From assembly GCA_028694915.1 (NCBI GenBank), contig JAQVJY010000001.1, positions 62,001-126,000 of the forward strand: 64,000 nucleotides of DNA. The letters are read 5' to 3'. The position numbers and the translations under genes are program-made. Under the pieces are notes generated by a model, which had not been told where the DNA came from, did not search any database, and saw only the letters and a program-made list of their open reading frames with translations. The DNA is from Paludibacteraceae bacterium. Lineage in GTDB: Bacteria; Bacteroidota; Bacteroidia; Bacteroidales; Paludibacteraceae. Within the stretch, counting starts at the first letter, position 1. Each line of letters opens with the position of its first letter. This document shows positions 1 through 64,000 of this stretch, piece after piece.

Positions 1-179
1 CTTGTCGTCATTGATCATTATAAGACGTTTTATCAAAGAATATATTTGTTCTGAGAATTAATATTATTTTGGCATATTCATTTTTAGTTTGTTCCGTTAA
101 TATAAATATAGCCAATTGATGGTTTTCTATGTAAATCATTTAGAGATAAGAAATCGTTAGGTGTTGAATATATCGTCAC
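1..179. other. Left edge: probable tail of an upstream gene plus intergenic DNA
   Basis: The first bases are open on the + strand in two frames. One stops at 52-54 (last residues KTFYQRIYLF), the other just after 60 (last residues RRFIKEYICSEN). Either could be the last few residues of a preceding polysaccharide gene, but 17-19 residues are too few to choose. TATATTTG at 41-48 matches the Bacteroidota -7 element, but a TTG at the usual distance upstream is missing. The rest, to 179, is AT-rich with no other recognisable feature. Confidence 0.3.
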
Positions 180-1007
180 ATGAAAACAATTTTAATCCTT
201 TGTGTTAATTATAACTCATATAAAGAGTTGAATAACTACTTGCAATCAATTGAAAGGGCAGCAAGAGTCGCTTCTGAGTTTGTGAGGGTTGATGTTTGGA
301 TTGGAGATAATACGACAGCCAATCAACAGCCAATTTCAATAGATTATGACTATGTTTGTGTACGTGTATTTCCCTATTATCAGAACTTGGGATATATGGG
401 CTGTGCCATCTCTATGTTTCATGAAATAAGTCAAGATCAAGCTAATAAATATGATTTTGTTTTTATTTCGAATGTAGATTTATTGTTGTCAGAAACTTTC
501 TTTATTGAACTTAATGCAATTGAGTCCAAAACAGCTGGCTGGATAGTACCATCTGTATATACAATAGGTACACGAAAAAATGAAAATCCTTTTATGTTGG
601 TTCGGCCAACTCGACTAAAGATGTTTTTGTTACAGATGCTATATTCGTTTCCTTTACTCTATGGACTTTATGAATTTATCTATCGTTTTCGGCATAAGGA
701 GATAAACTTATTAATGAATCAGGAACAAGGTAGATCGATTTATGCCGGGCATGGCTCTATTATGATATTTACCAAACAGTTTGTGCTGGATAATTTGGAC
801 ATGTCATTTCCTGGGTTTATGTATGGTGAAGAAATTTATTTTGCAGAATTAGTCCGACAATCTCAATTGACGACGGGGTATTATCCGCAATTAGTAGTAA
901 ATAATATTGGAAATGTTTCTACTAAATTTCTGGGGATCACGCGTAAATGTCAGATGTCGAAAGAGAGTTTATCTGCAATACGTCACTTATTTTTTGAGGC
1001 GCATTAA
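180..1007 (+). CDS. Family 2 glycosyltransferase (rhamnosyltransferase-like)
   Basis: A 275-residue predicted cytoplasmic or membrane-associated sugar transferase. The N-terminus has the GT-A nucleotide-binding start (LILCVNYNSY, residues 5-14), a NLGYMGC segment near 69-75 as in rhamnosyltransferase-type GT2 enzymes, and an N-V-D near 98-100 in place of the usual D-x-D metal site. A hydrophobic patch near residues 145-165 may dock on the membrane. It probably adds a sugar to a lipid-linked repeat unit of a surface polysaccharide, as the following genes are of the same kind. Donor and acceptor cannot be deduced. It is AT-rich like the next two genes. Confidence 0.75.
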   Translation: MKTILILCVNYNSYKELNNYLQSIERAARVASEFVRVDVWIGDNTTANQQPISIDYDYVCVRVFPYYQNLGYMGCAISMFHEISQDQANKYDFVFISNVDLLLSETFFIELNAIESKTAGWIVPSVYTIGTRKNENPFMLVRPTRLKMFLLQMLYSFPLLYGLYEFIYRFRHKEINLLMNQEQGRSIYAGHGSIMIFTKQFVLDNLDMSFPGFMYGEEIYFAELVRQSQLTTGYYPQLVVNNIGNVSTKFLGITRKCQMSKESLSAIRHLFFEAH

Positions 1008-1034
1008 CTCGATTGTCTAGTATTTTTATTGTTT

Positions 1035-1784
1035 ATGAATCAATTAGTTTCTATAATAACACCAGCATACAATTCTTCTAAATTTATTGAAGAAACTATT
1101 CAGTCTGTTCTTGCTCAAACATATACAGACTGGGAATTGTTAATCACAGATGATTGTTCCACAGATATAACTGTAGAAATTGTTGAAAAGTATGCAGCTC
1201 AAGATTCAAGGATTAAATTCTTTGTTTTAGATCAAAATTCAGGCGCAGCAGCAGCTCGTAATAATTCGCTTGCCAGGGCACAAGGGAAATATATTGCTTT
1301 TCTTGATAGTGATGATTTGTGGCTGCCTCAAAAATTGGCTTGGCAGTTGTCGTATATGCAAGAACACGATTGCGCATTTTCTTTTTCAGATTATACATTG
1401 ATGAATGAGGATGGTGTGGATTTAAATAAAGTAATACATGCTCCTAAGAAAATTAATTACCATTATTATTTGCGCAATACCATTATTGGATGTCTTACAG
1501 TCATGATTGATAAAGAAAAAGTCGGGGACTTTTATATGCCAAATATTCCGACGAGTCAAGATATGGCAACCTGGTTATCAATAATGAAGAAAGGTGTTGT
1601 TGCATATGGAATACCTAAAGTTTTGGCTCAATATCGTTTGGTCGAGCATTCTAACTCTGCAAAAAAAATAAAAGCTTCTCGTGATGTTTGGAGAGTATAT
1701 AGGGATGTAGAGCACTTGCCGTATGTTTATGCTTTATTTTGTTTTTTTGGATATGCGATAAATGCCATTTTAAAAAGATTATAA
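1035..1784 (+). CDS. Family 2 glycosyltransferase
   Basis: A 249-residue classic GT2 enzyme. It begins VSIITPAYNSS (residues 5-15), carries the acidic pair TDD at 38-40 for the nucleotide, and has the D-S-D-D metal motif at 91-94 followed by LWLPQKL, typical of WcaA/EpsE-like enzymes. An in-frame TTG lies two codons upstream (1029), but the ATG at 1035 is the better start. It ends in a short hydrophobic stretch and a basic tail, suggesting membrane association. It sits between another glycosyltransferase and the initiating sugar-phosphate transferase, so it probably elongates the same oligosaccharide. The sugar it transfers is unknown. Confidence 0.85.
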   Translation: MNQLVSIITPAYNSSKFIEETIQSVLAQTYTDWELLITDDCSTDITVEIVEKYAAQDSRIKFFVLDQNSGAAAARNNSLARAQGKYIAFLDSDDLWLPQKLAWQLSYMQEHDCAFSFSDYTLMNEDGVDLNKVIHAPKKINYHYYLRNTIIGCLTVMIDKEKVGDFYMPNIPTSQDMATWLSIMKKGVVAYGIPKVLAQYRLVEHSNSAKKIKASRDVWRVYRDVEHLPYVYALFCFFGYAINAILKRL

Positions 1785-1794
1785 GATCAAATAT

Positions 1795-2397
1795 ATGCTG
1801 TGTAAAAATATTTTTGATAGAGTTATGGCTTTACTTGGTTTGTTGTTCTTATGGCCATTATTAGTTATTGTTGCAGTTTGCATTAAATGCAAAATGCCTG
1901 ACGGACCAATTATTTTCAAGCAGAAACGCGTTGGTCAATATGGGAAAGTATTTACCATGTATAAATTTAGATCAATGGTAAATGATGCCAGTGGTTCTAC
2001 TATATCTGTATCTGGTGAGAGTCGTATTACTCCATTGGGATCAGTTTTACGTAAATATAAATTAGATGAATTACCAGAGTTGTGGAATGTCTTAATTGGC
2101 GATATGAGCTTTGTAGGCCCACGTCCTGATGTGCCAGGATATGCAGATAAACTTCAAGGTGATGATAGGCGCATATTGAATTTGAAACCGGGGATTACAG
2201 GCCCTGCAAGTTTAAAATATCGTAACGAAGAATATTTGTTATTTTTACAATCTGACCCACAGAAGTATAATGATGAAGTTATATTTCCCGATAAGGTTCG
2301 GATAAATCTTCACTATTTGGAGAATTGGTCTTTTGGGTACGATTTCAAATTGATAATATATACTGTTTTAGGTAAAAAGATTAAAGAGAATGAATAA
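1795..2397 (+). CDS. Initiating sugar-phosphate transferase (PglC/WcaJ family)
   Basis: A 200-residue monotopic phosphoglycosyl transferase, which moves a sugar-1-phosphate from UDP-sugar to undecaprenyl phosphate at the cytoplasmic face of the inner membrane. One hydrophobic segment spans about residues 11-31. The family hallmarks follow: KFRSM (57-61), the catalytic Asp-Glu of DELPELWNVL (91-92), and GDMSFVGPRP (102-111), then PGITGPASL. The length matches the short PglC-type enzymes rather than the long WbaP type. Its 3' end overlaps the aminotransferase gene by 8 bases, so the two are cotranscribed. It probably starts the repeat unit finished by the upstream glycosyltransferases. Confidence 0.9.
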   Translation: MLCKNIFDRVMALLGLLFLWPLLVIVAVCIKCKMPDGPIIFKQKRVGQYGKVFTMYKFRSMVNDASGSTISVSGESRITPLGSVLRKYKLDELPELWNVLIGDMSFVGPRPDVPGYADKLQGDDRRILNLKPGITGPASLKYRNEEYLLFLQSDPQKYNDEVIFPDKVRINLHYLENWSFGYDFKLIIYTVLGKKIKENE

Positions 2398-3523
2398 ACG
2401 AATTTGGCTTTCACTTGCTCACATGGGAGGTCGTGAGCAAGACTTTATTAAAGAAGCGTTTGATACTAATTGGGTAGTACCTCTTGGTCCCAATGTGAAT
2501 GGATTTGAGCATGATTTAGAACAGTTTTTGGGCAAAAATAAGTATGTGGTAGCATTGAGTGCTGGCACGGCAGCATTGCATCTTGGGCTGGTGATGCTCG
2601 GAGTAAAAGCTGGAGATGAAGTGATTTGTCAAAGTTTCACGTTTTCAGCGTCGGCTAATCCCATTTTATATCAAGGAGCTACCCCTATTTTTGTCGATTC
2701 AGAGAAAGATACTTGGAATATGGATCCGCAATTATTGGAAAAGGCAATTGTCGATAGAAAGGCCCAAACAGGTAAATATCCCAAAGCAATTATTCCTGTT
2801 CATTTATATGGGATGCCAGCAAAAATGACTGAAATTATGGAAATTGCAACCAAATATAATATACCAATCTTAGAGGATGCGGCTGAAGCATTGGGTTCTC
2901 AACTGAATGGACTAAAATGTGGAACTTTTGGCCAATTTGGTGCATTATCATTTAATGGAAACAAAATGATTACAACTTCTGGGGGTGGAGCTTTAGTTTG
3001 TTCTACAGAGGAACAGAAGCGACGTGTTATGTTTTACGCTACTCAAGCTCGCGAGCCGTTTCCATATTATCAACATGAGGTAATAGGATATAATTATCGT
3101 TTAAGTAATATATGTGCAGGTATTGGGCGTGGACAAATGTTGGTGTTAGAATCACATGTGGCACGTCGTAGACAAATACATGATTTGTACGTACGTTTAC
3201 TTAGTGGCGTTAAAGGTATTACGGTTAAATGCAATTCAAATGAGAATACACAATCAAATTTTTGGTTAACTTGTATTTTGGTTGAATCAACTATTTGTGG
3301 TTTTACGGCGAACGATTTACGTATTCATTTGGAAAAAGAAGATATAGAAAGCCGTTTGTTATGGAAACCTATGCATTTGCAGCCAGTTTTTCAGACATCT
3401 CCATCCTATACGAATGGCGTAAGTGAGGAACTTTTTTCTAAAGGCTTGTGTTTACCATCTGGTTCTATATTGACAGATGAGGATGTTGAAAGGGTTGTGT
3501 TAGCCATAAAATCTTTATTGTAA
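2390..3523 (+). CDS. DegT/DnrJ/EryC1 family sugar-nucleotide aminotransferase (PglE-like)
   Basis: A 377-residue PLP-dependent enzyme that aminates a keto sugar nucleotide. The PLP lysine is K192 in SFNGNKMITTSGGG, with the DAAEALG loop at 163-169 and the phosphate-binding SAGTAALH at 57-64. The opening SLAHMGGRE and the STSGGG/ATQARE region most resemble PglE-type enzymes, which make UDP-4-amino sugars for bacillosamine-like residues. A WbpE-like role (3-amino sugar) is the alternative given the acetyltransferase and dehydrogenase that follow. It overlaps the preceding gene by 8 bases. Family is secure, substrate is not. Confidence 0.88.
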   Translation: MNKRIWLSLAHMGGREQDFIKEAFDTNWVVPLGPNVNGFEHDLEQFLGKNKYVVALSAGTAALHLGLVMLGVKAGDEVICQSFTFSASANPILYQGATPIFVDSEKDTWNMDPQLLEKAIVDRKAQTGKYPKAIIPVHLYGMPAKMTEIMEIATKYNIPILEDAAEALGSQLNGLKCGTFGQFGALSFNGNKMITTSGGGALVCSTEEQKRRVMFYATQAREPFPYYQHEVIGYNYRLSNICAGIGRGQMLVLESHVARRRQIHDLYVRLLSGVKGITVKCNSNENTQSNFWLTCILVESTICGFTANDLRIHLEKEDIESRLLWKPMHLQPVFQTSPSYTNGVSEELFSKGLCLPSGSILTDEDVERVVLAIKSLL

Positions 3524-3531
3524 TATGGCTA

Positions 3532-3562
3532 TTGTGTAGTTTTTTATAATATTCTATATTTG
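3532..3562 (+). promoter_or_regulatory. Promoter, Bacteroidota type, for the acetyltransferase/dehydrogenase pair
   Basis: TTG at 3532-3534 and TATATTTG at 3555-3562 are 20 bases apart, a good match to the TTG-N19-TAnnTTTG consensus. The start of transcription would be near 3569, about 14 bases before the ATG at 3583. The next two genes may therefore be expressed apart from the upstream cluster. Confidence 0.6.
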
Positions 3563-3582
3563 TAGTCAAATATTAACAACAG

Positions 3583-4161
3583 ATGGAAAACTATTTTAAA
3601 CATGAGTCGGCATATGTTGACGAAGGTTGCCAAATCGGAGCGAATACCAAAATTTGGCATTTTTCGCATGTGATGTCTCATTGCGTAATCGGTGAAGATT
3701 GCAACATTGGACAAAATGTGGTGATTTCTCCAGACGTGCATCTAGGTCGTAATGTGAAGATTCAAAATAATGTATCGGTTTATACAGGTGTTATTTGTGA
3801 AGATGATGTTTTTTTGGGCCCATCTATGGTATTTACCAACGTTATTAATCCTCGTAGTCATGTTTCTCGTAAAACAGAATATAAAGAAACCATCATTCGT
3901 CGTGGTGCCAGTGTTGGTGCCAATGCAACGTTGGTTTGTGGTAACGAAATTGGAGAATATGCTTTAATTGGCGCTGGTTCAGTGGTTACAAAACCAGTAA
4001 AACCATATGCTTTAGTGGTAGGTAATCCCGCACGACAAATTGGCTGGGTGAGTGCCTATGGCGAAAAATTGGAATTCGATGCGCATGGAGTGGCTGTTTG
4101 TCCTGCAACGGGAGAACGGTATCAACTTCAAAATTCAACGGTTAAATTGTTAACTAAATAA
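3583..4161 (+). CDS. Left-handed beta-helix N-acetyltransferase (WbpD/WlbB-like)
   Basis: A 192-residue hexapeptide-repeat acyltransferase. Imperfect hexapeptides (IGANTKIWHFSHV, IGEDCNIGQN, LGRNVKIQNNVSV) run from about residue 18 to 150 and would form a trimeric beta-helix binding acetyl-CoA between subunits. The IWHFSHV and NNVSVYTGVICEDDVFLGPS segments are characteristic of WbpD/WlbB enzymes that N-acetylate a 3-amino sugar nucleotide. A tail after the helix (VCPATGERYQL) is also seen in this family. It lies 10 bases before the dehydrogenase, the usual WlbA/WlbB pairing, and makes an acetamido sugar for the polysaccharide the likely product. Confidence 0.85.
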   Translation: MENYFKHESAYVDEGCQIGANTKIWHFSHVMSHCVIGEDCNIGQNVVISPDVHLGRNVKIQNNVSVYTGVICEDDVFLGPSMVFTNVINPRSHVSRKTEYKETIIRRGASVGANATLVCGNEIGEYALIGAGSVVTKPVKPYALVVGNPARQIGWVSAYGEKLEFDAHGVAVCPATGERYQLQNSTVKLLTK

Positions 4162-4171
4162 ACAAAATAGT

Positions 4172-5191
4172 ATGGTAAAATTTGCAGTAGTAGGTCAGGG
4201 ACACATTGGTAAACGTCACGCAGAGATGATTCGCCGAAATCCAGATTCAGAATTGGTCGCTGTATGTGATATTTATCCAAAAGAAAAAACAGGATGCGAA
4301 TCCATTGAAGAACCTTATTTTTCATCTATTGATGAATTATTGGCTTCCAATTTGGATCTTGATGTTATTAATATTTGTACACCTAATGCATTTCATGCGG
4401 AATATGCTGTGAAGGCGTTGGCTGCATCTAAGCACGTGGTACTCGAAAAACCGATTGCATTGACAAAAGCTGATGCTGAACGCATCGTTTTCAAATCGTT
4501 GGAAATGAGTAAGTCCGTATTTTGTGTTATGCAAAATCGTTATTCTCCTCCATCTGTATGGTTGAAAGAATTGATTGATAATAAAACATTGGGCGATATC
4601 TATATGGTAAAACTCGATTGCTACTGGAATCGTGATGACCGTTACTATAAACCAGGGAATTGGCATGGTGATGCTGTACTTGACGGTGGTACGTTGTTTA
4701 CACAATTTTCCCACTTTATTGATATTATGTATTGGTTGTTCGGCGACGTTACTAATATTAGAGGACATTTTGCTGATTTTAACCATAAACACTTAACCGC
4801 TTTTGAAGATAGTGGTATTGTGGCTTTCGATTTTATCAATGGCGGCGTTGGTTGTTTAAATTACTCCACGGCAGTGTGGGATACTAACCTTGAAAGTGCT
4901 ATCACTATTATCGGTGAAAAGGGAACGGTAAAAGTTGCAGGACAATATATGAATGAAGTTACTTATTGTCATGTGAAAGACTATGTGATGCCTGAGTTGG
5001 CGCCTTCTAATCCACCAAATGATTATGGTTTGTATAAAGGTTCAGCTCAAAATCACCATTATGTTATTCAAAATGTAGTTGAGAAATTGCACGATAAGGG
5101 AACGATTACAACCAATGTGTTGGAAGGCTTGAAAGTGGTAGATATTATTGAACGAATTTACGCTGTTCGCGATCGACAATGGAAAAAATAA
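4172..5191 (+). CDS. Gfo/Idh/MocA family oxidoreductase (WbpB/WlbA-like)
   Basis: A 339-residue NAD(P)-dependent sugar dehydrogenase. The Rossmann motif is GQGHIG at residues 8-13 and the family signature EKP lies at 92-94, with the C-terminal alpha/beta substrate domain from about residue 125. Neighbouring the WbpD-like acetyltransferase, it may oxidise C3 of a UDP-N-acetyl-hexuronate so that an aminotransferase can install the 3-amino group. If so, the three enzymes would give a 2,3-diacetamido sugar, but the epimerase and the UDP-GlcNAc 6-dehydrogenase that would complete the path are not in the window. It ends the cluster and is followed by a terminator. Confidence 0.82.
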   Translation: MVKFAVVGQGHIGKRHAEMIRRNPDSELVAVCDIYPKEKTGCESIEEPYFSSIDELLASNLDLDVINICTPNAFHAEYAVKALAASKHVVLEKPIALTKADAERIVFKSLEMSKSVFCVMQNRYSPPSVWLKELIDNKTLGDIYMVKLDCYWNRDDRYYKPGNWHGDAVLDGGTLFTQFSHFIDIMYWLFGDVTNIRGHFADFNHKHLTAFEDSGIVAFDFINGGVGCLNYSTAVWDTNLESAITIIGEKGTVKVAGQYMNEVTYCHVKDYVMPELAPSNPPNDYGLYKGSAQNHHYVIQNVVEKLHDKGTITTNVLEGLKVVDIIERIYAVRDRQWKK

Positions 5192-5195
5192 AGGA

Positions 5196-5224
5196 AAAAA
5201 GCATTCTACGGAATGCTTTTTTTA
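5196..5224 (+). terminator. Rho-independent terminator
   Basis: AAAAGCATTC and GAATGCTTTT flank a short TACG loop, followed by a run of T. It closes the polysaccharide transcript immediately after the dehydrogenase stop codon. Confidence 0.85.
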
Positions 5225-5239
5225 TGCCATGAAATGCAC

Positions 5240-5247
5240 TATCTTTG
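5240..5247 (+). promoter_or_regulatory. Promoter -7 element TATCTTTG
   Basis: A perfect match to TAnnTTTG lies 23 bases before the start of the S4-domain gene and just after the terminator. It should drive the three-gene run that ends at 7685. Confidence 0.6.
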
Positions 5248-5270
5248 TAACTCCTTTTGAAAAATAGCGT

Positions 5271-5489
5271 ATGGAAAAAATAACATTCAACTTGCGTGAA
5301 ACCGATTCGTCGATTCATTTAATTCAGCTCCTAAAAGCAGCCAATGTTGTGTATTCGGGTAGTGAAGCTCAACAGTTGGTAACTTCTGGGCAGGTGAAGC
5401 GTAATGGGCAAGTGGAATTACGTAAACGAGCACAAATTGTGGCGGGCGACTGTATTCAAGTGGCTAACGTTGAAATAACTGTACTTTAA
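5271..5489 (+). CDS. Small S4-domain RNA-binding protein (YbcJ-like)
   Basis: A 72-residue protein made almost entirely of an S4 RNA-binding fold. The core reads IHLIQLLKAANVVYSGSEA, then QQLVTSGQVKRNGQVELRK with the conserved glycine turn (SGQVKRNG), and a final beta strand (GDCIQVANVEITVL). Stand-alone S4 proteins of this size associate with ribosomes or structured RNA, but no specific target is visible. It is the first gene of a short operon with the YjbR-like and U32 genes, fitting a role in translation or rRNA metabolism. Confidence 0.75.
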   Translation: MEKITFNLRETDSSIHLIQLLKAANVVYSGSEAQQLVTSGQVKRNGQVELRKRAQIVAGDCIQVANVEITVL

Positions 5490-5501
5490 AATTAGCGTGT
5501 T

Positions 5502-5855
5502 ATGGATATTGAACTTTTACGTGAAGAGTGTTTATCGTTGCCTTATGTCGAAGAGAGATTTCCGTTCGACGAATATACGTTAGTTTTTTATGTTGGTAGT
5601 AAACTATTTGCACTGACTGATTTGCAAACACCTAACTCTGTCAATTTAAAGTGTGATCCAGAGCAAGCCATAGAACTACGTGAACGTTATATGGGAATTG
5701 TGCCAGGGTATCACATGAATAAAAAACATTGGAATACGGTAGCTTTTAATGCAGATGTTAGCGATAAATTGATACTTGAACTCCTACATAATTCGTATCA
5801 ATTGGTTTGGAATAAATTGCCCCGTAAAGAACGAGAGGCTTTAACAACTAGATAA
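5502..5855 (+). CDS. MmcQ/YjbR family protein
   Basis: A 117-residue protein of the MmcQ/YjbR fold (CyaY-like, double-wing DNA-binding family). Family landmarks are the start ELLREECLSLPYVEERFPFDEYTL split by the core FYVGSKLFALTDL (residues 30-42), the VNLKCDPEQA segment, and the late PGYHMNKKHWNTV motif near residues 68-80. It lies 12 bases after the S4 gene and 3 bases before the U32 gene, so the three are one transcript. Function is not established for the family; DNA binding is suggested by structure only. Confidence 0.85.
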   Translation: MDIELLREECLSLPYVEERFPFDEYTLVFYVGSKLFALTDLQTPNSVNLKCDPEQAIELRERYMGIVPGYHMNKKHWNTVAFNADVSDKLILELLHNSYQLVWNKLPRKEREALTTR

Positions 5856-5858
5856 CTT

Positions 5859-7685
5859 GTGGCTAGAATCCCTCAAACAATAGAACTTTTAGCTCCAGCA
5901 AAAAATGCGGAGGTTGGTATCGCAGCTATTAATCATGGCGCAGATGCGGTGTATATTGGTGCACCTAAGTTTGGTGCGCGTCAAGCAGTAGGTAATTCAC
6001 TCGATGATATTGCTACTTTGGTGGCCTATGCACACCGTTTTTATGCGCGGGTTTATGTGGCCTTAAATACCATTTTGAGTGATGATGAGTTGGACGAAGC
6101 GCGGGCACTCATTTACAAACTGTATGATATAGGTGTTGATGCTTTGATTATTCAAGATATGGGTTTGCTCGAGCTCGATTTACCACCAATCCCGTTGCAT
6201 GCTAGTACGCAGTGCGACAATCGTTCGGTAGACAAAGTCAAGTTCCTCGAACAATGTGGTTTTGAGCAAGTGGTGCTTGCTCGTGAACTGTCGCTGCAAC
6301 AGATTCGTGAAATAGGCGAAAAAACAGCTGTAGCTTTGGAATGTTTCGTTCATGGTGCCCTATGTGTTAGTTATAGCGGTCAATGTTATTTAAGCCAAGC
6401 TCTACGTGAACGGAGTGCTAATCGTGGCGCTTGTGCTCAGATGTGTCGATTGCCTTATACGTTACTTGATGGCGACGAAGAAGTGCTGTCGCGTAATCAA
6501 CATTTACTTTCGCTCAAAGATTTTGATGCTTCTGCCCATTTATTAGAGCTGATGCAGGCTGGTGTTTCATCCTTTAAGATAGAAGGGCGTTTGAAAGCAG
6601 CTAACTACGTCAAAAATATTACGGCCTACTATCGTCAGAAAATTGATCAATTGATAGCAGGTACCGATTATCGCCGTGCATCTTCTGGTGTGACTCGCTT
6701 TTTCTTCGAGCCCAATCCTCAAAAAACATTTTATCGCGGAGCTACTGATTATTTTTTGCGTACGCGAACTACTAATATTACCTCTTTTGAAACCCCAAAA
6801 TCGTTAGGCGAACCAGTAGGCACTGTGCGCGAAGTTTGGCGTAATGCTTTTTCGGTGAATTCCGACAAAGAGTTTGCCAATGGTGATGGCTTATGTTGTG
6901 TGAATACACATGGCGATTTTGTTGGCTTTCGTGTTAACAAAGTAGAGAATGGACGTTTGTTTCCATTAGAAATGCCAGACATTAAACCCAATTCACAACT
7001 TTACCGTAACGCAGATGCCGCCTTTGATAAACTATTAGCGGGTAAAACGTCTGAACGCAAAATTCCTGTTACCGTTTCCATTTCAGACACTACCGATGGC
7101 TTGGTATTTGTGATGATGGATGGTGATGGTAACAAGGCTCAATTGTCAGTTGTTGTGGCTAAAGAACTACCCAATAATCCTGAGCGTGCCGTAGAAACGT
7201 TTAAAACTCAGTTATCCAAATTGGGTAATACCGATTTTGAAACAACAGAAGTCTTATTGAATCTTGAACAGCCTTGGTTTATTCCAGTATCTCAACTGGC
7301 AGAGTGGCGTCGACAGCTTGTCGTGGAATTTGAAGAGGTGCGCGCTAAGAATTATCCAAAACGTGAATTGGTGTTGAGTCAAACCACTCATCCGTATGTT
7401 CAATCGACGGTTGATTATCGGGTGAATGCATTTAATGCTAAAGCTATCTCCTTTTATAGCCGACATGGAGCAGAAGTGGTACAGCCTGCTTTTGAGGAAA
7501 TAGCAGTTCCCGATGCCGAATTGATGCGAACCAAACATTGTATCAAATATAGCTTTGGCTGGTGCCCAAAGCAGCATCCAGAAAAAACGCCCAAAGAACC
7601 ATTAATGCTTCAGTATGGAGAAACTAAATTAAATTTATCCTTTGATTGTGTGCATTGTGAAATGGTGATTAAGCAGAAAAAATAA
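5859..7685 (+). CDS. U32 family peptidase-like protein (RlhA-related)
   Basis: A 608-residue U32-family protein. It opens IELLAPAKNAEVG, then GADAVYIGAPKFGARQ, and has the U32 signature region with CFVHGALCVSYSGQCYLS near residues 162-180 and NRGACAQMCRLPY after it. These cysteines, with the C-terminal ones (FGWCPKQHP, DCVHCEM), fit an iron-sulfur site. E. coli RlhA of this family hydroxylates C2501 of 23S rRNA and other members modify tRNA, so an RNA-hydroxylation role is likelier than proteolysis. The start is a GTG at 5859, three bases after the previous stop. It is longer than RlhA (about 450) because of the C-terminal extension usual in Bacteroidota. Confidence 0.85.
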   Translation: MARIPQTIELLAPAKNAEVGIAAINHGADAVYIGAPKFGARQAVGNSLDDIATLVAYAHRFYARVYVALNTILSDDELDEARALIYKLYDIGVDALIIQDMGLLELDLPPIPLHASTQCDNRSVDKVKFLEQCGFEQVVLARELSLQQIREIGEKTAVALECFVHGALCVSYSGQCYLSQALRERSANRGACAQMCRLPYTLLDGDEEVLSRNQHLLSLKDFDASAHLLELMQAGVSSFKIEGRLKAANYVKNITAYYRQKIDQLIAGTDYRRASSGVTRFFFEPNPQKTFYRGATDYFLRTRTTNITSFETPKSLGEPVGTVREVWRNAFSVNSDKEFANGDGLCCVNTHGDFVGFRVNKVENGRLFPLEMPDIKPNSQLYRNADAAFDKLLAGKTSERKIPVTVSISDTTDGLVFVMMDGDGNKAQLSVVVAKELPNNPERAVETFKTQLSKLGNTDFETTEVLLNLEQPWFIPVSQLAEWRRQLVVEFEEVRAKNYPKRELVLSQTTHPYVQSTVDYRVNAFNAKAISFYSRHGAEVVQPAFEEIAVPDAELMRTKHCIKYSFGWCPKQHPEKTPKEPLMLQYGETKLNLSFDCVHCEMVIKQKK

Positions 7686-7694
7686 AATCGAATC

Positions 7695-7725
7695 TTGCCT
7701 ATTTGCGAAAATAAATGTACTTTTG
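7695..7725 (+). promoter_or_regulatory. Promoter for deoD
   Basis: TTG at 7695-7697 and TACTTTTG at 7718-7725 are separated by 20 bases, matching the Bacteroidota consensus. The ATG of deoD is 52 bases downstream. Confidence 0.65.
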
Positions 7726-7777
7726 TGGTTCCGATTTTTGATGCAACTTATTTATTAACTAGAAACTATAAGAGATC

Positions 7778-8488
7778 ATGGAAAACAAAACTCCAACGCC
7801 TCATATTGAGGCAAAATTTGGTGAAATTGCTGAAACTGTAATTATGGCAGGTGACCCATTACGCGCAAAATTAATGGCTGAACGTTTTTTAGAAAATCCT
7901 GTTCAATACAATAATGTACGTGGTATGTTGGGCTTTACTGGTACTTATAAAGGTAAACGTGTATCAGTACAAGGTCATGGTATGGGTATTCCTTCTATTG
8001 GTATTTATACCTATGAGTTATATAATTTTTATGGCGTAAAAACCATTATTCGTGTAGGTTCTGCTGGTGCTATGCATCCTGATTTACACATTGGTGATTT
8101 GGTAATTGCTATGGGTGCATGCACAAACTCAAATTATGCTTCACAATATCGTTTGCCAGGTACATTTGCACCTATCGCTGATTTCGATTTAACTCGTAAA
8201 GCTGTGGAAGCTGCTGAAGAATTTGGTTTTAGATATAAAGTTGGTAATGTATATTCAAGTGATATTTTCTACGATGAATATTCAAGTCTTGCTGATTGGC
8301 AAAAAATGGGTGTTTTAGCAGTAGAAATGGAAGCTCCAGCGTTGTATATGAATGCTGCTCGTAGCGGTAATAGAGCATTATGTATTTGCACTATTTCTGA
8401 TTCATTAGTAACAGGCGAAGCTACTACAGCTGAGCAACGTCAAACTGGCTTTACTAATATGATGGAAGTTGCTTTTAGCTTGATTTAA
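7778..8488 (+). CDS. deoD: Purine nucleoside phosphorylase, DeoD type
   Basis: A 236-residue cytoplasmic enzyme that splits purine (deoxy)nucleosides with phosphate to base and (deoxy)ribose-1-phosphate. The hexameric low-molecular-mass family is shown by [11 protein letters not shown] (phosphate loop, near residues 22-32), [16 protein letters not shown], the RVGSAGAM loop, VEMEAPALY (nucleoside-binding glutamates) and the catalytic aspartate in [11 protein letters not shown]. The length equals the E. coli enzyme (239). It has its own promoter and terminator, so it is monocistronic. It can feed purine bases to salvage, as can the guanine deaminase at 57.2 kb. Confidence 0.95.
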
Positions 8489-8507
8489 TCGTAAATCCTA
8501 TAAGTAT

Positions 8508-8549
8508 AAAATAAAGCGGGCTGATTTTACATCAGCCCGCTTTATTTTA
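8508..8549. terminator. Bidirectional terminator between deoD and bactofilin
   Basis: A 17-base stem with AAAGCGGGCTGAT and ATCAGCCCGCTTT around a TTTAC loop has A-rich and T-rich flanks on both sides. It can stop transcription of both convergent genes. Confidence 0.9.
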
Positions 8550-8564
8550 TTATGCTAGTTAGTC

Positions 8565-8933
8565 TTAAGCTTTTGGTTGTGGAGTGGATGTTGTTTGGCT
8601 CATGTCACAAGTGCCAGAGAAAATAGCTTTAGGTTCAATCATTAATGTTTTGGTTTTGATTTCACCAACTATTTTTGCGGTCTCTTTCAACGACAATAAT
8701 TCTGAAACAATAATTTTGCCATTCACATGACCCATAATTTCTGCATTTTGACAATTTAAGTTCCCTCTGAGTGTTCCTTGTGGCCCAATGACTACTTTGC
8801 CTGAACAAGCAATATCGCCTTCTACTTCACCGTCAATACGAAAATCACTATCTGCACTAATATTTCCTTTGATTTTGCTACCAGTAGCTAAAACGTTGTG
8901 TGCAATGCCCGAATTTACAATTTCTTTTGCCAT
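8565..8933 (-). CDS. Bactofilin (polymer-forming cytoskeletal protein)
   Basis: A 122-residue bactofilin. After a short head (about 17 residues) come successive beta-helix turns: IKGNISADSDFRIDGEVEGDIACSG is split over two turns, then VVIGPQGTLRGNLNCQNAEIMG and VNGKIIVSELLSLKET. Bactofilins polymerise without nucleotide and scaffold wall enzymes or localised structures. The short proline/threonine-rich tail ends in TPQPKA. It is a single gene facing deoD. Upstream, CAAAATAA at 8979-8986 is a one-mismatch -7 element on the minus strand. Confidence 0.92.
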   Translation of the reverse strand: MAKEIVNSGIAHNVLATGSKIKGNISADSDFRIDGEVEGDIACSGKVVIGPQGTLRGNLNCQNAEIMGHVNGKIIVSELLSLKETAKIVGEIKTKTLMIEPKAIFSGTCDMSQTTSTPQPKA

Positions 8934-9304
8934 TATCTTCTGTTTTTCTTATAGTTGAATTGATTTGAAAAATCTATGCAAAATAACACTATTTTTTTGA
9001 CTTATCAAAATTATACTCCATTTCTTTCTTGCTTTTAGATTTGCTAGTGAAAATTTGAATATTAATCACATGTTCCTGGTTATTTGGTACGCTATTTGCT
9101 AATATCGAAATCTTTTTTTACGTGTTTTATAACAGTTTTTTATAACTCGTAGGAAACTTAAATACTTTTTTAGTTTCCTATATATATCTATAAATCAATT
9201 TGTTATTAAATATATTTAAAAAATTATTTATTTTTAACATAAATAATAGATATTGTTTTGAGTGTAATATCTATCTTTGCATCGAACTTAAAACAAGATG
9301 GTAC
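8934..9304. other. AT-rich divergent intergenic region with repeats (bactofilin / TetR operon)
   Basis: This 371-base gap holds no gene. It contains a direct repeat TTTTATAAC (9125-9133 and 9138-9146), an inverted repeat TAGGAAACT...AGTTTCCTA (9150-9158 and 9172-9180), and the TetR promoter with a second inverted repeat described separately. An open frame from 9200 runs into TetR, but it begins upstream of the promoter and is probably not translated. Confidence 0.6.
9246..9279 (+). promoter_or_regulatory. TetR/RND operon promoter with overlapping candidate operator
   Basis: TATCTTTG at 9272-9279 is a perfect -7 element and TTG at 9253-9255 a possible -33. A perfect inverted repeat, ATAGATATT (9246-9254) and AATATCTAT (9266-9274) with 11 bases between, covers both elements. 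A TetR-family repressor bound here would block polymerase, which suggests autorepression of the efflux operon. Confidence 0.6.
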
Positions 9305-9910
9305 GTGGATGTAAAGGAAAAAATATTAAAATCAGCTTCAGATCTTTTTTTGAAATATGGTCTACGCAGTGTAAGTATTGATGATATTTGTAATGAGTTA
9401 CATATATCAAAAAAAACCTTTTATGCACACTTTAAGCAGAAAGAAGAGTTGGTAGAAAGTTTGTTGGCTCAAATGCGCTGTAAACATGATTCTGCCACTC
9501 AGCCATCGTTTAACGATGAAAATGTGATTGATATGTTGCTTAACAATACGAGTCGATTTAAGTCCAGTGGTATGGCCGAAAAACACATCAACTTTTTTTA
9601 CGATTTACAAAAATATTATCCCGAAATCAGTGTGCAGCACGATTTGGCCATGAATAAACAAAAAGTAGAACAGACAAAAATGGTTTTACATAAAGGGATT
9701 GAGCAAGGGTTGTTTCGTGCAGATATGAATGTGGATGCCATGGCATTATTTGGACACATTAAATTCACCCAAGTATTTCAGGAGTTGCGTGAAAAAGCAG
9801 ACTTGACAATTTCTCAAACTGTCGATTTTATATTGGAAGCGTTTTTCCGATTAGTAACCACCGAAAAGGGATTAGAGTATTATTTGTCGAATAAGAAACA
9901 AAATAAATAA
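9305..9910 (+). CDS. TetR/AcrR family transcriptional regulator
   Basis: A 201-residue repressor-type regulator. The N-terminal helix-turn-helix begins EKILKSASDLFLKYG and continues SIDDICNELHISKKTFYAHF, a textbook TetR DNA-binding domain (about residues 5-50). The remaining 150 residues are the helical ligand-binding/dimer domain. The reading frame is open from 9200, but the promoter lies at 9253-9279, so the GTG at 9305 is the better start and leaves almost no extra N-terminus. It is the first gene of the TolC-MFP-RND operon, 28 bases before the TolC-like gene, and probably senses a toxic compound or membrane lipid. Confidence 0.9.
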   Translation: MDVKEKILKSASDLFLKYGLRSVSIDDICNELHISKKTFYAHFKQKEELVESLLAQMRCKHDSATQPSFNDENVIDMLLNNTSRFKSSGMAEKHINFFYDLQKYYPEISVQHDLAMNKQKVEQTKMVLHKGIEQGLFRADMNVDAMALFGHIKFTQVFQELREKADLTISQTVDFILEAFFRLVTTEKGLEYYLSNKKQNK

Positions 9911-9938
9911 ATACAGATTAGGTAAATTAGGTAGAATT

Positions 9939-11225
9939 ATGCAAAAGAAAATTTTAATTTTAATGGTTACGGTGTTGAGCTCTTTCTCTTTAGTGGCTCA
10001 AGATTCGTTGCATTTGTCACTGTCGCTTAAAGAGGCAGAGACTTATGCGTTAGAGCACAATCGTACGATGCAAAACGCATCGTTGGATGTGAAAAAAGCG
10101 TATGCTGCTCGTTGGCAAACTATAGCTTCTATGTTGCCTCAAGTGAGTGCTTCGCTCGATTATTCCAATATGTGTGGTTATGAAATGACCATCATGGGAG
10201 GGAGAATTGCTATGCCTCCATCTGGAACGTTTGCCGTTACGGCATCGGTTGCTTTGAGTGGTTCGCAAGTGGTAGCTACTTTATTGAATAATATTGCTAT
10301 CGAAATGTCTGATATTTCGGTGAAGAAAACAGAGCAAACTATAACCTCTAACGTGGCAAACTTATATATGTCTATTTTGGCGATGGAAAAAACGGCTGGT
10401 TTACTTGACCAGAATTTAAAGAACTTGGAAAAATTGTATCAAAGTACGTCGAATGCTGTTAAAGTTGGTGTTTCGGAACAAACCGATGCCGATCAGATTT
10501 CGGTGCAAGTATCGTCTATGCAAAGTAGAATTAATGCCACCAAACGTTCGTTAGAAATGTTATACAACTCATTGGCGTTACAACTTGGTCAAGGCGTTGA
10601 TTATCAAATCACGTTAACGCAGAATTTGACTGATGTAATGAATGCTGATGCGGCTATGGAATTACTCTATACAGATTTCAATCTGGATCAGAATTATGAT
10701 TATCAATTACTCAAAAAGAATACAGAGCTTTCTAAAAAACAGATTACGTTGGCAGCTATGGATTATGTGCCTACGGTAAGTGCTTTCTATCAATATTCTG
10801 CCAAGGAATATTTTAGCGATGAACCCACTATGAATATGACAGCTCCTAATGTGGTTGGTGTGTCGTTGAAAGTGCCAATTTGGTCGAGTGGTAGACGTGC
10901 GGCCTCGGTGTCTGAGAAAAAAATTGCTTACCAAACGGCTCAAAATACATTGACCGACACTGAAAATGCGCTTCGCGTGCAAGATAAGCAACTACGTTAT
11001 AATTTAAGTTCTGCTTATGAAAATTATCAAACACAGACCAAAAATTTAGATGTTTCGCAACGTGTATTTGATAATATTTCAAAAAAATACGAACAAGGTT
11101 ATGCTTCAAGTACAGATGTTACCAATTCTAGTATGTCGCTTTTGACCGCTCAGAGTAATTATATTTCAGCTATTCTCGAAATGGTAAATGCACATATCGA
11201 TTTGAAAAAACTTTTGAATAAATAA
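9939..11225 (+). CDS. TolC-family outer-membrane efflux protein
   Basis: A 428-residue outer-membrane channel subunit. A cleavable signal peptide (KKILILMVTVLSSFSLVAQ) is followed by two OEP repeats with long amphipathic helices. Landmarks are LSLKEAETYALEHN near residue 27, SVSLKVPIWSSGRR-like LKVPIWSSGRR near 310, and KKYEQGYASSTDVTNS near the end. Three subunits would form the beta-barrel and periplasmic tunnel docking to the adaptor and pump encoded next. The gap to the adaptor gene is 19 bases. Confidence 0.9.
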   Translation: MQKKILILMVTVLSSFSLVAQDSLHLSLSLKEAETYALEHNRTMQNASLDVKKAYAARWQTIASMLPQVSASLDYSNMCGYEMTIMGGRIAMPPSGTFAVTASVALSGSQVVATLLNNIAIEMSDISVKKTEQTITSNVANLYMSILAMEKTAGLLDQNLKNLEKLYQSTSNAVKVGVSEQTDADQISVQVSSMQSRINATKRSLEMLYNSLALQLGQGVDYQITLTQNLTDVMNADAAMELLYTDFNLDQNYDYQLLKKNTELSKKQITLAAMDYVPTVSAFYQYSAKEYFSDEPTMNMTAPNVVGVSLKVPIWSSGRRAASVSEKKIAYQTAQNTLTDTENALRVQDKQLRYNLSSAYENYQTQTKNLDVSQRVFDNISKKYEQGYASSTDVTNSSMSLLTAQSNYISAILEMVNAHIDLKKLLNK

Positions 11226-11244
11226 AATAAGTCATAAAAAATAA

Positions 11245-12288
11245 ATGAATAAAACGATGAAAACAATTAAGAACATGATGTTCATTGCCTTAGTAATACT
11301 TTTTGCTAGTTGTGGTAAAACAGAAAAGGCTTCAGAATCAACCGATACAAATCAAGATAGTCGAGTTGAACAAGTGCAAACCTCACCTTTATCAAAAACT
11401 ACTATCGCACGTGAAATAGAGTTGTCTACAACACTTCAAGGCTATGAAACTGTAAATGTAGCTCCTTCTTTAAATGGTAAAATAGAACATATTTTTGTGG
11501 AAGTTGGTGCTGCTGTATCAAAAGGACAGTTATTAGTTCGTATGGATCAAAACCAATATAACACAACTAAATTAACTTATGCTAATTTGGGTGTCGAGTT
11601 GGCTCGTATGGAGGCTTTAAAAGAGAGTGGAACTATTTCTCAACAAACGTATGATCGAACAAAATTGAGCTACGACCAAACTAAAGAAAATTTGGAATTC
11701 TTAGAAAAGAATACCTATGTGAAAGCTCCTTTTTCTGGTGTTATTTCAGCCAAGAATTATGAAGATGGCGAATTGTATGCAGGTCAACCAGTGTTAGTGT
11801 TAACTCAAATCAACACTCTCAAAGCATTAATTAATGTACCAGAATCTAATTTCCCATTGATTAAGAAAGGCCAAAAAGTTAATTTGCATTCAGAAATTTA
11901 TCCTGACAAAGCCTTTCCTGCAACTATTGAGGTCGTTTATCCTACTATTGATGCAACAACCCATACGTTTCAGGTAAAATTAAATATACCAAATTCGTCG
12001 TTAGCGCTTCGTCCAGGTATGTTTGTGCGTACAACTTTGGCTTTAGGTAAAGTGGATGCCATTATGGCTCCTTATCAAGCAGTTTTAAAATTAGTGGGAT
12101 CTAACGAACGTTATGTGTTTGTAAATAAAGGTGGAGTAGCTAAGCGTGTGAGTGTAAACTTGGGTCAACGTTTTGATGATATGGTGGAATTAGTTTCCAC
12201 AGAATTGGTCGAAGGTGACGAGTTGGTAACACTTGGTCAAGCCAAATTGGTGGATGGTTCTAAATTAAATGTGGTAAAGAAGAACTAG
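11245..12288 (+). CDS. RND efflux periplasmic adaptor lipoprotein (membrane fusion protein)
   Basis: A 347-residue adaptor linking pump and TolC channel. It is a lipoprotein: the hydrophobic signal ends at lipobox LFASC with the cysteine at about residue 23 (or 19 if translation starts at the second ATG, 11257). Next come the lipoyl half-motif (NVAPSLNGKIEHIFVEVGAAVSKGQ), a short helical hairpin, the second lipoyl half (YVKAPFSGVISAKNYEDGE) and beta-barrel and membrane-proximal domains. The helical hairpin is short compared with AcrA. It lies between the outer-membrane and inner-membrane pump genes. Confidence 0.92.
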   Translation: MNKTMKTIKNMMFIALVILFASCGKTEKASESTDTNQDSRVEQVQTSPLSKTTIAREIELSTTLQGYETVNVAPSLNGKIEHIFVEVGAAVSKGQLLVRMDQNQYNTTKLTYANLGVELARMEALKESGTISQQTYDRTKLSYDQTKENLEFLEKNTYVKAPFSGVISAKNYEDGELYAGQPVLVLTQINTLKALINVPESNFPLIKKGQKVNLHSEIYPDKAFPATIEVVYPTIDATTHTFQVKLNIPNSSLALRPGMFVRTTLALGKVDAIMAPYQAVLKLVGSNERYVFVNKGGVAKRVSVNLGQRFDDMVELVSTELVEGDELVTLGQAKLVDGSKLNVVKKN

Positions 12289-12342
12289 AAGTTAGAGATT
12301 GTAATAAAGGAATTTTTATTCAAAATTCAATAAGAAATAACA

Positions 12343-15300
12343 ATGAGTATTTATAAATCAGCTATTAATAAACCGGTTACGACTATTTTGATTTTCGTGG
12401 CGGTGATAATCATAGGCCTGTTTTCATTCTTGAAACTACCTATTGATCAATTTCCTGAAATGGAACCACCGTATATTACGGTAATGACTACATATCCTGG
12501 TGCTAGTGCCAGCGAAGTGGAAACAAATGTGACTAAGTTGCTCGAAAACAGTTTGAACTCTGTGGATGGGCTTAAGGAACTTACTTCAACTTCCAAAGAT
12601 AACATGTCTATGGTGATGCTTGAAATGGAGTGGGGTACCAACTTAGATGAAGTTATCAATGACGTGCGTTCATACATTGATATGACCAAAGATAACTTAC
12701 CTAGTGGATGTTCTAATCCTTTCATATTCAAGTTTAGTTCTAGTGCTATGCCAATTCTTCAGTACGCTATTACCGCTAACGAAAGTTATCCCGGTTTGGA
12801 TAAGTTGCTGAATGATGATGTAATGCCTCAGTTGAACCGAGTTGATGGTATTGGTAACTTATCATTGTCTGGATCGCCAGAACGTTATATATATGTGGAT
12901 ATTAATCAAGAAAAACTAGATGCTTACCATATTTCTCTTGAGGCTGTTGGGCAAGCTGTAAGCAACAATAATTTGAACTTATCGTCGGGTACTGTGAAGA
13001 TGGAAAAAGAACAGTATCAATTACAAGTGCGTAGCGAGTATGTTCAAAGTTCCGAAATCAATGACATTGTGGTGACCACCACGCCTGATGGTAAACAAGT
13101 GTATGTGCGTGATATTGCTGTTGTGCGTGATACGATTAAAGACTTAAGTCTTGATGAAAAAACCAATGGACGTGAAAGTGTACGTTTGATTGTGACCAAA
13201 CAATCCGGTGCTAATACGGTTCAAATATGTAAGGACGTACAAGCCGAAATGGCTAAGATTCAGAAACGACTACCTTCCGACGTTAAGATTGACGTAATTT
13301 ATGATTCTTCTGATTACATTAAAAATGCCGTTTATAGCTTGGAAGAATCAATTATGTATGCGCTTATCTTTGTTGTATTAGTTGTGCTATTCTTCTTGGG
13401 AAAATGGCGAGCGACATTGATTATTGGGTTAACTATACCAATTTCTTTAGTGGTGTCATTTATCTATCTGCTTTTTGTCGACAGTTCGTTAAATATCATT
13501 TCACTATCGTCGCTTACTGTTGCTATTGGTATGGTGGTGGATGATGCCATTGTGGTGCTCGAAAATATATCAAAACATATTGATCGAGGTTCCAATCCGC
13601 GAGAAGCATCCATTTATGCTACCAATGAGGTATGGACTTCAGTAATCGCTACTACATTGGTTATTGTAGCTGTATTTGTGCCTCTAACCATGCTTAATGG
13701 TATGGCTGGTATTATGTTCAAAGAGTTGGGGTGGATTGTGACTATTGTTGTATGTACTTCAACACTGGTAGCTATTACTTTGACTCCTATGTTGAGTTCA
13801 AAATTATTGAAACCACACAAAGTCCATATCGACGAAAATGGACAGATTGTGGAAGAACAACCTAAAATAGATTGGTATCAAAAATATGTGGTTGGTTTAT
13901 TGGACAAAGTAGACGCTTGGTATGCTAAGGTTCTACATGTTTGTTTGAATCATAAAGCGGTTACTTTGATTGTTGTTGTGGCTATCTTTTTGGCTTCGTT
14001 AATCCCTGCATTTATGGGATTTATCGGTACCGACTTTATGCAACAAGGCGATAATGGACGTTTAAGTGTACAGGTAGAGTTACAACGTGGTACGCGTATC
14101 GAAGAAACATTGAAAACGGCACGTCTGCTTGAAACACGTTTCCAAGTTTTAGCTCCTGAAATTAGAATGATTAATACATCTGCGGGTTCTAATGATGACG
14201 CTAATGTTTCAGCCATTTTTTCATCAACTACCAACAATAAAATTTCGATGACCGTTGTTTGTAATAAAAAATATGAACGCGAACGTTCTATTGATGAAAT
14301 CGCCGAAGTGTTACGTAAAGAATTGGATAATTATCCTGAAATTATTGACTATCAATGTACGGTTGGTGGTGGTATGCGTGGTATGGTGGGAGGATCGTCT
14401 ACGGTTGATGTCGAAATTTATGGCTACGACTTCGCTAAGACATCTTTATTGGCTGAGAAGATTAAACGTATGGTGAGTGATAGTATTCCTGGTGCTCGTG
14501 ATATCAATGTTGATAGAGATGATGATCGTGCAGAGCTTAAGATTGTTGTGGATAAGGAAAAAATTGCTCGTCAAAATTTAAATTCAGTGGCTATTTCTAG
14601 TTATGTACGTAATCGCGTAAATGGGATGGCAGTAGGCTATTTGAAAGAAGATGGTGATGAATATAATATAGTTGTACGTTTACAGGAAGAAAATCGGAAT
14701 ACTTTAACAGATATTCAGGATTTAACAATTCCTACACCAATGGGCAAACAGTTAAAATTAAGTGAAGTGGCTAATATTGAAGAATATTGGACACCTCCAA
14801 CCATTGCTCGTAAAAATCGTCAACGTATTGTTCGTGTGCAAATTACACCATATAAAACATCGTTAGGAGAATTGGCTACAGATGTTCAGGCCGTTATGGA
14901 ACATATCGAGATTCCACAAGGTGTCTCGGTTCGCTTGGCTGGTGATTATGAAGAACAACAGGAAACGTTTGGTGATTTATTGTTACTTCTAGCATTAATT
15001 GTCCTATTAGTCTATATTGTAATGGCCTCACAATTTGAATCCTTTGCTAAGCCTTCTATTATTATGATGTCTGTGCCTTTTGCTATTACTGGTGTTATTT
15101 TATCTCTTTGGATTACAGGAACATCTCTTGATATGATTGGTGCTTTGGGTGTTATCATGTTGGTGGGTATTGTAGTGAAGAACGGTATTGTGTTGGTGGA
15201 TTACACTAACTTGATGCGTGACCGTGGTTACGAACTGAATGAGGCCATTGCTATGTCTGGTGCTTCACGTTTACGTCCTGTATTGATGACCGCTTTTACT

Positions 15301-15534
15301 ACGATTCTTGGTATGTTACCTATGGCGTTGAGTAATAGTGAAGGATCTGAAATGTGGAAACCTATGGGTATTGTAGTAATTGGTGGCTTGTTGGTGTCTA
15401 CTCTAGTAACGCTTATTGTAGTTCCTATTCTATATGCAGTCATGTCTCGTCATGGCGAACGTGATAAAGAGAAAAAGAATCGTGAAACATTTATTTTTAT
15501 GCAATTATCGGATAAAGATAAAGACGCTAAATAA
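12343..15534 (+). CDS. RND-family efflux transporter, inner-membrane pump (AcrB/HAE1-like)
   Basis: A 1063-residue proton-driven pump. The standard RND order is visible: TM1 (residues 10-30), a large periplasmic domain beginning PEMEPPYITVMTTYPGASASEVE, TM2-6 with the proton-relay aspartates in VAIGMVVDDAIVVLEN (about 400-415), a second periplasmic loop, and TM8-12 with GIVVKNGIVLVDY. The paired aspartates in TM4 and the lysine in TM10 match hydrophobe/amphiphile pumps, not heavy-metal CzcA types. The TetR regulator suggests drug, detergent or fatty-acid export. The C-terminal tail is short and charged. Confidence 0.95.
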   Translation: MSIYKSAINKPVTTILIFVAVIIIGLFSFLKLPIDQFPEMEPPYITVMTTYPGASASEVETNVTKLLENSLNSVDGLKELTSTSKDNMSMVMLEMEWGTNLDEVINDVRSYIDMTKDNLPSGCSNPFIFKFSSSAMPILQYAITANESYPGLDKLLNDDVMPQLNRVDGIGNLSLSGSPERYIYVDINQEKLDAYHISLEAVGQAVSNNNLNLSSGTVKMEKEQYQLQVRSEYVQSSEINDIVVTTTPDGKQVYVRDIAVVRDTIKDLSLDEKTNGRESVRLIVTKQSGANTVQICKDVQAEMAKIQKRLPSDVKIDVIYDSSDYIKNAVYSLEESIMYALIFVVLVVLFFLGKWRATLIIGLTIPISLVVSFIYLLFVDSSLNIISLSSLTVAIGMVVDDAIVVLENISKHIDRGSNPREASIYATNEVWTSVIATTLVIVAVFVPLTMLNGMAGIMFKELGWIVTIVVCTSTLVAITLTPMLSSKLLKPHKVHIDENGQIVEEQPKIDWYQKYVVGLLDKVDAWYAKVLHVCLNHKAVTLIVVVAIFLASLIPAFMGFIGTDFMQQGDNGRLSVQVELQRGTRIEETLKTARLLETRFQVLAPEIRMINTSAGSNDDANVSAIFSSTTNNKISMTVVCNKKYERERSIDEIAEVLRKELDNYPEIIDYQCTVGGGMRGMVGGSSTVDVEIYGYDFAKTSLLAEKIKRMVSDSIPGARDINVDRDDDRAELKIVVDKEKIARQNLNSVAISSYVRNRVNGMAVGYLKEDGDEYNIVVRLQEENRNTLTDIQDLTIPTPMGKQLKLSEVANIEEYWTPPTIARKNRQRIVRVQITPYKTSLGELATDVQAVMEHIEIPQGVSVRLAGDYEEQQETFGDLLLLLALIVLLVYIVMASQFESFAKPSIIMMSVPFAITGVILSLWITGTSLDMIGALGVIMLVGIVVKNGIVLVDYTNLMRDRGYELNEAIAMSGASRLRPVLMTAFTTILGMLPMALSNSEGSEMWKPMGIVVIGGLLVSTLVTLIVVPILYAVMSRHGERDKEKKNRETFIFMQLSDKDKDAK

Positions 15535-15561
15535 ATTAATGAACGTAATAATTAAAGAACT

Positions 15562-15855
15562 ATGAAATCAGTATTTATTGTATTTAATCAAGCGAATACC
15601 GAACGTGTCGAATATATGTTAGATCAATTGAAAATCAGTGGTTTTACATTTTTCGAACAAGTTCAGGGGCGTGGTACCAATGGTGGAGAGCCACGTCGTG
15701 GTTCGCACACTTGGCCTGAAATGAATTCAGCGGTGATGACCGTTGTGGAGGATGACCAAGTAGCTGTTCTGTTGAGTACCGTTAAAAAGTTGGACAACCG
15801 AAATAAAGAAATTGGTGTTCGTGCTTTTGTTTGGAATATAGAAGCTACCGTATAA
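15562..15855 (+). CDS. Small PII-like protein at the end of the RND operon
   Basis: A 97-residue protein with the size and beta-alpha-beta pattern of the PII/CutA ferredoxin-like fold: strand KSVFIVFN (residues 2-9), helix NTERVEYMLDQLKIS, strand GFTFFEQVQGRG, and a later strand QVAVLLSTVKKLD. GRGTNGGEPRRGSH (about 36-49) lies where PII proteins have their flexible T-loop. It is 27 bases after the pump gene, followed by a terminator, so it is the fifth gene of the efflux operon. A regulator of pump activity or a sensor is plausible, but no function is shown. It lacks the PII uridylylation tyrosine motif. Confidence 0.6.
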   Translation: MKSVFIVFNQANTERVEYMLDQLKISGFTFFEQVQGRGTNGGEPRRGSHTWPEMNSAVMTVVEDDQVAVLLSTVKKLDNRNKEIGVRAFVWNIEATV

Positions 15856-15885
15856 TCTATTGAACTAAAATAGTCGGTGCTTGTT

Positions 15886-15921
15886 AAGGCTTTCGCTCAT
15901 GAGTGGCGAAAGCCTTTTTTA
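15886..15921 (+). terminator. Rho-independent terminator of the efflux operon
   Basis: AAGGCTTTCGC and GCGAAAGCCTT enclose a nine-base loop and are followed by T's. It ends the TetR-TolC-MFP-RND-PII-like transcript. Confidence 0.9.
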
Positions 15922-16138
15922 TGCCTGAAAAGTATGCTATATAACACTTATACAGAGACCAAACTTTTATTTTTTTGTATTTTTTGCTCTGTTGTTTTAA
16001 ATTAATAATTTGATTTATAATTATTTAGTTTTTATTTTATATATCTATGTTTTTTTTGAATAACCAAATTATTTTATAAAAATTTCTCTGTAATTTTCAC
16101 TACCTTTGCAGTCGATTTTAAGGTAAAAAATATAGTAA
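15922..16138 (+). promoter_or_regulatory. AT-rich leader and promoter of typA
   Basis: TACCTTTG at 16101-16108 is a perfect -7 element 30 bases before the typA ATG. No TTG sits at the preferred -33 position. The preceding 180 bases are very AT-rich, with no gene or repeat that I can define. Confidence 0.55.
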
Positions 16139-17938
16139 ATGCAAAACATTAGAAACATAGCTATTATTGCTCACGTTGACCATGGTAAAACAACGTTGGT
16201 TGATAAAATGCTACTTGCAGGTATGTTGTTTCGTGAGAATCAGCAATCTGGCGAATTAATTTTGGATAATAACGATTTGGAACGCGAACGCGGTATTACC
16301 ATTTTGTCCAAAAATGTATCCATCGATTACAAAGGTACCAAAATTAACATTATTGATACTCCAGGGCACGCCGACTTTGGTGGTGAGGTGGAACGTGTAT
16401 TGAACATGGCCGATGGCTGTCTGCTTCTCGTAGATGCCTTCGAAGGACCAATGCCACAAACACGCTTTGTACTTCAAAAAGCTATCAAATTGGGTTTAAA
16501 ACCAATTGTGGTTATCAATAAAGTAGATAAACCAAACTGTCGTCCCGACGAAGTTCAAGAAGCGGTGTTTGATTTAATGTTTAACTTGGATGCCACCGAA
16601 GATCAATTGGATTTTCATACTATTTATGGTTCAGCTAAACAAGGATGGATGGCAGAAGACTGGAAACAACCTTCGGATTCTATTATTCCTTTGTTAGACG
16701 CTATTATTGAACATATTCCTGCTCCAGAATACCAAGAAGGTGCTGCACAAATGTTGGTAACCTCGTTGGATTACTCGTCGTATGTTGGTCGTATTGCGGT
16801 TGGTCGTGTACATCGTGGTGAATTTAAAACCAATATGGATGTGGCACTCATCAAACGTGATGGAAAGGTCATTAAATCGAAAATTAAAGCACTGAATGTA
16901 TTCACTGGCTTAGGTCGTACCGAAGTACAATCAGTAGGTTCGGGTGATATTTGTGCTATGATTGGTATTGAAGGTTTTGAGATTGGTGATACTATCGCTG
17001 ATTTTGTTACACCAGACGCTTTGCCACCAATTGCGATTGATGAACCAACCATGAGTATGACTTTCACCAATAATGATTCACCTTTTTATGGACAAGATGG
17101 TAAATATGTGACTTCACGCCATATTCACGATCGTTTGATGAAAGAGTTGGATAAAAACTTGGCATTACGTGTCGAAAAATCAGAAACATCTGATGTGTGG
17201 CGCGTATCAGGCCGTGGTGTTTTGCACTTGTCGGTGTTAATTGAAACCATGCGTCGCGAAGGTTATGAATTACAAGTAGGTCAACCACAAGTTATTGTCA
17301 AAGATATTGATGGCGTAAAATGTGAGCCTATTGAACAATTAACGGTTAATGTACCTGAAGAATATTCAAGTAAAGTAATCGATATTGTAACTCGTCGTAA
17401 AGGCGAACTCACCATGATGGAAACCCAAAATGACCGCTTACAATTGGAATTTAAAATCCCTTCACGTGGTATCATTGGTATGCGTAATATTGTGTTGACT
17501 TTATCAGCAGGTGAGGCTATTATGGCGCATCGTTTCTTGGCTTATGAACCATGGAAAGGCGAAATCGAACGTCGTATGAATGGTTCGTTAATCGCCATGG
17601 AAACAGGAACTGCTTTTGCTTATGCTATTGATAAATTGCAAGATCGTGGACGTTTCTTTATTTTCCCACAACAAGAGATTTATGCCGGTCAGGTTGTTGG
17701 CGAAAATTCTAAAGAAGGTGATATTGTAGTAAATGTTACTAAATCTAAGAAATTAACCAATATGCGTGCTTCGGGTGCTGATGATAAAGCCCGTATGATT
17801 CCACCAGTGGTATTTAGTTTGGAAGAAACGCTCGAATATATTAAAGAAGATGAATATGCCGAAGTAACTCCAAATCATATTCGAATTCGAAAAATTCTGC
17901 TTGACGAGAATGCTCGTAAGCGCGATTCTAGAAAATAA
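16139..17938 (+). CDS. typA: Translational GTPase TypA/BipA
   Basis: A 599-residue EF-G-like GTPase that binds 70S ribosomes and assists 50S assembly, especially under stress or cold. The G domain shows all motifs: [10 protein letters not shown] (G1, residues 11-20), RGITI (switch I threonine), [11 protein letters not shown] (G3) and NKVDKP (G4). TypA-specific features are the C-terminal [16 protein letters not shown] region and the absence of EF-G domain IV. The tail [18 protein letters not shown] is typical. It is monocistronic with its own promoter and terminator. Confidence 0.97.
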
Positions 17939-17943
17939 GTAAT

Positions 17944-17976
17944 AAAATGGTCATTTCGTTTGAAGTGACCATTTTT
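17944..17976 (+). terminator. Rho-independent terminator of typA
   Basis: AAAATGGTCA and TGACCATTTT pair around a 12-base loop, with further T's downstream, directly after the typA stop codon. Confidence 0.85.
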
Positions 17977-18081
17977 ATTTCTACCTTGCGGGCGTTGAAG
18001 CGTGTCTAAGAAATGAAGGTAAATAATCTTGGCACGGAATTTGTCACTATGACATCATATTAACAGATAAAATTTTACATT

Positions 18082-19395
18082 ATGAAAACTAACATGCTTT
18101 ATGTATTGGCGTTATTTTGTATGATGACACCACGGCTGTTGGCACAAACGCAAACGGTCACAGTCGAAGCGAGTTCCGAAGACATTAGTAACAATCTTGA
18201 TTTGAAAGCTGTGGCAAGCACTTTCGGAGAATCTAAAAATTTAGAAGATTTTGAAAAACGTCTGAACGATTATGATAATCAATTATCTAATTTGGATTTG
18301 AATGGTGATGGTGAAGTGGATTATTTACGTGTCATTGAAACTACTAAAAATAAGGTTCATTTAATTCTTATTCAGGCAGTTTTGGGACAAGATATTTTTC
18401 AAGATGTGGCCAGTATTTTAGTAGAAAAGGATGAAACTACTAAAAAAGCTACTGTACAAGTGGTGGGTGATTCCTATATTTATGGTCCAAATTATGTGGT
18501 AGAACCAGTTTACATTTATGTACCAGTTATTTTTGATTATTTCTGGGGACCAATGTATGCCCGTTGGTACTCGCCTTATTATTGGGGCTATTATCCAACT
18601 TATTATCGCCCACGTCCATTTGTTCATGTAGATGTTTATATTTCTCATATTCATCATTATCATGCACATCATCATGGTAGTTATCGCTATCCTTCACGTC
18701 CTCATCATCACCACCATGATATGTATAATGAAGTATCTCGTCGTGATTATGCTTCGCGTCATCCACAAGGAAGTTATGATCAACGCAATGGTTCTAGAAC
18801 AGGTACCTATGGTAATGCCCGTGATTTGAATACAACTCGTCCTGCTCGTCAAGGTAGCACAACTCAACCAGTGAAACGTGATGCTACTTTAAATGGTGAT
18901 CGTATGTCGTCGACACCTACCAAAACAGAGGGAAGAACTCCAGCAAGTAAAGAAACTACTGTAACTCGACCAGCGGATAAGGATTCCAAAACGTCTGGTT
19001 CCCGCAATATGAGTACAGGTACAAAAACCACGGTAAAAATTACGCCTGCTGACTCACGTACGTCAAAAGAAACAACCACAAGAGTTGAATCTTCTGGTAG
19101 AACATCAAATACACGTGTTGAAAAAGATAATACTACTCGTACCAATAGGGAAGTGAAGCCAGCATCGTCAAGCAATTCTTCACGCAGTGGTTCGGAAACT
19201 AGAACATCGTCAAGTTCATCACGTCCAAGTAAAGAAACTTCAACTTCGAGCTCGTCGTCAACTAGAAATTCTGGTTCAAGCGGCTCCTCTGTTCGTCAAG
19301 GAGGTTCTGCTCCTAAAGAGACAGGAACAAGAAGCACAGGAACTTCTAATGGTGGCTCACGTGGTGGTGGCCAAGAACGGACTGGGCGTCGTTAA
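18082..19395 (+). CDS. Exported low-complexity protein, His/Tyr-rich middle and Ser/Thr-rich tail
   Basis: 437 residues, no family recognised. A signal peptide (residues 1-22, ending RLLAQ) directs export. Residues 30-130 look folded and contain an EF-hand-like calcium loop, DLNGDGEVD at 72-80. Residues 130-215 are aromatic and histidine-rich (YSPYYWGYYPTYYRP at about 163-177; repeated HHH and HHHHH at 197-212). From about 220 to the end the protein is low-complexity Ser/Thr/Gly/Arg/Lys and probably disordered. It may sit in the periplasm or envelope and bind metal or wall polymers, but that is inference. It has its own terminator and faces parE. Confidence 0.7.
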   Translation: MKTNMLYVLALFCMMTPRLLAQTQTVTVEASSEDISNNLDLKAVASTFGESKNLEDFEKRLNDYDNQLSNLDLNGDGEVDYLRVIETTKNKVHLILIQAVLGQDIFQDVASILVEKDETTKKATVQVVGDSYIYGPNYVVEPVYIYVPVIFDYFWGPMYARWYSPYYWGYYPTYYRPRPFVHVDVYISHIHHYHAHHHGSYRYPSRPHHHHHDMYNEVSRRDYASRHPQGSYDQRNGSRTGTYGNARDLNTTRPARQGSTTQPVKRDATLNGDRMSSTPTKTEGRTPASKETTVTRPADKDSKTSGSRNMSTGTKTTVKITPADSRTSKETTTRVESSGRTSNTRVEKDNTTRTNREVKPASSSNSSRSGSETRTSSSSSRPSKETSTSSSSSTRNSGSSGSSVRQGGSAPKETGTRSTGTSNGGSRGGGQERTGRR

Positions 19396-19411
19396 AAGTG
19401 AATACTAATAT

Positions 19412-19446
19412 AAAAAAAGCACAAGAATAGTCTTGTGCTTTTTTTA
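19412..19446. terminator. Terminator between the His-rich gene and parE (bidirectional)
   Basis: AAAAAGCACAAGA and TCTTGTGCTTTTT flank an ATAG loop; A-rich and T-rich ends would serve both convergent transcripts. Confidence 0.9.
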
Positions 19447-19463
19447 GTTTAATAGGCTGTGAG

Positions 19464-21332
19464 TTAGAGTTCGTCCTCGTCTACAACTAGATTATTTACA
19501 ATAAAATCTTGACGTTCTGGTGTGTTGCGTCCCATGTAAAACGACAATAAATCAGCTACGGCATCTTCTTTGCGTAGTGTGATTTGGTCTAGACGCATAT
19601 CTTTACCTATGAAATGTTTAAATTCATCAGGCGAAATTTCACCAAGACCTTTAAATCGGGTAATTTCAGGATTTGCACCGAGTGAATTCATCGCGTCAAC
19701 ACGTTCTTCTTCGCTGTAGCAGTAACGTGTTTCCTTTTTGTTACGTACACGGAAAAGTGGTGTTTGTAAAATATATACGTGTCCTTTTTTAACTAAATCG
19801 GGGAAAAACTGTAAGAAGAAAGTCATCAATAACAAACGGATGTGCATACCATCGACGTCGGCATCGGTAGCAATGATGACTTTGTTGTAACGTAAACCTT
19901 CGAGTCCGTCTTCAATATTTAAAGCGGCTTGTAGGTAGTTGAATTCTTCGTTTTCGTAAACTACTTTTTTGGTATAGCCGTAGCTGTTGAATGGTTTACC
20001 ACGTAAACTAAATACGGCTTGTGTATTGACATCACGACTTTTGGTGATAGAGCCTGATGCGGAATCACCTTCGGTAATGAAAATACAGCTGTCATTTTTG
20101 GCGTCGCCTTTAGTGTCGTTGAAGTGTACACGGCAATCACGTAGCTTTTTATTGTGCAAACTTACTTTTTTAGCGCGTTCGCGTGCCAATTTGGTAACAC
20201 CAGCAATGGCTTTACGTTCTTTTTCTGAATCTTGGATTTTTTTCAGCATGATATCTGCTGTTTCCAAGTTTCTGTGGAGGTAATTATCAACCTCTTTTTT
20301 TACAAAATCACCAATAAATTTAGCCACAGAAGGACCATCTGGTCCCATATCTTTGGAGCCTAATTTAATTTTAGTTTGTGATTCAAACACAGGCTCCTGT
20401 ACAGCTACAGAAATAGCTGCCACCAATCCACTCCGGATATCGGGAAGTTCCATGCCGTTTTTATTGTAATATTCTTTGATGGTTTTACCAAAGGCTTCGC
20501 GAAAAGCCGATTGGTGTGTACCGCCCTGTGTGGTGTGTTGGCCATTTACAAAGGAATAATATTCTTCACCATATTGATCGGTATGTGTGAATGCTATTTC
20601 GATATCTTCGCCTTTTAAATGCACAATAGGGTAGAGTGCTTCGGCTGTGTTATTTTCGTTGAGTAAATCTAATAAACCGTTGCGTGATAAGAATTTACGA
20701 CCGTTGAACGTAATGGTTAATCCTGTGTTTAGGTAACTGTAATTACGCAGCATGGTTTCGATAAATTCTTCGCGGAAAGTATATTTACCAAAAATCGTTT
20801 CGTCGGGCGTGAATTGTACAAAAGTGCCGTTTGCTTCCGATGTTGGTTCTAAATCATATTCTTTGGTAAGTTTACCACAACTAAAATCGGCCTGTTTTAC
20901 TTTGCCGTCGCGAAAGGATTTGACAATGAATTCAGATGCCAAGGCATTTACAGCCTTTGTACCAACACCATTTAAACCAACTGATTTTTGAAACGCTTTC
21001 GAGTCGTATTTACCACCTGTGTTCATAATAGATACGGCGGCAATCATTTTTCCTTGTGGAATACCACGTCCAAAATCTCGGATGGTCAATGTTTTTTCAT
21101 TGAGCGTAATGGCTATTTGGTTGCCATTTTGCATACGGAACTCATCGATAGAGTTATCGATGACTTCTTTTAATAAAACATAGATACCGTCGTCGGCGAA
21201 TGCACCGTCGCCTAATTTACCGATGTACATACCTGGTCGTAGACGCACATGTTCCAACCCTTCGAGGGTTCGAATATTGTCGTCCGTATAGGCCGTGTTG
21301 GTGAGCGATTTTTCTGTAATTTCTTCTGCCAT
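19464..21332 (-). CDS. parE: DNA topoisomerase IV subunit B (ParE/GyrB family)
   Basis: A 622-residue ATPase subunit of a type IIA topoisomerase. N-terminal GHKL ATPase motifs are EVIDNSIDE (N-box, about residues 56-64), DFGRGIPQG and [12 protein letters not shown]; the transducer lysine lies in QSKIKLG-like QTKIKLGS. The Toprim domain has [10 protein letters not shown] and [14 protein letters not shown]. The lack of the roughly 170-residue GyrB insert and the length favour ParE over GyrB. No parC/gyrA partner is beside it in this window. The start is 33 bases downstream of tmRNA with no terminator between. Confidence 0.93.
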
Positions 21333-21365
21333 AGAATCTTTACCCGATAAATTTTATTAGTTGTG

Positions 21366-21758
21366 TGGAGCTGACGGGAGTCGAACCCGTGTCCAAACGA
21401 GGAAACAATACGCTTTCTACATGCTTATCTTCGCCTTGGTTTTCGTGCGTCAGCAAGACCGAAGCCACCAACTGTCGCCTTATCCGTTTTAGTTTCACTC
21501 AAAGCGCACGGCCGCTCTGAATTATCCCCGATTTACCTACACCTCTATACCGAACCGCTTCAGGGAGTGGCATTCGAGAGATGTCTCGTTCCAACACCTA
21601 GTGAAGGAATAAAGCTAATCTACTATACTTCGATTAAGCAGCAAGAGCGTAATTATTTTCGCCAGTTATAGTTTTACCGCCTATGATTTAAGTGCTATTC
21701 GGCCACGCACTGCATGCTTACATACCTTTTCTACCCGCTGTCAAAACCAAACAGCCCC
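21366..21758 (-). ncRNA. ssrA: tmRNA (transfer-messenger RNA)
   Basis: On the minus strand the 5' end GGGGCTG (at 21758) pairs with the 3' CAGCTCC to form the acceptor stem, and the T arm reads GGGTTCGACTCCC. The tag frame runs 21663 to 21634 and encodes GENNYALAA followed by a stop, a Bacteroidales-type degradation tag; the preceding alanine comes from the charged end. Length is about 393 bases. The CCA end is not encoded: the bases after discriminator A are CAC. SsrA rescues stalled ribosomes and tags the nascent chain for proteolysis. Confidence 0.96.
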
Positions 21759-22078
21759 TTTTTTAATCTATTGAATTTTAATTAGTTGTATTCTTTTCCT
21801 TGTATAACGCAAGCATAGAGTACCAACTTTTAATAAAAAACAAAAATTGCTTACAAAGATACTTATTTTTTTTGATTTCGAGACTAACAGATTATAATTC
21901 TTGAATCACAATTTTTATTTTCTTCTCATTATTGATACATTTTGGCGATGTAATTACATGATGCTTGTAACTTACAAATAGGATTCTAATAATTTGGTTT
22001 GCTTTGTGAAAACTATTAATTTTGACAACTGAATTGAGCCTAGTAAATAAGGCTTGTTGTAATGAATAACAGTTAATT
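21759..22078. other. Intergenic region between tmRNA and the EFR1 gene
   Basis: A 320-base AT-rich gap without a gene. On the minus strand TATCTTTG at 21854-21861 is a perfect -7 element, which would give a tmRNA precursor with about 90 extra 5' bases. On the + strand TTGCTTTG near 21999 is one mismatch from the consensus and may start the EFR1 transcript. Nothing else stands out. Confidence 0.5.
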
Positions 22079-23110
22079 ATGAGCGGTTATTCCCATCTTA
22101 CGGTGTACTATTTTTCGGGTACTGGCAATGCTAAAAATGTAGCCTTGTGGTTGTCTGAATCGGCTAAAAAAGCTAATGTCTCGGTCGATGTTATTGCTAT
22201 AGCTGATGTGAATCGTCGTTCTATAACGCCACCAGTGGAGGGAAGTTTGGTTGCTTTTGTGTCGCCAGTACATGGGTTTAATTATCCTCCAGTGATGCTT
22301 CATTTTATTGCGCATTTCCCCAAAGGTCGCTATTCTGTTTTGTTGCTCAATACACGTGCAGGCATGTTATTAGGTCGTTTTATTACTCCTGGCGTTTCTG
22401 GTATTAGTTTATATCTGTCAGCACTTATTTTAAAATTGAAAGGACATCGCATACAAGCTTTATTTCCAGTCGATTTGCCCTCCAACTGGATTTCATTGCA
22501 TCCAGGTTTGAATCCTAAAACGGTAGATTATATTTATACGCACATACAACCTCGTGTGATAGAGTTTGCGCAAACTGCGTTAGCTGGAAAATCGGATTTT
22601 AAGAGTGTGCGTGAATGTGTTGTTGATCTTTTGGTGGCGCCTATCGCCGTGTTATATTACGTGGCTGGTCGTTTTATGATTGCTAAAACATTTTATGCTT
22701 CACGCGATTGTAATAAGTGTGGTTTGTGTGTTAGAAATTGTCCTGTTCAAGCCATTCGCATGGTCGACAATCGTCCGTATTGGAAATTTTCGTGCGAAAG
22801 TTGCATGCGTTGTATGAATAGCTGTCCTAAACGCGCTATTGAAACGGCACATGGTATGTTTGTGGTATTAGCGGTAGCATTTAGCTTTTTATTATCGGCG
22901 GTGATTTATCAACAAAATAATATGGCGTTTGTTGCTCATAATTCGGTTTTGCAATTTTTATTTGAAACCGTGTTGTTTTTGTCTTTAGTTGCCATTTGGT
23001 ATCGTCTATTTCATTTTTTGTTGCGTTACCGTTGGTTCGAACGTCTAGTTGTTTATACCTCACTAACGAAATTTAAATTTTGGAATCGCTATAAGGGTTG
23101 GCATCAATAG
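22079..23110 (+). CDS. EFR1-family ferredoxin/flavodoxin-like membrane protein
   Basis: A 343-residue redox protein. Residues 6-170 form a flavodoxin-like domain starting with the FMN-binding loop FSGTGNAKNV (12-21). Two 4Fe-4S ferredoxin motifs follow: CNKCGLCVRNCPVQAI near 211-226 and CESCMRCMNSCPKRAI near 239-254. Hydrophobic segments lie near 195-210, 260-280 and 298-320, so the protein is anchored in the inner membrane. Proteins with this architecture (EFR1) probably pass electrons between flavin and iron-sulfur partners; the partner is unknown. It is monocistronic, with a perfect palindrome after it. Confidence 0.85.
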   Translation: MSGYSHLTVYYFSGTGNAKNVALWLSESAKKANVSVDVIAIADVNRRSITPPVEGSLVAFVSPVHGFNYPPVMLHFIAHFPKGRYSVLLLNTRAGMLLGRFITPGVSGISLYLSALILKLKGHRIQALFPVDLPSNWISLHPGLNPKTVDYIYTHIQPRVIEFAQTALAGKSDFKSVRECVVDLLVAPIAVLYYVAGRFMIAKTFYASRDCNKCGLCVRNCPVQAIRMVDNRPYWKFSCESCMRCMNSCPKRAIETAHGMFVVLAVAFSFLLSAVIYQQNNMAFVAHNSVLQFLFETVLFLSLVAIWYRLFHFLLRYRWFERLVVYTSLTKFKFWNRYKGWHQ

Positions 23111-23133
23111 GTTTATATTGAGATACCCCGTTT

Positions 23134-23175
23134 ACGAATAATTCCCAAGTAACTAGTTACTTGGGAATTATTCGT
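23134..23175. terminator. 42-base perfect palindrome, bidirectional terminator
   Basis: The segment is a perfect inverted repeat centred on ACTAGT at 23152-23157, with arms ACGAATAATTCCCAAGTAAC and its complement. It lies between the convergent EFR1 and ruvC genes, with T's just beyond the right arm. The near absence of a loop is unusual for a terminator, so a protein site cannot be excluded. Confidence 0.75.
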
Positions 23176-23189
23176 TTTTATGGGTTTTA

Positions 23190-23756
23190 TCAGTTTACTT
23201 TGTCTGGATTTTTGCTGACAAAATCTTTCCAACCATGGTATTTTTTGTCGCTTGTTGGGCGATTTGCTTGTAGAAAGTGACAATAAGCAGCTGCTAAACC
23301 ATCGGTGGCATCTAATTCTTTAGGGAGTTTGGTAGCGTCCAGTTTGAGCAATCGGCAGAGCATGTCTGACACTTGTTCTTTGGCGGCATTACCGTTGCCT
23401 GTAATCGCCATTTTTATTTTTAAAGGGGCATATTCTGCTATCGGAATTTCGCGGGTGAGTGCAGCAGTCATGGCCACGCCTTGTGCACGCCCCAATTTGA
23501 GCATCGACTGCACATTTTTTCCGAAAAATGGTGCCTCAATAGCCAGTTCGTCAGGTTTGTAAGTGTCAATGAGTTTGATTACCTCTTCGAATATCTTTTT
23601 GAGTGATAGATAATGATCTTTAATTTTTCGTAAGTCGATAATGCCCAATGTAATGCATTCCGCTTTGTTGCCAATTACGCGTAAAACACCATAACCCATG
23701 ACGGTGGTGCCAGGGTCGATGCCTAAAATAATGCGTTCGGCTTGTATGCGTTCCAT
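23190..23756 (-). CDS. ruvC: Crossover junction endodeoxyribonuclease RuvC
   Basis: A 188-residue Holliday-junction resolvase that nicks junctions with RuvAB during recombination. The RNase H-like active site is visible: D14 ([12 protein letters not shown]), E74 (IEAPFFGKN) and the C-terminal acidic pair D149/D152 ([12 protein letters not shown]). [11 protein letters not shown] and the helix [12 protein letters not shown] are also conserved. The frame is open ten codons further upstream, but the ATG at 23756 overlaps the DUF4286 stop as TAATG, the natural coupled start. The extra tail after residue 165 ([10 protein letters not shown]) is common in Bacteroidota. Confidence 0.95.
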
Positions 23757-24049
23757 TATACTTCTTCCATGATGGTTGAAAACCATAATACGCGTTCACC
23801 AAACTGTGTTTTCAGTTGGCGTAAAAAAATCTGTTCGGTAACTTGCCATGCTTCTAATTGTTCATGGCTGTCGCTTGAACCGTGTAATGCAAATGAAGTC
23901 AATCCTTCAGGATTTTCAGTTAATATTTTGCATAAACTGACGTGGTCAAGTTCTTGTGCCATGGTAGGCATAAATTCTGTTTTCATAAAGGCGATCCAAG
24001 CTTCTGTAGCATTGTTTTCTACGCCAAAAGTAGTATTATAAAGAATCAT
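23756..24049 (-). CDS. DUF4286 family protein
   Basis: A 97-residue protein of the Bacteroidota DUF4286 family. It opens [21 protein letters not shown] and has the pattern of a small dimeric alpha/beta-barrel monooxygenase-like fold (strand, helix, two middle strands, final strand [10 protein letters not shown]). Its stop codon overlaps the ruvC start, so the two are translationally coupled; this DUF4286-RuvC neighbourhood is common in Bacteroidales. Function is unknown. The promoter CAAAGATA at 24070-24077 (TATCTTTG on the minus strand) lies 21 bases upstream. Confidence 0.8.
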
Positions 24050-24069
24050 AATGTTTAGTTTTTCTGTTG

Positions 24070-24077
24070 CAAAGATA
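24070..24077 (-). promoter_or_regulatory. Promoter -7 element for DUF4286-ruvC
   Basis: TATCTTTG on the minus strand matches TAnnTTTG exactly and lies 21 bases before the DUF4286 start. Confidence 0.6.
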
Positions 24078-24161
24078 CTATTTTTGTCCGTTTCAAGGTC
24101 ATTTTTCGGAGAAAATCCTGAAAAGATGTAGCATGTGTACTGGCTTGTGTCTACAATTTGT

Positions 24162-24169
24162 TACCTTTG
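24162..24169 (+). promoter_or_regulatory. Promoter -7 element for the DEAD-box helicase gene
   Basis: TACCTTTG matches TAnnTTTG. The helicase ATG at 24189 would leave a leader of only about 13 bases. Confidence 0.55.
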
Positions 24170-24188
24170 CAACAAATTATGATGATGT

Positions 24189-25430
24189 ATGAGATTTGAA
24201 GAACTTGATTTGAACGACGATTTGCTGGATGCGTTGTACGATATGCGTTTCGAAACGTGCACACCCATTCAGGAGCTCGCCATTCCTAAAATATTAGCAG
24301 GACACGATTTATTAGCTTCTGCACAAACTGGTACCGGAAAAACAGCCGCTTATTTGTTACCATTATTGGAAAAATTAGCACGTGGCGGACACGCCGAAAA
24401 TAAAGTGAACGCTTTGATATTGGTTCCCACACGTGAATTGGCACAACAGGTCGACCAATTACTTGAAGGATTTGCTTACTATAGCCAAGTGTCGTGGTTA
24501 GCGGTTTCGGGCGGTAACGACGGTGTGGCATTTGGTCAGCAACAACGAGCATTCGAAAAAGGAGGCGATATTATTATTGCAACGCCAGGTCGCTTACTGT
24601 CGCACTTGCGGTTTTGTGATGCCGATTTAAGTGGGGTCGATTGTTTGGTGCTCGACGAAGCCGACCGTATGTTGGATATTGGTTTTTACGATGATATTAT
24701 TGAAATTATCAGCCATTTGCCTAAAAAACGTCAAACCTTGATGTTTTCGGCTACGTTCCCAGCTGATGTTGAGAAATTGGCTCGCACGGTATTAACCAAT
24801 CCTGCTGAAGTGAAAATTGCTGTGTCGAAACCAGCCGATGGTATCACACAAGGCGTCTATTTATTGCACGATTCACAAAAAATCCCATTGATAATGTCGC
24901 TATTTGCCGATAAATCGATGGGTAAAACCATTATTTTTTCGTCGTCGAAAGAGAAAGTGCGTGAATTGTACCAACAACTGAAAAGGTTGAAAGTGTCGGT
25001 GGCTCAAATGCATTCTGACCTAGAACAGGTTGATCGTACGCAGGTGATGTTGGATTTCAAAAATAACAAAATCAAAGTATTGGTAGCCACCGACGTCGTT
25101 TCGCGTGGTATTGATATCGATGATATTGAATTGGTAATTAATTTTGATGCACCTACGCAAGCTGAAGATTATGTACACCGTATTGGCCGTACAGCGCGCG
25201 CTGGTGCCAAAGGCACTGGGTTGACGTTTGTAACGCCTCGCGACCGTATGCGATTCGATAAAATTGAAAAATTTATTGAGAAAACTATTGAGCGTCGTCC
25301 GTTACCTCCAGAAGTGGCTAAATTGGCAGAGCTAGTGGAAGATGTGCCTGCTTCACGCGGTGGTGCGCCTAAGAAGTTTGGTGGTAAAAAACGATTTAAT
25401 GGACCTAAAAAACGTCCATCACAAAATTAA
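24189..25430 (+). CDS. DEAD-box ATP-dependent RNA helicase (RhlE-like)
   Basis: A 413-residue RNA helicase. Motifs in order: Q motif FETCTPIQELAIP, motif I SAQTGTGKTAA (about residues 42-52), Ia PTRELAQQ, Ib TPGRLLSH, II VLDEADRM, III FSAT, IV IIFSSSKEK, V ATDVVSRGIDI and VI HRIGRTARAG. The short C-terminus is basic (KKFGGKKRFNGPKKR), fitting non-specific RNA binding. RhlE-type proteins help ribosome maturation and RNA decay. It is a single gene with its own promoter and terminator. Confidence 0.93.
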   Translation: MRFEELDLNDDLLDALYDMRFETCTPIQELAIPKILAGHDLLASAQTGTGKTAAYLLPLLEKLARGGHAENKVNALILVPTRELAQQVDQLLEGFAYYSQVSWLAVSGGNDGVAFGQQQRAFEKGGDIIIATPGRLLSHLRFCDADLSGVDCLVLDEADRMLDIGFYDDIIEIISHLPKKRQTLMFSATFPADVEKLARTVLTNPAEVKIAVSKPADGITQGVYLLHDSQKIPLIMSLFADKSMGKTIIFSSSKEKVRELYQQLKRLKVSVAQMHSDLEQVDRTQVMLDFKNNKIKVLVATDVVSRGIDIDDIELVINFDAPTQAEDYVHRIGRTARAGAKGTGLTFVTPRDRMRFDKIEKFIEKTIERRPLPPEVAKLAELVEDVPASRGGAPKKFGGKKRFNGPKKRPSQN

Positions 25431-25442
25431 ACTGGATATCAT

Positions 25443-25472
25443 AAAAAGAGGCTCACATGTGAGCCTCTTTTT
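25443..25472. terminator. Bidirectional terminator (helicase / NAD-binding gene)
   Basis: A perfect 30-base palindrome, AAAAAGAGGCTCACA and its complement, has A's on one side and T's on the other, between convergent genes. Confidence 0.9.
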
Positions 25473-25475
25473 TGT

Positions 25476-26411
25476 TTAGTTACTGTTTTTTGCATCAGTA
25501 ATAATTTGTTGAATACCTTCTTTGTAGGTTGTCGTTTTGAAATTCGGAAACGCCTGTTTGAATTTCGAAGAATCGAACAAATAATCGTATTTGTAGCGCG
25601 GCAACAGTTCCAATAACTCTTTAATTTGTGGTTTTTCTGCACTTTGTTGAATTAATTCTTCTTCGGTTACTATTTTGTATGCCAACGATTGGTGAGATAA
25701 TTCTCCAAATAACGCAATAAATGCTTGTGCCGTTAATCGTTTATCGTCGCAAGGTAAATGCCACGTTTGCCGATACGCTGCGGGTGTGTTGCCAATGAGT
25801 GCGGTAGCTTTGCCAGCATCTGGCGCCCAAATAAGCGTGCGTAACGTTTGGTCGTTGAGTAGCACTTTGGCTGTTTGTCCGTTCAGAATGCGATTAATAA
25901 TCAGTGAATTGCTAAAACCCGGTGTCTGTTGTGTGCCATAAAATTCAGGCGCACGGCAAATCACGGCTTCTAATTCTTGCGTGTGTATGGCATCCAAAAC
26001 TAGCGACGTCATGGCAGCGCGCGCTTTGGCTTTTTGACCAACGGGCACAAAAGGCGTTTGTTCGGTAAGAGGCTCTTTTTGTGCTGGATACATATACGTG
26101 TTATCGAACAGTACCAATTTGGCACGATACCGCTTGCAAGCGGCTATCACGTTTTGCATCATCCGTGGAAATTGTGTTTCCCACAACGCACTATTAATTG
26201 GTAAACCCACCGTAAAATAGACGATTTCGCTGCCTTGTACAGCTGCATCTGTTTGGTTGGCATCGAGCAAATCGGCCGACAAGAGTTGATCCGTATCGTG
26301 TACTTTTTGCGGATTTCGACTTACTAAACGGATGTCGGACGTGAAGTGTAATTTCAGTTCTTTAGCCAACTCAGTAGCTATGATTCCGTTGGCTCCTAAT
26401 ATAGTTTGCAT
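25476..26411 (-). CDS. NAD(P)-binding epimerase/dehydratase-family protein
   Basis: A 311-residue extended short-chain dehydrogenase-like protein. The Rossmann start is shortened: TILGANGIIATELAKEL (residues 3-19), with G-x-x-G-x-I. It continues IRLVSRNPQ, DLLDANQTDAAVQGSEIVYF and DNTYMYPAQ, the last carrying the tyrosine position of the active site but not the usual YxxxK. PVGQKAKARAAM and ICRAPEFYGTQ follow. It probably binds NAD(P) and acts on a small or sugar-like substrate, but catalysis is uncertain. It lies 8 bases downstream of the TPR gene. Confidence 0.75.
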   Translation of the reverse strand: MQTILGANGIIATELAKELKLHFTSDIRLVSRNPQKVHDTDQLLSADLLDANQTDAAVQGSEIVYFTVGLPINSALWETQFPRMMQNVIAACKRYRAKLVLFDNTYMYPAQKEPLTEQTPFVPVGQKAKARAAMTSLVLDAIHTQELEAVICRAPEFYGTQQTPGFSNSLIINRILNGQTAKVLLNDQTLRTLIWAPDAGKATALIGNTPAAYRQTWHLPCDDKRLTAQAFIALFGELSHQSLAYKIVTEEELIQQSAEKPQIKELLELLPRYKYDYLFDSSKFKQAFPNFKTTTYKEGIQQIITDAKNSN

Positions 26412-26419
26412 TTATAGTT

Positions 26420-27247
26420 TTATTTTTTTTCTAATTTTGCCATTTCCTTTTTTAAATCCACGCGTGCATTGTCTACGAGCAACGCGCCGAGCCTTTCTGC
26501 TACCGAATTGGCGCTATTGGCATAGACGTCGTCTGTATTAGGTACTTGCCCGCCAAAATTTGTATTAAAATCCCAATCTAGTTTGAAGATGACGTAGTAT
26601 TTATTGTTGTTCGTGTGCGTGCAGGTAAAGACATCGTAAAATGCATTGTCTTTTTTTAATACACTCTGACTTTCGACGTAGAGGTGAGTACCGTCCACCA
26701 TTTTGCGTCGAATAATCAGGTATTCTTCCGAAATAGAACGTACCACATATTCGTCCACCAAGTCTTTTGATATGTAATTAATATTCAAACCGTTGTGATT
26801 GACATAAAATGCCCACAAACAGACATCGTGTAGATTTTGTTTAATCGCTAAATTATCGGGAAAGAGTTCGAAAGCTTCCCAAGCGGTGGTAAAAGCGAGG
26901 TCGAAATTGTGTTGATACAAATAGACGTCTACCAAACGCATGTAAGCCATCTCTTTGGTTTTATTGGCGTTGGTAGGATTCAACGCAATGGCTTGTTTGA
27001 AACACGAAACCGCCGAATCGAGTTTGTTCTCGTCCAGATAAAGCACACCTAAAAAATGGTACGTGCCATGAAAGGTTGGATCTTCGTGTTGTGCTATGAG
27101 CAACTGCGTTTTAGCTTCGGCGGCATTGCTATTGATTAACTCCAGCCCCTTGACAAATGCTATGGGCGCTGTTTGTGCTGCCAAACTGCCACTAAAGCCG
27201 CTTAGCCATACAAGCATAATTCCTGTGAACCAGTGATGTGTTTTCAT
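26420..27247 (-). CDS. Exported TPR-repeat protein
   Basis: A 275-residue protein with a signal peptide (residues 1-24, ending SLAAQ). Tetratricopeptide repeats cover about residues 30-135: AEAKTQLLIAQHEDPTFHGTY, then LYLDENKLDSAVSCFKQAI and LYQHNFDLAFTTAWEAFEL. The C-terminal half is beta-rich with no recognised fold (SQSVLKKDNAFYDVFTCTH). It is probably periplasmic and may scaffold a partner. A one-mismatch -7 element (TACTTTTA on the minus strand, 27307-27314) lies upstream, and the NAD-binding gene follows in the same direction. Confidence 0.7.
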   Translation of the reverse strand: MKTHHWFTGIMLVWLSGFSGSLAAQTAPIAFVKGLELINSNAAEAKTQLLIAQHEDPTFHGTYHFLGVLYLDENKLDSAVSCFKQAIALNPTNANKTKEMAYMRLVDVYLYQHNFDLAFTTAWEAFELFPDNLAIKQNLHDVCLWAFYVNHNGLNINYISKDLVDEYVVRSISEEYLIIRRKMVDGTHLYVESQSVLKKDNAFYDVFTCTHTNNNKYYVIFKLDWDFNTNFGGQVPNTDDVYANSANSVAERLGALLVDNARVDLKKEMAKLEKK

Positions 27248-27559
27248 AATGTGGTGGTTTTTATAAGTTGAGATTCTGATTTATTGATGATGGTGACTTT
27301 ATAGCATAAAAGTACACAAGTGGCAAGCATTTATTCGAGTTCAATTGTATCAATCGCCTTCATCAATCTGTCCGTTTCCGATAATGCCACAATTATTTTT
27401 TGATAATATCCCATTAAGACCTACTCTTGTAAGTTAATATTCAGAAACCATACAACAAAGTTATTTTTATTTTTTTAATAATTGCTAATTTTCGGTAACT
27501 ATTTTAGTTTCAGGCCTATTTTTTTGTCGATTATGAATGATTTTCGTGGCAAATTTTTC
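27248..27559. other. Intergenic region upstream of the TPR gene
   Basis: About 310 bases without a gene, AT-rich. It holds the candidate TPR promoter at 27307-27314. I see no RNA gene or long repeat before the tRNA terminator at 27560. Confidence 0.4.
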
Positions 27560-27608
27560 ACAAAAAAAAACGACTAGAAGCGATTTGGTTAAATCATTTC
27601 TGGTCGTT
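27560..27608 (-). terminator. Terminator downstream of tRNA-Ala
   Basis: On the minus strand an imperfect stem (outer arms 27569-27574 and 27603-27608, inner arms GATTT/AAATC around GGTT) is followed by a run of T's. It lies about 14 bases past the tRNA 3' end. Confidence 0.8.
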
Positions 27609-27621
27609 TATACTGCCTTTG

Positions 27622-27695
27622 TGGAGATTAGGGGAATCGAACCCCTGACCTTTTGACTGCCAGTCAAACGCTCTAGCCAACTGAGCTAAACCCCC
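27622..27695 (-). tRNA. tRNA-Ala (anticodon GGC)
   Basis: A 74-base minus-strand gene. The acceptor stem GGGGGTT pairs with AATCTCC and contains G3-U70, the alanine identity element. The D arm is AGCTCAGTTGGCTAGAGC, the anticodon loop is CTGGCAG with GGC, and the T loop is GTTCGATTCC. CCA is not encoded after the discriminator A. A perfect -7 element lies 11 bases upstream. Confidence 0.95.
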
Positions 27696-27705
27696 AAAGT
27701 CGGTG

Positions 27706-27713
27706 CAAAGATA
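27706..27713 (-). promoter_or_regulatory. Promoter -7 element for tRNA-Ala
   Basis: TATCTTTG on the minus strand, 11 bases before the mature tRNA 5' end, implies very little 5' trailer. Confidence 0.65.
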
Positions 27714-27798
27714 GCGAAAAAACTATTCCGTACAAGCGGTCGCCTCAAAATGTTGATAAAACGCTTCCATTTGGATGTGTTTACTGCACACAATTGCT

Positions 27799-27806
27799 TA
27801 TCTTTG
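27799..27806 (+). promoter_or_regulatory. Promoter -7 element for priA
   Basis: TATCTTTG matches the consensus, 21 bases before the ATG at 27827. Because of it, the open frame from 27794 cannot be the translated start. Confidence 0.6.
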
Positions 27807-27826
27807 CACACCTAAACCCATTGTGT

Positions 27827-30268
27827 ATGACTTTTGCCGACATTATATTGCCATTTCCGCTCGCACAAACGTACACCTACGCTGTGCCCGACGAGTGGGA
27901 ACACACGTTGGTGGCGGGCATGCGCGTGATTGTGCCGTTTCGTGGGCGTCGTTTCTACACAGGCATTGTGTTGGCTGTTCATCAGCAAGCACCCGACGTG
28001 GCGGTGGTGAAAGAAATTACCGCTTTGCTCGACGAACAACCTGTGTTGCGTCCCGTGCAGTTGCAGTTTTGGCAATGGATTTCGTCGTATTATCGTGCCT
28101 TTTTGGGCGATGTGTACAAAGCCGCATTGCCAGCAGGTTTGAAACTCGAAAGTGAAACCATGGTAGAGTGGTGCGCTTCCGAAGAAGCGGCGACGGATTT
28201 GTCGGACAAAGAACTGCGCGTGTGTCAATTGTTGGTCGATAAACAGCCGCACGCCATTGCTGAAATCAATAAAGTGCTCGATGGTAAAGATGCGTTTCCG
28301 CTCGTTAAACGGTTGTTGACACGTGGCATGGTACAACTCACCGAAGAGGTGCAACAAACGTATCGTCCTAAAACGGAAGTGACCATTGCTTTGTCGGCAG
28401 CGTATCAAACGCCCGAACAGCGCTTGGCGTTACAGCAAACAAAATTGAGTGCCAAACAACGTCAGTTGCTCGACGTTTTTCTCGAATTGTCGGCAGAAGG
28501 TATGCCTTCGGTGTCGCGTAAAACGTTGCTCGAAGCATCCGGCTGTACATCGGCCATTTGTAAAGCGTTGGTCGATAAAGGCATTTTTGAGCTACAAGCA
28601 CAAACCGTGTCGCGTTTGGCGGTGGTGGATTCCTCGGAATCGGTTCTAAAACCGTTAACTTCTGCCCAAACTACGGCTTATGAAGCTATTTGTGCACAAT
28701 TTGGCGAGAAACAAACGGTGTTGTTGCATGGTGCTACGGCGAGCGGCAAAACCGAAATTTACAGTCATCTTATTCGCGAAACGTTAGAGCGTGGCGAACA
28801 GGTGTTGTATTTGGTGCCCGAAATTGCGCTAACTACGCAGTTGACTGACCGTTTACGTCGTGCATTTGGTGCGCGTTTAGGCGTTTATCATTCGCGTTTT
28901 TCGGATGCGGAGCGGGTCGAAATTTGGAATAATTTGCTCCAGGGCGACGGTTATCAAGTGGTGATTGGTGCGCGTTCAGCACTCTTTTTGCCATTCGCAA
29001 AATTGGGTTTAGTCATCGTTGACGAAGAGCACGATACATCATACAAACAAGCCGATTCGGCTCCACGTTATCAGGCACGTAATGCAGCGGTCGTGTTGGC
29101 GTCGTTGCATGGCGCTAAAGTGATTTTGGGAAGTGCTACGCCTGCTATCGAAAGTTATAGCAATGCGCTCACGGGAAAATTTGGATTGGTGGAATTACCA
29201 ACGCGTTATGCCGATATCGAAAAACCACGTATCATTACGGTGGATTTAACCGAAGCCTATCGCAAGAAGCAGATGACAGGTCATTTGTCCGATACGCTCA
29301 TAGAGCAGATGCGCGAAACGTTGGCTGCTGGCGACCAAGTTATTTTATTTCAAAATCGCCGTGGATTTGCGCCTTATGTGTCGTGTAAAGCGTGTGGTTG
29401 GGTGCCACGTTGCAAACATTGCGATGTGAGTTTAACGTATCACAAAGCCTTCAATAAACTCACGTGTCACTATTGTGGTTATACCGAAACGTTGTCCGAT
29501 TTCTGTCCCGATTGTCACCAACCAACGATCGAAACACATGGATTTGGTACGGAGCAAATTGAAAAAGAGGTGGCGGAACTGTTCCCCACACAGCGTGTGG
29601 CACGTATGGATTTGGATACTACAAGGAGTAAACAGTCGTTCGCCCGCATTATCGAAGCATTCGAAAGTCGTTCAGTCGATATTTTAGTTGGTACGCAAAT
29701 GGTGACCAAAGGCTTGGATTTTGAACATGCTGGTTTGGTGGGCATTTTGAACGCCGATAATTTACTCTATTATCCCGATTTTAGAGCGCACGAACGTGCT
29801 TTTCAACTGTTGTTGCAAGTGAGTGGACGCGCTGGCAGACAGCACAAACAAGGTGTGGTGGTGTTACAAACGTCGTCGCCCGAACATCCGGTGATTCAAC
29901 AAGTATTAGCTGGCGATTATCGGGCGTTTTTCGATAAAGAGATGACAGAACGCGAACTGTTTAACTATCCACCTTACTGTCGATTAATTCAAATCATACT
30001 CAAACACCGCGACGCTCAAGTGCTCAATAGAGCCGCTAATCAGTTGGCGCATTCGTTGCGTCATACGTTTTCGCAACGTGTATTAGGACCTGATAGTCCA
30101 GCGATTTCGCGCGTTCAAAATCTCTTTATTAAGCATATTTTACTCAAAATTGAGGTCGCCATATCGCCCGAACAGACCAAGGAATTGATTGATAAACTGG
30201 CGTCGGAATTAATGCAAAAAACTGAATTTAAGTCGCTTTTGGTCACGTTGGATATCGACCCGATGTAA
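27827..30268 (+). CDS. priA: Primosomal protein N' / replication restart helicase PriA
   Basis: An 813-residue helicase that reloads the replisome at stalled forks. N-terminal 3'-DNA-binding domain (FADIILPFPLAQTYTYAVP, residues 3-21), then the helicase: Walker A GATASGKTEIY, Walker B VDEEHD, and a zinc domain with C-x2-C pairs (CKACGWVPRCKHC, CHYCGY, CPDC) inserted between the lobes. The C-terminal lobe has GTQMVTKGLDFEH and QVSGRAGR. Start chosen at the ATG 27827 (MTFADI) because the frame from 27794 would overlap the promoter. It is more GC-rich than its neighbours in third positions, but family order and length are normal. Confidence 0.96.
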   Translation: MTFADIILPFPLAQTYTYAVPDEWEHTLVAGMRVIVPFRGRRFYTGIVLAVHQQAPDVAVVKEITALLDEQPVLRPVQLQFWQWISSYYRAFLGDVYKAALPAGLKLESETMVEWCASEEAATDLSDKELRVCQLLVDKQPHAIAEINKVLDGKDAFPLVKRLLTRGMVQLTEEVQQTYRPKTEVTIALSAAYQTPEQRLALQQTKLSAKQRQLLDVFLELSAEGMPSVSRKTLLEASGCTSAICKALVDKGIFELQAQTVSRLAVVDSSESVLKPLTSAQTTAYEAICAQFGEKQTVLLHGATASGKTEIYSHLIRETLERGEQVLYLVPEIALTTQLTDRLRRAFGARLGVYHSRFSDAERVEIWNNLLQGDGYQVVIGARSALFLPFAKLGLVIVDEEHDTSYKQADSAPRYQARNAAVVLASLHGAKVILGSATPAIESYSNALTGKFGLVELPTRYADIEKPRIITVDLTEAYRKKQMTGHLSDTLIEQMRETLAAGDQVILFQNRRGFAPYVSCKACGWVPRCKHCDVSLTYHKAFNKLTCHYCGYTETLSDFCPDCHQPTIETHGFGTEQIEKEVAELFPTQRVARMDLDTTRSKQSFARIIEAFESRSVDILVGTQMVTKGLDFEHAGLVGILNADNLLYYPDFRAHERAFQLLLQVSGRAGRQHKQGVVVLQTSSPEHPVIQQVLAGDYRAFFDKEMTERELFNYPPYCRLIQIILKHRDAQVLNRAANQLAHSLRHTFSQRVLGPDSPAISRVQNLFIKHILLKIEVAISPEQTKELIDKLASELMQKTEFKSLLVTLDIDPM

Positions 30269-30329
30269 GCAAATTGCAAAACGACACATAATTTTTTCGT
30301 AAAAAGTGATGCAACTAATATATTTTTTG

Positions 30330-30337
30330 TATCTTTG
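30330..30337 (+). promoter_or_regulatory. Promoter -7 element for tRNA-Leu
   Basis: TATCTTTG lies 16 bases before the mature tRNA. Confidence 0.6.
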
Positions 30338-30353
30338 CGTCCGAATTTAACAG

Positions 30354-30435
30354 GCGGCATTGGCGTAATTGGTAGCCGCGCCAGACTTAGGATCTGGTGA
30401 CGAGAGTCGTGGGGGTTCGAGTCCCTTATGCCGCA
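30354..30435 (+). tRNA. tRNA-Leu (anticodon UAG)
   Basis: An 82-base class II tRNA. Acceptor GCGGCAT pairs with ATGCCGC; the anticodon loop CTTAGGA is closed by CCAGA/TCTGG and reads TAG; a long variable arm (TGACGAGAGTCGT) follows, then GTTCGAGTC in the T arm. CCA is not encoded (A then CTA). Confidence 0.95.
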
Positions 30436-30446
30436 CTAAAAGGCTT

Positions 30447-30490
30447 AAAGCGTTGAGAATTAATTTGAACATTGATTTTCAGCGCTTTTT
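30447..30490 (+). terminator. Terminator or attenuator-like hairpin between tRNA-Leu and glyS
   Basis: AAAGCGTTGA (30447-30456) pairs with TCAGCGCTTT (30479-30488) with one G-U, around a 22-base loop, followed by T's. It can end the tRNA transcript or partly attenuate read-through into glyS, which starts 20 bases later. Confidence 0.6.
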
Positions 30491-30510
30491 GGCAAAATAA
30501 AAATCGAATT

Positions 30511-32058
30511 ATGGCTTCACAAGAAGATGTTTTCAAAAAATTAGTAGCTCACTGCAAAGAGTACGGTTTTGTATTCCCTTCCAGCGAAATTTACGATGGA
30601 CTTGGTGCTGTGTATGATTACGGTCAAAACGGCGTAGAGCTCAAAAATAATATCAAAAAATATTGGTGGGACAGCATGGTGCTTTTGCATGAAAACGTAG
30701 TGGGAATCGATTCCGCTATTTTTATGCATCCAACTATTTGGAAAGCGTCTGGTCACGTCGATGCGTTCAACGATCCGTTGATTGACAATAAAGATAGCAA
30801 AAAACGCTATCGTGCCGATGTGCTTATCGAAGACCAATTGGCCAAATACGATGACAAAATAGCAAAAGAGGTAGAAAAGGCCGCAAAGAAATTTGGAGAA
30901 ACCTTTGACGCTGAGTTATATAAAACTACCAATCCACGTGTGCTCGAAAACGTCACTAAACGTGAAGCGCTCCACACACGTTTTGCCAAAGCGTTGAACG
31001 ATGGTAATTTGGACGAACTCAAACAAATCATCATCGATGAGGAAATTGTGTGTCCTATCAGTGGCACTAAAAACTGGACAGATGTACGTCAATTCAATTT
31101 GATGTTCTCTACCGAAATGGGTTCTACAGCCGATGGAGCTATGAAATTGTACTTACGTCCTGAAACCGCTCAAGGTATTTTTGTCAATTACCTGAACGTA
31201 CAAAAAACAGGTCGTATGAAAATTCCATTTGGTATCGCTCAAATTGGTAAAGCTTTCCGTAACGAGATTGTAGCGCGTCAATTCATTTTCCGCATGCGCG
31301 AATTTGAACAGATGGAAATGCAATTCTTTGTACGTCCAGGCGAAGAGATGCAATGGTTTGAACATTGGAAATCATTTCGCTTGAAATGGCATAAAGCCCT
31401 TGGTTTAGGCGACCAAAAATACCGTTTCCACGATCACGATAAATTGGCTCATTATGCTAATGCAGCTACCGATATCGAATTTGAAATGCCATTTGGTTTC
31501 AAAGAAGTGGAAGGTATTCATTCGCGTACCGATTTCGATTTAAGTCAACACGAAAAATTTTCTGGGAAAAATATCAAATATTTTGATCCTGAAACCAACC
31601 AATCGTACACCCCTTATGTGATTGAAACATCTATCGGTGTCGATCGTATGTTCTTGTCGATTATGTCGGCAGCTTATTGCGAAGAGGCATTGGAAAATGG
31701 CGAAACCCGTGTGGTGATGAAATTACCTCAGGTTTTGGCACCGATCAAAGCGTGTATCATGCCATTGATTAAAAAAGATGGTTTGCCAGAAAAAGCGCGT
31801 GAGATTATGGATGCGTTGAAATTCGATTTCAAATGCGCTTACGACGAAAAAGATTCTATAGGAAAACGTTACCGTCGACAAGATGCGATTGGTACACCAT
31901 TCTGTATTACCGTCGATCACGACACCTTGACTGATAACTGCGTCACAGTTCGCTACCGCGATACGATGCAGCAAGAACGTGTTTCTATTGATTCACTTCA
32001 TCACCTAATTGGAGATGCAGTGAATATGAAAAATTTATTTAAACAAATCGTTAATTAA
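30511..32058 (+). CDS. glyS: Glycyl-tRNA synthetase, single-chain (alpha2) type
   Basis: A 515-residue class II synthetase charging tRNA-Gly. The eukaryote-like alpha2 form is clear from MASQEDVFKKLVAHCKEYGFVFPS, YDGLGAVYDYGQNG, DVRQFNLMF, motif 2 FRNEIVARQFIFRMREFEQME, RPETAQGIFVNY, and the motif 3 region with ETSIGVDRMFL. The anticodon-binding domain occupies the last 130 residues. The frame extends to 30472, but that start lies inside the preceding hairpin; the ATG at 30511 gives the normal N-terminus. It may depend on read-through past the tRNA-Leu terminator or on an unrecognised promoter. Confidence 0.95.
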   Translation: MASQEDVFKKLVAHCKEYGFVFPSSEIYDGLGAVYDYGQNGVELKNNIKKYWWDSMVLLHENVVGIDSAIFMHPTIWKASGHVDAFNDPLIDNKDSKKRYRADVLIEDQLAKYDDKIAKEVEKAAKKFGETFDAELYKTTNPRVLENVTKREALHTRFAKALNDGNLDELKQIIIDEEIVCPISGTKNWTDVRQFNLMFSTEMGSTADGAMKLYLRPETAQGIFVNYLNVQKTGRMKIPFGIAQIGKAFRNEIVARQFIFRMREFEQMEMQFFVRPGEEMQWFEHWKSFRLKWHKALGLGDQKYRFHDHDKLAHYANAATDIEFEMPFGFKEVEGIHSRTDFDLSQHEKFSGKNIKYFDPETNQSYTPYVIETSIGVDRMFLSIMSAAYCEEALENGETRVVMKLPQVLAPIKACIMPLIKKDGLPEKAREIMDALKFDFKCAYDEKDSIGKRYRRQDAIGTPFCITVDHDTLTDNCVTVRYRDTMQQERVSIDSLHHLIGDAVNMKNLFKQIVN

Positions 32059-32065
32059 ATTTGTT

Positions 32066-32099
32066 AGAGCTATTGATTTTTATCAATGGCTCTTTTTTT
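32066..32099 (+). terminator. Rho-independent terminator of glyS
   Basis: AGAGCTATTGAT and ATCAATGGCTCT (one T-G pair) flank a TTTT loop and are followed by seven T's. Confidence 0.9.
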
Positions 32100-32134
32100 G
32101 CTTCTGAATAAATAAACTTCTAAATGATATAATT

Positions 32135-32800
32135 ATGAAAATGACCGTGAACCATTTGTCGGAAAACAATTCGTTGCTGAATCAGTTTTTGAAAGAAATT
32201 CGCTCGGTTGACATTCAACACGATTCAATGCGTTTTCGTCGCAACATTGAACGCATTGGCGAAGTGATGGCGTACGAAATTAGCAAATCGCTTGCTTATG
32301 AAACCGAACAGGTTAAAACGCCGCTTGGCATAGCTCCAACCAATGTAACTTCTGAAAAATTGGTAGTTGCTTCTATTTTACGTGCAGGTTTGCCATTTCA
32401 CACAGGTATGCTCAATTATTTGGATAAAGCTGAAAATGCTTTTGTGTCAGCTTATCGTGAATATGTGGATGACACACACGAAAAATTTGATGTACATGTG
32501 GAATATATTGCTTCACCAAATATCGAGGGAAAAACCTTGTTGTTGTGCGACCCGATGTTAGCCACCGGTGGTTCTATGGAATTGTCGTACGAAGCATTAA
32601 AAAGTAAAGGTATTCCAGCGCATATTCACATTGCGTGTGTTATCGCGAGTCAACGTGCTATTGACCATATTATCAAAATATTCCCAGCCGAAAAAACTAC
32701 CATTTGGGTGGCTGCTATCGACCCTATTTTGAACGAACATTCTTACATTGTTCCAGGGTTAGGCGATGCTGGTGATTTGGCTTTTGGACAAAAACTCTAA
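32135..32800 (+). CDS. upp: Uracil phosphoribosyltransferase
   Basis: A 221-residue pyrimidine-salvage enzyme turning uracil and PRPP into UMP. It shows LVVASILRAGLPFHTGM, the PRPP loop in LLCDPMLATGGS (about residues 135-146) with DPMLATG conserved in Upp, and the C-terminal uracil-binding segment IVPGLGDAGDLAFG. Length is near the usual 208-215. The start may be the ATG at 32135 or the one at 32141. It has a strong terminator after it and is not clearly in an operon. Confidence 0.95.
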   Translation: MKMTVNHLSENNSLLNQFLKEIRSVDIQHDSMRFRRNIERIGEVMAYEISKSLAYETEQVKTPLGIAPTNVTSEKLVVASILRAGLPFHTGMLNYLDKAENAFVSAYREYVDDTHEKFDVHVEYIASPNIEGKTLLLCDPMLATGGSMELSYEALKSKGIPAHIHIACVIASQRAIDHIIKIFPAEKTTIWVAAIDPILNEHSYIVPGLGDAGDLAFGQKL

Positions 32801-32819
32801 ACGGAGTCTGACCATAAAT

Positions 32820-32855
32820 AAAAAGCGAGTACAATAAATTTGTACTCGCTTTTTG
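32820..32855. terminator. Bidirectional terminator (upp / AMP-ligase)
   Basis: AAAAAGCGAGTACA and TGTACTCGCTTTTT form a 14-base stem with a seven-base loop between convergent genes. Confidence 0.9.
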
Positions 32856-32857
32856 CA

Positions 32858-34513
32858 TTATATAATGTCCACGCCTTCTTGTCGTAGCAGTTCTACACCG
32901 ATATCTTTCAGTTTGAACTTCTGAATTTTGCCACTGCCTGTAAGTGGAAAATGCTCCACAAAAAAGACATATTTAGGTACTTTGTGGCGTGCTATTTTGC
33001 CTTTACAAAAGAGTTGGATTTCACTTGGTAGAATCTCTTGATTCTCTTTTAAAATGATAAATACACCAATCTCTTCGCCATATTTAGGTGAAGGAATGCC
33101 GGCTACTTGTACATCTTTAACGGCTGGATGTTTATACAAGAATTCTTCGATTTCGCGTGGGTAAATATTCTCACCACCACGAATAATCATATCTTTGATA
33201 CGTCCTGTGATGTGGTAACAACCGTTCGAGTCGCGTATGCCCAAGTCGCCTGAATGCAGCCAACCATTGGCGTCGATAGCGTCTTTGGTGGCTTGTTCAT
33301 CCTTGTAATAACCTTTCATAATCAAATAACCGCGGCAGCAAACTTCGCCTTGTTCGTTGTCGGCGCAAAGTTCTCCAGTTTCTGGATTGATAATGGCGAC
33401 TTCGGTAAATGGATATGGTTTTCCTACGGTCGTACAACGTGTTTCAAAATCATCTTCCAAGGTGGTGTGTGTCATACCAGGCGAACTTTCGGTTAATCCG
33501 TACACGCTGGTAATATGTGTGATGTGCATCTCTTGTGTCACACGACGCATTAAATCGATTGGACAAAGTGCGCCAGCCATAATGCCTGTGCGTAGCGATG
33601 TTAAATCGAACAGTTTGAACATCGGGTGGTTGAGTTCGGCAATAAACATGGTAGGAACGCCATAAAGTGCTGTGCAGCGTTCTTGATGTACCGCAGCTAA
33701 TACACGCAGTGGATCAAAACGCTCTACAATGACCATCGTGCAGCCATGTGTTAGGCAATTCATGGTGGCCAATACAATACCGAAACAATGGAATAATGGC
33801 ACGCAACAACATAACTTGTCGGCAGCGGTAAAACCCATGCCTTCGCCTGTAAAATAGCCATTGTTGGCAATATTGTGGTGTGAAAGCATGACGCCTTTTG
33901 GAAAACCCGTGGTGCCCGATGTATATTGCATATTCACCACATCGTGGCAGTTGAATTGTGAGCGCAATTCTTGAAGCAGCGTTGGACGTTGATCGTTTAA
34001 ACCAAGTAATAATAACTCGGCTGTATTGTACATGCCGCGGTATTTTTCCTGACCAACGAAGACCACATTTTTAAGAAATGGAAAGCGTTCACTGTGGATT
34101 TCACCACGTGGTTGTGTTTTTAATTCGGGTAACATATCGTAGGTCATGTCTACATAGTTACCATCAAAAACTCCTTCGGTGATACATAGCGTGTGTATGT
34201 CGGCATGTTTTACCACGAATTCCAGTTCGTGTTGTTTATAACTCGTGTTTACCGTGACCATTACGGCGCCAATTTTGGAAGTGGCAAACAAAAACGTAAA
34301 CCAATCAGGTACGTTGGTGGCCCAAATACCTACGTGAGTGCCTGTGGTTACTCCCAGCGCAACTAAACCTTTGGCCATAGCGTCCACGCGATCGTTGAAT
34401 TGTTTATACGAAAAGCGTAGATTGCGATCGGGATAAACAATAAATTCTTGTTCGGGCGTAGTTGTAGCCCATTGCTCTAGGTAATCGCCTAGAGTTTTGT
34501 CAGATAATTCCAT
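32858..34513 (-). CDS. AMP-dependent acyl-CoA synthetase (fatty-acid CoA ligase-like)
   Basis: A 551-residue ANL-superfamily ligase. The P-loop is [12 protein letters not shown] (about residues 200-211), followed by [14 protein letters not shown] (A5), GWLHSGDLG (A7), [21 protein letters not shown] (A8 hinge) and the catalytic lysine in [12 protein letters not shown] near the C-terminus. This set fits medium/long-chain acyl-CoA ligases (FadD/AcsM2 type), which activate a carboxylic acid through an acyl-AMP. The substrate is unknown. It is 10 bases after the XRE-cupin gene; the pair is a recurrent Bacteroidota unit. Confidence 0.9.
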
Positions 34514-34523
34514 AGTTGGTGAA

Positions 34524-35096
34524 TTAAACAGGCGTATAAACTACCGCTAAAACTTTAGCCGGTTCGGTAGTGGCGGCCTCTACTGAATGCTCAATAATTG
34601 AATCGTAATAAATTGAATCTCCAGCGTTTAATACGTAGTCGTTTGTTCCATACACAATACGAAGTTGACCTTTTAATACAAAGATGAACTCTTCGCCTTC
34701 GTGTGAATTGAACGTCTGTTTTTCGCTCGTATTTGGCTCGATATCAATCAAGAATGGATCCATATTTCGTCCCGACTTTTGTTCCGCTAACGAATAGAAA
34801 TCGAGTGCGGCAGACTCTTGTACGCGATCGGCAAAATGAAAGACCTGCTTTTCCTGTTTTTTGCGATTAATCACAGGACCGAGTTCTGTTTCTTGATCTA
34901 ACAACGTACCAAGACGAACGCCCAATGCACGCGCTATTTTTGTGAGTAAAGCTAGCGCTGGCAAATAGTGATTGCCTTCTATTTCTTCGAGTTGTGTCTT
35001 GTCGATACCTGTACGAACGACAAGTTCATCGAGTGAGATTTGGTAGGCATCGCGTAACGCTTTTATTTTGTCGCCTACTTTTTTTTCTGAAGTCAT
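34524..35096 (-). CDS. XRE-family regulator with C-terminal cupin domain
   Basis: A 190-residue regulator. Residues 6-66 form the helix-turn-helix ([45 protein letters not shown]), and residues 105-188 a cupin beta-barrel ([34 protein letters not shown]). The cupin has the glycine/histidine signature and may bind an effector, perhaps the acid or CoA-ester handled by the ligase encoded next. It probably regulates the local operon; no operator could be defined. Confidence 0.9.
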
Positions 35097-35124
35097 GATT
35101 AAAAATTGTTTTGGTTTGTTTTGG

Positions 35125-35559
35125 TTATTTTTTCTTCTTCTGTTTGAGAAGAACTGTCTCGAAAATGTCGATTAATGTCTCTTTTGGTAAGGCTCCTTGC
35201 CGTATTTGGGGCTTTTCACCCATAGGACAAAATAGGAGTGTTGGAATGGTGTTAATGCCAAAAGCAGCCGCCAAATCAGGTTCTTTTTCTGTGTCCACTT
35301 TATAGATGTCAATTTTGCCAGCATATTCAAGCGCAAGTTCTTCTAATACAGGCGCTAAACGTTTACAAGGACCACACCATGTGGTATAAAAATCGATTAA
35401 ACAAGGGCGTTGTCCTAAATAGGTCCATTTATTGGGACTGGTTTCATAATTCGCCACTTTTTTCAGAAATTCGGCTTTGGTTATATGCTTTGTTTGGGCA
35501 TTTGCCAATGTGGTGAACAAAGTTGCTAGAAGTATGATAGAGGCGAATTTTAGTTTCAT
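35125..35559 (-). CDS. Exported thioredoxin-like protein
   Basis: A 144-residue thioredoxin-fold protein. A signal peptide (residues 1-21, ending TLANAQ) precedes the fold, with active site WCGPC in FYTTWCGPCKRLAP and the cis-proline region TIPTLLFC. It is longer than cytoplasmic thioredoxin by the signal and a charged KKKKK tail. It probably acts as a periplasmic disulfide reductase or oxidase. It is the first gene of a minus-strand operon with the XRE-cupin regulator 28 bases on. Confidence 0.88.
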   Translation of the reverse strand: MKLKFASIILLATLFTTLANAQTKHITKAEFLKKVANYETSPNKWTYLGQRPCLIDFYTTWCGPCKRLAPVLEELALEYAGKIDIYKVDTEKEPDLAAAFGINTIPTLLFCPMGEKPQIRQGALPKETLIDIFETVLLKQKKKK

Positions 35560-35809
35560 AACCTTTTGTGGATTAATTGTTTGTGATTTGTTTTAATTTA
35601 GTTATTTTGCTTATGAATTATAATTTAAAAGCAAAATTAACTTATAGACTATTTAGTTTGCAAAGTTATGAAAAGTTTAGAAACAACAAAATAGTTGCTT
35701 GGATATATTCTTTTTTGCTTCGTACGGTGCTTTTCTGTGGGTGGTTTTTTCTACAATCGAAAAAATAGTGTAAATTCGCAGACTATTTAGAAAATCCTCA
35801 TTATCGCTT
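35560..35809. promoter_or_regulatory. Divergent promoter region
   Basis: On the minus strand two -7 elements could drive the thioredoxin operon: TAATTTTG at 35632-35639 and TAACTTTG at 35661-35668. On the + strand TAAATTCG at 35771-35778 (a TTCG variant also seen before the DksA-like gene) lies 32 bases before the kinase gene. An open frame at 35577-35768 (63 codons) is not convincing. Confidence 0.5.
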
Positions 35810-37225
35810 ATGAATCGGATTGAACAACTCTATTACAATTATGCCAAGGAATGTCCACAACAGTTGGAACAATTACCTATTTCTGGCAGTAATCGTCATT
35901 ATTACCGTGTATATGGTACGCGTGGCACGTGTATAGCCGTAGAAGGAACCTCCATTACCGAAAATAAAGCGTTTATTGAGTTGGCGAATCATTTTCATAA
36001 ACAAGGTTTACCTGTGCCTCAGGTGTATAGTTGTAGCGACGATTATAGTTGCTATTTGCAAGAAGATTTGGGCAATGAATCGCTTTTTGATGTAGTATCA
36101 ACACAAACTTTGTCTGACGAAGCGCGAACTTTATTACATGAAACCATGCGCTTATTGCCAGATATTCAGTATCGTGGTGCCGCAGGATTAGATTTTTCGG
36201 TTTGTTATCCACAACCTGAATTCGATCGTCGTACCGTGATGTTTGATTTAAACTACTTCAAATACTGTTTTCTAAAATCAACTGGTTTAGAGTTTGACGA
36301 AATACGTTTAGAAAACGATTTTGAAACCATGGCAAACGTGTTGTTGCAGCAAATGTCCGACACATTTTTATACCGTGATTTTCAAGCACGTAATGTGATG
36401 GTGAAAGATGGTAAACCGTATTTAATTGATTTTCAGGGTGGTCGTAAAGGCCCCATTTATTACGATGTGGCGTCATTTTTGTGGCAAGCCAAAGCTAATT
36501 ATTCGCCAGCATTGCGTCAGGAGTTGTTAGATTCGTATTTGACTGCTTTACAAAGTTATCAAACCATTTCTAAAGCCGAATTTAGTGCTAATTTGCGCCA
36601 TTTTATATTGTTTAGAACACTTCAGGTGCTTGGTGCTTATGGCTTTAGAGGTTATTTCGAAAAGAAACAACATTTCCTGCAAAGTGTACCATTCGCAGTA
36701 GCTAATTTGCGTGAACTTTTACAAGAACCGTTTGCCGAATATCCTTACTTGACAGAAGTTTTATTGGAACTCACCAATTTACCCAAGTTTGAACCAGCCA
36801 AGCCACAAAATCCGCAGCGATTACTGGTGCGTATTTTTAGTTTTTCCTATAAAAAAGGCATTCCAGAAGATGTATCGGGTAATGGTGGCGGTTATGTATT
36901 CGATTGTCGTTCAACGCATAATCCAGGACGTTACGAACCGTACAAAAAACTCACAGGATTGGACGAACCGGTGATTCAGTTTCTCGAAAAAGATGGCGAA
37001 ATTGTTTTGTTTTTGGAGTCTGTGTATGCGTTGGCTGATGCCCATGTAGCACGTTATCTGGAACGTGGATTTACCAATCTGATGTTTTCATTTGGCTGTA
37101 CAGGCGGGCAACATCGTTCGGTGTATAGTGCCGAACATTTGGCGGCTCATTTAGCTGAAAAATTTGATGTGGATATTATCTTAGAACATCGCGAACAGGG
37201 AATTAAACGTGAACTAGTGAAATAA
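35810..37225 (+). CDS. Fusion of an APH-type amino-sugar kinase (AmgK-like) and a RapZ C-terminal domain
   Basis: 471 residues, two domains. Residues 1-335: phosphotransferase fold with YRDFQARNVMV (catalytic Asp and Asn; the usual His of HGD is Tyr) and the metal site LIDFQGGRKGP. The closest known group is AmgK, the anomeric kinase for MurNAc/GlcNAc in peptidoglycan recycling. Residues 345-471: RapZ C-terminal domain with VRIFSFSYKKGIP, FDCRSTHNPGR, GLDEPV and FGCTGGQHRSV; in E. coli RapZ this domain binds glucosamine-6-phosphate. The RapZ N-terminal P-loop domain is missing. The next gene, 7 bases on, is a MurU-like uridylyltransferase, which supports the kinase call. Confidence 0.82.
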   Translation: MNRIEQLYYNYAKECPQQLEQLPISGSNRHYYRVYGTRGTCIAVEGTSITENKAFIELANHFHKQGLPVPQVYSCSDDYSCYLQEDLGNESLFDVVSTQTLSDEARTLLHETMRLLPDIQYRGAAGLDFSVCYPQPEFDRRTVMFDLNYFKYCFLKSTGLEFDEIRLENDFETMANVLLQQMSDTFLYRDFQARNVMVKDGKPYLIDFQGGRKGPIYYDVASFLWQAKANYSPALRQELLDSYLTALQSYQTISKAEFSANLRHFILFRTLQVLGAYGFRGYFEKKQHFLQSVPFAVANLRELLQEPFAEYPYLTEVLLELTNLPKFEPAKPQNPQRLLVRIFSFSYKKGIPEDVSGNGGGYVFDCRSTHNPGRYEPYKKLTGLDEPVIQFLEKDGEIVLFLESVYALADAHVARYLERGFTNLMFSFGCTGGQHRSVYSAEHLAAHLAEKFDVDIILEHREQGIKRELVK

Positions 37226-37232
37226 TAATCAG

Positions 37233-37979
37233 ATGAAAGCACTTATTTTTGCAGCAGGTTTGGGCACACGCTTAAAACCACTTACCGATACAATGCCTAA
37301 AGCTATGGTTCCAGTACAAGGTGAACCGTTGTTGGCGCATGTTTTGCGTAAATTAAAGCATGCAGGCTGTAAGGAATCAGTTGTCAATGTGCATCATTTT
37401 GCGGATCAAATTAGTGATTATTTGGCTACGCATGATTTTGGTTTGTCTGTCTCTATTTCCGACGAACGCGATGAATTGCTGGAAACTGGTGGTGGCATTA
37501 AAAAGGCGGCTCATTTATTGGGATCTTCTGAACCATTTTTGGTGCATAATGTCGACATTTTGTCGAATCTCGATTTGGCGGCTTTTTACGCCTTGCATAA
37601 ACCTGAACGGCTAGCCACTTTGTTGGTGAGCGAGCGAGAAACACAACGTTATTTGTTGTTTAATGCAGAAAATCGTTTGGTAGGTTGGACTAATATCAAG
37701 ACTGGCGAAGTGAAATCGCCGTATGCCGATTTAGACGTTTCTGCGTGTCAAAAACTAGCTTTCGCAGGTATTCATGTGATATCACCAACTATTTTTCCAC
37801 TGATGGAGTCGTGGCAAGGTCAGTTTTCGATTATTGATTTTTATTTATCGGTGGCAGCTAGCTCGCTTATTGTTGGCGAAAAAGTGCCTAATTTACAATT
37901 GGTGGATGTTGGTAAAATGGATTCATTGGAACAAGCTGATGCGTTTTTAACACAATATTCTACAGAAGTTCGTATCTAG
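37233..37979 (+). CDS. murU: Sugar-1-phosphate nucleotidyltransferase (MurU-like)
   Basis: A 248-residue nucleotidyltransferase. The N-terminal signature FAAGLGTRLKPLTDTMPKAM (residues 5-24) binds the nucleotide, and the metal aspartate is in HNVDIL. Length and the ETGGGIKKA loop match MurU, which converts MurNAc-1-phosphate and UTP to UDP-MurNAc. It lies directly after the AmgK-like kinase, as the two are paired in known MurNAc salvage pathways. A role on another hexose-1-phosphate (GDP-mannose or dTDP-sugar type) is not excluded by sequence alone. Confidence 0.75.
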   Translation: MKALIFAAGLGTRLKPLTDTMPKAMVPVQGEPLLAHVLRKLKHAGCKESVVNVHHFADQISDYLATHDFGLSVSISDERDELLETGGGIKKAAHLLGSSEPFLVHNVDILSNLDLAAFYALHKPERLATLLVSERETQRYLLFNAENRLVGWTNIKTGEVKSPYADLDVSACQKLAFAGIHVISPTIFPLMESWQGQFSIIDFYLSVAASSLIVGEKVPNLQLVDVGKMDSLEQADAFLTQYSTEVRI

Positions 37980-37982
37980 TTT

Positions 37983-38282
37983 ATGTCACGTATTGCTAAA
38001 GAGAAACAGACGGTTGAACGCATGATTCGTTTTTATTGTCGTCGTTATCACGGCACGGAATTGTGTCCCGAATGTGCTGCTCTGATAGAATATGCTCATC
38101 ACCGTTTGGATCGGTGTGCCTTCGGCGAACAAAAACCGAGTTGTCGGCAGTGTGTGGTGCATTGTTATAGTCCCAAACGGCGCGCCCAAATTCGCGAAGT
38201 GATGAGATACAGCGGGCCACGGATTTTGTTTTATCGACCATTTTCATTTATTAAACACTGGCTTCGAGAACGTTTTTTCTGA
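37983..38282 (+). CDS. YgbA-like protein (nitrous oxide-stimulated promoter family)
   Basis: A 99-residue cysteine-rich basic protein. Cysteines in RFYCRRYHG, LCPECAAL, DRCAFG, CRQCVVHCYSP (about residues 18-62) and the final RPFSFIKHWL segment match the YgbA/nitrous oxide-stimulated promoter family. The cysteine spacing suggests a metal or iron-sulfur site. E. coli YgbA is induced by nitric oxide and linked to recovery from it. Here it lies 3 bases after murU and 6 before tatD, so it is in the same transcript, an unusual combination. Function is not established. Confidence 0.75.
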   Translation: MSRIAKEKQTVERMIRFYCRRYHGTELCPECAALIEYAHHRLDRCAFGEQKPSCRQCVVHCYSPKRRAQIREVMRYSGPRILFYRPFSFIKHWLRERFF

Positions 38283-38288
38283 TTATAT

Positions 38289-39053
38289 ATGATTGATACA
38301 CATTCACATATTTATAGCGAAGAGTTTGATGCTGACCGTGCCGAGGTTATTGCGCGTGCTAAAGCCGTAGGCGTGGAACACATAGTTTTGGCCAATGTTG
38401 ATAGTACAACGTTGGAACCTATGCGTGCATTAGCTCAAGCTTATCCCGATTTTTGCAGTATGGCTGTAGGGTTGCATCCTACGAGTGTAACTGCTGATTA
38501 TCACGCAGAATTAGAGCGTGTAGAATCCGAATTGAAGCGTGGCGGTTATGTGGCTATTGGCGAAATTGGCATCGATTTGTATTGGGACGAAACGTTTAAA
38601 TTAGAACAAATTCGTGTTTTTGAGCAACAACTTCAATGGTCAATTGATTATCAGTTGCCTGTGATTATTCATACACGTAAAGCGTTTGCAGAAGTTTTTG
38701 CTTCATTGTCGAAGTTCAAAGGAGCTGGTTTGCGTGGTGTGTTTCACTGTTTTGGCGGTGGGATCGAAGAGGCAAGAAAAGCGGTTTCGCTCGGTTTTTT
38801 ATTGGGCATTGGCGGTGTGGTGACTTACAAAAATAGTCATCTGTCTGAAATTCTCCGTGAAATAGGCGTTGATTCGTTGTTGCTTGAAACAGATGCGCCT
38901 TATTTGTCGCCAGTTCCGTACCGAGGAAAACGTAATGAACCTCAGTATATGCTAGAAACGGTACGCACATTATCTACGGTTTTTCAACTTTCTGTTGAAA
39001 AAATTGACGAAATAACAACAAAAAATGCTAAAAAACTATTCAATATCCGTTAA
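38289..39053 (+). CDS. TatD family deoxyribonuclease / metal-dependent hydrolase
   Basis: A 254-residue TIM-barrel metallohydrolase. The DTHSHIYSEEFD start (H5-x-H7 metal ligands), GEIGIDLYWD, the HTRKA ligand histidine, GVFHCFGGGIEEA and the final LETDAPYLSP are the TatD signatures. TatD proteins have 3'-5' exonuclease activity on DNA, and some act on RNA ends. Length is typical. It ends the AmgK-RapZ/MurU/YgbA run and is followed by tRNA-Ser. Confidence 0.93.
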   Translation: MIDTHSHIYSEEFDADRAEVIARAKAVGVEHIVLANVDSTTLEPMRALAQAYPDFCSMAVGLHPTSVTADYHAELERVESELKRGGYVAIGEIGIDLYWDETFKLEQIRVFEQQLQWSIDYQLPVIIHTRKAFAEVFASLSKFKGAGLRGVFHCFGGGIEEARKAVSLGFLLGIGGVVTYKNSHLSEILREIGVDSLLLETDAPYLSPVPYRGKRNEPQYMLETVRTLSTVFQLSVEKIDEITTKNAKKLFNIR

Positions 39054-39215
39054 AACTTTTGTTTTAATTTCAAATTAATAGTGTTTTGGTTGTTGAAAAT
39101 CAGAATTTTATATTTAAACGCAATTTTTGTAAAAAAGCTGATATATTATGATGTGTTATTGCATAATTTTTAGTAATTTGCACCCGTTTTTGAAGGGCCG
39201 TTTTGCCTAAAATTT

Positions 39216-39303
39216 GGAGAGATGCTCGAGTGGTTGAAGAGGCACGCCTGGAAAGCGTGTGTGCGCCAAAAGTGTACCGCGGGTTCGAATCCCGCTTTCT
39301 CCG
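39216..39303 (+). tRNA. tRNA-Ser (anticodon GGA)
   Basis: An 88-base class II tRNA. Acceptor GGAGAGA pairs with TTTCTCC, with one G-U pair; the anticodon loop CTGGAAA is closed by CACGC/GCGTG and reads GGA; the long variable arm lies near 39261-39277; the T arm is GGGTTCGAATCCC. Discriminator G, no encoded CCA. TAATTTG lies about 35 bases upstream as a weak promoter candidate. Confidence 0.94.
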
Positions 39304-39359
39304 CATTTTTAATGACTAATCACATAAAAATTTACTAACTTAAAAACAAAAAACAAAAA

Positions 39360-40169
39360 ATGAAAAAGGTATTTGCAATTTTCGCAACTGTAGCTATTCT
39401 CGTATTTGGGATGACTATGAATGTTGTAGCTCAAGAAACTGCCCCTGCTGCTGCAACTGAAGAGGCTGTTGTTGATTCTGCTGCAACCGCAACAACTGAA
39501 GGTGCTGTTGAAACTGAAGTGGTAACGGAAGAAACAGGTATGCACAAAGCATTGAAAACTAAATTTATTGAAGGTGGTGCAGGCTTTATGTCTACAGTAG
39601 CTTTCTGTTTGATTTTTGGTTTGGCTCTTTGTATTGAACGTATCATGTACTTGAACTTATCATCTATCAATACAAAAAAATTGTTGACTGATATTGACGA
39701 AGCTTGGACTAAAGGTGGCGTTTCTTCTGCAATGGATGTTTGTCGTAACACACGTGGTCCTGTGGCTTCAATCTTCTACCAAGGTCTTTCTCGTTATAAC
39801 GAAGGCGTTGATGTGGTTGAAAAATCAGTAGCATCTTATGGCTCAGTTCAATTAGGTTTACTTGAGAAAAACTTATCTTGGATTTCGTTATTTATTGCTT
39901 TGGCTCCAATGTTAGGTTTCATGGGTACTGTAATTGGTATGATTGAAGCGTTTGACAAAATTCAACAAGCTGGTGATATCTCTGCAACCATTGTAGCTGG
40001 TGGTATTAAAGTGGCTTTGTTGACTACTGTATTCGGTCTTATTGTGGCTATTATTCTTCAAATTTTCTATAACTACATTTTATCACGCATCGATGCTTTA
40101 GTAAATGATATGGAAGATTCTTCTATCTCTTTGCTTGATATTGTAGTTAAACATTCTGTTAAAAAATAA
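39360..40169 (+). CDS. exbB: MotA/TolQ/ExbB family proton-channel protein
   Basis: A 269-residue inner-membrane protein. An N-terminal hydrophobic segment (residues 5-22, ending VVAQ) may be a signal peptide or first helix, then an Ala/Thr/Glu-rich stretch (residues 24-58) precedes the ExbB core. Core helices lie near 74-95, 168-190 and 213-235; LLEKNLSWISLFIALAPMLGFMGTVIGM holds the conserved glycine/proline channel motif. It should form a proton channel with the ExbD proteins encoded two and three genes on. It lies 56 bases after tRNA-Ser with no clear terminator between. Confidence 0.9.
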   Translation: MKKVFAIFATVAILVFGMTMNVVAQETAPAAATEEAVVDSAATATTEGAVETEVVTEETGMHKALKTKFIEGGAGFMSTVAFCLIFGLALCIERIMYLNLSSINTKKLLTDIDEAWTKGGVSSAMDVCRNTRGPVASIFYQGLSRYNEGVDVVEKSVASYGSVQLGLLEKNLSWISLFIALAPMLGFMGTVIGMIEAFDKIQQAGDISATIVAGGIKVALLTTVFGLIVAIILQIFYNYILSRIDALVNDMEDSSISLLDIVVKHSVKK

Positions 40170-40176
40170 GTGAACT

Positions 40177-40650
40177 ATGTCAAAATTCTTAAATAATTTA
40201 CCAAAAATATCACTCTGGGTACTTTTTGCAGTATCTATTGTGGTGTCGGTATTGTTTTGGGTAGGTGGTAGTGAACAGGTTGAGATAAACGGCAACCCTT
40301 GGGATCAACCCTATTTTACCGATGCATTACTCGACTGGAGCTATATTCTCTGTGGTTTAGCTATTCTTATTACGTTGGCAGTTACACTGGTTCAATTTGT
40401 TGCTGCATTTAAAGAAAATGCTAAGAAAGGTTGGACGTCATTAGCTGTGCTTGCTGCATTTGTGGCTGTATTTGTTATTTCGTGGTTCTTAGGTAGTAGT
40501 GAAACGATTAACATTATAGGTTACGAAGGCACCGACAATAGTGGCTTTTGGGCTCAATTTACAGATATGTGTGTATATTCTATGTACATTTTGTCAATTG
40601 GAACTGTTCTTACAATTATAGGGACAGTAGTTTATTCTAAAATTAAATAA
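40177..40650 (+). CDS. Uncharacterised membrane protein in the ExbB-ExbD operon
   Basis: A 157-residue membrane protein, no known domain. Four hydrophobic segments lie near residues 12-30, 52-75, 86-107 and 130-155; the loop after helix 1 is acidic and polar (SEQVEINGNPWDQPYF). It starts 7 bases after exbB and is followed 46 bases on by the first ExbD gene, so it belongs to the transcript. It could be a lineage-specific subunit of the energising complex. I cannot name a family. Confidence 0.7.
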   Translation: MSKFLNNLPKISLWVLFAVSIVVSVLFWVGGSEQVEINGNPWDQPYFTDALLDWSYILCGLAILITLAVTLVQFVAAFKENAKKGWTSLAVLAAFVAVFVISWFLGSSETINIIGYEGTDNSGFWAQFTDMCVYSMYILSIGTVLTIIGTVVYSKIK

Positions 40651-40696
40651 CAAACTATTAATTGGTTCTATACCAATTATAAAGTAAAGGGAATAT

Positions 40697-41290
40697 ATGG
40701 GAAAAAGGAAAGTTCAAGAAATCAATGCGAGTTCTATGGCCGATATCGCCTTTTTACTCCTCATTTTCTTCCTGGTAACTACAACCATGTCTGTTGATAA
40801 AGGTCTTTCGCGTCGTTTGCCGCCACCTTTACCACCCAATATGGAAAAACCCGATATTGATGTAAAAAAACGAAACATCTTTATCGTGTTGGTTAATAGT
40901 AATAACCAATTGTTAGTACAAGGGGAACCATTGGATGTAAAACAGCTTAAAGAAAAGGCTAAACTTTTTATACAGAATGAGGCCAATGATGCTTCTTTAC
41001 CTGAAAAAGTACCAGTGGAAGTCGAATTTGATGGAATAAAAGAAACGTTATTAACAACAAAAAATCATGTTATTTCGTTGCAGAATGACCGTGGAACTCA
41101 GTATCAAAAATATATTGAAGTTCAAAATGAATTAGTTGCGGCTTACAACGAATTGCGTAACGAAATGGCGCAAGCTCGTTTCGGCATGAAATACGATGAG
41201 TTAGATGAAAATCGCCAAAAGGCCATTCAAACAATCTATCCTCAGAAAATTTCGGAAGCGGAACCTAAAAATTATGGAGGAAAAAAATAA
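40697..41290 (+). CDS. exbD: ExbD/TolR family protein (first copy)
   Basis: A 197-residue ExbD protein. The N-terminal helix ADIAFLLLIFFLVTTTM (residues 15-31) contains the single aspartate that carries protons in ExbD/TolR. The periplasmic part is longer than usual: residues 35-100 are the standard ExbD fold, and residues 120-197 add a charged helical tail (KYIEVQNELVAAYNELRNEM). The stop overlaps the next start as TAATG. It should pair with ExbB; a TonB partner is not in this window. Confidence 0.9.
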   Translation: MGKRKVQEINASSMADIAFLLLIFFLVTTTMSVDKGLSRRLPPPLPPNMEKPDIDVKKRNIFIVLVNSNNQLLVQGEPLDVKQLKEKAKLFIQNEANDASLPEKVPVEVEFDGIKETLLTTKNHVISLQNDRGTQYQKYIEVQNELVAAYNELRNEMAQARFGMKYDELDENRQKAIQTIYPQKISEAEPKNYGGKK

Positions 41291-41760
41291 TGGCTACAAT
41301 TAGACGAAAAGGAAATAAGGAGGTTCCAGCAATCAGCACAGCCTCGTTGCCTGACATCATTTTTATGTTGTTATTTTTCTTTATGGTTTCAACCTCAATG
41401 AAAGAGGTGACTTATAAAGTGGATATTCATGCTCCTGAAGCGACCGAATTGCAATCATTGGAAAAAAAATCATTGGTACGATACGTCTATGTGGGCGAAC
41501 CTAAGAAGGAATTTAAAGGTAAATACGGAAGTGAAACTCGTATTCAGCTTGATGATGCCTTTGCGGATGTTAGCCAATTAGAAGAATACGTCGTTCGTGA
41601 ACGTGAAGCTATGAATGAAAATGATCAGAATTTATTAACTATCTCTATCAAAGCTGACAGAGACACGAAAATGGGTATTATTACCGATATTAAACAAGCC
41701 TTGCGGCGTGCATATGCACTTAAAGTAAATTACGCGGCAACTAAGCGTGTTCAGTATTAA
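41290..41760 (+). CDS. exbD: ExbD/TolR family protein (second copy)
   Basis: A 156-residue ExbD protein, translationally coupled to the first copy (ATG at 41290 within its stop). The helix LPDIIFMLLFFFMVSTSM (residues 20-37) keeps the proton-carrying aspartate at about residue 22. The periplasmic domain ends RRAYALKVNYAATKR. Two ExbD genes after one ExbB are common in Bacteroidota, where one ExbD may join TonB and the other a gliding- or adhesion-type motor. A terminator follows. Confidence 0.9.
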   Translation: MATIRRKGNKEVPAISTASLPDIIFMLLFFFMVSTSMKEVTYKVDIHAPEATELQSLEKKSLVRYVYVGEPKKEFKGKYGSETRIQLDDAFADVSQLEEYVVREREAMNENDQNLLTISIKADRDTKMGIITDIKQALRRAYALKVNYAATKRVQY

Positions 41761-41781
41761 AATATTCTTCATACATCTTTT

Positions 41782-41815
41782 AAATAAGCCTTCGATAACT
41801 TTCGAAGGCTTATTT
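41782..41815 (+). terminator. Terminator of the ExbB-ExbD operon
   Basis: AAATAAGCCTTCGA and TCGAAGGCTTATTT pair around a six-base loop and are followed by T's. Confidence 0.9.
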
Positions 41816-41836
41816 ATTTTTTCCAAATACTTTTTG

Positions 41837-41844
41837 TACCTTTG
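41837..41844 (+). promoter_or_regulatory. Promoter -7 element for mlaE-mlaF
   Basis: TACCTTTG matches TAnnTTTG and overlaps the TTG codon from which the MlaE frame is otherwise open, so the ATG at 41872 is preferred. Confidence 0.6.
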
Positions 41845-41871
41845 CGTCTCAAATTTAAAGTAGCTATTATT

Positions 41872-42612
41872 ATGTTAGGACTCGATACCGTTGGTCGTTA
41901 CGTAGAACTGATGAAGCGTACATTTTCCAAACCTGATAACTGGAAAATGTTTTGGCGTCAGTTGCCTAAGGAGATGGAAAAATTAGGCATTGATTCCATT
42001 GGAATTATTGTTTTGATTTCCATCTTTATGGGTGCTATTATGACTATGCAAACCGTGCTTAATACGGAAAATCCATTATTACCTCGTTATAGTACAGGTT
42101 TGGTCTTGCGTGATACTATGTTGTTGGAGTTTGCATCCTCTATTATGAGTTTATTATTGGCAGGGAAAGTGGGCTCAAATATTGCTTCTGAAATTGGTAC
42201 TATGCGTATCACAGAACAAATTGATGCCTTAGAAATAATGGGTGTCAACTCGGCAAACTATTTAATCTTACCTAAAGTGATAGGATTGGTTTTGTGTATG
42301 CCTCTGTTGGTTACGTTTAGTGTATTTTGTGCTTTGATTGGAGGTACGGGAGTTGCTTATTTTACAGATATGATTCCAGTGGCCGATTTTGTCTACGGGT
42401 TGCAATATGCATTTATTCCTTATTATTTTACCTACTCACTTATTAAATCACTCTTTTTTGGTTTTATTATAGCTTCTATCTCTGCATTCTATGGCTATTA
42501 TGCTTACGGTGGTGCATTAAATGTAGGTAAAGCTAGTACCAATGCTGTAGTGAATAGTTCCATTGTTATTTTATTGATGAATATTGTTTTAACTCAATTG
42601 CTTTTGGTATGA
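41872..42612 (+). CDS. MlaE/YrbE family ABC transporter permease
   Basis: A 246-residue permease of the MlaE family, which moves phospholipids across the inner membrane and to or from the outer membrane. Hydrophobic helices are visible near residues 45-65, 85-110 and 140-175; LLLAGKVGSNIASEIGTMRITEQIDALE (split here as LLLAGKVGSNIAS and EIGTMRITEQ) is the MlaE coupling helix, and the motif is highly conserved. The upstream frame to 41842 starts with TTG inside the promoter and was rejected. It overlaps the ATPase gene by four bases (ATGA). Confidence 0.92.
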   Translation: MLGLDTVGRYVELMKRTFSKPDNWKMFWRQLPKEMEKLGIDSIGIIVLISIFMGAIMTMQTVLNTENPLLPRYSTGLVLRDTMLLEFASSIMSLLLAGKVGSNIASEIGTMRITEQIDALEIMGVNSANYLILPKVIGLVLCMPLLVTFSVFCALIGGTGVAYFTDMIPVADFVYGLQYAFIPYYFTYSLIKSLFFGFIIASISAFYGYYAYGGALNVGKASTNAVVNSSIVILLMNIVLTQLLLV

Positions 42613-43370
42613 TAGAAGTAAAACATTTAAATAAGTCATTCGACGGGAAACAAGTGTTGTATGATATTTCTGCAACATTTCGTCATGGCGCTGTAAACCA
42701 AATTATTGGCAAGAGTGGTTCTGGTAAAACGGTGTTGATGAAAAGCATTATTGGCCTATTCAAAGCTGAAAGTGGTGAGGTACTTTATGATGGTCGCAAC
42801 TTGTTGGACATGAGTAAACGTGAAATCAAATTGTTACGTCGCGAGGTGGGTATGTTATTTCAAGGCTCTGCCTTGTTTGATTCCATGTCGGTCATTGAAA
42901 ATGTGATGTATCCACTACAAATGTTTTCGGATATGTCGAAAATAGATGTTGAAAAACGTGCTAAATTCTGCTTGGAACGCGTAAATTTACAAACACACGC
43001 ATATCATTTAATGCCAGGTGAAATAAGTGGTGGTATGCAAAAACGCGTAGCCATTGCTCGTGCGATATCGCTCAATCCCAAATATTTATTTTGTGATGAG
43101 CCAAATTCAGGTTTGGATCCTGTTACTTCGTTGGTTATTGATAAATTGATTGAAGATATTACGCAAGAATTTAATATCACAACCATTATTAATACGCACG
43201 ATATGAACTCCATTATGGAGACAGGTGCTAATATTATTCTTATCAATAAAGGTCATAAGGGCTGGGAAGGGTCGAAAGAAGGTATATTTACTGATGATAA
43301 TCAAGCACTTAATGATTTTGTTTTTGCTTCTGAATTGTACAAAAAAGTAAAACTGGCAAGTCAGAAATAA
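42609..43370 (+). CDS. MlaF-like ABC transporter ATPase
   Basis: A 253-residue ABC ATPase. Walker A GKSGSGKT (about residues 34-41), Q-loop MLFQGSALF, signature ISGGMQKR, Walker B LFCDEPNSGLDP and the H-loop NTHDM are complete. The DSMSV and GLDP segments fit MlaF, the partner of MlaE. An MlaD substrate-binding gene does not follow directly, so it may be elsewhere or lost. After this the direction continues with the DksA-like gene 98 bases on, under its own promoter. Confidence 0.93.
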   Translation: MIEVKHLNKSFDGKQVLYDISATFRHGAVNQIIGKSGSGKTVLMKSIIGLFKAESGEVLYDGRNLLDMSKREIKLLRREVGMLFQGSALFDSMSVIENVMYPLQMFSDMSKIDVEKRAKFCLERVNLQTHAYHLMPGEISGGMQKRVAIARAISLNPKYLFCDEPNSGLDPVTSLVIDKLIEDITQEFNITTIINTHDMNSIMETGANIILINKGHKGWEGSKEGIFTDDNQALNDFVFASELYKKVKLASQK

Positions 43371-43397
43371 ACGGTTGAAATTTTATAGTATTTGTCG

Positions 43398-43428
43398 TTG
43401 GTAAAACGAAAAAAAACTTGTATATTCG
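43398..43428 (+). promoter_or_regulatory. Promoter for the DksA-like gene
   Basis: TTG at 43398-43400 and TATATTCG at 43421-43428 have a 20-base spacing; TTCG replaces TTTG. Confidence 0.6.
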
Positions 43429-43468
43429 CATTTCTAAAAAAACATTAACATCTTAACACGATACAACT

Positions 43469-43846
43469 ATGAGCGAAAAAACACGTTACTCCGATGAGGA
43501 ATTAGAAGAATTCAGAGTGCTTATTCAAGAAAAGTTAGATAAGGCGCAACAAGAATACGAGGAATTACGTTCGTATGTGAGTAATTCAGAAGGCAATGAT
43601 GTGAACGATACGTCACCAACTTTTAAGACATTAGAAGAGGGTGCAACCACACTTTCGAAAGAAGAATCGGGTCGTTTAGCACAACGCCAAATAAAATTTA
43701 TTCAACATTTGCAAGCGGCTTTGATACGTATTGAAAATAAAACATACGGTATCTGTAGAGAAACGGGCAAATTAATACCAAAAGAACGTTTGCGCGCAGT
43801 TCCACATGCTACGTTAAGCATTGAAGCTAAAAATACACAAAAATAA
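43469..43846 (+). CDS. TraR/DksA-family protein with degenerate zinc finger
   Basis: A 125-residue DksA-like protein. A coiled-coil half (residues 5-75, charged DEELEEFRVLIQEKLDKAQQ-type heptads) is followed by the zinc-finger position GICRETGKLIPKERLRAVPHATLSIEAK. Only one cysteine of the usual four remains, and the second C-x2-C is TLSIEAK, so zinc is not bound. DksA proteins enter the secondary channel of RNA polymerase and adjust initiation with ppGpp; zinc-free paralogues work under zinc limitation. It has its own promoter and terminator. Confidence 0.88.
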   Translation: MSEKTRYSDEELEEFRVLIQEKLDKAQQEYEELRSYVSNSEGNDVNDTSPTFKTLEEGATTLSKEESGRLAQRQIKFIQHLQAALIRIENKTYGICRETGKLIPKERLRAVPHATLSIEAKNTQK

Positions 43847-43865
43847 TAAGCGGAATTTACCGTTG

Positions 43866-43902
43866 AAAAGCCCTTCCCTTGCTAAAAAGGGAAGGGCTTT
43901 TA
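43866..43902 (+). terminator. Rho-independent terminator of the DksA-like gene
   Basis: AAAAGCCCTTCCCTT and AAGGGAAGGGCTTTT enclose a short loop, one of the strongest stems in the window. Confidence 0.92.
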
Positions 43903-43923
43903 CAGTCATAAATCATCAATTGT

Positions 43924-44565
43924 ATGAAAATAAAACACATTAAAACTTGGTCGTTGGTATTTGTTATCTTATTACTTGATCAAATACTTAAAATAGTGAT
44001 TAAAACGAACATGACTTTAGGCGAAAGCATTCATGTGTTCGATTGGTTTCAATTACTTTTTATTGAAAACCCAGGCATGGCCTTTGGCATGAATTTAGGG
44101 AGTAAATTGTTTTTGACACTGTTTCGTCTGGTGCTATCCGCTTTCATAGTTTACTATATCATTCGTTTAATTCGTGATAATTACAAGCAAAGTTACATCT
44201 ATTGTGTGGCTTTAATTTTGGCTGGTGCTGTTGGCAATATCTTTGATAGCTTGTTTTATGGTGTGATATTTGGAGAGAGTACACCGTTTCAGATTGCTGA
44301 ATTTTTGCCAGCAGCAGGTGGATATGCTCCTTTTTTACAAGGAAAAGTGGTAGATATGTTTTACTTCCCACTGTTTGTTATACCTGATTGGATTCCATTT
44401 TTGGGAGGAGAAATATTTTTTAGCCCGATTTTTAATTTGGCCGATTCGGCTATAACTGTTGGAATTATTGTATTGTTATTATTCTTTTCACATGATTTCA
44501 ATGTGACTTTAGACACTTATGTGTCCAAAAAGAAAACTTCAAACGTAGATGATAACCATGCGTAA
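43924..44565 (+). CDS. lspA: Lipoprotein signal peptidase (SPase II)
   Basis: A 213-residue inner-membrane aspartic protease that removes signal peptides of lipoproteins. Four hydrophobic segments are visible. The active-site region is clear: NPGMAFGM, then GAVGNIFDSLFYG with the first catalytic aspartate, and FNLADSAITVG with the second. It is about 50 residues longer than E. coli LspA because of inserted loops and a basic tail, a common Bacteroidota pattern. Its 3' end overlaps the DUF4296 lipoprotein gene. Confidence 0.93.
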   Translation: MKIKHIKTWSLVFVILLLDQILKIVIKTNMTLGESIHVFDWFQLLFIENPGMAFGMNLGSKLFLTLFRLVLSAFIVYYIIRLIRDNYKQSYIYCVALILAGAVGNIFDSLFYGVIFGESTPFQIAEFLPAAGGYAPFLQGKVVDMFYFPLFVIPDWIPFLGGEIFFSPIFNLADSAITVGIIVLLLFFSHDFNVTLDTYVSKKKTSNVDDNHA

Positions 44566-45499
44566 ATTATTCTATTTGGTTTGTGTTGCGTTGTTGTTTG
44601 CTGCTTGCGAACAGCCTCTTAATGTTCTTGATAGCGATGATATGGCCGCTGTTTTGGCTGATATTCATGTGGCTGAGGCAACGATGACGAACAAAATTTC
44701 TTATGCGAGTTTAGATATAAAACGTGCCTACTACGAGGGAATTTTTGAGAAACATGGCATCTCGCGTGAAACCTTTAATAAATCGATTGAATGGTATTCA
44801 CGTCATCCTAAAAAGTTTGAAGAAGTGTATGCCAAAGTTATTCTATTGGTGACCGAAAAACAAGAACAGGTCAATAATTATGCTTATCATCCAGAGGTGA
44901 ATCCAGCCTTTCTTAACTTGATAGATTCTCTTGATTTATGGGTACGAACTCCTAAATTGGTAGCTAAGACTCCGATGGCTGATTCCTTGTATTTTGAATT
45001 AAATGATTCTCGATTCTTTCGTTCTGGTGATAAATATGTTTGGCATTTTTTGCAACAAGTGGTAGGCTCGGATACTTTGCCTCAATCTAAATTAAAGTTT
45101 GTGATACAATATCCAAATCAACTATTTGATAGTGTGGTTTATAATTTGCCCGATAAACAAGCGAAGTTGCGTTATACAGTTACATTAAAAGCACGTGACT
45201 CTATTGCCCCTCAGCGCATATTTGGTTGGTTTTATACTGCATCTTTGGATAGTGTGAAACGCGTTTCTGTGGATAGTATCTCATTGGTACGATTTTATAA
45301 TAAACAAACACATCCGTTGGATTCATCTCTGATTGATCGATTAAATGCATGGCGTAAAGCGTATGGTAGACCTTCGTTGTCGTCTCAACAAAATGACATT
45401 AACAAGGAGTCGACCAATGCACGTTCAATTAATAAAGCGGCATTTGTCAAACGATCGCATGACATTGATGTACGTCTTACGAAATCTAAAACAAATTGA
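44558..45499 (+). CDS. DUF4296 domain lipoprotein
   Basis: A 313-residue predicted lipoprotein. The signal peptide ends in lipobox LLFAAC with the cysteine at about residue 17 from this start (20 from the alternative ATG at 44549). Residues 25-120 carry the DUF4296 pattern: VLADIHVAEATMTNK, a central KYGI-like EKHGISRETFNKSIEWYSRH, and a later VYAKVI. The C-terminal 190 residues have no recognised fold. It is next to lspA, the enzyme that would process it, and overlaps the lspA end by 8 bases. Function unknown; envelope location is likely. Confidence 0.8.
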   Translation: MRKLFYLVCVALLFAACEQPLNVLDSDDMAAVLADIHVAEATMTNKISYASLDIKRAYYEGIFEKHGISRETFNKSIEWYSRHPKKFEEVYAKVILLVTEKQEQVNNYAYHPEVNPAFLNLIDSLDLWVRTPKLVAKTPMADSLYFELNDSRFFRSGDKYVWHFLQQVVGSDTLPQSKLKFVIQYPNQLFDSVVYNLPDKQAKLRYTVTLKARDSIAPQRIFGWFYTASLDSVKRVSVDSISLVRFYNKQTHPLDSSLIDRLNAWRKAYGRPSLSSQQNDINKESTNARSINKAAFVKRSHDIDVRLTKSKTN

Positions 45500-45819
45500 T
45501 GAAACGTTGGGCGGCTAATAAGGTGATGATTGATGCGCAAACATTGTGGTTGAATGCGGTAGTGGAGTGCGACGATAGTGGACTGGTAACGGCTGTTTTT
45601 CCTTTATCGGAGCAACTCTCAGAACCTGCTTCTACGCGTTTTGTTAATGGTTTAATTACTACAGAAGTGCCTTTGGATAGGTGTGTAGTAGATGTTTTTA
45701 TTCCTGATTTATTGACGCAGACATTGACTGCTGGCTATAAAGGTCAACTGGTTTTGTGGCAAAATATTAATTTGACCACATTAAAAGTGACATCTGAGAC
45801 CCAAATTCACCTATTATAA
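45499..45819 (+). CDS. Small uncharacterised protein after DUF4296
   Basis: A 106-residue soluble protein. The ATG at 45499 overlaps the stop of the DUF4296 gene (TGATG), so they are translated in tandem. The pattern of short strands (VMIDAQTLWLNAVVECDDSGLVTAVFPL in two pieces) recalls the small N-terminal beta-domain of amidohydrolases, but no metal-binding HxH motif or barrel follows. It could be a remnant or a stand-alone domain. No family is claimed. Confidence 0.5.
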   Translation: MKRWAANKVMIDAQTLWLNAVVECDDSGLVTAVFPLSEQLSEPASTRFVNGLITTEVPLDRCVVDVFIPDLLTQTLTAGYKGQLVLWQNINLTTLKVTSETQIHLL

Positions 45820-45832
45820 CGTATTTTTTTTG

Positions 45833-45863
45833 TAATTTTGCATGCCTATTATTCAATAGGTAT
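45833..45863 (+). promoter_or_regulatory. proS promoter and 5' hairpin
   Basis: TAATTTTG at 45833-45840 matches the -7 motif. Immediately after it a 9-pair hairpin (arms 45842-45850 and 45855-45863, loop ATTC) lies at the probable transcript 5' end. It may protect the mRNA or mark a control site. Confidence 0.5.
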
Positions 45864-45894
45864 CACAATAGTAATTTATAATTCATAACTAAAT

Positions 45895-47376
45895 ATGGCA
45901 AAAGAATTGAAAGAGTTGACTTCGCGCGAAGAAAATTATTCGCAGTGGTATAACGATTTAGTAGTGAAAGCTGATTTGGCTGAAAATTCTGCGGTACGCG
46001 GATGTATGGTTATCAAACCTTATGGCTACGCTATTTGGGAAAAAATGCAACGTCAGTTGGACGATATGTTTAAAGAAACTGGTCATGTGAATGCCTATTT
46101 CCCATTGTTCATTCCTAAATCTTTTCTGAGCAAAGAAGCCGATCACGTGGAAGGATTTGCCAAAGAATGTGCTGTTGTTACCCATTATCGCTTGAAAAAA
46201 GATCCTAATAGTCCTGGTGTTATTGTTGATCCAGAAGCAAAATTGGACGAAGAACTCATTGTGCGTCCAACGTCTGAGACCATTATTTGGAGTACTTATA
46301 AAAATTGGATTCAATCATACCGCGATTTACCAATATTGTGTAATCAATGGGCTAATGTGGTTCGTTGGGAGATGCGCACACGTTTATTTTTGCGTACCGC
46401 TGAGTTCTTGTGGCAAGAAGGCCATACGGCTCATGCTACAGAAGCCGAAGCTTTGGTAGAAGCACGCAAGATGCTCGATGTATATGCTCAATTTGCTGAA
46501 GAATATATGGCGTTGCCAGTTGTGAAAGGGGTAAAATCTGCTAACGAGCGTTTTGCCGGTGCTGTAGAAACTTTCTGTATTGAAGCCATGATGCAAGATG
46601 GAAAAGCTTTACAAGCTGGAACTTCGCATTTCTTGGGACAAAATTTTGCTAAAGCATTCGATGTTCAGTTTGTTAATAAAGAAAACAAATTAGACTATGT
46701 GTGGGCCACTTCTTGGGGCGTTTCTACACGTCTAATCGGTGCCTTAATCATGGCTCATTCTGACAATAATGGTTTGGTTTTGCCTCCAAAATTAGCGCCT
46801 TTCCAAGTGATTATTGTGCCAATTTATAAAAATGAAGAGCAGTTAGCACTTATTTCAGAAAAGGTACACGCGTTGATGGCGGAATTGAAAGTGCTGGGTG
46901 TAAGTGTAAAATATGACGATAGCGATAACAAAAAACCGGGTTGGAAATTTGCCGAATATGAATTAAAAGGAGTTCCCGTACGTTTAGCTATGGGTGCTCG
47001 TGATTTGGAAAATGGAACGGTGGAACTCATGCGTCGCGACATGTTAGAAAAAGAGACTATATCGTTCGATGGAATCGCTCAACACATTAAACAACTGTTG
47101 GATGATATTCAAAAAAACATCTATACAAAAGCGTTGAATTTCCGTACATCAGTAACGAGAGAAGTCAATAGCTATGACGAATTTAAAGTGGAACTAGAAA
47201 AAGGAGGTTTCTTGTCAGCTCACTGGGATGGTACACCTGAAACTGAAGAACGTATTAAAGCTGAAACTAAAGCAACCATTCGCTGTTTGCCTTTAGATGG
47301 TGATTTGACACCAGGTGTTTGTATGGTTACAGGTAAACCTTCTGCTCGCCGTGTGTTGTTTGCTCGAAGCTATTAA
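45895..47376 (+). CDS. proS: Prolyl-tRNA synthetase, archaeal/eukaryotic-like short form
   Basis: A 493-residue class II synthetase charging tRNA-Pro. Motif 2 is [29 protein letters not shown] (split here as NVVRWEMRT and [15 protein letters not shown]); RPTSETIIW and [14 protein letters not shown] are characteristic of the eukaryote-like group. The bacterial editing (INS) domain is absent; instead the C-terminal tail ends LFARSY. The form is common in Bacteroidota. It is monocistronic, with a 5' hairpin and a bidirectional terminator after it. Confidence 0.95.
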
Positions 47377-47393
47377 TTCCTTGTGAACATCAT

Positions 47394-47429
47394 AAAAAAA
47401 AGGCTGCTAATTTTAGCAGCCTTTTTTTT
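47394..47429. terminator. Bidirectional terminator (proS / V-ATPase operon)
   Basis: AAAAAAAGGCTGCTAA and TTAGCAGCCTTTTTTT form a 16-base stem between the convergent proS and ntpK genes. Confidence 0.93.
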
Positions 47430-47447
47430 ATGATGTATGAGTTTGAA

Positions 47448-47906
<459 letters not shown>

Positions 47907-47946
47907 TTAGTTGTTATTAATACTATTTTTTTATTTGTTTCTGTAA

Positions 47947-49806
47947 TTATAAACGATTTTTAAACGGTTGATAAGCTTTACCTCCACCTTCAAATCCCGC
48001 ATTTTTGTAAAATTCCACAAAGGTTAAACGCATAGGGTGTACAAAAGCGCCAATCATAGAGAGTCCGAAATTTATAGTGTGTCCAACCAATAAAATACAG
48101 AGTGCAACAATCCATCCTGCAATTGGATTCATACTCGATGTTAAATCAAATGCCAAGGTATTGAATACACCACCAAGAATACTACTTGTTAAGCCTAAAG
48201 CAAACAAACGTATGTATGACAGCGTGTCACCAACCAAACCTGTAGCCATGCCATAAGTGGCCCATAAAGCGCCACCAATGTTGCTCAAAGTTCCTGTTAT
48301 TGGATTTTTATACTTGTCTGGTGAATTGTAAAAAACAATAAGTAGCACACTTATACCAATTAGCCCTAAGAACGTGTAATTGACTCCTATTGGTAGATTA
48401 ACGCCAAATTGAGGTAGCCCAAAGGCGACTCCACTGCCCAATAAACCAACAATCCACGCAATTGGTGCTAGCGCATGTTTTACACCGTGTTGTTTAATGA
48501 TTTTGGCGGCATTAACACCCATACCAAAGAATATTTGAACTAATCCGATAACGACGGCAAAAACCATCATGGGGTCGTATCCTGCAAGGGCTGCTTTATA
48601 GTTGTTACCTGTCACAAAGAGGTGTTTTACGTCGGCTAGCCAAGGCCAAGTTACAGAATCGAGTGCAATACCGAAGAAAGAACCTGTAATTAAGCCTACA
48701 ACCATAGTTGTGCCACTTAACCATTGTCCTAATACGGCAAACGATTTCAATTCTGGTTTTAGTTTTTTCTTTAATAGCGTGGCCGCAATGAAAATCAACA
48801 AGCCATAACCACCATCGCCTAAACACAAACCAAAAAATAACATGAAGAATGGTGCCAAAAATGGTGTTGGATCTAATTCACTATAATTAGGTAGAGCAAA
48901 CATTTTTGTGATTGGCTCGAATAATTTAGTAAAATAGTTGTTTTTCAGTTTGATAGGAATATCTTCGTCTATTTTAGGATTTGATAGTTCATAGTAAATG
49001 CCTAATTGGTCGAGCAGCGCGTTGAGTGTGCCTTCCGATTCTTCAGGACAAAAACCTTCCAATAACATCACTTTTTCTTCGGTGGTAACTTCCGTATTTA
49101 ATTCTACTTTCTGAAAATCAATATATTCTTCTACTTTTAAGAAATAATGCTTCAGATTATTGATATTTTGTAGTACCCACGCGTCGATTTTAGCTTGATG
49201 CGCTATTAAAAGTAAGTTCTGTGCTTCAACATCCTGTAATAATTGATTGTAATTGTGGCTGTTGAGTGTTATTTGATCGGCATCAAGCGTGATCGGCGCA
49301 GGATTGACCGTTACAAAATAGACCGTTGAACCTATTTTATCAATTTCGAATGCTTGATAGCTAGTTTCCCATTCAGGTTTAAATTTGCGTTCGTTGCAGC
49401 TAAAAAATTGGATTACAAAGCCTTCTTTACTCAATTCTTTGAGTCGCTCTGAACTAAAGTTACCCCACACTTGCATGCGTTCAGCCTCTTTTTGTGTGTT
49501 GGCAATGAGCTGTTGTAAGCGCACTTTTTCAGCTTGTAAGGCATCGAAGGTGTGTAATAAGTCTGCGCCATTGTATGACGTTACTTCATGTGGAAGTGTA
49601 TCGGGTAAAAGGCTTGTTTCGGCTTCTTTGATTGCTTTTTTGATTTTGGCAGCCAATTGCATCTTTTCCCGTAACTGATCGTTTTCGGCTATGCCTTGTG
49701 GTTTTTCGGCCACATGCAACACACCTACATCTCGGAGTTGCTCCAAGAAGGTGGCGTATTGTTTATGGTACACCAGAAAGACATATTTTTTCATTTTTAC
49801 TATCAT
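47947..49806 (-). CDS. ntpI: V-type ATP synthase subunit I (stator/ion channel)
   Basis: A 619-residue a-type subunit. The N-terminal 330 residues are cytoplasmic and partly coiled-coil (from MKKYVFLVYHKQYATFLEQL). The membrane half has seven to eight helices, with FFMLFFGLCLGDGGYGLL and SYIRLFALGLTSSILG carrying the conserved arginine that works with the ring glutamate. Its ATG overlaps the ntpD stop (ATGA). It transmits ions past the ring encoded by ntpK. Confidence 0.93.
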   Translation of the reverse strand: MIVKMKKYVFLVYHKQYATFLEQLRDVGVLHVAEKPQGIAENDQLREKMQLAAKIKKAIKEAETSLLPDTLPHEVTSYNGADLLHTFDALQAEKVRLQQLIANTQKEAERMQVWGNFSSERLKELSKEGFVIQFFSCNERKFKPEWETSYQAFEIDKIGSTVYFVTVNPAPITLDADQITLNSHNYNQLLQDVEAQNLLLIAHQAKIDAWVLQNINNLKHYFLKVEEYIDFQKVELNTEVTTEEKVMLLEGFCPEESEGTLNALLDQLGIYYELSNPKIDEDIPIKLKNNYFTKLFEPITKMFALPNYSELDPTPFLAPFFMLFFGLCLGDGGYGLLIFIAATLLKKKLKPELKSFAVLGQWLSGTTMVVGLITGSFFGIALDSVTWPWLADVKHLFVTGNNYKAALAGYDPMMVFAVVIGLVQIFFGMGVNAAKIIKQHGVKHALAPIAWIVGLLGSGVAFGLPQFGVNLPIGVNYTFLGLIGISVLLIVFYNSPDKYKNPITGTLSNIGGALWATYGMATGLVGDTLSYIRLFALGLTSSILGGVFNTLAFDLTSSMNPIAGWIVALCILLVGHTINFGLSMIGAFVHPMRLTFVEFYKNAGFEGGGKAYQPFKNRL

Positions 49807-50399
49807 AATAGTTCCGTTTGGCGTTTGGCTTTTACAATTTTTTGTGACGATTTCGACAAATTTTCTTCATCTTCCATAAAACGTTTTATTTTACGAATAG
49901 CGTCCTCGTAACCAGGTATTTGTACTTTTTCAAACAGATTTACTTTTTGAGTCGTTTTTTTGCGTGCAAATTCCAGAAGTTCCAATTTTTGCGCACAAAA
50001 CTCACGTTCGATGCCTACTTGCGCCAATTCCTTGAGTTGACTTAATCCATCGGCATACCATTTGGGAGCGTTGAATAAACTGAATGGTTTGGTGGTATAA
50101 ATCACTTCGTCGAGCACAGGAATTCTTACGCCCGCAATTTTTTTGATACTCATATTTACATCTTCTACCGTGAGTAACGACGTATCGAACTCGCCCCAAA
50201 GTGCTAACATTTGGTCGTAAGCGGCAATGCGTTGATCCACTTCACGCTCCAAACGTACAATGTCGTCTTTGGCTTTTTTTACTTCCACACGTAGCGCACT
50301 TTCCTTGTTCTTAATCGTAGGCAAGGCGCGCACACGCATTTTAAGGTTCTTTTCTAAACCTTGAAGTGATGTTTTATTATATTGAAAGGTTATTGCCAT
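49803..50399 (-). CDS. ntpD: V-type ATP synthase subunit D (central stalk)
   Basis: A 198-residue long-helical protein (residues 10-75 and 125-195 are helical and charged) with the D-subunit core (KNKESALRVEVKKAKDDI, GVRIPVLDEV). It forms the rotor shaft inside the A3B3 head. It overlaps ntpI by four bases and lies 12 bases after ntpB. Confidence 0.9.
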   Translation of the reverse strand: MAITFQYNKTSLQGLEKNLKMRVRALPTIKNKESALRVEVKKAKDDIVRLEREVDQRIAAYDQMLALWGEFDTSLLTVEDVNMSIKKIAGVRIPVLDEVIYTTKPFSLFNAPKWYADGLSQLKELAQVGIEREFCAQKLELLEFARKKTTQKVNLFEKVQIPGYEDAIRKIKRFMEDEENLSKSSQKIVKAKRQTELL

Positions 50400-50411
50400 A
50401 ATGTATATAAC

Positions 50412-51728
50412 TTATTTCCAGTATTTTTCAACTAATTCTTGTTTGATATTTACCTCTTCAGGTTTGAAGTGTTCGGCAAATAATCCCCAAGTTAAATCTA
50501 GCATTTTGGTGGTATCAATATTCACATCAATAGCCAATAATTGGTCAGCATAATCTTTGGCAAATGATAGTGTGCGTTCGTCGTAATTGGTTAAATCGAA
50601 ACCGTTTTCCAACTTAGTTTTTGCATTCGCTGCATCGGCATATAAACGTACGGCGGCATTCATCACTTGTGGATGGTCTTCGCGTGTTTTTTTACCAGCT
50701 ACCAATTGTTTCAAACGTGATAACGAGCGGAATGGATCCACAATAACTTTACCAATGTCAGAATCGCGACGTAAGAATAACTGTCCTTCGGTAATATAAC
50801 CTGTATTATCAGGAATAGCGTGTGTAATGTCGCCACCCGAAAGGGTAGTTACTGCAATAATGGTGATTGAACCACCAGCAGGAAATTGTACCGCTTTTTC
50901 GTAAATCTTAGCTAAATCGGAGTAGAGTGAACCTGGCATCGAATCTTTCGATGGAATTTGATCCATACGGTTCGACACAATGGCTAAAGCATCGGCATAC
51001 GACGTCATATCGGTAAGTAATACTAATACTTTTTGGTTTTTTTCTACAGCGAAATATTCCGCAGCCGTCAACGCCATATCAGGAATTAACAAACGCTCTA
51101 CAGGCGGATTTTCCGTCGTATTCATAAACGATACGATACGGTCGAGCACGCCAGCGTTGTTAAATACATTTTTAAAATAGAGGTAATCGTCGTTGGTAAG
51201 TCCCATGCCACCCAAAATAATTTTGTCGGCTTCGGCACGCAACGCCACATTCGCCATCACTTGATTGTAAGGCTGGTCTGGATCGGCGAAAAATGGAATT
51301 TTCTGACCAGACACCAACGTATTATTCAAGTCGATACCAGCAATACCAGTTGCAATTAATTCTGATGGTTGTTTACGACGCACTGGATTTACCGATGGGC
51401 CACCAATTTCTACCTCTTCGCCTTCAATTTCTGGTCCACCATCAATTGGTTCGCCAAAGGCATTGAAGAATCGTCCAGCTAACTGGTCGCTTACTTTGAG
51501 TGCAGGCGTTTTTCCTAAAAATATAACTTCGGCATCGGTAGGAATACCTTCGGTTCCACCAAATACTTGTAAAGTCACTTCTTCGCCCATAATTTTTACT
51601 ACCTGAGCCAATCGACCATTGATAGTTGCTAGTTCTTCGTTACTTATGCCTGTGGCTTTTAACGAACAAGTAGCTTTCGTAATTTGGTTGATTTTTGTAT
51701 ATATTTTTTGAAATGCTTTTGTTGCCAT
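50412..51728 (-). CDS. ntpB: V-type ATP synthase subunit B
   Basis: A 438-residue regulatory head subunit. It has the P-loop-like fold without a working Walker A, as expected for B: KIPFFADPDQPYNQ is in the A-loop place, and LTDMTSYADAL and IPSKDSMPGSLYSDLA are highly conserved. It alternates with subunit A in the head. Confidence 0.95.
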   Translation of the reverse strand: MATKAFQKIYTKINQITKATCSLKATGISNEELATINGRLAQVVKIMGEEVTLQVFGGTEGIPTDAEVIFLGKTPALKVSDQLAGRFFNAFGEPIDGGPEIEGEEVEIGGPSVNPVRRKQPSELIATGIAGIDLNNTLVSGQKIPFFADPDQPYNQVMANVALRAEADKIILGGMGLTNDDYLYFKNVFNNAGVLDRIVSFMNTTENPPVERLLIPDMALTAAEYFAVEKNQKVLVLLTDMTSYADALAIVSNRMDQIPSKDSMPGSLYSDLAKIYEKAVQFPAGGSITIIAVTTLSGGDITHAIPDNTGYITEGQLFLRRDSDIGKVIVDPFRSLSRLKQLVAGKKTREDHPQVMNAAVRLYADAANAKTKLENGFDLTNYDERTLSFAKDYADQLLAIDVNIDTTKMLDLTWGLFAEHFKPEEVNIKQELVEKYWK

Positions 51729-51768
51729 AATTCAATATCGATTTAGTATAATCTAATTTACCGTCGTT

Positions 51769-53523
51769 TTACTTTTTCTTTTCTTCTATAATAGCTTTCA
51801 CTTCTGCTACGTACTTTTCGAATTTATCGCTGTGGAATTCACAATAATTCATTTGTTTGCAACTATTTATCACTTTTTTGAAATAATCCATGACTTCTAA
51901 AAATGAGTCGAAAGCATAATCGTTATTGCAAATATCCATCACCAAATTGAGCATAAACTCTTGACGGTCAAGTGGTGTCACAGAGTCAATTTTGTCAAAT
52001 GCATCTTGTTGTAAAATGACGAAATCAATAACTTCTGATTTCCAAAATGTTACGTGATATTCTACTGGTACACCATCATCACCTAAAATGTCAATTTGCT
52101 CTTGTACCTCTTTACCACGTTGTAAAATGGTTTTCATGTCATTGACCTTGCCAATCCAATCGCCTTGAATTTTGGTTTTGATATAGTCTTCAAATTCAGG
52201 ATATTCAATATATTTTGAATAACTATCGATAGGGTTTACAGCAGGATAGCGCTTGCGGTCGGCACGTGCTTGCTCAAGTGCATAAAAACAACGTGCCACT
52301 TTTTTTGTTCCTTCTGTTACAGGCTCTTTTAGGTTACCTCCAGCTGGCGATACGGTTCCAATAAATGTAATGGATCCTGATTGTTTATTTTTGAGATATA
52401 CAAATCCAGCACGGCTGTAAAATGAACCAATAATAGCCGATAAGTCCATTGGGAAAGCATCTTGTCCAGGCAATTCTTCCATACGGTTACTCATTTCGCG
52501 TAAAGCTTGCGCCCAACGTGAAGTTGAATCGGCCATCAACAAGACTTTTAATCCCATAGCACGGTAATATTCAGCAATGGTCATGGCGGTGTAAACAGAT
52601 GCTTCGCGGCTTGCCACTGGCATATTCGATGTATTGGCAATAATAATGGTACGTTCCATCAATTTACGACCTGTGTGTGGATCTTCTAATTCAGGAAATT
52701 CCACAAAAATCTCTACCACTTCGTTAGCACGTTCGCCACAAGCAGCAATAATTACAATATCTGCTTCTGCTTGTTTTGAAATAGCATGTTGTAACACGGT
52801 TTTACCAGTTCCAAATGGACCAGGAATAAAGCCAGTTCCACCTTCTACAATAGGATTGGCTGTGTCGATAGTACGAACGCCCGTTTCTAAGAGTTTGAAT
52901 GGACGTGGTTTCGATACGTGAACATTTATAGGTTGTTTTACTGGCCATTTTTGTACCATGGTGAGTGGATAATCATTTCCCTCATTATCCGTAACGATGG
53001 CTATGTTGTCCAATATTTTGTATTCGCCAGCTGCCACAATCGATTTAACCGTATAAACGCCTTCCATATTGAAAGGAACCATAATCTTATGTGGCTGATG
53101 ATTTTCATCTACTTCGCCGATCCAAGTGGCGGCTTCCACTTGATCGCCCACTTGTACCAATGGTTTGAATTGCCACAATTTTTCAGTGTCGAGTGGATAG
53201 TTATATTCTCCTCGTTTGAGAAATACGCCTGTTAGTTTGTCAAGGTCATTTTGTAAGCCATCGTAATTACGCGAAAGTAAGCCAGGGCCTAAGGTCACTT
53301 CAAGCATGTGTCCAGCAAATTCTACATCGTTGCCTACTTTTAAGCCACGTGTACTTTCGAACACTTGGGCATACACATTTTCTCCCGCTACTTTAAGAAC
53401 TTCAGCCATTAATTTTTCATCGCCTAGCGAGATATAACAAATCTCATTTTGCGATACAGGCCCGTCCACACCTATGGTTACGAGGTTGGAAATAATACCT
53501 TTAACTTTTCCTTTTGTTGACAT
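51769..53523 (-). CDS. ntpA: V-type ATP synthase subunit A (catalytic)
   Basis: A 584-residue catalytic subunit. Walker A is GPFGTGKTVLQ (about residues 234-244), then ACGERANEVVE and SRWAQALREMSNRMEELPGQDAFP (split here as SRWAQALREM and RMEELPGQDAFP). The V-type extra domain (non-homologous region) lies near residues 110-190. It hydrolyses or makes ATP at the A/B interface. Confidence 0.96.
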   Translation of the reverse strand: MSTKGKVKGIISNLVTIGVDGPVSQNEICYISLGDEKLMAEVLKVAGENVYAQVFESTRGLKVGNDVEFAGHMLEVTLGPGLLSRNYDGLQNDLDKLTGVFLKRGEYNYPLDTEKLWQFKPLVQVGDQVEAATWIGEVDENHQPHKIMVPFNMEGVYTVKSIVAAGEYKILDNIAIVTDNEGNDYPLTMVQKWPVKQPINVHVSKPRPFKLLETGVRTIDTANPIVEGGTGFIPGPFGTGKTVLQHAISKQAEADIVIIAACGERANEVVEIFVEFPELEDPHTGRKLMERTIIIANTSNMPVASREASVYTAMTIAEYYRAMGLKVLLMADSTSRWAQALREMSNRMEELPGQDAFPMDLSAIIGSFYSRAGFVYLKNKQSGSITFIGTVSPAGGNLKEPVTEGTKKVARCFYALEQARADRKRYPAVNPIDSYSKYIEYPEFEDYIKTKIQGDWIGKVNDMKTILQRGKEVQEQIDILGDDGVPVEYHVTFWKSEVIDFVILQQDAFDKIDSVTPLDRQEFMLNLVMDICNNDYAFDSFLEVMDYFKKVINSCKQMNYCEFHSDKFEKYVAEVKAIIEEKKK

Positions 53524-53561
53524 ATATTCTAATTTTCAATATTTTTTTGAAATCTTGTTCT

Positions 53562-54386
53562 TTATAATTTGACGTCCTTTTTCAAATCTTCTAGCAATTG
53601 ACGAAAAATGGCTTGTCCATTTTCTAGCGTTAAATTGTCCCAACGATGGAGTAATTCGCAGCGTAGATAAAACGCTAAAACGCGTTCGATTGTAAAATAA
53701 TTAAAAAAGGTATGTTCCTCCAACCAATTCCATTTCAAATTGTCGATAGCTTTTTCGCGTTCCAATAAATTAGGATTCTCCGAAATAGCCATAATGGCTT
53801 CCACTTGTTCAAAAACGCCTGACAAATTGAAGTCGTGTGTATTGCTTGTACGTATAGTTTTTGCCACTTCGTTATTACCAACAATGGCTTGTTTGATATC
53901 AAAACCATGTTTGCGACAAGCAAGCGCTGTGAGTAAATTATTGATATTCAAGTTAAATTCAAACCAATCGGCTACGAATTTATTCTGGCTATGTGTGCCG
54001 AAATCGTAATATAAAGTGGATAACAAATCTTCTTTCGAGGTTACATTAGCAGCCAATTTTTCGTCGCTAATGGTGCGATAATATTCTAATATATAAGGTT
54101 GCAAACGTTTGTCTTTGGGGGCATCCAGCTCATTCATCAAGGTGATGAGCTCTTCCCAATCTTTCTGCGACAGAGTACCAAGCGGATTGAGAGCTGTCTC
54201 TTTATTTGCTAAATATGCTAACAAGTTACGATTATCGTATTGCATACGCAGCAGGTTGAGCAGCGCCATGTCTTTTGTGGTGAGCGTGGTGCATAGTTCT
54301 TCCAATAACGCATCCATAGCTGGCACATTATTGGTTGTATTTATGTGTAAATCCGGAAATCCGGCAACTAAACAATAGTAGTTCAT
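53562..54386 (-). CDS. DUF2764 family protein of the V-ATPase operon
   Basis: A 274-residue helical protein found in V-ATPase operons of Bacteroidota and spirochaetes, between subunits E and A. It opens YYCLVAGFPDL and contains ENQKRLQPYILEY-like DKRLQPYILEYY. Its position and helical make-up suggest it replaces subunit C, which links the ring and the shaft, but this has not been shown for this organism. Lies 38 bases from ntpA. Confidence 0.8.
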   Translation of the reverse strand: MNYYCLVAGFPDLHINTTNNVPAMDALLEELCTTLTTKDMALLNLLRMQYDNRNLLAYLANKETALNPLGTLSQKDWEELITLMNELDAPKDKRLQPYILEYYRTISDEKLAANVTSKEDLLSTLYYDFGTHSQNKFVADWFEFNLNINNLLTALACRKHGFDIKQAIVGNNEVAKTIRTSNTHDFNLSGVFEQVEAIMAISENPNLLEREKAIDNLKWNWLEEHTFFNYFTIERVLAFYLRCELLHRWDNLTLENGQAIFRQLLEDLKKDVKL

Positions 54387-54466
54387 GATTCAATGACGAA
54401 TTAAAATTACGATATGCGAATCCGTGTGCACTTCTAATTTCGGTGAAATGCTTAATCGTAATTGAT

Positions 54467-55057
54467 TTAGAACAGTAATTCTACTAATTTTGGTCGTAAA
54501 AATTCTTTAAAATAGGCGATAAATTCGTCATCACCAAAGGTTATTTTGTAACCGCCTTGTGCTGGTGCAATTGCGAAATCAGTTTTTAAACCTTTTACCT
54601 CATTTATGCTTACACCTTTGTTAAGAAGCTCTTTGGCGTTGGCCATAAAATAATCAGTCAGTGCTTTAGCATCTTTGGCTTCAATGGTCACGTTACCTTC
54701 TTTAGCCCATTGCTCTACGAGTGCTGTAATGGTTTTTTGCATGAAAACTTTATCGGAAGTCGCCGCTTTTACAGCATCGGACGCAATTTTATCCGATAAC
54801 AGATTGGTGATTTCTGTTTTAATTGCATTTACTGATTGCTCTGCAAATAATTTCAACTCCGATTTGGTGTTTTTGTCAAGTTCCGAGGCGTTTTTTGCGG
54901 CTTCCGCTTTAATTTTGTCTGCTTCCGCTTGTGCTTTAGCAATGATGGCTTTAGCTTCATGTTCAGCATCAGCAATAAGTTGTGCCGCTTCCACTTTTCC
55001 TTTTTCTACACCTTCGAGGTAAATTTTCTCCGTGAGTTCTTGAAGTTTGTTATTCAT
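54467..55057 (-). CDS. ntpE: V-type ATP synthase subunit E (peripheral stalk)
   Basis: A 196-residue protein with a long N-terminal coiled coil (EKGKVEAAQLIADAEHEAKA and EADKIKAEAAKNASELDKN) and a globular C-terminus. It forms the outer stalk. It is the first gene of the operon, with TAACTTTG on the minus strand at 55105-55112 as its -7 element. Confidence 0.9.
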   Translation of the reverse strand: MNNKLQELTEKIYLEGVEKGKVEAAQLIADAEHEAKAIIAKAQAEADKIKAEAAKNASELDKNTKSELKLFAEQSVNAIKTEITNLLSDKIASDAVKAATSDKVFMQKTITALVEQWAKEGNVTIEAKDAKALTDYFMANAKELLNKGVSINEVKGLKTDFAIAPAQGGYKITFGDDEFIAYFKEFLRPKLVELLF

Positions 55058-55104
55058 ACTTCTGATATTTGGATTAAATGTTTATTTTTGACGATAACAA
55101 AAGG

Positions 55105-55112
55105 CAAAGTTA
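55105..55112 (-). promoter_or_regulatory. Promoter -7 element of the V-ATPase operon
   Basis: TAACTTTG on the minus strand matches TAnnTTTG, 48 bases upstream of ntpE. Confidence 0.6.
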
Positions 55113-55153
55113 TTCTTTTTTTTTGTAAGACAAAACTAAATACGTGCTTTTTT

Positions 55154-55183
55154 TTGCGAAATAAAAGTAAAAACGTATCTTTG
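55154..55183 (+). promoter_or_regulatory. Promoter for truA-ADH
   Basis: TTG at 55154-55156 and TATCTTTG at 55176-55183 with 19 bases between are an exact fit to the consensus. The apparent upstream GTG start of truA (55183) lies inside it, so the ATG at 55204 is chosen. Confidence 0.7.
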
Positions 55184-55203
55184 TGTATCAAAAATATAGA
55201 TAC

Positions 55204-55971
55204 ATGGAACCTCTGGTACAACGCTATTTTTTATATTTATCTTACAATGGCACTGCTTATTGTGGGTGGCAAATACAACCAAATGGTAACTCTATACAAG
55301 AGGAGTTGACCAAAGCGTTGAGTACTATTTTACGCACACCAATAGAGGTAGTAGGCGCTGGACGCACCGATACTGGCGTACATGCAAAACGCATGATTGC
55401 ACATTTTGATGCGCCTATAAAGATTGAAAATAGCACTAAATTTGTTACCAATTTGAATAGTTTTTTACCTACGGATATTGCTGTTGAAAAAATAGAATTG
55501 GTTAATAACCAAGCGCATGCACGATTTGATGCCTTATCGCGCAAGTATGAATACCACGTGATTACACATAAATCACCTTTTCATAACAACTTAGCAGCGC
55601 GCATTTATTTTCCGCTTGATTTTGATAAAATGAATGAAGCGGCTGAATTATTATTTGAATATGAGGATTTTACCAGTTTTAGCAAATTACATACGGATGT
55701 AAAAACCAATAATTGTAAATTGATGTGTGCGCGTTGGGAATCAGTGGGCGAAGAATGGGTTTTTACCATTGAAGCCAACCGCTTTTTGCGTAATATGGTG
55801 CGTGCCATTGTGGGCACACTCTTTGAAGTGGGCAAAGGAACGCTTTCTGTGGATGATTTTAGAGCTGTTATTGAGGCGAAAGATCGTTGCAAAGCAGGTC
55901 ATTCTGTTCCAGCTTGTGGACTTTATTTAGTGGATGTGACCTATCCCTCTTTTGTTTTTTCAGTCGAATAG
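55204..55971 (+). CDS. truA: tRNA pseudouridine synthase A
   Basis: A 255-residue enzyme forming pseudouridine at positions 38-40 of the tRNA anticodon arm. The catalytic aspartate lies in [11 protein letters not shown] (about residues 54-64), and [13 protein letters not shown] at the start, [12 protein letters not shown] and [14 protein letters not shown] near the end are signatures. Starting at the ATG 55204 gives the usual N-terminus. The alcohol dehydrogenase gene follows 21 bases later. Confidence 0.94.
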
Positions 55972-55992
55972 TAACTTATAACGAATAACTAT

Positions 55993-57138
55993 ATGAATAA
56001 TTTCACATTTCAAAATCCCACCAAATTAGTATTTGGTAAGGGTTCTATAGCACAACTGCCTAAAGAGATTTCGAAAAAAGCTAAAGTGATGCTTACTTTT
56101 GGCGGTGGTAGTGTCAAAAATAATGGTGTTTACAGTCAAGTTATAGCCGCTTTGGCAGGTTATAATTTAGTTGAATTTTGGGGCATTGAACCCAATCCAA
56201 AAGTAGAAACGTTACGTAAAGCCGTAGAACTTGGTAAAGCCGAGAAAGTCGATTTTATTTTGGCGGTTGGCGGTGGTTCTACGTTGGATGGCACCAAGTT
56301 GATTGCAGCAGCTATTCCTTATGCTGGCGATGCTTGGGAGTTAGTGCTTAATCCAAAATTAATAAAAACGGCAGTTCCTTTTGCTTCGGTTATGACATTG
56401 CCAGCCACCGGTTCCGAGATGAATTCTGGTGCAGTCATTTCTAATTTAGCGACACAAGAAAAATTTGCGTTTCATGCCTATTTCCCACAATTTGCAGTGC
56501 TTGATCCAGAAGTTACCTATTCGTTACATCCATTTCAAATTGCGTGTGGTATTGCCGATACATTTGTACATGTGATGGAGCAATATTTAACTTCCCCCGC
56601 ACAATCGTTGTTGATGGATCGTTGGGCAGAAGGCATTTTAAAAACCTTGACCGAAATAGCTCCTGAGATTGATGAAAACCCAAAAGATTATGATTTAATG
56701 AGTACTTATATGTTGTGTGCTACGATGGCGTTGAATGGATTTATTGCCATGGGCGTGCCACAAGATTGGGCTACACACATGATTGGACACGAATTAACCG
56801 CATTGCATGGATTGACACATGGCGAAAGTTTGGCTATTGTTTTGCCTGCAACTATGACAGTGTTGTCGGAACAAAAGAAGGACAAAATTTTACAATACGG
56901 TGAACGTATATTTGGTATCACCAAAGGTACTGAAGGTGTGCGTGTAGCTGAAGCCATTGCTCGAACAGAGGCGTTTTTCCGTTCGTTGGGTTTGCATACA
57001 CGTTTGAGCGAATTGAATATAGGTGAAGAAACGATTGCCGAAATAGAACGACGTTTCGATGAGCGTGGCGTGAAATTTGGTGAATGTCAAAACGTAAATG
57101 GTGCAGTAGCACGTGCTATTTTGGAATGTTGTTTATAA
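55993..57138 (+). CDS. Iron-containing alcohol dehydrogenase (butanol-dehydrogenase-like)
   Basis: A 381-residue group III dehydrogenase. The dinucleotide loop is GGGSVKNNG (about residues 37-45), and the second loop VGGGSTLDGTKLIA. Metal ligands lie in ADTFVHVMEQYL, MIGHELTALHGLTHGE and the final histidine region. The family reduces aldehydes with NAD(P)H. The substrate is not deducible; it may detoxify aldehydes or help ferment. It is in the truA transcript and is followed by a palindromic terminator. Confidence 0.9.
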   Translation: MNNFTFQNPTKLVFGKGSIAQLPKEISKKAKVMLTFGGGSVKNNGVYSQVIAALAGYNLVEFWGIEPNPKVETLRKAVELGKAEKVDFILAVGGGSTLDGTKLIAAAIPYAGDAWELVLNPKLIKTAVPFASVMTLPATGSEMNSGAVISNLATQEKFAFHAYFPQFAVLDPEVTYSLHPFQIACGIADTFVHVMEQYLTSPAQSLLMDRWAEGILKTLTEIAPEIDENPKDYDLMSTYMLCATMALNGFIAMGVPQDWATHMIGHELTALHGLTHGESLAIVLPATMTVLSEQKKDKILQYGERIFGITKGTEGVRVAEAIARTEAFFRSLGLHTRLSELNIGEETIAEIERRFDERGVKFGECQNVNGAVARAILECCL

Positions 57139-57151
57139 TCTAATAATCAAC

Positions 57152-57193
57152 TAAATAAAAAAGCCTCAGAAATTTCTGAGGCTTTTTTATTTA
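57152..57193. terminator. 42-base perfect palindrome, bidirectional terminator
   Basis: TAAATAAAAAAGCCTCAGAAA and its complement form a perfect palindrome with no loop beyond AAATTT, between convergent genes. A-rich and T-rich flanks serve both strands. Confidence 0.9.
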
Positions 57194-57200
57194 TAATGAA

Positions 57201-58481
57201 TTATACATTCTCAAAGGTGGGTTCGTCAATGCGTTTACCACGTACATAGCGATGTTCTATTTGGCGGTCGTCGCCAATGTAAATAAAACGTTCGAGACGT
57301 TCGAGCAGTGTGTAATTATCGTGGTTCAGTTCGGTGTCGTCAATAACGAGGGCATCAAATTCGTAACCTGGCTCGAAACTACCAACTTTTCCGAAGAAAC
57401 TACCACCGCTTTTAGTCGCCATGTAAAATACTTCAGGTAATGTTAAGAATGACATTTGTTTGTCGCTATTTGCATACCAAAGTTTGGAAACTTGAATAGC
57501 ATAAACCATCACTTTGAAAATCGACAAATCGTGTCCGCCACTTACATCAGAACCTAAAGCTACAGGAATATTTTTGTCAAGGAAATTGCGTATTGGGCTT
57601 TTGCCACTGCCTAAGTTGCAATTTGAAGTAGGGCAGTGCACCACAAATACTTGATTTTTATTCATAAGTTCTAGCTCTTCGCCTTCTGTGTAGCAGCAAT
57701 GTGCCATCAAGGTTGGTGTTTGACCAAACAAGTTGTAACGATTGTAAGCATCACCATAACAGGTAGATTCTGGTTCTAACTCTTTCACCCACGCAATTTC
57801 GCCTTTATTTTCTGATAAATGCGATTGTACTTTGAGGTTATTGCTCATGGCAAAATCACCTAATGCTTTCAACATTTCTGGTGTACAACTTGGAATGAAT
57901 CGTGGCGTAAGAATAGGGCGTACCAAATTGTCTTCTTTGTCCCACACATCAATCAATTCTTGTGCATCGGCGATAGCATCTTCTACTGTTTCACACAAAC
58001 CATCGGGACAGTTACGATTCATATTTACTTTACCAATCATACCGCCTAATCCTGCAGCGTGCATCAGTTTCATCAAATGTGCTGTGGATTGTTTGTGTAC
58101 TGTTCCAAAAGCCACGGTACGTGTCGTTCCAACTTTCCAAATACTTTTGATAAAACGACGATACATTTTGTCGGCGTAATTCACGTCGGCGTATTTCATC
58201 TCTTCGGGGAACGTATAGTTTTGTAACCAAGGTAGGAGTTCCATATCCATAGCGATACCTAAATTACGAAATTGTGGTGCGTGAACGTGCATGTCGTTCA
58301 TACCTGGAATGATGAGTTTACCGCTGTAATCAATTAATTCTGCGTGTTGATAAGCAGTAGGAAGGGTGGTGTAAACTTGTACCACTTTGCCATCTTCCAC
58401 TACGATGTAACCATTTTCAATAATTTCGAATTGGTGTTGTGTTTTCGTAAAAAGAATATTCCCTTTATAAATCGTTGCCAT
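57201..58481 (-). CDS. guaD: Guanine deaminase (amidohydrolase superfamily)
   Basis: A 426-residue zinc hydrolase converting guanine to xanthine. Metal ligands: GMNDMHVHAPQF (HxH), HLSEN, HCCYTEGEEL, and the aspartate in LGSDVSGGHDLSIF. HAPQFRNLG is specific to guanine deaminases; NCNLGSGKSPI also fits. It has a promoter on the minus strand at 58572-58579 and an 84-base leader with a hairpin. It could supply xanthine and ammonia from guanine released by the purine nucleoside phosphorylase at 7.8 kb. Confidence 0.9.
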   Translation of the reverse strand: MATIYKGNILFTKTQHQFEIIENGYIVVEDGKVVQVYTTLPTAYQHAELIDYSGKLIIPGMNDMHVHAPQFRNLGIAMDMELLPWLQNYTFPEEMKYADVNYADKMYRRFIKSIWKVGTTRTVAFGTVHKQSTAHLMKLMHAAGLGGMIGKVNMNRNCPDGLCETVEDAIADAQELIDVWDKEDNLVRPILTPRFIPSCTPEMLKALGDFAMSNNLKVQSHLSENKGEIAWVKELEPESTCYGDAYNRYNLFGQTPTLMAHCCYTEGEELELMNKNQVFVVHCPTSNCNLGSGKSPIRNFLDKNIPVALGSDVSGGHDLSIFKVMVYAIQVSKLWYANSDKQMSFLTLPEVFYMATKSGGSFFGKVGSFEPGYEFDALVIDDTELNHDNYTLLERLERFIYIGDDRQIEHRYVRGKRIDEPTFENV

Positions 58482-58528
58482 TGTGTGTAAGTATTAAATA
58501 GTATAAAATGACGAATATTAGTGCTTTG

Positions 58529-58579
58529 TAGCAGCGTTCAAGTTGTTGCTAATTCAACTCGACACGAACTACAAATATA
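58529..58579 (-). promoter_or_regulatory. Promoter and 5'-leader hairpin of guanine deaminase
   Basis: TATATTTG on the minus strand at 58572-58579 matches the consensus. The leader contains a hairpin with arms TAGCAAC and GCTGCTA (58545-58551 and 58529-58535), loop AACTTGAAC. It does not match the purine riboswitch as I know it. Confidence 0.4.
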
Positions 58580-58644
58580 ATACTTTTTTTTCTCGTACAA
58601 AAATAGTAATTTAGCCAGCTCATTTTAACGTGTAAGTTTCAGTT

Positions 58645-59379
58645 ATGGGATTTTTAGGAAAATTTTTTGCAGGTGGTCTTGGTTGGGCTTTAGGTGGCCC
58701 TATTGGTGCTATTATTGGCGTGGTTTTGGCATCTGTGGTTGATGGTGAATCACATACAGTTACCTCGCGTTCGCGGGTTTCTGGGCGCACGTCGCAATCT
58801 GATTTTATGATGGCTATGTTGGTGTTGCTGGCTGCTGTGATGAAAGCGGATGGCAAAGTAGTGCGTGCTGAATTGGAGGTGGTGAAAACCTATTTACGCC
58901 AAATGTTCGACGAAGATACTGCTCTGGAGGCATTGCAAATTTTAAAAGGACTATTACAACAGGATATTCATGTTGAATCAGTCGCAGCTCAAGTTGGAGC
59001 CAATCTGAATCCGTCGGCTAAACGCGAATTACTCCATATGTTATTTTCGGTAGGCTATGCCGATGGCGATTTCTCGCGTGCAGAAGAAGCACTTTTGATG
59101 CGGATTGCTGCGATTATGGGTATTCCTGAACCAGATGTTCGTTCTATTCAGGCGATGTTTGGTAAAGTGGCTAATCCTAATTGGGCCTATGAAGTGTTGG
59201 AAATAGAACCAACGGTGAGCGACGAAGAGGTAAAAAAAGCATTTCGTAAGATGGCTATGAAATACCATCCTGATCGTGTAAATACATTGGGCGAAGAGGT
59301 GAAGAAAAGTGCCACTGAAAAATTTAGAAACGTGCAGGAAGCTTATGAAGTGATAAAAAAACAACGTAATATTAATTGA
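58645..59379 (+). CDS. TerB-DnaJ (DjlA-like) co-chaperone
   Basis: A 244-residue protein. A glycine-rich start (GFLGKFFAGGLGWALGGPIGAIIGVVLAS), possibly membrane-inserting, precedes a TerB-like helical region (residues 50-150) with DMAML-type MMAMLVLLAAVMKADGKV. The C-terminal J domain has NWAYEVLEIEPTVSDEEVKKAF and the HPD motif in YHPDRV at about residue 209. It resembles DjlA and would stimulate Hsp70 (DnaK) at the membrane. It is 4 bases before ctpA. Confidence 0.9.
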   Translation: MGFLGKFFAGGLGWALGGPIGAIIGVVLASVVDGESHTVTSRSRVSGRTSQSDFMMAMLVLLAAVMKADGKVVRAELEVVKTYLRQMFDEDTALEALQILKGLLQQDIHVESVAAQVGANLNPSAKRELLHMLFSVGYADGDFSRAEEALLMRIAAIMGIPEPDVRSIQAMFGKVANPNWAYEVLEIEPTVSDEEVKKAFRKMAMKYHPDRVNTLGEEVKKSATEKFRNVQEAYEVIKKQRNIN

Positions 59380-59383
59380 ACGC

Positions 59384-61024
59384 ATGAAAAAAATCATAAT
59401 AATCAGTTTTGCTATTCTCGGTTTTACAGTTTCCGCTTGGTCGGTGGAGCACCAAGCTAGTATCGTTAAAAATATGGATATTTATAACGCTATTTGGCGT
59501 GAATTGTCCATTAATTACGTCGATACCATTAATTACGACCAACTCAATAAGACGGCGATTGATCGGATGTTACAAAAACTTGATCCTTATACGGTTTATA
59601 TTCCCGAATCGGAAGAGGACGATTTGAAAATGATGACAACCGGCGCTTATGGTGGTATTGGCGCTATGATTACCCAAAAAGGTGATTTTGTGTGTATTTC
59701 GGAGCCATACGAGGGAATGCCTGCTCAAAAAAATGATGTGCGTGCTGGCGATGTGATTTTAGAATTGAATGGTAAAAGCATGAAAGGTAAGAAAACATCA
59801 GAGGTGAGTCAACTTTTACGTGGATCACAAGGCACCGAAATTGAATTGGTTCTACAACGCCCTGGCGAAAAAAAACCTATCAAAAAGCATTTTTTACGTG
59901 AAGTGATTCAAATTGACCCTGTGGAATATTACGGTATGGTAGGCGATTCGACAGGTTATATTGCTTTGCGCGATTTTACGGATAAAACAACCGTTGAATT
60001 TCGTGATGCAATGGCCGATTTGACACAAAATAGAGGCATGAAAAACTTAGTCATCGACTTGCGTAATAATGGCGGTGGTCTGGTGTCCGAAGCCATAAAT
60101 ATTGCCGGTATGTTTTTGCCGAAACATAGTTTAGTGGTGAATATGAAAGGCATTCAACCACAAAATAACAAATCGTACAAAACAACGTCTGAGCCGCTTT
60201 ACCCAAACATGCCTTTAGTGATTTTGGTCAATACCAATTCGGCTTCGGCTTCTGAAATTTTGGCTGGTGTTTTTCAAGATATGGATAGAGCCGTGGTGTT
60301 GGGCGAACGCACTTATGGAAAAGGATTGGTGCAAACCGTTCGTCGTTTGCCACACAACACTTATTTAAAAGTAACGACGTCTAAATATTATATTCCCAGC
60401 GGTCGTTGTGTGCAAGCCATCGATTATGCACATCGCAATGAAGATGGCAGTATTGGTCGTATTCCCGATAGTTTAACGACTGAATTTACCACACGTAATG
60501 GCCGCAAGGTACGCGATGGTGGTGGCATTTTGCCCGACACGCTACTCAAACGTCGTGATCAGGTGAACATCTCTTATTACTTATTTGTAAAAAATATCTT
60601 TTTCGATTACGCCACCGAATTTGTTCAAACGCATAAAACGATTGCCGCTCCCGATACGTTTCTGATGTCTGATGAAGCTTACGATGAGTTCGTAAAGTAC
60701 GTGTTAGATCGTAAGTTTACCTATAAATTGGAGAGTGAAGGTATGATTAAAGAACTCAAAAATATGGCCAAAGTGGAAGGTTATGAACAAGAAAGTGCCG
60801 CAGCATTCGAAGCTTTGGAAGCAGTCTTGCGTCCAAATGTCGACCGCGACTTGCGTTTGTTTCGTAAGGATGTGGAGGCGTTGTTAAGTTCTGAAATCAT
60901 TCGTCGTTATTATTTTCAAAAGGGTGTGATTAAATACGAACTGCGTTTTGATACGTGGTTGCACGAAGCTGTGAAAATGGTTAACGATGACGCCTTGTGT
61001 CGTCAATTATTGCAAACGAAGTAG
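59384..61024 (+). CDS. ctpA: C-terminal processing protease (S41 family)
   Basis: A 546-residue exported serine protease. A signal peptide (residues 1-20, KKIIIISFAILGFTVSAWS) is followed by a short helical region, a PDZ domain (about residues 85-165, with GGIGAMI), and the catalytic domain: Ser in NTNSASASEIL and Lys in GERTYGKGLVQTV. A C-terminal region of about 150 residues is rich in helix. It cleaves proteins at their C-termini in the periplasm. Length is typical for Bacteroidota Ctp. Confidence 0.93.
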   Translation: MKKIIIISFAILGFTVSAWSVEHQASIVKNMDIYNAIWRELSINYVDTINYDQLNKTAIDRMLQKLDPYTVYIPESEEDDLKMMTTGAYGGIGAMITQKGDFVCISEPYEGMPAQKNDVRAGDVILELNGKSMKGKKTSEVSQLLRGSQGTEIELVLQRPGEKKPIKKHFLREVIQIDPVEYYGMVGDSTGYIALRDFTDKTTVEFRDAMADLTQNRGMKNLVIDLRNNGGGLVSEAINIAGMFLPKHSLVVNMKGIQPQNNKSYKTTSEPLYPNMPLVILVNTNSASASEILAGVFQDMDRAVVLGERTYGKGLVQTVRRLPHNTYLKVTTSKYYIPSGRCVQAIDYAHRNEDGSIGRIPDSLTTEFTTRNGRKVRDGGGILPDTLLKRRDQVNISYYLFVKNIFFDYATEFVQTHKTIAAPDTFLMSDEAYDEFVKYVLDRKFTYKLESEGMIKELKNMAKVEGYEQESAAAFEALEAVLRPNVDRDLRLFRKDVEALLSSEIIRRYYFQKGVIKYELRFDTWLHEAVKMVNDDALCRQLLQTK

Positions 61025-61059
61025 TTTTTTAGTGTTCAGTGTTTATTTAAATAGTTATC

Positions 61060-62853
61060 ATGCAGCATAGGTCTTTTATTCCTCACGATTGGTATCCACG
61101 ATTACTCACTTGGCGTGAACATCACATCAAGGAGAAACATTTTATTCTTATTCTGAGCCTTTTGGTTGGGATTGGAGCGGGTCTGGCTGCGTTTATTCTA
61201 AAAAGTACCATTCACGTTATTCAAGGTGTTGTTACCTCTTTATTTGCCGCTAATGAAATTAATTATTGGTATTTAGCTTTGCCAGCCGTGGGTATTACGT
61301 TAGCAAGTTTGTTTGTGCGTTATGTGGTGAAGGATGATATTAGTCACGGTGTGACCAAAATTTTATATGCCATTTCGCAACATAAAGCCATTATCAAGTT
61401 ACATAACATCTGGTCGTCTATTGTGGCGAGTGCTATTACCATTGGTTTTGGTGGATCGGTTGGAGCCGAAGCACCTATTGTTTTAACTGGTTCGGCCATC
61501 GGTTCCAATTTAGGGCGCATGTTTAAGCTCGATCAAAAAACGTTGATGCTGTTAGTGGGTTGCGGTGCTGCAGGTGCTATTGGCGGTATTTTTAAAGCAC
61601 CTATTGCTGGCGTGGCGTTTACGATGGAAGTATTGTTGCTCGATTTAACGATGACTTCCATTGTGCCTTTATTGATTGCTTCGGTTACGGCTACTGCCAT
61701 GTCGTATTTTTTGATGGGCAACGAGGTGATGTTTCGTTTCGATACGTATGAAGCCTTTTCGTTGGAACGTATTCCGTACATTATTTTGTTAGGTATTGCC
61801 TGCGGCTTGGTATCGTTGTATTTTACGCGTGGTATGAATTGGCTCGAAGGGCTATTTAAAAAAATAAATAAACCGTACCAAAAAATTATGGTGGGCGGTA
61901 TTATGCTCAGCGTGTTGATTTTCTTCTTTCCTCCACTTTATGGTGAGGGTTACGATACTATTTCCGCTTTGCTTACTGGTAATTCTGACTCCATTTTCAA
62001 CCAAAGTTTATTGTACGATTATCGTGGTGAAGTGTGGGCAATAGCACTTTACTTAGGTTCCATTATCTTTTTTAAGATTTTTGCTTCGGCAGCTACCAAC
62101 GGTGCTGGTGGAACGGGTGGTATTTTTGCGCCTAGTTTGTTTGTAGGTTGTATCACAGGATTTGTGGTTTCTATTGGGCTCAATTTTATTGGCATCCACA
62201 TTCCTAATCAGAACTTTGCTTTTGCTGGCATGGCAGGTCTTATGTCGGGTGTGATGCATGCGCCACTCACAAGTACGTTCTTAATTGCCGAGCTAACTGG
62301 TGGTTACGATTTGTTTATGACATTGATGATTACGTCGGTAGTTTCTTATTTGACGATAATTATTTTTGAACCTCATAGCTTGTACGCCATGCGTTTGGCT
62401 AAAAAAGGCGAGCTGTTGACCCATCATAAGGACCGCGCAGTGCTGACGCTTCTCAAAATGGACAATGTTATTGAAACCGATTTGGAAGTGGTGCATCCTG
62501 AAATGACTTTGGGAGAGTTGGTAAAAGTGATTTCGCGTTCTAACCGTAATGTGTTCCCCGTAGTGAATCAGAAAACGGGTGTGTTGGTGGGCATTTTACC
62601 GCTTGATGAGGTTCGTAATATTATGTTCCGTCCTGAATTATATAGCCGTTTTACGGTGCATAAACTGATGATTGCCATTCCTGCCAAAATCAATATAAAC
62701 ATGCCGATGGAAAAGGTGATGGATGTATTCGAGGACACGGGTGCTTGGAATTTACCAGTGGTGGACGATCAAGGAAAATACGTTGGTTTTGTCTCCAAAT
62801 CTAAAATCTTCAATTCGTACCGACGTGTGTTGGTGCACTTCTCCGAAGAGTAA
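61060..62853 (+). CDS. ClC-family chloride channel/transporter with CBS domains
   Basis: A 597-residue ClC protein with about ten to twelve hydrophobic segments. The selectivity filter parts are visible: GFGGSVGAEAPIVLTG with the gating glutamate, CGAAGAIGGIFKAPIAGVAF and GGTGGIFAPSLFVG. After the membrane part, two CBS domains (about residues 460-590; VVHPEMTLGELVKVISR, KVMDVFEDTGAWNLPVV) may bind adenine nucleotides and control gating. Chloride or proton/chloride exchange cannot be told apart by sequence alone. It shares no terminator with the upstream operon. Confidence 0.94.
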   Translation: MQHRSFIPHDWYPRLLTWREHHIKEKHFILILSLLVGIGAGLAAFILKSTIHVIQGVVTSLFAANEINYWYLALPAVGITLASLFVRYVVKDDISHGVTKILYAISQHKAIIKLHNIWSSIVASAITIGFGGSVGAEAPIVLTGSAIGSNLGRMFKLDQKTLMLLVGCGAAGAIGGIFKAPIAGVAFTMEVLLLDLTMTSIVPLLIASVTATAMSYFLMGNEVMFRFDTYEAFSLERIPYIILLGIACGLVSLYFTRGMNWLEGLFKKINKPYQKIMVGGIMLSVLIFFFPPLYGEGYDTISALLTGNSDSIFNQSLLYDYRGEVWAIALYLGSIIFFKIFASAATNGAGGTGGIFAPSLFVGCITGFVVSIGLNFIGIHIPNQNFAFAGMAGLMSGVMHAPLTSTFLIAELTGGYDLFMTLMITSVVSYLTIIIFEPHSLYAMRLAKKGELLTHHKDRAVLTLLKMDNVIETDLEVVHPEMTLGELVKVISRSNRNVFPVVNQKTGVLVGILPLDEVRNIMFRPELYSRFTVHKLMIAIPAKININMPMEKVMDVFEDTGAWNLPVVDDQGKYVGFVSKSKIFNSYRRVLVHFSEE

Positions 62854-62865
62854 TTTGTTTCTTTC

Positions 62866-62938
62866 CCCCAAACCCCTAAAGGGGCTTTACGGGCTGCAAT
62901 TGATGTTTTTAAGTCCCCTTTAGGGGATTTAGGGGCAG
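62866..62938. repeat. Inverted-repeat intergenic element (REP-like)
   Basis: Two arms, the left near 62867-62889 (CCCCAAACCCCTAAAGGGGC, extended by TTT) and the right near 62911-62935 (AAGTCCCCTTTAGGGGATTT, extended by AGGGG), are near-complements and each holds a CCCCTAAAGGGG palindrome. The spacer is about 20 bases. It is similar in look to elements dispersed between genes in Bacteroidota, but copy number cannot be seen here. Confidence 0.6.
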
Positions 62939-62974
62939 TCTAAATTTCAACTACAAAGAAACTAATATCATTCC

Positions 62975-63016
62975 AAAAAACAAAGAAGGAACAACTATTA
63001 GTTTGTTCCTTCTTTG
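62975..63016 (-). terminator. Terminator of rny
   Basis: CAAAGAAGGAACAA (62981-62994) pairs with TTGTTCCTTCTTTG (63003-63016); on the minus strand it is followed by TTTTTT, so it ends the RNase Y transcript. Confidence 0.88.
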
Positions 63017-63049
63017 CGATATAAACGTTGTTACGTTTTATTTGGCTGT

Positions 63050-64000
63050 TTATTTAGCGTAACTTACCGAACGTGTTTCGCGGATAACCGTAATTTTTAC
63101 TTGTCCTGGATAAGTCATTTCGTCTTGAATTTTCTTAGCAATGTCGTACGATAACGTTTCTACTGTTTTGTCGTCCACTTTATCAGCACCAACAATTACG
63201 CGTAATTCGCGACCTGCTTGGATAGCATAAGTTTTGAGTACGCCAGGGTAGGATAGTGCTAAGTTTTCAAGGTCGTTCAAACGTTTGATGTAAGCTTCTA
63301 CAATCTCGCGGCGAGCACCAGGGCGAGCACCAGAAATAGCATCGCATACTTGAACAATCGGTGCTAAAAGCGAAGTCATTTCTACTTCGTCGTGGTGAGC
63401 ACCAATGGCGTTGCAAATATCTGGTTTTTCTTTGTATTTTTCAGCCAAATTCATACCAAGAATAGCGTGTGGCAATTCTGGTTGATCATCAGGCACTTTA
63501 CCAATATCGTGTAGTAAGCCAGCGCGTTTTGCTTTTTGTGGATTTAAACCAAGTTCGGCAGCCATCACAGCGCATAAGTTAGCTGTTTCGCGCGCATGTT
63601 GCAATAAGTTTTGTCCGTACGATGAACGGTATTTCATTTTACCAATCAAGCGAATTAAGTCAGGATGTAAGCCGTGAACGCCAAGGTCGATAGCAGTACG
63701 TTTCCCGATTTCGGCAATTTCTTCTTCTACCTGTTTTTTAGTTTTTGCTACCACTTCCTCAATACGAGCTGGGTGAATACGTCCGTCTACTACCAATTGG
63801 TGTAAAGCCAAACGAGCTATTTCGCGACGCACAGGATCGAAACCTGAAAGTACAATAGCATCTGGAGTATCGTCCACAATAATTTCGACGCCAGTAGCCG
63901 CTTCTAAAGCACGAATGTTACGACCTTCACGACCGATAATGCGTCCTTTTACTTCATCCGATTCAATATTGAATACCGTTACTGAGTTTTCAATAGCCGT
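63050..64000 (-). CDS. rny: Ribonuclease Y, C-terminal part (cut by the window edge)
   Basis: 317 residues of RNase Y, the membrane-anchored endoribonuclease that starts mRNA decay. The gene enters from beyond position 64000, and the visible frame continues upstream of 63877 (codons for [20 protein letters not shown]), so the GTG at 63875-63877 is not a start. The KH domain has [18 protein letters not shown]; the HD domain has [25 protein letters not shown] with the metal-binding HD, and [12 protein letters not shown]. The missing 5' end would encode the transmembrane anchor and coiled coil. Confidence 0.95.

Follow-up and report, generated by a model that had tools for sequence, protein, structure and literature searches.

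A conserved, helically phased inverted repeat far upstream of a TetR-headed RND efflux operon in Bacteroidales is the probable TetR operator

Introduction

Most TetR-family regulators linked to efflux pumps are repressors, and operators of the AcrR/MtrR/QacR type overlap the promoter or the start site. In Bacteroides fragilis, BmeR5 is the TetR repressor of the RND pump bmeABC5, and it has been reported to bind the bmeR5–bmeC5 intergenic region and to repress there (PMC4790292). TetR-family proteins are also able to activate some promoters, as described for LuxR of Vibrio harveyi (PMC2628434) and for SlmA at Pchb of Vibrio cholerae (PMC5519180).

Here we analysed a window of 64,000 nucleotides from a Paludibacteraceae bacterium (contig JAQVJY010000001.1, positions 62,001 to 126,000). 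As with BmeR5/bmeABC5, a Bacteroidales TetR gene stands beside an RND pump, but the gap between TetR and TolC is 28 bp here, and the conserved site lies upstream of tetR. The regulator resembles AcrR/MtrR/QacR-type repressors in its TetR_N domain, its linked efflux operon and its long inverted repeat as candidate operator, which at 27–28 bp is similar in length to the QacR site; unlike theirs, this candidate operator lies far upstream and is helically phased. LuxR and SlmA may be mechanistic analogues for such upstream action, although they are not local pump-linked regulators like the TetR here. By comparison with related loci, we propose, with a probability of about 0.72, that the true TetR operator is the repeat GGAAACT-N13-AGTTTCC at 9152–9178 and that it would serve in distal, helix-phased control of the regulator's own operon.

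Results

The five genes of the operon run in one direction with gaps of 19–54 bp (Table 1), and the regulator is encoded within the pump operon, as local TetR proteins of the AcrR/BmeR type are encoded within or adjacent to theirs. The gene identities in the original prediction, a TetR regulator heading a TolC/adaptor/RND operon, were right. The TetR_N match reaches 46.5 bits against a cut-off of 24, and sequence conservation was also seen in the C-terminal columns of TetR. The TATCTTTG box was located where it had been placed, with the in-frame GTG of TetR 26 bases on. The gene divergent from tetR encodes a bactofilin, and the spacer between the two is 371 bp long with 22% GC; a search of this spacer for RNA families gave nothing credible.

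Table 1. Coordinates of the features of the tetR upstream region and of the efflux operon in the window
Feature	Position	Strand	Basis or remark
GGAAACT-N13-AGTTTCC, putative TetR operator	9152..9178 (palindromic arms to 9150-9180)		conservation
AATCAATTTGTTA, perfect match to E. coli IHF consensus WATCAANNNNTTR	9193..9205	+	same in sister species
TTTTTAACA, conserved AT-rich element	9231..9239	+	upstream of -7 box, within repeat 9223-9247
First-noted inverted repeat	9246..9274		present, unconserved, probably incidental
TATCTTTG, operon promoter -7 box (TAnnTTTG)	9272..9279	+	pattern, consensus as in PMC7366714
TetR-family regulator, GTG start	9305..9910	+	PF00440
TolC-type outer membrane efflux protein (OEP)	9939..11225	+	
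RND periplasmic adaptor	11245..12288	+	
RND permease (ACR_tran)	12343..15534	+	
P-II-like PG0541-family transporter-associated protein	15562..15855	+	NF045581
Intrinsic terminator-like stem-loop, operon end	15886..15916	+	

The repeat at 9152–9178 is a candidate operator because of its conservation, its uniqueness and its association with TetR, all of which would be expected of an operator. With a spacer of 13 or 14 and no more than 2 mismatches in 14 positions, a GGAAACT-type repeat was found upstream of 107 of 109 assessable orthologues in the family, in a sample whose weakest matches (E > ~1e-23) were examined in part, and the proteins concerned include some at only 28–40% identity. Shuffled downstream spacers gave no match at that same mismatch limit in 790 trials. 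In its own genome, 9152–9178 is the sole perfect copy of GGAAACT-N13-AGTTTCC, and matches with 2 mismatches (8 versus 5 for a reversed-pattern control) are background within noise. Of 200 genomes in the family, 54 contain the perfect pattern, almost always as a single copy, where the control gave 2 matches; comparison of coordinates placed 49 of the 56 perfect copies directly upstream of the gene for this TetR.

No TetR gene is near the remaining seven perfect copies, most of which are GC-extended stem-loops. They belong to genera g4, g20 and g28: six have the form GCGGAAACTG...CAGTTTCCGC or similar and were set aside as an unrelated kind of element, while the remaining copy (L217) is within apparent coding DNA. 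In L211–L216, the GCGGAAACTG-type stem-loops away from TetR genes (around position 1020–1075) look like dispersed repeats or terminators. As a separate observation, the 60 bp to the left of the repeat in loci of the distal class hold extra GGAAAC/GTTTCC half-sites, 15 versus 1.7 expected, for example in L025 and L057, and these sometimes form a direct repeat GGAAACTTGGAAACT.

The association extends beyond the family. An order-wide sample of 88 TetR homologues includes 67 with GGAAAC-N15/16-GTTTCC at no more than 2 mismatches in 12 positions, versus about 5 expected from shuffles, and six of the 21 homologues without the motif are the second genes of tandem TetR pairs. Such tandem pairs, in which the second gene is without an operator motif of its own, were seen in other Bacteroidales families (L125, L131, L154, L159, L178 and L181). 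In 171 motif-bearing proteins, the recognition-helix residues S35, K36, T38, Y40 and K46 are near-invariant. When the seventh operator base was compared with TetR residues, the top covarying columns were dispersed along the protein and tracked phylogeny. No link of GGAAAC to a Bacteroidetes TetR was found in the literature searched, which included few subscription papers.

A general upstream activator site would suit the position of 9152–9178, and the repeat could thus be bound by another activator or repressor while TetR acts elsewhere. We regard this as unlikely: about one perfect copy exists per genome and it is nearly always beside the gene for this TetR, the motif tracks TetR homologues over many Bacteroidales families at varied promoter positions, the second genes of tandem pairs are without it, and the recognition helix is invariant. 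From these comparisons, binding of TetR within the region upstream of its own gene is very probable, and autoregulation is plausible.

With -7 boxes located by pattern (TAnnTTTG), the distance from the end of the repeat to the box is 93 bp in the window, and nearly all family loci fall at 29–32, 40, 50, 82–84, 92–96 or 103–105 bp. The site–promoter distance is thus conserved modulo one helical turn. Over 27 genus clusters, the best period is 10.55 bp with R = 0.60, and the phasing is significant by the Rayleigh test (p ~6e-5) and by free-period simulation (p = 0.0005), both p-values being approximate since genus clusters share ancestry. Exceptions, off or loosely on phase, are found at 88–89 bp (three genera) and 107–111 bp (two genera). 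Single genera cover several distance classes: 83, 92–96 and 103–105 bp in g2, and 29–30, 40 and 93–95 bp in g8.

In other Bacteroidales families, the repeat usually ends 13–19 or 2–6 bp before the -7 box, and in most of them the motif adjoins or overlaps the -33 region, which is where an occluding repressor would sit. In a maximum-likelihood TetR tree, a single branch with 100/100 support unites the displaced (at least 29 bp) regulators of the family with L122 and L123 from two further families; rows labelled as displaced outside this branch are L153 (27 bp) and L210, whose box at 174 bp is doubtful. Promoters of g8 at 29–40 bp nest among distal ones in this tree, and therefore the distance changed again later, by approximately whole turns.

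In the window the repeat sits between divergent genes, so that one might take it for the operator of an adjacent second promoter, either a forward one with a long leader or a backward one for bactofilin, which TetR would occlude. Box counts at the 79 distal loci support such a promoter in neither direction: TAnnTTTG follows the repeat within 32 bp in only two, and minus-strand boxes, present in 17, are scattered. Moreover, the neighbouring gene is a different one in L003, and the spacing between the repeat and the forward -7 box is quantised, all of which makes this reading quite improbable.

Between the repeat and the promoter of the window, the element at 9193–9205 is a probable bend element. 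In the 60 bp that follow the repeat, the 79 distal loci hold 21 perfect matches to the IHF consensus versus 1.7 expected, the consensus being that of E. coli, from which the sequence specificity of Bacteroidetes HU/IHF proteins may differ; the genome encodes four proteins of the HU/IHF family. The same 60 bp hold 22 perfect TGATWWWCA versus 1.25 expected, and all 17 perfect forward-strand copies begin 10–11 or 20–22 bp after the repeat. IHF-like and TGATWWWCA sequences are two forms of a second, phased element; in the genome studied here, the TGATWWWCA form is degenerate and only the IHF-like form is perfect. Further downstream, a TTTTTAAC-like tract lies 33–50 bp ahead of the -7 box, and TTTTTAACA may be UP-like, judging from its position. 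The inverted repeat ATTATTTATTTTTAACATAAATAAT (9223–9247) coincides with the conserved TTTTTAAC element.

The -33 boxes of Bacteroidetes are in general weakly defined (PMC7366714), and missing -33 boxes in the distal class are accordingly weak evidence. In the original prediction, a TTG at 9253–9255 was covered by the operator as part of the promoter. Its distance from the -7 box is 16 bp, compared with 20 bp in those family members that carry a -33 TTG, and it is missing from the sister species (TetR 93% identical), which provides the one further genome of the genus; because of both, this TTG is probably not a -33 element.

The operator itself had been placed on an inverted repeat over the -7 box, ATAGATATT-N11-AATATCTAT. 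This repeat is real: its arms at 9246–9254 and 9266–9274 are exact complements with 11 bases between them, and the 2.09 Mb genome has no second copy of the pattern. It is one of three perfect 9-bp-arm repeats in the spacer, together with 9150–9180 and 9223–9247. In a Markov model of this 371-bp, 22% GC sequence, at least one such repeat arises by chance with P = 0.17 (loops up to 20) or 0.105 (loops up to 11). Between 9223 and 9293, the sister species differs from the window by five substitutions only (9252–9254, 9258 and 9259), and those at 9252–9254 break both the left arm (ATAGATGCC) and the TTG. Among the 106 promoters of the family in which a -7 box was located, a perfect repeat with arms of at least 8 bp spans the box in the window only and in none of the 105 others. 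The search for the same repeat ahead of orthologous operons, proposed along with the prediction, thus turned against it, and orthologue comparison ruled out 9246–9274 as a conserved operator. That TetR represses by covering the -7 box from these genome-unique perfect arms, whose position would suit an occluding repressor, is highly improbable given three of the five substitutions in the sister species, the absence of the repeat from all other family promoters, its chance probability of 0.1–0.17 and the conservation found instead at 9152–9178; the repeat is probably incidental. A perfect palindrome across a promoter in AT-rich DNA is hence weak evidence until orthologues have been compared.

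Discussion

With 9152–9178 as operator, TetR would bind about 107 bp upstream of the promoter, counted from the repeat centre to where the -7 box begins, and its helical face would be the one shared with related promoters. The DNA would bend at the IHF-like site between repeat and promoter, and across this bend TetR would probably contact either the promoter complex or a protein sitting on the second element. The operon so controlled would comprise TetR, TolC, adaptor, RND permease and the P-II-like protein. Comparison of loci supports the conservation and uniqueness of the repeat, its association with TetR, its helical phasing and a single TetR clade for the displacement; we infer binding of TetR to the repeat, bending of the DNA and the sign of control.

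The candidate operator does not overlap the promoter core as it would in a system of the AcrR/BmeR type. Because the conserved repeat stops 93 bp short of the -7 box, this clade is unlikely to work by promoter occlusion. A search near the promoter for another GGAAACT-type operator showed no excess over shuffles, so that classical two-site looping is unsupported.

As for the sign, repression is slightly likelier than activation, because of family precedent and the promoter-proximal operator of relatives. Activation is a serious alternative because the site is lone, phased and far upstream, an arrangement typical of activators. We tentatively suggest, at somewhat less than even odds, that one clade of Bacteroidales pump-linked TetR proteins shifted its operator from the promoter to a site far upstream, in phase with the helix and with a bend between, turning an occluding repressor into a regulator that makes contact at a distance and may well be an activator. 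A far-upstream, helix-registered candidate operator in one clade is unexpected for pump-linked TetR repressors, and GGAAACT-N13/14-AGTTTCC provides a candidate operator motif for a group of efflux regulators that is widespread in Bacteroidales. At the other end of the operon, the terminal P-II-like PG0541-family gene suggests a further layer of pump control.
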